IMG/VR virus record: IMGVR_UViG_3300006803_000122
Coordinates: 1-20,581 of that record
DNA from: a virus
Length of the DNA: 20,581 nt
Reading direction: 5' to 3' (one strand)
Shown piece after piece: positions 1-20,581 of this stretch; the stretch's first letter is position 1; each line of letters starts with the position of its first letter. Under the pieces are notes generated by a model that was given only the letters and a program-made list of their open reading frames with translations, was not told the origin of the DNA and did not search any database. The position numbers were made by a program, and so were the translations under genes.

Positions 1-28
1 CCATGATCTAAAAATATGGATTACTGGC

Positions 29-238
29 CTAGTTTTCGTAGGTTACATGACCAGAATCATCTACTTGAACGCTATCACGTCTCACGCGTCTCCTAAGTGC
101 TACCCCGTCACCCGTCACCATGTCGCAGTTCTCATGGGCACCTTCAACCCATGATGCAATAGTATCTATTTGCTCGTCTGTAGCTTCAATTTTTGCATCA
201 CATAAAGCCTCAGCTACACATTCATTCCAGTAATTCAT
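29..238 (-). CDS. Hypothetical small early phage protein
   Basis: A 69-residue acidic protein of unknown function. It begins MNYWNECVAEAL and contains a WVEGAHEN segment that I recall from short uncharacterised phage proteins. I chose the ATG at 238 over an in-frame GTG at 247, because the GGGGTGGGTGA stretch just upstream is a good SD for 238 and the GTG would overlap the previous gene. It follows the AP2 gene after one base and is the last complete gene of the leftward operon here. No signal peptide or membrane segment is visible. Confidence 0.7.
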   Translation of the reverse strand: MNYWNECVAEALCDAKIEATDEQIDTIASWVEGAHENCDMVTGDGVALRRRVRRDSVQVDDSGHVTYEN

Positions 239-239
239 T

Positions 240-848
240 TCACCCACCCCTTAATAAATTTTCAGCTCTCAATTTTAGAGCCTCACGCACTCTATAATCA
301 TTTTCGCCGTTCGCCGCATTAATTATTCTTTCAGCTTTGGCAGCCCTCCACGCATTACTAGCGTCTTTATGATCGTCAAAATAACCGATATGTATCCCTT
401 TTCCTCTTACCTTAATGTCAGCTCTAAATTTCTTTTTTTTCCTGTGCCAGCAAACGCCAAGATCATAGGGGTTTCCACTCTTATGATTAATTAATGTGTT
501 GGTTGAGGCATTAACAAATGCACAAGTCTCCTTGCTGTAAAGCTTATTGCCTTCAAATAAAATATCTTTATCTAACTGCATCCCTTCCCAGTCCATTTGC
601 TGCATCCATGACTTGAATTTTGTAAAGTACAGCCATTCACTAGAAACAGTGCAGCCCCTATAGGTTGGGTGCTTCATTTGAAATTTTTCTGAATAACATC
701 GTTTTAGCATCCCGTTCCATTTAGTGTAAAATGAACATTTTTGTTGTACGCCGCCTATTCTAGGCTCAACAATATAATCAGCGTCATTAATACCAACTCC
801 AAAAACTGGCCTTCTCAGGGATAAACTTCTTTTACTTGCTTTTATCAT
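240..848 (-). CDS. AP2-domain, HNH-like homing-endonuclease-type protein
   Basis: A 202-residue protein. Residues about 35-115 resemble the nuclease-like part of phage HNH-type proteins, with CYSEKF near 51, GCTVSSEWL near 65 and LDKDILFEGNKLYS at 92-105. Residues about 124-172 look like an AP2 DNA-binding domain, with GVCWHRKKKKF followed by HIGYFDDHKDASNAW. Such proteins are usually selfish DNA-cutting elements that sit between phage genes. A canonical HNH triad is not obvious, so the nuclease half may be divergent or inactive. The ATG at 848 has a GGAG SD. It lies downstream of the replication genes in the same operon and is clearly different from the second AP2 protein at 2401-2958. Confidence 0.75.
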   Translation of the reverse strand: MIKASKRSLSLRRPVFGVGINDADYIVEPRIGGVQQKCSFYTKWNGMLKRCYSEKFQMKHPTYRGCTVSSEWLYFTKFKSWMQQMDWEGMQLDKDILFEGNKLYSKETCAFVNASTNTLINHKSGNPYDLGVCWHRKKKKFRADIKVRGKGIHIGYFDDHKDASNAWRAAKAERIINAANGENDYRVREALKLRAENLLRGG

Positions 849-894
849 CGGTATTTACTCCAGCTTCTATCTAATAATCGTTGTTGTTGTGTTG

Positions 895-1632
895 TTATCT
901 ATCATCAAAATTAAACCCTTTACCGTCACCTAATCCCTCGTACATCTTTTTGGTTTCCTCTATCTGCTCTTGAGTCGGTGGTGGTAGTGCGGGAAACTGA
1001 CTTATAGACTCTACATAATCTTGGCTATCAGTTTTGCCTGACCACACAAGATATTCACTTGCGTTTTTATTAGTGTGATAAGTTAATTTAATCTTACCTA
1101 TAGCCTCAATCGATGGCTGCTCATCATTATGATAAACGGGTGAGTTAGGGCTAACAGACAGCTTTTCCATAGTCGCTATTTCATGCGCTGTATAACCGCC
1201 TTCCTTCGCTCTCTGGTAGGTGCTTGGCAGAGACTGAATAAACATCATTGCCGATTGTCGTCTAGCGAAAGGATCAGTTTCATTGAATAGCGACCATGTG
1301 CCTATTTTTATCCTAGCTAACACACCAAGAGGAGTTACAGGCTCGCAAGCCATAGCCAAAACCTCATCAGGCTTAATATTAGCCACGTCACAAGATTTTA
1401 AAAGGTAACGGGTAAAGTCGGCCACCTTTGGGTAGAACTGACCGCTATCGGCGTTCTGTAGGTGTTGTGAGGCAGCCTCCATAAGCTGATCAAGTGAGAA
1501 CTGTTTCAAAGCGTTAAAGTAAATCTTTGCAGAGACGACACCCAGCTTATTATTACCCTTGTTGCTAGAGTCGTAATATTCTGAAAGTCCATTCATAAAA
1601 TCAAGGAATTCTGACTTATCCGATTCGTTCAC
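895..1632 (-). CDS. Putative replication protein P-like helicase loader
   Basis: A protein of about 245 residues that probably loads the host DnaB helicase at the phage origin, as lambda P does. Support is the N-terminal layout (FLDFMNGLSEYY, then AKIYFNALKQFSLDQLMEAASQH, then a FYPKVADFTRYL segment, typical of P-like loaders) and its place directly downstream of the DUF1376 initiator, matching the O-P order. No Walker motif is visible, so it is not a DnaC-type ATPase. An upstream ATG at 1647 is possible, but GGAGGCG lies five bases before a GTG at 1632, which I prefer. Either start overlaps the end of the initiator gene, suggesting coupled translation. Function is inferred from weak similarity plus context. 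Confidence 0.6.
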   Translation of the reverse strand: MNESDKSEFLDFMNGLSEYYDSSNKGNNKLGVVSAKIYFNALKQFSLDQLMEAASQHLQNADSGQFYPKVADFTRYLLKSCDVANIKPDEVLAMACEPVTPLGVLARIKIGTWSLFNETDPFARRQSAMMFIQSLPSTYQRAKEGGYTAHEIATMEKLSVSPNSPVYHNDEQPSIEAIGKIKLTYHTNKNASEYLVWSGKTDSQDYVESISQFPALPPPTQEQIEETKKMYEGLGDGKGFNFDDR

Positions 1633-2401
1633 AATCGCCTCCGTCATGCTCGATTACGTCACCCTGTCCTAACCAGTCCTTAAACTCTTTAGATTGTTGG
1701 CTAGTGTTTGATTGCCCGTAGGTCATAACATCATCCCATCGCTTACCGTTTAGCCATGTAGACCCGTTAGGGACAAATTGCCCTCCATCTTTCAGCCACT
1801 CAGTCGATGTTTTGAATTTATCAACGCGACTCATTATCAAATCAAAAAGCTGTTGATTAGGGTTAAGCTTTAACCAAGACTTTAATGCCTGCGCTTTGTT
1901 TTGATTCTTTGGATAAGATTTCCAGAACACCTCGAACATGTCTTTAGGTTGGTTCTTAGTTACTAGTTCTTGGTTAGTAGTTTCTAGTTTATAGTTCTTA
2001 GTTAGTGGTTTATAGTTAGGGTTATTTTGGCTAACCGAATCTAACCCAGTGGGTTTCTTTTGGGATACGCTAGAGGCCGCGTCTTTCTTGGGTCTACCGC
2101 CTTTTGACCCGTTTAGCTTGTTTTTCTTTGCAGTTTTTCTATATTCTTTTAAATTTTCTTCACAACGTGATTGAATCCAACCCTTGTCAGTTAAAGTAAA
2201 AAATTCATCAAGTATTGTATTAGCTATATCCGAATCATTACCCAAACGTAACCGACGAAAAACCGAGTGGGTTTCTTTTGGGATAGGCTTTTCTGTATCG
2301 TAGTAATGATTGATCAAACGGAAATATATAGCTTCTTCAACCAAGCTTAGATGCGAAGTGCTTAGCGTCCATCCTGCTATGTTGAATTTGTAGTAGTGCA
2401 T
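1616..2401 (-). CDS. DUF1376 (YdaU-type) replication initiator protein
   Basis: A 261-residue protein with a clear DUF1376 domain at residues about 2-95 (HYYKFNIAGW, then LSLVEEAIYFRLINHYYD, then VFRRLRLGN). A basic linker with GGRPKK lies near 101-106, a low-complexity Asn/Thr/Lys segment at about 128-150, and a C-terminal module at 156-224 (MFEVFWKSYPKNQNKAQA to STWLNGKRW) common in phage initiators. In this family the protein probably binds the origin and recruits the helicase loader, here the next gene. The low-complexity stretch is encoded by ten DNA heptamers that may be the origin. The ATG overlaps the last base of the upstream HNH-AP2 gene stop (TAATG), with GGAGA as SD. Confidence 0.85.
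   Translation of the reverse strand: MHYYKFNIAGWTLSTSHLSLVEEAIYFRLINHYYDTEKPIPKETHSVFRRLRLGNDSDIANTILDEFFTLTDKGWIQSRCEENLKEYRKTAKKNKLNGSKGGRPKKDAASSVSQKKPTGLDSVSQNNPNYKPLTKNYKLETTNQELVTKNQPKDMFEVFWKSYPKNQNKAQALKSWLKLNPNQQLFDLIMSRVDKFKTSTEWLKDGGQFVPNGSTWLNGKRWDDVMTYGQSNTSQQSKEFKDWLGQGDVIEHDGGDCERIG
1951..2020. repeat. Ten tandem 7-bp iteron-like repeats, candidate replication origin
   Basis: On the plus strand, ten consecutive 7-bp units start with [AG]GTT: GGTTCTT, AGTTACT, AGTTCTT, GGTTAGT, AGTTTCT, AGTTTAT, AGTTCTT, AGTTAGT, GGTTTAT, AGTTAGG. There are no gaps between them. Because seven is not a multiple of three, codon periodicity does not explain the array. It lies inside the initiator gene, as the lambda iterons lie inside gene O. 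The origin role is inferred. Confidence 0.65.
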
Positions 2402-2958
2402 TATCTTTCTCCGTGATTAGCGTGAAAGCCATGCTTTGCGCTAGCCTTGGCGCGTGCCTCTGCCGCGTCTTCAATGCTATTGAAATACCCAATGTGAACA
2501 GCTTTACCGTCAACTTTTATTTGGGCTACCCACTTTCTTTTACCCTTATTCCATCGGACACCCAAAACTCCGCTTTTATTATCGACTCGCATTTTTAAGT
2601 TTTTATGGTTTTCAGGATTTGTCACACTCCTTAGGTTTGCTATTTTATTGTTTGATCTATCGCCATCAATGTGATCAATACAGTTAGGGGCAACCATGAA
2701 GTGCATAAAATAAGCTATTCTGTGCGCTCTATAGGCTATTCCGTTTATTCCCACCCTTATATAGCCCTCGTTATTCAAATGGCCTGCAATCTTGCTTGCG
2801 AACCTTTTATTCCAAGTCTTTGCAGCTCGATTACTGGTAGATGAATCAGTAATCCTGTTTTTCCAGATAAGATGCCCAGTTATTGGGTTGTATTCAAATA
2901 TTGATTTTAAATAATCGATACTCAGGCTATCTAGAGACGATTTAGGTTTTTGTTTCAT
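2401..2958 (-). CDS. HNH homing endonuclease with AP2 DNA-binding domain
   Basis: A 185-residue HNH-AP2 protein. The HNH_3-type core spans about residues 76-120: AHRIAYFMHF (H79), then CIDHIDGDRSNNKIANLR with the DHIDGD box at 95-100, then NPENHKN. The AP2 domain follows at about 130-176 (GVLGVRWNKGKRKWVAQIKV, then HIGYFNSIEDAAEARAKA). Such enzymes cut DNA and spread as free-standing mobile elements between phage genes. All expected catalytic residues appear present, so it may be active. It sits directly upstream of, and is coupled by TAATG to, the replication initiator, so it has joined that operon without breaking it. An intergenic stretch of 189 bases precedes it. Confidence 0.9.
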   Translation of the reverse strand: MKQKPKSSLDSLSIDYLKSIFEYNPITGHLIWKNRITDSSTSNRAAKTWNKRFASKIAGHLNNEGYIRVGINGIAYRAHRIAYFMHFMVAPNCIDHIDGDRSNNKIANLRSVTNPENHKNLKMRVDNKSGVLGVRWNKGKRKWVAQIKVDGKAVHIGYFNSIEDAAEARAKASAKHGFHANHGER

Positions 2959-3043
2959 AAAATCCTCTTAAAAAGTGACCCTAGAGTTAAGACCCGTCGC
3001 TAGGATGACTTTCGTCGATTACGGCACTAAGGCCACTATTTAA

Positions 3044-3066
3044 AGGGATTTATAATTTCAATCCCT
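3044..3066 (-). terminator. Possible weak hairpin in the 189-bp leader of the HNH-AP2 gene
   Basis: AGGGATT at 3044-3050 and AATCCCT at 3060-3066 form a perfect 7-bp inverted repeat around a 9-base loop. Read leftward, the hairpin is followed only by TTTAAAT, so it would be at best a weak or attenuating terminator between 3148-3429 and the HNH gene. The rest of 2959-3147 has no ORF or convincing promoter that I can see. Confidence 0.3.
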
Positions 3067-3147
3067 AACTGTTGAAGTTTATAGACGTGTCTTAAGTCGT
3101 CTTGAAGCAAGGCTTATATTACTCTACTGCTCCTACTTTGCAAGCGG

Positions 3148-3429
3148 TTATGTAGCTTTCGCTAATTTTATTGCTTCGTGTACGGTTTGATAGTCAAAAT
3201 AATCGGGTTCATCCAAGTCCGTGCTGCTTATATTCTGCTCTAGCCTCGCGTTTTCCATGTCAATCATGCACCCAAGTTCAGAGGCCGTCTCAATTAACTT
3301 ACTCTCAAGCTCTTCTACTCTCGTCATGATACCCATTAATGCTCTGCCTGCGCCTCTGTTTTTAGATTTCAGCACGTTTTCATGTAAAAGACTGTTACCA
3401 ATGATTCTTATATGTTCACTTGCTTTCAT
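3148..3429 (-). CDS. Hypothetical early protein, helical with coiled-coil potential
   Basis: A 93-residue protein of unknown function. Residues about 30-65 (MGIMTRVEELESKLIETA onward) have heptad-like spacing consistent with a short coiled coil, and the C-terminus is helical. There is no membrane segment or recognised domain. The ATG at 3429 follows AAAGGGGTAGAGT, an acceptable SD. It lies three bases after the zinc-ribbon gene, in the leftward operon. Confidence 0.65.
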   Translation of the reverse strand: MKASEHIRIIGNSLLHENVLKSKNRGAGRALMGIMTRVEELESKLIETASELGCMIDMENARLEQNISSTDLDEPDYFDYQTVHEAIKLAKAT

Positions 3430-3432
3430 ACT

Positions 3433-3681
3433 CTACCCCTTTATACTAAGCGCATTTAACGCATCATTTGTGCCGTCGAATAGCTCAGGCGTTTCTAGCT
3501 TCTGTTTAAAAGTGTAGCAACTGCAATACTTGCAGCCGCACGCTTCCATATTTTCGTAAGAGTCGAAATGCCTGTAGTAATTATGGCCGCACTCGCAAAC
3601 CCTATTGTCACCATATTTAGGATTATAAAACGTATCTACAACAATCCTTTTTTTCTCTATATAAGGCTTTTCCTCTACCAT
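3433..3681 (-). CDS. Hypothetical zinc-ribbon-like phage protein
   Basis: An 82-residue protein with a dense set of possible metal ligands: C29, C31, H33, H38, C48, C50, C53 and C55, in the contexts VCECGHNYYRH and ACGCKYCSC. This probably binds one or two zinc ions. Short proteins with a CECGH and CxxC pattern are frequent in phage early regions, but I know no proven function. The N-terminus (EEKPYIEKKRIVV) is charged and may be a tail for partner binding. The ATG at 3681 has a GAGGGTAGGG SD. It belongs to the leftward early operon. Confidence 0.7.
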   Translation of the reverse strand: MVEEKPYIEKKRIVVDTFYNPKYGDNRVCECGHNYYRHFDSYENMEACGCKYCSCYTFKQKLETPELFDGTNDALNALSIKG

Positions 3682-3707
3682 AACCCTACCCTCTAATGTT
3701 TATTGTG

Positions 3708-3905
3708 TTAAACGTCAATTATTCGACCATTGGTTAAAACGTCTTCATTTTCGTCATATTCAAATAAAACAGCGTCACAATCTGCCCATTCTCGCCTAAA
3801 CTCTTCTATAGCTCCCCTTCTGCTCATATCTCCAATACATTCGAGAATCGTTGCATTGTCTTCATCAACTCTAGCCCTTCCATCGTAAACAATATAAACG
3901 CTCAT
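3708..3905 (-). CDS. Hypothetical small acidic phage protein
   Basis: A 65-residue acidic protein starting MSVYIVYDGRARVDEDN and containing REWADCDAVLFEYDENEDVL. I recall similar proteins with a short beta N-terminus and the DAVxxEYDEN pattern among uncharacterised phage early genes. No function is known to me. A strong SD (AGAGGGTAAG) precedes the ATG at 3905. The 103-bp interval upstream of it holds a large palindrome that may control it. Confidence 0.65.
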   Translation of the reverse strand: MSVYIVYDGRARVDEDNATILECIGDMSRRGAIEEFRREWADCDAVLFEYDENEDVLTNGRIIDV

Positions 3906-3966
3906 AATCTTACCCTCTTAATCAATTTGTTATACCCATAAAGCCCCCAATTAAGGAGGTTATTGA

Positions 3967-3999
3967 ATGCAAGCAGCATACAATGTACACTGCTTGCAT
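3967..3999. repeat. 33-bp near-perfect palindrome
   Basis: The arms ATGCAAGCAG (3967-3976) and CTGCTTGCAT (3990-3999) are perfect complements. The inner TACA (3979-3982) and TGTA (3984-3987) also pair about the central A at 3983. Only positions 3977-3978 and 3988-3989 fail to match, giving 14 of 16 symmetric pairs. No T-run follows on either strand, so it is not a typical terminator. It lies between two genes of the leftward operon and could be an operator, an RNA processing hairpin or a protein-binding site. Confidence 0.7.
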
Positions 4000-4008
4000 C
4001 AAGTGCCT

Positions 4009-4158
4009 TTACACTATTTGATGTGAAGCTAATACAGAGTACGAATCTGTAAGAGCGGTTTTGTTATCTCCGAATAAAAACCCTAAGACTATGATCAAAG
4101 TTGTGACCGTAGATATAAGAATGATTATCATGAGTATATTTTCAAACTTATTTTTCAT
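4009..4158 (-). CDS. Small single-pass membrane protein
   Basis: A 49-residue protein with one clear membrane segment at about residues 8-29 (ILMIIILISTVTTLIIVLGF), preceded by MKNKFEN and followed by a polar tail. I chose the ATG at 4158, which has an AGGT SD, over an in-frame TTG at 4191 that would overlap the previous gene. Small early membrane proteins often modify the host envelope or exclude other phages, but nothing here points to a specific role. Confidence 0.55.
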   Translation of the reverse strand: MKNKFENILMIIILISTVTTLIIVLGFLFGDNKTALTDSYSVLASHQIV

Positions 4159-4178
4159 TGTTTTACCTAATTTATTAT

Positions 4179-4502
4179 TTATATTTCCCAATTAAGGGGC
4201 TTATGTACATCGTTTAAGTTAGTCCATAATGGTATACCCCGCTGCGTTGTTGTATTTCTTTTAGTTAGTCCATCAATATAACTATCTTCCGCTTTGGTGA
4301 TTAGCGTCATTTTATTATCTATTAAGCGCCACACCATATCCTTGACTAGCTCGAAACTATCTTCGTGTATGTAAATCGTGTCGTTTTCGTCTGCTAGCTC
4401 CCAAACATCCCCCCATGACATGGGGTGCTCACCTGTCACTACAAATTCTTGATTAAAGCATTCACTCTCAGAATTAGTCACTATTACGCGTTCGCCGATC
4501 AT
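4179..4502 (-). CDS. Hypothetical early protein
   Basis: A 107-residue protein of unknown function. The N-terminal half (GERVIVTNSESECFNQEF, then VWELADENDTIYIHEDSFELV) reads like a small beta-barrel fold such as an SH3-like domain, which is inference only. The C-terminus is polar and ends NWEI. Its ATG overlaps the stop of the upstream gene by four bases (ATGA), so translation is probably coupled. Confidence 0.65.
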   Translation of the reverse strand: MIGERVIVTNSESECFNQEFVVTGEHPMSWGDVWELADENDTIYIHEDSFELVKDMVWRLIDNKMTLITKAEDSYIDGLTKRNTTTQRGIPLWTNLNDVHKPLNWEI

Positions 4503-4780
4503 GAATCACCCCCAACAAGCGTAAGCGATACACGGCCAATAAATTCCATACCCTCTCTATCTTGGCGTGATTCAAACAGCTTGATAACGCCATCATCATA
4601 AACGCCCGTCATACCGTCCTCACGGATCGCTTTTTTAATGTTAGGGATGGTATCAACTAACTCATTCTGTAGCCCTGTAGTCGTGTACGTTGGGTGGTCA
4701 TAGCATGGATTGTTAAGACCTTTGTATGCTTTCTGGCTAAAGCTAAAACCTATTACATCTTTTTTTTCTAAATTAGACAT
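4499..4780 (-). CDS. Hypothetical early protein
   Basis: A 93-residue soluble protein of unknown function. It has no recognised motif, membrane segment or cysteine cluster. The central part (TIPNIKKAIREDGMTGVYDD) reads as helix-turn-strand and the C-terminus (EFIGRVSLTLVGGDS) as beta. It is the second gene after the leftward promoter and is coupled to the next gene by an ATGA overlap. The SD before the ATG at 4780 is AGGAGAAT. Confidence 0.65.
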   Translation of the reverse strand: MSNLEKKDVIGFSFSQKAYKGLNNPCYDHPTYTTTGLQNELVDTIPNIKKAIREDGMTGVYDDGVIKLFESRQDREGMEFIGRVSLTLVGGDS

Positions 4781-4790
4781 AGTAATTCTC

Positions 4791-5021
4791 CTAAAGGATG
4801 ATAGTTGGTATTAATTCAAGTTCGTATTCTGTGTCGTAGCGGTCATCGTCTGGAGTCTTCCAGTCATTCCACCCCTCTGCAACAATAAGCTTCATTCCGT
4901 CTTGCTTAACTAGAAGCTGTGTCTTTTCTTCTATAAGACTAATAAGTCCATCGATTGTTGATGATAGTTCGTAGCCTTTAAACTCAACAAAGCCTTTAGT
5001 GCTATATGTTGCGTCTGACAT
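4791..5021 (-). CDS. Hypothetical first gene of the leftward early operon
   Basis: A 76-residue acidic protein of unknown function that occupies the position where a lambdoid phage would carry its repressor or an early regulator. It shows no helix-turn-helix. It has a helical centre (STIDGLISLIEEKTQLLV) and a C-terminal part with GWNDWKTPDDDRYDTEYELELI. The ATG at 5021 has a GGGAGAG SD and lies about 20 bases from the expected transcription start, so it should be strongly and early expressed. Confidence 0.65.
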   Translation of the reverse strand: MSDATYSTKGFVEFKGYELSSTIDGLISLIEEKTQLLVKQDGMKLIVAEGWNDWKTPDDDRYDTEYELELIPTIIL

Positions 5022-5048
5022 TTGTTCTCTCCCGTAGCTGATGTATGA

Positions 5049-5077
5049 ACTATAGCTAGCCTTATTGTAACTGTCAA
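5049..5077 (-). promoter_or_regulatory. Leftward early promoter (PL-like)
   Basis: On the minus strand, TTGACA (5072-5077) and TATAGT (5049-5054) are separated by 17 bases, near the sigma-70 consensus. The start is expected near 5042. The region upstream (5078-5123) is very AT-rich and may act as a shared UP element. Confidence 0.85.
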
Positions 5078-5123
5078 CATATATTTATAGTTTATTTATA
5101 TTTATTTATTTTGAATGTAAAGG

Positions 5124-5152
5124 TTGACAGCTAATGCAATGATATATATTAT
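5124..5152 (+). promoter_or_regulatory. Rightward early promoter (PR-like)
   Basis: TTGACA (5124-5129) and TATTAT (5147-5152) are separated by 17 bases. The expected start near 5159 lies about 24 bases before the Cro-like gene. CTGTCAAC (5071-5078) and GTTGACAG (5123-5130) form a perfect inverted repeat covering both -35 boxes, so one regulator could bind both promoters. Confidence 0.85.
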
Positions 5153-5182
5153 GGGTTCTACATTAATTAGGAGTTAAAGCAA

Positions 5183-5380
5183 ATGGCATTCGGCGAATCA
5201 CTAGCAATGGTTATTAGAAAGAAAGGGATCAATAACACGATCTTAGCAAAAGAGCTTGGAGTACATAAAGACTCTATTAGCCGATGGATTAAACGCGGAT
5301 CACCCTCAAAGCAACATAGAGAGGAAATACTCAATTACTTTGATATGCGTGAAACTGATTTTTTACTATTAAGTGAGTAA
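5183..5380 (+). CDS. Cro/CI-type helix-turn-helix regulator
   Basis: A 65-residue DNA-binding protein. The helix-turn-helix is at about residues 18-37 (NTILAKELGVHKDSISRWIK), followed by REEILNYFDM, which fits the XRE/Cro fold. The size and position, first gene after the rightward promoter, are those of Cro. It likely binds the divergent promoter region and damps both early promoters. The ATG at 5183 has AGGAG nine bases upstream. No opposing CI-like repressor is visible in the window, so whether it works in a genetic switch or only as an early-gene brake is open. Confidence 0.85.
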   Translation: MAFGESLAMVIRKKGINNTILAKELGVHKDSISRWIKRGSPSKQHREEILNYFDMRETDFLLLSE

Positions 5381-5384
5381 ATTT

Positions 5385-5555
5385 ATGATCACTAAAGGCG
5401 ATAGGTTAGTCAACTTAAAAGCCCCATGGTCGGCTACTGTAATAAGCGTATTCAAATCTAACGCAGTAGTAAAAGTAAATTGTAAGTGGGTTTACGTCCA
5501 GTTAAAGAAAATCAAGGTTGGCAATAAGGCAGGTAATTGGGAGGTGATAACGTGA
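5385..5555 (+). CDS. Hypothetical small basic protein
   Basis: A 56-residue, mostly beta, basic protein (MITKGDRLVNLKAPWSATVI, then VVKVNCKWVYVQLKKIKVG). It resembles a small SH3/OB-like barrel, but I cannot assign a family. The ATG at 5385 is preferred over a GTG at 5373 because GTGAG gives an SD only for the ATG. It overlaps the next gene by four bases (GTGA), indicating coupled translation with 5552-5890. Confidence 0.55.
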   Translation: MITKGDRLVNLKAPWSATVISVFKSNAVVKVNCKWVYVQLKKIKVGNKAGNWEVIT

Positions 5556-5890
5556 GAGAAGTGAAGCTTGGAAAGTTAGAGGACGTAAAGTTTGGTCTTG
5601 GTGGGTATCAAGGAGCCTGTCTAGGCTTGACAGTTACCGTGGTGGGGAAAGGTTGGTGTGTCAACGACAATAGGTCTGCATGGGATGTAAATCAGCTTGA
5701 GTGTAGCGACTATTGCAAGTGGACGGAGGAAGACAGAAGCAAGGGCTATGATGAAATTATGCGGTTTTTAAGTGATTTATTGAATGATGCAAAAGTTAGC
5801 TCGGTTAGTCAGTTAAATGGTAAGCCAGTAGAGGCTACATTTGAAGGTATGACACTAAAAAGTTGGCGCATATTAACTGAGGTTATTTAG
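5552..5890 (+). CDS. Conserved phage hypothetical protein
   Basis: A 112-residue protein beginning VKLGKLEDVKFGLGGYQGA and ending PVEATFEGMTLKSWRILTEV. I recall this pattern (FGLGGYQGAxLGLT, YCKWTEEDR, LLNDAKVSSVSQLNGKPVEVTF) as a widespread uncharacterised early protein in phages of gammaproteobacteria. Function is unknown. I chose the GTG at 5552 over a TTG at 5537 because GGGAGGTGA lies five bases before the GTG. The gene overlaps its upstream neighbour by four bases. Confidence 0.75.
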   Translation: MREVKLGKLEDVKFGLGGYQGACLGLTVTVVGKGWCVNDNRSAWDVNQLECSDYCKWTEEDRSKGYDEIMRFLSDLLNDAKVSSVSQLNGKPVEATFEGMTLKSWRILTEVI

Positions 5891-5914
5891 TTGGCACAAC
5901 ATAAGGTAAATAAC

Positions 5915-6019
5915 ATGAAAGTAAAAGACAAGCACGTATGGGTAACAGCAACAGCAATAGCAATGATAGTAGCATCAATATTAATAACACATTACATGGC
6001 GTACGAGGTGACATTATGA
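5915..6019 (+). CDS. Small membrane peptide coupled to erf
   Basis: A 34-residue ORF with a membrane segment at about residues 8-27 (VWVTATAIAMIVASILITHY). ATAAGGTAAATAAC before the ATG at 5915 contains a fair SD. Its stop overlaps the start of the erf gene (ATGA at 6016-6019), a typical coupling arrangement, which supports its being real despite its size. It could alternatively act only as a leader peptide setting erf translation. Confidence 0.55.
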   Translation: MKVKDKHVWVTATAIAMIVASILITHYMAYEVTL

Positions 6020-6630
6020 GCGAAGAGAATGCTTTAAACATTTACCAGCGAGTAAATAAAGTTATGGGTGAGTGCGTTTATTTGCAGAAAACGCAGGCGC
6101 AGCAAGGCAAGGGTATTAAATACGATGAAGTCATGGCAATGATTAGACAGCTTTTGATTGCTAACGGTATTGTTATGGTGACAACTCAAGAAAGTTTAGA
6201 GTGCTTGGCGGGTGTCGAAGGTACAAAGCAAAAGGTTTATCAAGGAAAGTTTTCATTAAAGCTTGTCAATATGGATAAGCCAGAAGAATTTATTGAACAT
6301 ACAGCATACGCACAAGGCATGGATGGCGGAGATAAGGGGGCGGGGAAGGCTCACACATACGCAATGAAAGCCATGCTGGTTAAGGGGTTCGGTATTGAAA
6401 CAGGTGAAGACGAAGAGAGTCGCGCAGAAAAGATGGAAAAGCGCAATATCATTGACCCATATCAATATACAGCGTTAGGGAAGTTCTGTGTTAATCCAGA
6501 TACAAACGAATGGACTAATACTGGGCTTGCTCTAATGAAGGCATATAACATCCCCAGTATTGCCGATTTGCCCGCATCAAAGTTTGATGAAGCGCTAAAG
6601 AGGGCTAAAGGTCATGCAGATAATAAGTGA
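6016..6630 (+). CDS. erf: ERF-family single-strand annealing recombinase
   Basis: A 204-residue protein of the ERF superfamily (P22 Erf type), which anneals complementary DNA strands in phage recombination. The diagnostic core is at about residues 101-134: GMDGGDKGAGKAHTYAMKAM followed by GFGIETGEDEE, preceded by KYDEVMAMIRQLLIANGI. The start at 6016 was chosen because GAGGTGA lies seven bases upstream; a longer in-frame extension to 5938 is Asn/Ser-rich, lacks an SD and overlaps the small membrane ORF. It overlaps the YqaJ-type exonuclease by 17 bases, the usual recombinase plus exonuclease pair. Confidence 0.9.
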   Translation: MSEENALNIYQRVNKVMGECVYLQKTQAQQGKGIKYDEVMAMIRQLLIANGIVMVTTQESLECLAGVEGTKQKVYQGKFSLKLVNMDKPEEFIEHTAYAQGMDGGDKGAGKAHTYAMKAMLVKGFGIETGEDEESRAEKMEKRNIIDPYQYTALGKFCVNPDTNEWTNTGLALMKAYNIPSIADLPASKFDEALKRAKGHADNK

Positions 6631-7222
6631 TATAGACCAGTCCAGTGATGAATGGCTAGACCTGCGAATGGGCTTTGTGACGGCCTCAAGATTTAAAGAC
6701 GTAATGGCAAAGGGTGCAGGTAAGACACGAAAATCATACATGATCGAGATAGCGTCTGAAATCATCACAGGGCAACGTGAAGAAAAGTTTAACTCTTCAC
6801 ACATGGAATGGGGAACCGAGACGGAGCCGCAAGCTAGAGCCATGTACGAGCTAGAAACTGGGCATAGTGTGGATGAAATAGCCTTTGCTCACTTTGATGA
6901 TGTAAAAATTGGTTGCTCGCCTGATGGCTTGGTTGGTGATGATGGTTTGGTTGAGTTTAAATGCCCTAAAACCAGCACCCAGATTGAAACTTACCTATCA
7001 GGAAAAATGCCAATAGGACACAAAGCGCAAGTGCAGGGGCAAATATGGGTAATGGAGCGCCAGTGGTGTGATTTTGTATCTTTCGACCCGCGCATAAATG
7101 GAGTATCTGGATATTTTATGCAGCGCATAGAGCGTGATGATGAATATATGGAGCAGCTTGGCATTGAGTGCGACAAATTTATTAAAGAATTAAATGAAAT
7201 GATCGAAAAATTAACTAACTAG
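6614..7222 (+). CDS. YqaJ-type phage exonuclease
   Basis: A 202-residue PD-(D/E)XK nuclease of the YqaJ/lambda-exonuclease class. Motifs are SSDEWLDLRMGFVTASRF at 10-27, EWGTETEP near 65, GCSPDGLVGDDGLVEFKCPK at 100-119 with D104, E114 and K116 as likely metal-binding and catalytic residues, and HKAQVQGQIWV near 136-146. It should resect double-strand ends to give single strands for the Erf-like protein. Length matches the family. Its ATG lies inside the end of erf, so the two are probably co-translated. Confidence 0.9.
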   Translation: MQIISDIDQSSDEWLDLRMGFVTASRFKDVMAKGAGKTRKSYMIEIASEIITGQREEKFNSSHMEWGTETEPQARAMYELETGHSVDEIAFAHFDDVKIGCSPDGLVGDDGLVEFKCPKTSTQIETYLSGKMPIGHKAQVQGQIWVMERQWCDFVSFDPRINGVSGYFMQRIERDDEYMEQLGIECDKFIKELNEMIEKLTN

Positions 7223-7235
7223 ATAGGAATAAAGA

Positions 7236-7565
7236 ATGAAAGACTTAATGGTAAAGACAGGAACATATATTAATGGACAAGGTGAAGAGAAGGGTGAGTG
7301 GGTAAAAATTGGGGCTTTAGGTGAGAGTGCGAATGGCTTATATGTGTTGCTAGACCCTGCAGTTAATCTAGCAGGACTGCTAATGAAGCAAGCAATACAT
7401 AACCCAGAAAAGGCGGGAAAGTCGGTTATGGTATCTATATTTGATAGGGAGAATAAAGCAGCGGCACCGCCACAACAGGCACCACATAGCCCACAGCAAT
7501 ACCAAGCTCCGCCGCCTCCGCAGCAATATCAAGCGCCACACCCAAATGATTATCAGCGGAAGTAA
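7236..7565 (+). CDS. Hypothetical recombination-module protein with Pro/Gln-rich tail
   Basis: A 109-residue protein with a folded N-terminus (VKTGTYINGQGEEKGEWVKI, then GLYVLLDP) and a disordered tail from about residue 75 rich in Pro, Gln and Ala, with two QQYQAP copies. The shape, a compact beta domain plus a disordered tail, and the place after the annealing protein and exonuclease suggest a single-strand DNA-binding or accessory recombination protein. That role is inference, and the tail lacks the acidic SSB tip. The ATG at 7236 has an AGGA SD. Confidence 0.65.
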   Translation: MKDLMVKTGTYINGQGEEKGEWVKIGALGESANGLYVLLDPAVNLAGLLMKQAIHNPEKAGKSVMVSIFDRENKAAAPPQQAPHSPQQYQAPPPPQQYQAPHPNDYQRK

Positions 7566-7582
7566 CAACAAAGGAGATAAGC

Positions 7583-7858
7583 ATGAAAATTGATAATTTA
7601 AGCATTGAAAGAAAAGCATCTTATGATGACAATTACCCTAATATGCTAGTTGGACTAGTCCAGATGAAAGGCGACCACGGAAAAATTGAGGTGAAGCTTT
7701 CAAGCAAAACTGTTGGGTCTATTTTTGAATTGATTAAAGAAGATGTTGCTCGTGTAGCAAAATACAACGCTTCTGAGTCAGCACAGGCCGTTGAGGAGGC
7801 TGTAGGGGAGGCGCGTTTGCTTTCTCAGTCTGTCGCCATAGACGCAATTCCATTCTAA
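7583..7858 (+). CDS. Conserved phage hypothetical protein
   Basis: A 91-residue acidic protein. The first half is beta-like (LVGLVQMKGDHGKIEVKLSS), followed by an amphipathic helix (VGSIFELIKEDVARVAKY) and an Ala/Glu-rich helix near the end. I know similar small proteins from the recombination cluster of phages, without function. A strong SD (AAAGGAGAT) precedes the ATG at 7583. Confidence 0.65.
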   Translation: MKIDNLSIERKASYDDNYPNMLVGLVQMKGDHGKIEVKLSSKTVGSIFELIKEDVARVAKYNASESAQAVEEAVGEARLLSQSVAIDAIPF

Positions 7859-7900
7859 CAACAGTCGCGGTTAATAGCCGCCATAATAGAGGGTAAGAAG

Positions 7901-8083
7901 ATGATAGAAGCTATTCAGAATACAGCGGGGTTATTTTTTCTCTTGGCAATGACGTGTATTTTTTTCGATAAAGAAAGGGAGGTTTTAGGTGAGTGTTATA
8001 TTTGCGGGCTTACTGTCGCAATCACCTTAATATTATCTGTTGCGGTAATTTTCGTTACAGCATTAATTAGAATTTGGACATAG
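7901..8083 (+). CDS. Small two-pass membrane protein
   Basis: A 60-residue protein with two membrane segments at about residues 5-22 and 36-57, joined by a charged loop (DKEREVLGE). AGAGGGTAAG gives a good SD for the ATG at 7901. Early phage membrane proteins of this size may act in superinfection exclusion or envelope changes. Its position far from the holin argues against a direct lysis role. Confidence 0.55.
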   Translation: MIEAIQNTAGLFFLLAMTCIFFDKEREVLGECYICGLTVAITLILSVAVIFVTALIRIWT

Positions 8084-8111
8084 CACAGGGAGCAAAGCCA
8101 AGGCTTAACAA

Positions 8112-8150
8112 GCGGGTGACGCCTATCGAAGAAGCGCAACCTTCACCCGC
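8112..8150. repeat. 8-bp GC-rich inverted repeat in an 89-bp gap
   Basis: GCGGGTGA (8112-8119) and TCACCCGC (8143-8150) are perfect complements around a 23-base interior that also allows a CGC/GCG pairing. A second small hairpin, AAGCC with GGCTT around AA, lies at 8095-8106. No T-run follows, so a terminator is unlikely. The gap 8084-8172 has no ORF and may form an RNA structure or bind a regulator. Confidence 0.45.
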
Positions 8151-8172
8151 ATCTTATAACTAACAGGTGAAT

Positions 8173-8361
8173 ATGATGACAATACCAACGAAGATGGAGC
8201 CTAAAGATATGTATGAAAACTTCGGGGTGTATGAAAAGTGCGTATTCTGCAGAAACACCACTAGATTCTGGCATGAGCGAACAAACAACCCTGTATGCAA
8301 TACTTGCGCAAAGCAACATAAGGTTGCCGAGCTTCATAACTATACAGCTACTAAGAGGTGA
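8173..8361 (+). CDS. Hypothetical zinc-finger-like protein
   Basis: A 62-residue protein with two CxxC pairs (CVFC near residue 23 and CNTC near 42) separated by about 16 residues, consistent with one bound zinc. The rest is basic (KQHKVAELHNYTATKR at the end), so nucleic-acid binding is possible. The ATG at 8173 is preferred over a GTG at 8167 because CAGGTGA spaces properly to it. Function is unknown. Confidence 0.6.
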   Translation: MMTIPTKMEPKDMYENFGVYEKCVFCRNTTRFWHERTNNPVCNTCAKQHKVAELHNYTATKR

Positions 8362-8364
8362 TTT

Positions 8365-8658
8365 ATGCGAAACGCAAAGAAAGAACTTGAGCAACACGTT
8401 TCCGATATGGATGTTGAGCTGATACGAATAGTATCTGGGTGCAGTTATGGCGGCACGCCGCAACAAGCCATAGAGGGAAGTCTTAATGAAGTATTGCCAC
8501 GGCTAGATTTTGATTATGATAGTGGGTACGGAGGGCAAGAGCTATTCGGTTATATTTGGTATGCGGATGGTACATGGTCTGAACGTGGAGAATATGATGG
8601 TAGTGAGTGGTGGGAGCATATGACACGACCACCTCTGGATATAGAAATAGATAATTAA
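8365..8658 (+). CDS. Hypothetical acidic protein
   Basis: A 97-residue acidic protein of unknown function. The N-terminal half is helical (AKKELEQHVSDMDVELIRIV); the C-terminal half is rich in Tyr, Trp, Gly and Asp (FDYDSGYGGQELFGYIWYAD, then YDGSEWWEHMTRPP). The strongly acidic aromatic C-terminus has the look of a DNA-mimic or partner-binding surface, but this is speculation. GAGGTGA seven bases before the ATG at 8365 is a strong SD. Confidence 0.6.
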   Translation: MRNAKKELEQHVSDMDVELIRIVSGCSYGGTPQQAIEGSLNEVLPRLDFDYDSGYGGQELFGYIWYADGTWSERGEYDGSEWWEHMTRPPLDIEIDN

Positions 8659-8677
8659 CACAGATAAGGGGTAAGTG

Positions 8678-8884
8678 ATGGAAGATTTAATTAAAGCTTT
8701 GCAAATATTACTAAAATACGGGAACCCAAAATGGCCTACATGGTGTGAACATGACTGCCTACATGTTTGCGATATTGATAGCGAGAAAGTTAGCGAGGAA
8801 GATAGGGTCGAGCTAGATAAGCTCGGATTTATTGTTGATGAGGATGGGGGTGGTTTTATGTCATACCGCTTTGGCAGCGCATAA
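8678..8884 (+). CDS. Hypothetical small phage protein
   Basis: A 68-residue acidic protein. It starts MEDLIKALQILLKYGNPKWP and contains CEHDCLHVCDID, then KLGFIVDEDGGGFMSYRFGS. I recall relatives with the LLKYGNPxWPTxCEHD pattern in phage accessory regions, uncharacterised. C23, H25, C27 and C31 could bind a metal. I chose the ATG at 8678 over a GTG one codon upstream, with AAGGGG as SD. Confidence 0.65.
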   Translation: MEDLIKALQILLKYGNPKWPTWCEHDCLHVCDIDSEKVSEEDRVELDKLGFIVDEDGGGFMSYRFGSA

Positions 8885-8902
8885 CACAGGATAGATAACA
8901 CT

Positions 8903-9244
8903 ATGAGACTAGGAGAAAAACAAGAGCTGTTTATGCGGCTACTCCCTCGCTTAATTGATAAAGCCCACGAATTAGGGTTTGAAATACGAGGGGGCGATTT
9001 ATTTCGTGACCCGCGTGTGCATGGTACGCACGGAACCAAGGAAGGATACGGACGATCACGCTCAAACCATAAACTTAAACTGGCTATTGATCTTAACCTG
9101 TTTCGTGATGGTAGTTATATTGCTGATACCGCAGGTCACAGAGAGCTAGGCGAATGGTGGGAGCAGCAAAACGAGCTTTGCCGATGGGGCGGACGCTTTA
9201 ATGATGGCAATCACTACTCATTAACACACTGGGGTGGCGCGTAG
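8903..9244 (+). CDS. M15-family (VanY-type) peptidase, likely endolysin
   Basis: A 113-residue protein of the M15 metallopeptidase family. Likely zinc ligands are H56 and D63 in SNHKLKLAIDL and H104 in DGNHYSL; E85 in GEWWEQQ could be the catalytic base. The N-terminus (LGEKQELFMRLLPRLIDKAH) matches the usual start of short phage M15 endolysins. These cleave peptide cross-bridges in peptidoglycan to lyse the host. No signal peptide or membrane segment is visible, so it needs the holin to reach the wall. It is read from the early operon, about 1.4 kb before the holin rather than beside it, which is unusual. Confidence 0.85.
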   Translation: MRLGEKQELFMRLLPRLIDKAHELGFEIRGGDLFRDPRVHGTHGTKEGYGRSRSNHKLKLAIDLNLFRDGSYIADTAGHRELGEWWEQQNELCRWGGRFNDGNHYSLTHWGGA

Positions 9245-9324
9245 TAAAACAATCACTTAATAAAACATTGCGCTATTGGTGATATTGAACGATTCTAGTA
9301 TTAACACTAACGCAGGAGATTACC

Positions 9325-9552
9325 ATGATTGATTTACTAAAAGAAATAACACCAAGCAATTTAGCTGATTTGGAGCGTGTAGCAGAAAAGGGAATCATTC
9401 AGTGCTTTGACGACGACGACGACATGGCACTACAAACAATAGATTTTGTATCTTATCTACTTGTAGATTATATAAAAGAGAATAGCGCAGTATTAACGGG
9501 TTTAACAATGAATACATCCAGCGTGTTCACGGGTAATAATACGATACATTGA
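9325..9552 (+). CDS. Hypothetical acidic protein
   Basis: A 75-residue acidic protein of unknown function. A run of five GAC codons at 9409-9423 encodes DDDDD after CF, and the flanks are helical (IDLLKEITPSNLADLERVAE; TIDFVSYLLVDYIKE). The GAC run is a simple repeat that could change length by slippage. The ATG at 9325 has a good SD (CAGGAGAT). The preceding 80 bases (9245-9324) hold nothing I can identify. Confidence 0.55.
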   Translation: MIDLLKEITPSNLADLERVAEKGIIQCFDDDDDMALQTIDFVSYLLVDYIKENSAVLTGLTMNTSSVFTGNNTIH

Positions 9553-9562
9553 GGGGTGATTT

Positions 9563-9748
9563 ATGGTTGATGATATAAACCTTAAGCCGTTGTTATGTTG
9601 TGAGGGTGATATTAGAGATGAGTTCGAGGACTTTATAAAAGGGTTAAGCGTGGTGAAATATTCTCTTGATCGTGATGAGAACGAAGAGTATAAGCAACCA
9701 GCCGTTTTTCATATGTGGACTGGCTTCTGTTTAGGGAAAGCCTTATAA
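9563..9748 (+). CDS. Hypothetical small protein
   Basis: A 61-residue acidic protein of unknown function (MVDDINLKPLLCCEGDIRDE, ending MWTGFCLGKAL). GAGGGGTGA before the ATG at 9563 is a strong SD, the main reason for calling it. It follows 9325-9552 closely and is probably co-translated. Confidence 0.55.
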   Translation: MVDDINLKPLLCCEGDIRDEFEDFIKGLSVVKYSLDRDENEEYKQPAVFHMWTGFCLGKAL

Positions 9749-9771
9749 CACTATAATGCATAGGATAAATA

Positions 9772-10122
9772 ATGCAGCGTAAAGCAACAAAGAACACGAG
9801 AGGTGCAAACGCAGAAGAAAAGCGATTTATGGCGTGGACTAAAGATCAGCCGTGTATCAATTGCGGTAATCCTTCTCCTTCGATAGTTGATCACGTATAC
9901 GGCTCATGCTTCAAGCATCTAAAGGTTTTAATCGGTCATTGGTTCGTTATACCTTTATGCGTAGAGTGCGACACAGTAAAGACTATAGGATCGTGCAGGG
10001 GCTTTATAAACAAGTTTGGCTCATTGGCTGGCTTGTGGCTAAAAAGCGTGGGAGGCAGTGATTTTGATCCGCCTTACGAGGTTGTAATGTCTATTGAAGA
10101 CTTAGAGAGAAAAGGGTTATGA
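9772..10122 (+). CDS. Zinc-binding HNH-like (NinG/Ref/DUF968-type) recombination protein
   Basis: A 116-residue protein with two CxxC knuckles (C28/C31 in PCINCG and C63/C66 in PLCVEC) flanking D40-H41 in SIVDHVYGS, the layout of a treble-clef HNH nuclease. Proteins of the NinG, Ref and DUF968 groups have this pattern and often sit beside a Holliday-junction resolvase, as here. I cannot decide between those groups by eye, and the third HNH position is not clear. It overlaps rusA by four bases (ATGA). It probably processes DNA during phage recombination or maturation. Confidence 0.65.
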   Translation: MQRKATKNTRGANAEEKRFMAWTKDQPCINCGNPSPSIVDHVYGSCFKHLKVLIGHWFVIPLCVECDTVKTIGSCRGFINKFGSLAGLWLKSVGGSDFDPPYEVVMSIEDLERKGL

Positions 10123-10457
10123 ATGGTTACGGTATAAAGATTAAACCTCTATCGGTAAACAAAGCATGGAAGGGGCGAAGGTTTAAAACTGATACCTACA
10201 AGAAGTATGAGAGAGATGTTATTTTGTTGCTGCCAAAAATAGAGGTGCCAGAGGGTAAGCTGTGCGTTCATTTAGAGTTTGGTTTTAGCAATAAGCAGAG
10301 TGATGCAGACAATCCAGTAAAATTATTTATCGACATATTGCAAAAGAAGTACGGGTTTAACGATAATAAGATATACAGCTATGTTATTAATAAAGCTGAT
10401 ACCGTAAAGGGCGCGGAATACATCATGTTTAATATTACCGCGTTAAATGAGGGTTAA
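10119..10457 (+). CDS. rusA: RusA-type Holliday-junction resolvase
   Basis: A 112-residue protein of the RusA family, which cuts four-way DNA junctions with Mg2+. The catalytic region SDADNPVKLFIDIL (61-74) supplies D62, D64, N65, K68 and D72, and NDNKIYSY near 81-88 supplies the conserved second acidic site (D82). Length fits the family (about 120). It completes the phage recombination set with the Erf-like protein and exonuclease, and would resolve branched concatemers before packaging. It is the last gene before the non-coding structured interval. Confidence 0.9.
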   Translation: MNGYGIKIKPLSVNKAWKGRRFKTDTYKKYERDVILLLPKIEVPEGKLCVHLEFGFSNKQSDADNPVKLFIDILQKKYGFNDNKIYSYVINKADTVKGAEYIMFNITALNEG

Positions 10458-10464
10458 TTAGTAG

Positions 10465-10470
10465 TATAAT
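10465..10470 (+). promoter_or_regulatory. Perfect -10 box, candidate late promoter
   Basis: TATAAT at 10465-10470 is a perfect sigma-70 -10 box. The best -35 at 17-bp spacing is only GTTAAA (10442-10447), 3 of 6, so an activator may be needed. A start seven or eight bases downstream falls at 10477-10478, the first base of the long closing stem described next. It would drive the holin and late genes. Confidence 0.55.
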
Positions 10471-10476
10471 ATAGGC

Positions 10477-10593
10477 TGTTTAGATGAGAGTAAAAGATTC
10501 AGCAAGTGTTGTCTTCGCAAAAGGAGTGGGGGCGACCTAGCTTATGACATTCTGCTGTTTCTCTATGACCCCACATAGACTCTCTTCTAAATA
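10477..10593 (+). ncRNA. Candidate structured RNA (leader of the late operon) with pseudoknot
   Basis: No ORF fills 10458-10613. The closing stem pairs 10477-10491 with 10579-10593 over 15 positions: 13 Watson-Crick, one G-U and one T-T mismatch. Inside, CAGCA (10500-10504) pairs with TGCTG (10553-10557), TGTC (10510-10513) with GACA (10546-10549), and TCGC (10515-10518) with GCGA (10532-10535). CTATG (10563-10567) pairs with CATAG (10574-10578) around the loop ACCCCA. That loop can pair with the GTGGGG at 10526-10531, giving a kissing or pseudoknot contact. No T-run follows, so it is not a simple terminator. A cis leader, antitermination element or small RNA are all possible. Confidence 0.6.
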
Positions 10594-10613
10594 TCTTAAT
10601 AACAGGGGGCTTT

Positions 10614-10982
10614 ATGTTCGAGAAACTAATCTCACCAATCACTAGTATTATCGACAAATTCATACCAGATGCCGACACTAAGCAAAAGATAGCTTATGAC
10701 TTAGCAACTCTTGCCGATAACCACGCACAAGAAATAGCGCTGGCACAGATCGAGTTAAACCGAGAAGAGGCTAAGGGTAATTGGTTTCAAGCAGGATGGC
10801 GGCCACTCACAGGGTGGGTATGCGTCTCTGGTTTCGCAGTTAATTTTTTATTGTCGCCTATCGCCGCTGGTTTTGGTGTTGAGATACCTCAAGCAGATAC
10901 CGCAACTATGCTACCTGTTTTAATGGGTATGCTCGGTCTTGGCACGTTAAGAACTTACGAGAAATCAAAGTACATTAATTAA
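10614..10982 (+). CDS. Holin of the GTA 3-TM type
   Basis: A 122-residue protein that resembles the 3-TM holin family of gene transfer agents and phages. The hallmark is the amphipathic N-terminal region followed by NWFQAGWRPLTGWVCVSGFA at residues 56-75. Membrane segments are at about 64-86 and 98-114, plus a possible amphipathic one near 1-18. It should form pores in the inner membrane that release the endolysin at lysis. The ATG at 10614 has an AGGGGG SD and is the first gene after the structured leader, consistent with late expression. Confidence 0.85.
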   Translation: MFEKLISPITSIIDKFIPDADTKQKIAYDLATLADNHAQEIALAQIELNREEAKGNWFQAGWRPLTGWVCVSGFAVNFLLSPIAAGFGVEIPQADTATMLPVLMGMLGLGTLRTYEKSKYIN

Positions 10983-10994
10983 TAGGAGGGATTT

Positions 10995-11117
10995 ATGCCA
11001 GTCTCAAAAGTAAAACGAGTATCTAATCCAGTAAAAAGCAAAGCTAAAACAAGTAAGCCTAAACGAGTCGCTGCAAGTAAGCCTAAAACAAGTAAACCCA
11101 AGAAAGCTAAGGCTTAA
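10995..11117 (+). CDS. Lysine-rich 40-residue protein with internal repeats
   Basis: A 40-residue, strongly basic peptide (MPVSKVKRVSNPVKSKAKTS, then repeats of SKPK) resembling histone H1-like tails. The 14-bp CAAGTAAGCCTAAA occurs at 11050 and 11074, with a degenerate third copy near 11089, so it grew by tandem duplication. AGGAGGG gives a strong SD for the ATG at 10995. It could bind DNA or the anionic membrane or cell wall; its position in the lysis cluster does not decide. Confidence 0.6.
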   Translation: MPVSKVKRVSNPVKSKAKTSKPKRVAASKPKTSKPKKAKA

Positions 11118-11119
11118 TA

Positions 11120-11551
11120 GTGAGTGCCTCTGATATTATCGCTGTTTTCATTATGTGCAAACTGGGGTCAAAATGGAAAGAGGTGTTGCTGGGCTGCAGT
11201 TTCGTTATATTGATTGAGTCTATAACCGTCTTACATAAGAACTATAGTGGCATTTATACCTATTGGATTTATGTTTTCTATGCGTATATTTGCTATATCT
11301 TCTACATGGTGTCACCTAAATCATCTTTTATGCTAAAAGATGCGTACATTTTTCACTTAATCGCTTATGCCGTATTTGGCTTTGAGGCTTTATTGTCCGA
11401 CTACAATGTTATAATGGGTTATGGATTTTCTGACACTGAACGTAGTGTAATAATGCATGGCTGCTTAATGATGTTAGTGTTTGCGGTGATTTATGATAAA
11501 CTCTCTACTATTAAATATGGACGTGCTAGAGCTAATTTCTATCTGCCTTAG
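11120..11551 (+). CDS. Multi-pass membrane protein in the lysis region
   Basis: A 143-residue protein with about four membrane segments, near residues 22-37, 47-65, 75-93 and 109-125, and many Tyr and Phe. It starts with GTG at 11120, three bases after the Lys-rich gene stop. I do not recognise the family. A second holin, an antiholin or a superinfection-exclusion protein are possible from the neighbourhood. Its end overlaps a small alternative-frame ORF at 11493. Confidence 0.6.
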   Translation: MSASDIIAVFIMCKLGSKWKEVLLGCSFVILIESITVLHKNYSGIYTYWIYVFYAYICYIFYMVSPKSSFMLKDAYIFHLIAYAVFGFEALLSDYNVIMGYGFSDTERSVIMHGCLMMLVFAVIYDKLSTIKYGRARANFYLP

Positions 11552-11645
11552 CTTGGCACCTTTTCCGATTATTATAGTGAGCTGGGTTTATGACCGTTAC
11601 AAAGGACGACATACAAAATCTGCACATAAAGGTAGATGCAAATAA
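11493..11645 (+). CDS. Possible overlapping small membrane protein
   Basis: A 50-residue ORF in another frame that overlaps the end of the upstream gene by 59 bases and the start of the downstream one by 56. It starts MINSLLLNMDVLELISICLS and has a membrane segment at about residues 12-32, then a very basic tail (DRYKGRHTKSAHKGRCK). GCGGTG just before the ATG at 11493 is a usable SD. The hydrophobic plus basic layout and the way it spans the 38-base gap suggest it may be real, perhaps a lysis accessory protein. Chance overlap cannot be excluded. Confidence 0.35.
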   Translation: MINSLLLNMDVLELISICLSLAPFPIIIVSWVYDRYKGRHTKSAHKGRCK

Positions 11646-11943
11646 GCTTGAAATGCATCAAGCCATGAATGACAGTGTGGCAAAACCACTTAACGAGTTA
11701 ACTATAGAAATACGAGAGTTAATTGTAGATAACAGGCATCAAGCAGAAGCGAACATAAGAATCAGTAAAGATATTGAGAAGCTAAAAACCCTAACATCGG
11801 GACAAGAAATCCTAATATCAAAACTAGAATTAAATCAAAGCGGCATTTTATGGGTTATGACTAAGTGCGGAGTCCCGCTAATTATTGCAGCATTAAGCGC
11901 AAATGGTATTGTGGGCTTACTTAAATATTTAAACGGACAATAA
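11590..11943 (+). CDS. Coiled-coil protein with C-terminal membrane anchor
   Basis: A 117-residue protein with a long helical, coiled-coil-like N-terminus (about 1-85, with NELTIEIRELIVDNRHQAEA and SKDIEKLKTLTSGQEILISK) and one membrane segment at about 88-112. This layout resembles XhlA-like lysis proteins and some antiholins, but sequence similarity is not convincing. The SD is weak (GAGCTGGGTT). It probably acts in the inner membrane together with the holin. Confidence 0.65.
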   Translation: MTVTKDDIQNLHIKVDANKLEMHQAMNDSVAKPLNELTIEIRELIVDNRHQAEANIRISKDIEKLKTLTSGQEILISKLELNQSGILWVMTKCGVPLIIAALSANGIVGLLKYLNGQ

Positions 11944-11947
11944 TATT

Positions 11948-12043
11948 ATGAGTACCTGTCAATGTTGCGGAAAGGATGTAGAGCTAGATGCAAACGGTGC
12001 CGTTGAGTGCCGCACGCCAACTGACTGTTATTTTATATATTAA
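11948..12043 (+). CDS. Tiny zinc-knuckle protein
   Basis: A 31-residue ORF, MSTCQCCGKDVELDANGAVE then CRTPTDCYFIY, with cysteines at 4, 6, 7, 21 and 27, consistent with a single zinc knuckle. Short phage proteins of this kind occur near structural genes, function unknown. It starts four bases after the upstream stop and has no strong SD, so it would rely on coupling. Confidence 0.4.
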   Translation: MSTCQCCGKDVELDANGAVECRTPTDCYFIY

Positions 12044-12054
12044 AGGGTTTATTC

Positions 12055-13419
12055 ATGGGCGTACTACTAGACGAATCGGTTTTTAGGCACGAGGTAAGTA
12101 CAATTACAGGTCTGGATGATGGCGACCCTGTAACTTCCTTAACAGAGCAAATAGACTCAGCAGTTACACATACCTGCAGTGGTGCGACCTATATAGAAGA
12201 TTCCGAGCAAGGAAACGCGGGGATACGGTTTGCTGGTGGGTCGAGTAGCCTAGCTGTCTTCACTGCTGCAGATTTAACCTCACTATATACCGCTACATCA
12301 TCGAACACGTTAACTTGTATAACGGTTTGTAAGAACACGGGCACAGGTACATCCGGTACTATTTTCGGGGCTTTCACGGGCAATAAGGGTTTTAGGCTTG
12401 TCAATAGTGATGCAAGGATAGGCGATGCCGTACTAAGTCAAAAGATAGCTACCGTACCTATTCCTAATGACGAGCTAGCGGTAATAATCACCACATACAG
12501 CGACACATATAGCTTAATTGGTTCTTTGCGCCGCGTGTGGGTAAATGGTAGCCTCGCTGGTTCTGACACATCCGCTTATCAACCGCTCGTTTCAAATGTC
12601 ACAGATACCGCTATAGGAAACATATCTAGCGGGTTTAGTTCTTTTGTTGGTGACTATTACGCATCCTATGTCATCGATAGAGCGTTCACACCACAAGAGT
12701 GCATGGAGGTAACGAAAGAGATATATGACGATCTAGCTATAGATTATCCTTGGGCTAGCGCACCTTACATATTAGCGTGGCTTGGAGATTCATTGATGGC
12801 GGGTGTTGGCGCCGGAACGGGCGATCAGAACCTAACTGTTGCACAGCAAGCTGTCATACCAACCCAGCTAAATATAGATTATGGCTATTGGCATAATTTG
12901 GGTATAGGCTCTATTGATTACGAGCAAATGCTTGCCATTATTAGTACTGAGGCTGAATGGATCACATCATTTTATAGTAAGCCCGTTCTTTTCTGTACGT
13001 TTGAATTTCATAATCAATTGGGGGACGCTACAAGGTCTACAAGAACTAGGACTTATGTATCACAGCTAAAAGATGATGAAAATGTTTATGTTATACTTGG
13101 AACCGCAACTGATTCATCTCAGTATGACGCAGGCGAAGAGGCAACAAGACAGACGTATTGCTCCGACATGATAAGTGATTCAGGTGGCGCGGATGTTGTA
13201 GTTTCCCTGCACCTAAATAGCGATATTGGCATTGATGGGTCGGCTGAGGCCGGAATAGGCACGTTCTTTAGCGATAGTGTCCACTTAACTAATAGCGGCT
13301 ACTTTGTTCTGGCGGATGAAGAGTTTGTGCCAGCAATACAGGCATTTACGGTTCCATCCTTTATAAGTGGGTCAGGCGGCAAGCTTATAAGTATCGGTAT
13401 GGGTATCGGTATATTTTAA
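12055..13419 (+). CDS. LamG-like plus SGNH-hydrolase surface protein (spike or fibre)
   Basis: A 454-residue protein. Residues about 50-230 read as a concanavalin/LamG-like beta sandwich (GIRFAGGSSSLAVFTAADLT, then RRVWVNGSL). Residues about 238-430 read as an SGNH esterase: block I LGDSLMAG with S246, a glycine in NLGIGS near 283, N320 in FEFHNQLGD, and D407/H410 in FSDSVHLTNSGY. It probably removes acyl groups from surface polysaccharide during attachment. The C-terminus is a Gly/Ile-rich tail. It lacks a known podoviral tail-spike head-binding domain. The neighbour 13438-13680 resembles a GTA head-spike base, so this could be the spike itself. The SD is AAAGGG. Confidence 0.75.
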   Translation: MGVLLDESVFRHEVSTITGLDDGDPVTSLTEQIDSAVTHTCSGATYIEDSEQGNAGIRFAGGSSSLAVFTAADLTSLYTATSSNTLTCITVCKNTGTGTSGTIFGAFTGNKGFRLVNSDARIGDAVLSQKIATVPIPNDELAVIITTYSDTYSLIGSLRRVWVNGSLAGSDTSAYQPLVSNVTDTAIGNISSGFSSFVGDYYASYVIDRAFTPQECMEVTKEIYDDLAIDYPWASAPYILAWLGDSLMAGVGAGTGDQNLTVAQQAVIPTQLNIDYGYWHNLGIGSIDYEQMLAIISTEAEWITSFYSKPVLFCTFEFHNQLGDATRSTRTRTYVSQLKDDENVYVILGTATDSSQYDAGEEATRQTYCSDMISDSGGADVVVSLHLNSDIGIDGSAEAGIGTFFSDSVHLTNSGYFVLADEEFVPAIQAFTVPSFISGSGGKLISIGMGIGIF

Positions 13420-13437
13420 TTAATTGAGGTTTTTATT

Positions 13438-13680
13438 ATGTCATTTTTACAATTTACAGCAGGGGGATTTTATGCGATTACCCCAAGCGACACGCTAGAG
13501 CAAACACCAACAATAAATGCAATCTATGTAGGCGTTTCTGGGGACATTAAGATTACCGGATTAGACGGCAGTGTTGAAACGTTTACTAATGTACCCGTTG
13601 GGATTCTTCCTGTTAAGGCTAGGTTAGTGTGGGCGACAGGAACGGCAGCAACAGGATTAATAGGGCTTAAAGGTAAATAA
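13438..13680 (+). CDS. Spike-base-like structural protein (Rcc01079/GhsA type)
   Basis: An 80-residue beta-rich protein. The pattern TPTINAIYVGVSGDIKITGL, FTNVPVGILPVKARLVWATG and TAATGLIGL resembles, from memory, the Rhodobacter capsulatus GTA head-spike base family (Rcc01079, GhsA), where YVG..GD and P....V...GT.A..L.AL recur. Those proteins form the base of head spikes that bind the host capsule. Placement after an SGNH-hydrolase surface protein and before the terminase fits a head-decoration module. The ATG at 13438 has a GAGG SD. Confidence 0.6.
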   Translation: MSFLQFTAGGFYAITPSDTLEQTPTINAIYVGVSGDIKITGLDGSVETFTNVPVGILPVKARLVWATGTAATGLIGLKGK

Positions 13681-13685
13681 AGCTA

Positions 13686-13817
13686 ATGGCTGAGATATCA
13701 GATAAAGAGCTTATCGAAGCATTACAAAAGATAATCGATAAGGATCAAACGCCAGAAGAAGATCGAGAAGAAGCAAGACAGCTTATAGAAGATTTAAATG
13801 CTGATGTTTTAAACTAA
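13686..13817 (+). CDS. Small acidic helical protein
   Basis: A 43-residue, highly charged, helical ORF (MAEISDKELIEALQKIIDKD, then QTPEEDREEARQLIEDL). The SD is poor (AAATAAAGCTA), so it probably uses coupling from the upstream stop five bases away. No family is recognised; a packaging or head accessory role is possible from position. Confidence 0.45.
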   Translation: MAEISDKELIEALQKIIDKDQTPEEDREEARQLIEDLNADVLN

Positions 13818-13853
13818 GTTTACGTGTTACTTAAATACGGCAAGAGGTGAGGC

Positions 13854-14138
13854 ATGGCAAGCACAAGAAATACCAAACTAAGAGCGGTAAAGCAGGAAGC
13901 TCTAAGAGAGCAATTACAGGCGCAGGGTCATTTACAGCATGTAGTTGATATAATTGATAAAATAAAAGACGAAAAAATAGTGATTGATCAAGAAATGGTC
14001 ACTCGCTATAAGATCGTATTGGATACTAAGTTAAAGCTGATTAGTAAGTTCTGTCCTGACCTAAAAGCAGTTGAAATGTCTGGTGAATTACAGCTTAAGC
14101 CACATGAAGATTGGTTAGATCTATTAGATGCCGAATGA
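13854..14138 (+). CDS. Putative terminase small subunit or packaging accessory protein
   Basis: A 94-residue helical protein with a basic N-terminus (STRNTKLRAVKQEALREQLQ) and a conserved-looking end (LKLISKFCPDLKAVEMSGEL). It overlaps the large terminase gene by 11 bases, where small terminase subunits normally sit. No clear helix-turn-helix is visible and the length is short for a TerS, so the assignment is from position. I recall similar short proteins directly before terL in podoviruses labelled only as hypothetical. The SD (AGAGGTGAGG) is strong. Confidence 0.55.
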   Translation: MASTRNTKLRAVKQEALREQLQAQGHLQHVVDIIDKIKDEKIVIDQEMVTRYKIVLDTKLKLISKFCPDLKAVEMSGELQLKPHEDWLDLLDAE

Positions 14139-15657
14139 TATAGAGCTAGCAAAGCGTAAACGATTAAAAGACGACCTTACGTTTTACGCTAAGAATTGCT
14201 TACAGATACGCGGTAAAGAAAAGATACAGCATTTCGAGCTAAACAAAGCTCAATTATATATTCACGACATACTAGAAAAGCAGCTAAAAGAAACTGGCAG
14301 AGTTCGCGCTATTGTACTGAAGGGTAGGCAGCAAGGCGTATCGACTTATGCGGAAGCTAGGTTTATATGGCGTGTTACTCATTCAAAAGGTGTTAGAGCT
14401 TTTATTCTCACTCAAGAAGAGGCGGCAAGCCAAACCCTGTTTGAAATGGCTAAGCGCTACTATGACAACCTGCCGGAACCAGTAAAGCCCGCATTATCCG
14501 CATCCAACAGTAAAGAGCTTCATTTTAACAAGCTAGATAGCGGCTATAAGATCGGTACAGCGGGAAACAAGTCAGTTGGTAGATCACAGACAAACCAATT
14601 CTTTCATGGCTCAGAGGTAGCTTTCTGGCCTAATGCTGCAGAACACGCTAAAGGTATACTGCAAACAGTCCCTAACTCAAATGGCACAGAAATCATTTAT
14701 GAATCTACTGCTAATGGGGTGGGAAACTTCTTTCATGAGCAGTGGAAGTTAGCAGAAAGTGGCGAGAGTGATTTTATTCCTATTTTTATACCGTGGTATT
14801 GGCAGGAAGAATACACTAAAGAAGCGCCAGAAGATTTTACTCTTAGTGAAGACGAAGAGCTAATGGTCGAGGCTTATGGTATTAACCCTAATCAACTATC
14901 ATGGCGCAGACAGAAGGTAATCGAATTAAGCGCAGGCGGCATGGATGGCGAAAAAGCATTTATGCAAGAGTACCCATTTAATGCTGTAGAAGCGTTTCAG
15001 GTATCGGGCGGTGATGGATTAATTAAAGCCTCTTATGTGCTTAAAGCTAGAAATAACGAAGTAAACGGTAATGGCCCGCTTATAGTTGGTGTTGACCCTT
15101 CAAGAGGCGGCGATAGATTCTCACTAATTAAAAGGCATGGGCGTAAGGCTTACGATCTTAAGAAGTGGAAGGATGAAGAGATTGACTCGTTAGGTAAGGC
15201 TGTATCTAAGTGTAAAGCCGTATTAGATGAAGTGTGTTCGGTAGCAAAGAAAAAGCCTGATATGATGTTTATTGATGCGGGTGGTGGTGCTGACTTAGTA
15301 GATCGGCTGCATGAACTAGGATATGAAGATAGGGTAAAGGCTATATGGTTCGGCTCTTCACCCCTAGACGACCAGAGATACAAGAATAAGCGCGGGGAAA
15401 TATGGGGTTTGTGTAATGACTGGCTTACTGATGAGAATTTAGAAGTACAAATACCGGATGATGATGAGCTACATGCAGACCTTATAGCCTCTCCCTATGA
15501 TAGGGATTCACATGATAGAATGGTACTATGGCGTAAAGAGCGAATTAAATCTAAATATGGCTATTCACCGGATGATGGTGACGCGCTTTGTTTAACGTTT
15601 GCTGAACCAGTTAATCAAAACCAAAATATAGCGATGAACTATAAAACTCCTTGGTGA
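14128..15657 (+). CDS. terL: Terminase large subunit
   Basis: A 509-residue DNA-packaging motor. The ATPase part has a Walker A-like KGRQQGVST at 65-73, a Walker B-like segment ending in GSEVAFW at about 161-167 and the coupling motif ESTANG at 192-197. The RNase H-like nuclease begins at GVDPSRGGDR (321-330, D323), with FIDAGGGAD near 381 and SPDDGDALCL near 485 as further acidic sites. It cuts concatemers and pumps DNA through the portal, encoded next. Length fits the family. Its ATG lies inside the preceding gene, and the portal starts five bases after its stop. Confidence 0.95.
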   Translation: MPNDIELAKRKRLKDDLTFYAKNCLQIRGKEKIQHFELNKAQLYIHDILEKQLKETGRVRAIVLKGRQQGVSTYAEARFIWRVTHSKGVRAFILTQEEAASQTLFEMAKRYYDNLPEPVKPALSASNSKELHFNKLDSGYKIGTAGNKSVGRSQTNQFFHGSEVAFWPNAAEHAKGILQTVPNSNGTEIIYESTANGVGNFFHEQWKLAESGESDFIPIFIPWYWQEEYTKEAPEDFTLSEDEELMVEAYGINPNQLSWRRQKVIELSAGGMDGEKAFMQEYPFNAVEAFQVSGGDGLIKASYVLKARNNEVNGNGPLIVGVDPSRGGDRFSLIKRHGRKAYDLKKWKDEEIDSLGKAVSKCKAVLDEVCSVAKKKPDMMFIDAGGGADLVDRLHELGYEDRVKAIWFGSSPLDDQRYKNKRGEIWGLCNDWLTDENLEVQIPDDDELHADLIASPYDRDSHDRMVLWRKERIKSKYGYSPDDGDALCLTFAEPVNQNQNIAMNYKTPW

Positions 15658-15661
15658 CACA

Positions 15662-17854
15662 ATGCTAGATTACAAAGATATTACAGTTGTTAACGACCAG
15701 CTAAAGCAATCGCAAGATGCTGACTCTGACCAGCGCGACATGGTGAGAGAAGAGCGTAACTTTCTTTATGTTAAGGATGGTCAGTGGGACCCTTCGACTG
15801 TATCTAAGATGGGCGACAAGTACAGAGGCACGTTTGATAAATGTAACGTGGTCGTTAATGGTATTGTCGGCGAGATGGACGCAGCAGACTTTGACATTAA
15901 GATCCGCCCTAGTGGTGGTGACGCTACAAAAGAATTAGCAAAAACCTACGATGGGTTGATTCGTAACATTGAGACAATGAGTAATGCGTCAAGAGTTTAT
16001 GCAAGTGCTGGTCGAGATATGGTAGCTACTGGTCTTGGTGGGTGGGAGGTCAAAATGATCTGGAATGATAGCGATTCATTCGATCAAGACATGGCTATCG
16101 AGTGGATACCCGACTATGTAAACCGCGTATGGTTCGATGCAGGATCAATTAAACAGGATGCGAGCGATGCTAGACACGTATTTAGTCTAGATAATCTAAC
16201 GCCTGATGAGTACGAAACGCAATTTCCAGAAGGCTCCAAGCAATCGATAGGCAGTGATAGAGCTTATGATACTTTTGAGAATAAGCCCGATTTTATTACT
16301 GTTGGTCGCATTATCTACCAGCAGCCTATTACTAAAACGCTAGTGCAAATGACTGATGGCTCAGTGTATGAGCGTGATGATAAATTTGAAACTATTGTTG
16401 ATGATCTAGCAGAGCAGGGTATTACAGTAAAGCGAGAGCGCGACAAGAAAACTTTTAAGATTGTCAGCCGTTTGTTTGATGGTGGCGACTTCTTAACTGA
16501 CCCGCAAGATACGGTATTCAAAGATTTACCTATCATCCCCACTTATGGTAATTTTAACGTAGCTGACGGCAAGGTGATTTATAAGGGCGCTATTCGTGAC
16601 TTAATGGACGCGCAACGAGCATATAATACGTTTAGATCTGCAGAGGTTGAGAATGTGGCATTATCACCGCCTGACGCTTTATTTATGAGCAGAAAGCAAG
16701 CACAAGTCCCCGCCGACCTTGCGGCAATAGAAAACATGTCTGTTAGCGCACAAAGAGCTTATTTCTACACGCCTGATCCAGAGTCACCCCCTCCATTTAG
16801 AACGGGCGGCGCAGTTATTCAAGGTGGCGTACAACAAGCAATACAAAACAGCCTCGATGATATATCAACTACAGCTTCAAGGTCGCCGCTTGCTAATGGC
16901 GAAGGCGGCAATGGTATGTCTGGTGTTGCCATTCAATCACTACAGAATAAAATGGATACAGGCACGATTCATTACTTTAGACCGCAAGAGATTGCTATCT
17001 GTAGAACGGCTGTAATTATCGTCAACTCTCTACCTGTTGCTTATGACTCAACCGCACAAAAGCGCATTCTTAATGAAGATGGCTCGTTTGAGCTATTAGA
17101 GATTAATAAAAGTGTTGTTGATCTTGATACAGGGAAAACAGTTAAGATCAATGATTTGAGCCAAGGTAAATACGACGTTACTTGCAGCGTTGGCAAGGCG
17201 TTTAAGAATCGTCAACAGGAATCAGTAGAAGCATTTGCGCAGTTAAGCCAGTTTATACCTAATTTTGGCGAGCTTACAGCAGATCTACAGCTTAAAAACA
17301 TCGAGGCTCCTGCGGCTGATCTAGCGGCTGAACGGTTAAGAATTAGATTGATACAGAGTGGCGCTATCCCTGACTCGCAGCTTACTGATGAAGAACGCGA
17401 GGAAATGCAACAGGCTCAGCAGGCGGCAGCACAACAGCCACCAGAGCAAACGCCAGAGGACAAGATAGCAGAGGCGGAGATAGGCCGCGTACAGGCTGAG
17501 ACGGCAGACGTTCAGGTTAAGGCGCAGCTTAGACAGGAAGAGCTACGCATTAAGGAGCAGGATAGCTTGCTTAAGGCTCAAAACTCAGCAGATAAGCTAC
17601 AGTTAGACGAATTAACTCTAATGTTAAAACAGCAAGCACAACAGTCTAGCGAACAACAAGCGATGAATAAAGCCATGATGGACGGCCAAGCATCTATTAT
17701 TGATAACCTTAACACTCAAGCGCAAACATTGAAGATACTAGGAGAATCAATGGGAGCTGATGCAATCATAAGTCAAGCAGGTGTAGAAGCTTATGGACAG
17801 CAAGCAGAAGCTATAACCGAACAACAAGACGATATGGAAGAAAGGCAAATATAG
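15662..17854 (+). CDS. P22-type portal protein
   Basis: A 730-residue protein close in length to P22 gp1 (725). The N-terminal region (REERNFLYVKDGQWDP, then GQVDGNV-equivalent KCNVVVNGIVGEMDAADFDI) and the segment DYVNRVWFDAGSIKQDASDA with RHVF fit the P22-like portal family. The stem and crown region contains RDLMDAQRAYNTFRSAEVEN. From about residue 575 the protein is Gln/Ala/Glu-rich with long helices, as expected for the C-terminal barrel. It forms the dodecameric ring at one head vertex through which DNA is packed and ejected. GGTGA is a weak SD; coupling to terL is likely. Confidence 0.9.
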   Translation: MLDYKDITVVNDQLKQSQDADSDQRDMVREERNFLYVKDGQWDPSTVSKMGDKYRGTFDKCNVVVNGIVGEMDAADFDIKIRPSGGDATKELAKTYDGLIRNIETMSNASRVYASAGRDMVATGLGGWEVKMIWNDSDSFDQDMAIEWIPDYVNRVWFDAGSIKQDASDARHVFSLDNLTPDEYETQFPEGSKQSIGSDRAYDTFENKPDFITVGRIIYQQPITKTLVQMTDGSVYERDDKFETIVDDLAEQGITVKRERDKKTFKIVSRLFDGGDFLTDPQDTVFKDLPIIPTYGNFNVADGKVIYKGAIRDLMDAQRAYNTFRSAEVENVALSPPDALFMSRKQAQVPADLAAIENMSVSAQRAYFYTPDPESPPPFRTGGAVIQGGVQQAIQNSLDDISTTASRSPLANGEGGNGMSGVAIQSLQNKMDTGTIHYFRPQEIAICRTAVIIVNSLPVAYDSTAQKRILNEDGSFELLEINKSVVDLDTGKTVKINDLSQGKYDVTCSVGKAFKNRQQESVEAFAQLSQFIPNFGELTADLQLKNIEAPAADLAAERLRIRLIQSGAIPDSQLTDEEREEMQQAQQAAAQQPPEQTPEDKIAEAEIGRVQAETADVQVKAQLRQEELRIKEQDSLLKAQNSADKLQLDELTLMLKQQAQQSSEQQAMNKAMMDGQASIIDNLNTQAQTLKILGESMGADAIISQAGVEAYGQQAEAITEQQDDMEERQI

Positions 17855-17877
17855 CGTTTGTGGTATAAAGTGACAAT

Positions 17878-17902
17878 AAGCCTCTTGATCGGGGCTTTTA
17901 TT
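17878..17902 (+). terminator. Rho-independent terminator after the portal gene
   Basis: AAGCCTC (17878-17884) pairs with GGGGCTT (17891-17897), seven pairs with one G-U, loop TTGATC, followed by TTTTATT. It would end portal transcription or read-through before the accessory cassette. Confidence 0.75.
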
Positions 17903-17912
17903 GGTATATACT
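17885..17912 (+). promoter_or_regulatory. Candidate promoter of the portal-scaffold cassette
   Basis: TTGATC (17885-17890) and TATACT (17907-17912) are 16 bases apart. The -35 box is the loop of the terminator just described, so the two elements interlock. The start is expected near 17919, about 20 bases before the first cassette ATG. Confidence 0.5.
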
Positions 17913-17920
17913 GTTAAACA

Positions 17921-17933
17921 CATTAACAGAGGG
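17921..17933 (+). repeat. 13-bp direct repeat, copy 1 (carries an SD)
   Basis: CATTAACAGAGGG occurs exactly here and at 18091-18103, 170 bp apart. Each copy supplies the AGAGGG SD of the following gene (ATG at 17940 and 18111). Confidence 0.75.
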
Positions 17934-17939
17934 CATCTA

Positions 17940-18107
17940 ATGGCAAATGATCTGATAAAATCTAGCGAAGCAAGGGAAAGGATAATAAAAGCAGCGAGGG
18001 AGGGTATAGAAAAAGAGTGCCCAGAAATAGACGAAGCTATAAAAACAAAAGCTATTGAGTGTGTTTTAGAAGAGTTTGGATTAGCAGTTTCATTAACAGA
18101 GGGTTAG
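17940..18107 (+). CDS. Hypothetical helical protein, first gene of the moron-like cassette
   Basis: A 55-residue charged helical protein (MANDLIKSSEARERIIKAAR, then EGIEKECPEIDEAIKTKAIE, then CVLEEFG). Function is unknown. I chose the ATG at 17940 over a TTG at 17901 because AGAGGG lies just upstream and the TTG would start inside the promoter. The last codons (SLTEG) are encoded by the second copy of the 13-bp repeat. It sits between terminators and promoters that isolate it from the head operon. Confidence 0.6.
   Translation: MANDLIKSSEARERIIKAAREGIEKECPEIDEAIKTKAIECVLEEFGLAVSLTEG
18091..18103 (+). repeat. 13-bp direct repeat, copy 2
   Basis: CATTAACAGAGGG, identical to 17921-17933. Here it both encodes the end of the upstream protein and serves as SD for 18111-18284. 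Confidence 0.75.
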
Positions 18108-18110
18108 ATT

Positions 18111-18284
18111 ATGTTTGTCTTGTATGCGGTGATTTTCTTTTTCTTTTTAAAGCTTCTTATGTCTGCTGCAATGGACGACTTAGATTTAATGGCTGAAATT
18201 ACAGGTGAATTGATACTCTGCGTGGGGTGCGCCCTTCCTCTTTACGGCATGTTATATGAAGCTAATAAGATAATGGGAGGCTAA
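18111..18284 (+). CDS. Small two-pass membrane protein (cassette gene 2)
   Basis: A 57-residue protein with membrane segments at about residues 2-19 (FVLYAVIFFFFLKLLMS) and 33-49, joined by an acidic loop (MDDLDLMAEITGE). The ATG at 18111 has AGAGGG in the direct repeat as SD. Membrane proteins are common in morons, where some block superinfection; this role is a guess. Confidence 0.55.
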   Translation: MFVLYAVIFFFFLKLLMSAAMDDLDLMAEITGELILCVGCALPLYGMLYEANKIMGG

Positions 18285-18285
18285 C

Positions 18286-18555
18286 ATGACTAACGAAATG
18301 AAGTTACTAACAGCGCTATGTGATGCGCTAGGGTTTGATGTTGAGAAGTCGATAATTAATTTAAAAGAATTAGACGATTATCAGGTGTCATTAAATGAAA
18401 GGCTAATGGCACCCATAAGCACTGTCTATTACATGGATTTAAAGCACGTAAAGCCTATATACGAATACAAGCTAACCATGCGAGAGCCAAAACGTGGAAA
18501 GGATATTTTTATAGGAAAGTATATTTGGCGAGAAGAAGAAACCAAAGAAGGATAA
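18286..18555 (+). CDS. Hypothetical protein (cassette gene 3)
   Basis: An 89-residue protein of unknown function. The N-terminal half is helical (MTNEMKLLTALCDALGFDVE; LKELDDYQVSLNERL), the C-terminal half beta-like with YEYKLTMREPKRGKDIFIG. The segment EYKL..REP also occurs in the next gene product (EYKLASREP), a possible sign of shared ancestry or coincidence. GGGAGG gives a strong SD for the ATG at 18286, one base after the upstream stop. Confidence 0.65.
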   Translation: MTNEMKLLTALCDALGFDVEKSIINLKELDDYQVSLNERLMAPISTVYYMDLKHVKPIYEYKLTMREPKRGKDIFIGKYIWREEETKEG

Positions 18556-18561
18556 GAAGAA

Positions 18562-18816
18562 ATGAAAATATTTACAGCGCGAGACTTTAACGAGAAGCGT
18601 CAAGAGATACGCGAAGCTATCAAAGAGGGCGGCTGTATCATCGAGTATAAGCTGGCAAGCAGAGAGCCTGATTTTAAAGCGGTTATATTGCCTATTGAGG
18701 TTTATGATGAAATGCTGTTAATAACAAATCTTTTCCCTATGGCATACGCGGAAAAGATGGGGAGCGACCTAGAAAGCTTTAAGGTTAGGACGGATGAATT
18801 GAAGGGGAAAGAGTGA
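18562..18816 (+). CDS. Possible Phd/YefM antitoxin-like protein (cassette gene 4)
   Basis: An 84-residue protein whose layout recalls the Phd/YefM fold: a start MKIFTARDFNEKRQEIREAI, a turn KEGG, a strand pair CIIEYKLAS and FKAVILPIEVYDEML, then helices to the C-terminus. In that family the N-terminus binds operator DNA and the C-terminal helices neutralise a toxin. No partner toxin is recognisable beside it; neighbouring ORFs are a membrane peptide and an unknown protein. The match is by pattern only and could be wrong. The SD is AAGGAT. Confidence 0.4.
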   Translation: MKIFTARDFNEKRQEIREAIKEGGCIIEYKLASREPDFKAVILPIEVYDEMLLITNLFPMAYAEKMGSDLESFKVRTDELKGKE

Positions 18817-18887
18817 TGGATATACTTATTGTCGCCTTCGTCTTAGCTGGTTTTTTAATGAAACTCTACATTGAAGGCCTGCTATAG
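18816..18887 (+). CDS. 23-residue membrane peptide (cassette gene 5)
   Basis: A 23-residue ORF (MDILIVAFVLAGFLMKLYIE then GLL), almost entirely one membrane helix. It overlaps the upstream stop by one base (TGATG) and its coupling suggests it may be translated. AAGGGG lies seven bases upstream as an SD. Type I toxins look like this, but no antisense RNA was identified. Confidence 0.4.
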   Translation: MDILIVAFVLAGFLMKLYIEGLL

Positions 18888-18907
18888 CAAGTTTTAGTAT
18901 CACCGTT

Positions 18908-18931
18908 AAGCCGCTTAATTGCGGTTTTTTT
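18908..18931 (+). terminator. Rho-independent terminator closing the cassette
   Basis: AAGCCGC (18908-18914) pairs with GCGGTTT (18921-18927), with one G-U and loop TTAATT, followed by a run of seven T (18925-18931). This is the clearest terminator in the window. Confidence 0.85.
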
Positions 18932-18949
18932 ACGTCTGCATTATAGTTT

Positions 18950-18978
18950 TTGACTATCTGTTAAACGGTTGTGATAAA
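18950..18978 (+). promoter_or_regulatory. Promoter for the scaffold and coat genes
   Basis: TTGACT (18950-18955) and GATAAA (18973-18978) are 17 bases apart. It sits just after the terminator and about 70 bases before the scaffold ATG, and would let the head genes be expressed without read-through from the portal. Confidence 0.55.
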
Positions 18979-19044
18979 TAATATCTATGTGATAATAGGT
19001 TTATGGTACGTGACCATTATCACGGCATTAAGAGATTACACACT

Positions 19045-19872
19045 ATGAGTGAGCTACAAAGCGAAGACAGCGGCATTACCTTTGACGAACCTGAAGCACA
19101 AGAAGCGCAGACGGTAGAAGCAGAGCAACCCGAAGTTAACGAACCAGCGGAATTAGCCCCCGATAGCCCTGTACAGGGTGAAGAAAATACAACGGATAGC
19201 GTAGAGCAGGAAAATACCCCCGAATGGTTTCAGAAGAAGATCAACAAGCAAACCTTTGCACAGCGACAAGCAGAGCGTGAGCGAGATGAACTTAAGACGA
19301 GACTTGAAGAGTTAGAGCAGAAAGCTCAACCTGTTTTATCTAATATCGATATTCCCCCAGTGCCCGACTCGTGGGATGATAATTACGAGGCCAAGATACG
19401 GGAAAGAGACACAGCTATCCAGCAGAAAGCTAGGTTTGAAGCTTCAGAAGCACAGAAGCTAGAACGCCAAGCCGAAGCACAACGCAAATCAGAACGGCAA
19501 GAGTTAGAACGTTCGCAAGCATTACAAGACACGTTTCTTGAGAATAGCAAAAAGTTAGGCGTAAAGCACGATGCCCTGATGCAAGCACAGAATGCAGTAG
19601 TTAGCTATGGTGTAACGCCAGAGTTAGCGCAAGTGCTTTTAAAAGACAGTATGGGCCCCCTAATGGTGCAGCATCTTGAAGCCAATCCTTTGGACTTGCA
19701 TGATATTGTAAACGCTACTCCTATGGAAGCAGGTTTGTTGCTTGCGGAAGTGAAAACAAAAGCCGCTCTACTTAAACCAAAATCAAGTAGCGCCCCAAGC
19801 CCCGCCGCAACTTTAAGCGGCAGAGCAGCCCCACAGAGAGAATCTTGGGACAAAGGCAATACTTACGAATAG
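19045..19872 (+). CDS. Head scaffolding protein
   Basis: A 275-residue, highly charged and largely helical protein between the portal and coat genes, as in P22 (gp8, 303 residues). The N-terminal third is acidic and disordered (Glu, Gln and Pro rich). The middle is coiled coil (QRQAERERDELKTRLEELEQ onward and SEAQKLERQAEAQRKSERQE). The C-terminus contains SGRAAPQRESWDKGNTYE. It should guide coat assembly and then leave the head. I prefer the ATG at 19045 (MSELQSEDSG) over one at 19003, whose first 14 residues are unlike the rest. The assignment rests on position and composition. Confidence 0.8.
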   Translation: MSELQSEDSGITFDEPEAQEAQTVEAEQPEVNEPAELAPDSPVQGEENTTDSVEQENTPEWFQKKINKQTFAQRQAERERDELKTRLEELEQKAQPVLSNIDIPPVPDSWDDNYEAKIRERDTAIQQKARFEASEAQKLERQAEAQRKSERQELERSQALQDTFLENSKKLGVKHDALMQAQNAVVSYGVTPELAQVLLKDSMGPLMVQHLEANPLDLHDIVNATPMEAGLLLAEVKTKAALLKPKSSSAPSPAATLSGRAAPQRESWDKGNTYE

Positions 19873-19885
19873 GAGATAGTCACTC

Positions 19886-20581
19886 ATGGCTAACAATCTT
19901 AGTAGCAATACCACAACACCACTAGCTAGAGGGTTTTTGAAAGCAGTAGAAAGTACTCGTGTACTAACTAAAGCTGTTAATACTCAATTGTTAAGTGGTA
20001 AATTTAATCCTTCTTCTGGTTCGACTGTTGATTTTAAACGTTCGCACCAGTATAACGCTATTGAAACAACTGGCGGCGACATTTCTGGATCAACCAAATC
20101 TGATATTATTTCAGGTAAGGCTACAGGTACAGTTCAGAACATGATTACTGTTGCCACAGAATGGTCTATTCTTGAGGAAGCTATCGAGCTTGATCAAATG
20201 GATCAAATCCTAGCGCCAATGGCTCGTGAAGCAATCACTAAATTAGAAACTAACCTTTCGACTTATATGCTTGCAAACGGCAACCTTTCTTACGGTACTG
20301 TTGGTACGGTGGCTGATGCATGGTCAGATGTTCAGCGTACAGGTGCATTAATGCAATCTGTTGGCGTTCCTAGTGATTCCCCATGGAATTACGTTATGAA
20401 CCCATTTACTGCTGGTGGTTTGGCTGATGCTCAAACTGGTTTGACTGCGGCTGATGGTTTAGTTCGTACAGCTTGGGATTCTGCACAGATCAATCGTGAC
20501 TTTGGTGGTATGCGTGCAATGACTTCTAGCTCATTGTCTACCTACACTACTGGGGCTGGTGCGGATCGTGTAGGTAGCTTA
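19886..20581 (+). CDS. Major coat protein, P22 type (partial, cut at window end)
   Basis: 232 residues are visible and the frame stays open to the window end. The pattern ITKLETNLSTYMLANGN, VADAWSDVQRTGALMQSVGV, NYVMNPFTAGGLADAQTGL, then RTAWDSAQINRDFGGMRAMT with SSSL is that of the P22 gp5-like coat family, including the NP/F stretch near the HK97-fold core. The N-terminus (ANNLSSNTTTPLARGFLKAV) differs from P22. AGGAGAT before the ATG at 19886 is a strong SD. Codon use looks different from the early genes, with more GGT, CGT and GCT, as expected for a highly expressed gene. Confidence 0.9.
   Translation, partial: MANNLSSNTTTPLARGFLKAVESTRVLTKAVNTQLLSGKFNPSSGSTVDFKRSHQYNAIETTGGDISGSTKSDIISGKATGTVQNMITVATEWSILEEAIELDQMDQILAPMAREAITKLETNLSTYMLANGNLSYGTVGTVADAWSDVQRTGALMQSVGVPSDSPWNYVMNPFTAGGLADAQTGLTAADGLVRTAWDSAQINRDFGGMRAMTSSSLSTYTTGAGADRVGSL

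Follow-up and report, generated by a model that had tools for sequence, protein, structure and literature searches.

A candidate RNA family with a conserved closing helix and an exchangeable core in the late-operon leader of environmental phages

The stretch of DNA analysed here (the window) comprises 20,581 nucleotides of the virus record IMGVR_UViG_3300006803_000122 and carries, between a RusA-like resolvase gene and the holin gene that opens the late operon, a gap for which an original prediction, made from the sequence alone, had proposed a new structured RNA. The absence of an ORF from this gap was borne out, since the scan revealed no + strand ORF of at least 60 amino acids. The perfect TATAAT box that had been noted upstream is indeed present, and it belongs to a motif, TATAATAYA, kept in all of the filled and empty relatives described below; the –35 region of this late promoter in the window is poor and the promoter was not listed by the scanner. 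At the other end of the gap, the motif TTAAYARYAGG, leading into the Shine-Dalgarno sequence, is conserved in most relatives. The features of the locus are collected in Table 1. Related loci are designated by L numbers.

Table 1. Features of the window locus between the resolvase gene and the holin gene.
Feature	Position	Strand	Evidence and remarks
RusA-like resolvase	10119..10457	+	PHROG 34, E 1e-7; PF05866 slightly under cut-off
-10 box TATAAT, late promoter	10465..10470	+	Perfect consensus; TATAATAYA kept in all filled and empty relatives
Outer closing helix, left arm (TAGGCTGTTTAGA)	10472..10484	+	Sequence kept across ten distinct elements; in the window, 12 of 13 positions are paired
T of the U-U mismatch that separates the outer helix from the inner one	10485	+	Partner 10585; U-U also in L224, L225 and L226, U-C in L203
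Inner closing helix, left arm GAGAGT	10486..10491	+	Partner 10579-10584; compensatory changes in relatives
Exchangeable core, arm 1	10492..10562	+	Imperfect helix 10495-10504 with 10553-10562 and hairpin cap; MFE and centroid fold only
Hairpin CTATG-ACCCCA-CATAG	10563..10578	+	Predicted fold; adjoins 3' strand of closing helix at the T-arm position; the 6-nt loop is non-canonical
Inner closing helix, right arm ACTCTC	10579..10584	+	Covariation analysis
Outer closing helix, right arm (TCTAAATATCTTA; consensus TCTAAGCAGCTTA)	10586..10598	+	Two-sided change at outer-8
Holin Shine-Dalgarno	10603..10609	+	Read from sequence; outside closing helix, unpaired
Holin (GTA_holin_3TM), first gene of late operon	10614..10982	+	PHROG 3427, E 1e-28; PF11351, E 4e-17

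The lack of a T-run in the gap was confirmed, as no terminator-like site (a stem followed by a T-run) occurs between positions 9500 and 11500. On the + strand, terminator-like hairpins are found inside the late region at 17878-17897, directly after the portal gene, and at 18908-18927, and such sites are no commoner in the window than in shuffled sequence. No Q-type antiterminator was recognized among the window proteins scanned, which represent part of the ORFs, several small ORFs being without a match; the claim that no Q-like gene precedes the holin holds for these proteins. A short lysine-rich ORF (10995-11118) follows the holin, and similar ORFs occupy the matching place in L083 and L170. 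Elsewhere in the window, two proteins encoded on the – strand (240-848 and 2401-2958) show AP2-like matches, one of them also an HNH match, and are probably products of homing-endonuclease-type genes with a common C-terminal domain.

The gap folds with a free energy of –39.8 kcal/mol, compared with –25.9 ± 3.0 kcal/mol for shuffled sequences (z –4.58; none of 200 shuffles as good). The closing stem of 15 positions with a T-T mismatch that had been described is present, and comparison with homologues lengthens it outward by five bases, giving 10472-10491 paired with 10579-10598 and a C-U mismatch at 10476/10594. The window element forms a single closed domain of about 127 nt. Its helix (consensus TAGGCTGYTTAGA-T-GAGAGT paired with ACTCTC-T-TCTAAGCAGCTTA) extends from the predicted transcription start, +1 (10476-10477), to about 5 nt upstream of the Shine-Dalgarno sequence; the outer left arm may have its first four bases upstream of +1. 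Within the domain, the fold of the core is a purely thermodynamic prediction. In the fold ensemble, the loop of the hairpin that adjoins the closing helix is unpaired and the first base of the 3' strand of this helix is paired with a probability of 0.99. The pseudoknot that had been proposed between this ACCCCA loop and an upstream GTGGGG found no support: GTGGGG (10526-10531) is paired with a probability of at least 0.91 in the nested ensemble, a pseudoknotted fold would be favoured only with a formation penalty below 2.7 kcal/mol, and 14% of shuffles contain by chance five bases in the upstream half that match the loop. The sole copy of the window core found elsewhere, in L176, is identical to it, so that no differing copy is available and covariation can support neither the core nor the pseudoknot. 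The expectation that no named RNA has this fold agrees with the comparison with Rfam 15, none of whose families matches anywhere in the window at the gathering threshold; a relaxed search returned chance-level eukaryotic and viral families only (E of at least 0.5).

Relatives of the element were not reached through the holin. In 80 loci with holin homologues the gap was not found upstream, save in a contig identical to the window, which indicates that holin and RNA are not inherited as a unit. RusA and portal homologues led instead to one phage group, in which the element lies further downstream of rusA, past the endolysin gene, with the late promoter 3' of the latter. When the gap was used as a blastn query, matches to the left arm were recovered in L083, L167 and L170; a fitting right arm and an unrelated interior are present in all three. 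DNA patterns built on promoter and arms recruited L211/L212/L213/L216/L218/L220/L222, L203/L210, L224, L225/L227/L228/L229 and L226; the element of L191 was found by re-scanning the collected sequences. Left-arm matches never exceed one per record. Several candidates were set aside: two further matches to the pattern GTGGGGGCGACCTAGC looked unrelated, the short perfect palindromes that fit the pattern in L231 (Actinomadura) and L232/L233 are probably due to chance, and L214, L215, L219, L221 and L223, where the left-arm pattern has no matching right arm, were treated as chance. BLAST searches of the window element, the L225 small RNA and the L230 RNA (see below) against named phages and plasmids gave nothing significant.

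In the window group the elements share a common frame, composed of TATAATAYA, the arm TAGGCTGYTTAGAT-GAGAGT, a core, the arm ACTCTC-(T or A/AA)-TCTAAGCAGC-TTAAYARYAGG and the Shine-Dalgarno sequence of the first late gene; the helix arm follows TATAATAYA directly, except in L167 and L170, where another module comes first. Across ten distinct elements, 182 of 190 cells of the closing helix are paired, with two-sided changes at 8 pairs, and permuting the right (3') arms among the elements gives a P of 0.0002. The compensatory changes that were to be sought in homologous gaps are found in the closing helix. The pair outer-8 is an example, being U-A in the window, C-G in L083 and L170 and U-G elsewhere. 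The inner helix alone gives 57 paired cells out of 60 (P 0.0003); it played no part in recruiting relatives and is the sole unbiased test for L224, L225 and L226, because the recruiting patterns included the arms of the outer helix. Within the window phage group (n = 7) the corresponding values are 126 of 133 for the closing helix (P 0.007) and 39 of 42 for the inner helix (P 0.005). One-sided changes result in G-U at ten pair-sites but in A-C at a single one (10:1, P 0.006), a bias to be expected if the RNA is transcribed from the + strand. All of these P values are guides rather than strict tests, given the manual alignment of the arms and the relatedness of the ten elements. The idea of a new structured RNA in the late-operon leader is supported by these compensatory changes, by its fixed position and by the lack of an Rfam family. 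At +1, L167 and L170 have another helix, AACCAAGAGT/ACTCTTGGTT, which suggests that a 5'-terminal helix is maintained even where its sequence is unrelated.

The core is exchangeable. Between near-identical flanks the insert is either missing altogether or consists of unrelated sequence, 86, 183 or 253 nt in length. L203 and L191 have 54 identical bases through the promoter and a near-identical start of the downstream gene, around unrelated cores of 86 and 183 nt, respectively; L167, with 253 nt in two modules, and L085, which is empty, have the start of the downstream gene in common. In three close relatives (L085/L202, L175 and L182) the element is absent, the promoter being joined to the Shine-Dalgarno region with the start of the first gene intact, and these empty sites disfavour an essential antiterminator. 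Short CAGC repeats flanking the element of L203 could explain its loss by deletion. No consistent target-site duplication was seen at the borders of the elements. In L170 (1976-2330) three consecutive structured modules, each with its own long closing helix, are found in one late leader. The late promoters of L203, L210, L191 and related phages carry an inverted repeat, ATCATTTTC-N10-GAAAATGAT in L203 and L191, that spans the –35/–10 region and looks like an operator; the promoters of the window and L211 are without it.

The same helix is also found in more diverged phages. In L224, whose sequence is that of L230 (contig JAOUJT010000005.1, from a gammaproteobacterial MAG), and in L226 it lies inside a longer conserved RNA of about 570 nt, located at 6190-6680 of L230 and, for L226, at 14995-15590 of its contig L244 (– strand). 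The two RNAs are 77% identical over a stretch of 247 bases and further blocks can be aligned. Rfam gave no match for either of them, also with the limit relaxed to E 5 in the case of L226, and when the L230 RNA was searched in 12 related genomes and the L226 RNA in 369, the known copy alone stood out. The longer RNA lies upstream of small ORFs and, in L226, also of helicase and primase genes; the L226 phage has genes in common with the window, including a RecE-like exonuclease at 67% identity, and here the element precedes replication genes. On the reverse strand of L225 (about 3130-3260) the same outer helix forms part of a putative freestanding small RNA that has a promoter-like sequence and a T-run terminator; near-identical versions are present in four phage contigs (L225, L227, L228 and L229). 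Its membership, judged from the pattern together with TA before the arm, the U-U mismatch and the covarying inner helix, is likely but not certain. The presence of the closing helix in this small RNA and in the RNAs of L224 and L226 suggests that it has a meaning outside the late mRNA.

The cores of several relatives are reminiscent of one half of a tRNA, that of the acceptor and T-arm, in having a hairpin that would stack directly on the 3' strand of the helix. Hairpins of the T-arm type (5 bp and TTCRANN) occur five times in 1577 nt of element sequence, compared with 0.027 per kb in all of the collected DNA, and are carried by modules 2 and 3 of L170, by L211 (two) and by L191. In these two L170 modules, in one of the two L211 hairpins and in L191 the T-arm adjoins the 3' strand of the helix without a spacer, as in tRNA, and the window hairpin occupies the position of the canonical T-arms of L170, L211 and L191. 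Module 2 of L170 (2071-2141) scores 42 bits with the tRNA family RF00005, whose threshold is 29 bits; it has no clear anticodon arm, and ARAGORN reports no tRNA in L170. An 88-nt tRNA-Asp called by ARAGORN in L211 was discarded, being without Rfam backing even at E 1, and neither the window element nor L211 exceeds 29 bits with RF00005. Canonical T-arms are absent from the cores of the window, L083, L203, L224, L225 and L226.

The sequence of the helix is kept across contexts, which suggests a recognised handle, and the core is replaced or lost, which suggests an accessory cargo acting as RNA. Our preferred reading, held tentatively, is an RNA family absent from Rfam in which a conserved helical handle is combined with an exchangeable late-leader cassette, the roles of handle and cargo being inferred. 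On this view the late-operon mRNA would open with a leader transcribed from the gap. The helix, as the comparison shows, pairs the 5' end of this leader with the bases preceding the holin Shine-Dalgarno sequence. As a handle, it would keep the 5' end double-stranded and be recognised by a common partner, such as an RNA-binding protein or a processing nuclease, and the core would be a stable RNA transcribed with the late mRNA and acting thereafter, probably excised in the manner of StxS. Such a cargo would be dispensable and subject to fast turnover, as expected of accessory functions, for example mimicry of host RNAs or decoys. A comparison of gene content revealed shared phage genes but indicated no common RNA-binding protein, and a TROVE/Ro homologue is absent from the 12 records examined, most of which are fragments; a host protein could serve instead. 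It is unlikely, though worth stating, that the late promoter drives a docking helix, recognised by a common partner, onto which phages load and swap structured RNAs, many of them mimicking tRNA, so as to interfere with host RNA-targeting machinery, with the same handle reused in small RNAs and in the RNA of about 570 nt.

The main rival is a 5'-terminal helix acting purely in cis, which would shield the transcript from RppH and RNase E and insulate the Shine-Dalgarno sequence, leaving the core free to drift and to be replaced; no RNA acting in trans would be produced. The span of the helix, from the predicted +1 to about 5 nt before a Shine-Dalgarno sequence that stays free, is well suited to this role, as are the unrelated helices that fill +1 in L167 and L170 and a core that is hypervariable and sometimes missing. 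However, such a role explains neither the enrichment of T-arms nor why the sequence should be kept in diverged phages and in contexts away from the 5' end of an mRNA (L224, L225 and L226), and we regard it as rather unlikely. In another reading the slot would collect captive tRNA genes, which then decay, the closing helix being no more than the extended acceptor helix of the precursor. The 42 bits of L170, the T-arms of L211, L191 and L170 module 3 and the ARAGORN call in L211 point in this direction; against it, ARAGORN finds nothing in L170, the L211 call lacks Rfam support, six cores have no T-arm, and the conserved part is the helix rather than the tRNA. Moreover, leader and trailer are paired in these elements, and a paired leader and trailer normally hinder RNase P. 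Decaying or captive tRNA genes are an improbable origin.

Equally little weight is given to a MITE-like hairpin, a mobile element of DNA bounded by terminal inverted repeats, that would have inserted before the late operon and whose RNA fold would be a by-product. Clean filled and empty sites, conserved ends around a variable interior and the recurrence of the same ends in other phages would all suit such an element. However, the borders show no consistent target-site duplication, copies in the window group all sit at one position with at most one left-arm match per record, and the 10:1 excess of G-U over A-C on the + strand is unlike a DNA repeat. The least probable reading, which we consider very doubtful, is one of the two roles put forward originally, a cis-acting antitermination RNA comparable to HK022 put that would carry late transcription past the two hairpins of the late region. 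HK022 put suppresses terminators by way of the zinc-binding domain of the β' subunit of RNA polymerase. The start of the element at a late promoter, the lack of a Q homologue among the scanned proteins and the two terminator-like sites downstream on the + strand are in its favour; it is weakened by empty relatives that retain promoter and first late gene, by the absence of a terminator-like site just downstream, by the frequency of the distant ones, which does not exceed that in shuffles, and by the fold, as the smaller put RNA has two stem-loops and the element is one closed domain with an unconserved core.

Among known systems, the nearest in position is StxS, which arises by processing of the leader transcribed from the late promoter in Stx phages, depends on the terminator tR' and binds Hfq; small RNAs between the late promoter and the lysis genes are reported from at least eight lambdoid phages (PMC7873438). 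The window element resembles these in being an RNA from the leader between late promoter and late genes, but it has no visible terminator, and none of the lambdoid small RNAs has been reported to have this particular closing helix or a core resembling tRNA. HK022 put, an RNA of about 70 nt with two adjacent stem-loops located at early promoters (PMC9378689), is likewise a structured leader RNA near a phage promoter, whereas the window element is a single domain of about 127 nt at a late promoter, with an exchangeable core, and is dispensable. GOLLD and ROOL are also phage-borne structured RNAs of unknown function, and the linker region of GOLLD sometimes carries tRNAs, making GOLLD an analogy of layout and not a family match (PMC12286853); they are hundreds of nucleotides long, and cmscan finds neither in the window nor in the larger RNA of L224/L226/L230. 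With tRNA (RF00005) several cores have in common a T-arm and an acceptor-like stacking, but the 5' and 3' extensions of the element are paired and most cores have no tRNA traits. In bacterial Y RNA (YrlA) both ends form a closing stem that bears a conserved site for a protein, and the molecule also has a tRNA-like module; the conserved stem sequence of YrlA appears to differ from that of the element, which has no Rfam match, and no TROVE/Ro protein was seen in the 12 records, mostly fragments.

If the preferred reading is true, these elements would represent an undescribed RNA family of environmental phages with an unusual layout, in which the helix is conserved and the core is disposable and often tRNA-like. 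The natural empty, filled and swapped versions, lying between near-identical flanks, would offer ready comparisons for the contribution of a late-leader RNA, and the helix itself would be a search handle for further swappable phage RNAs.
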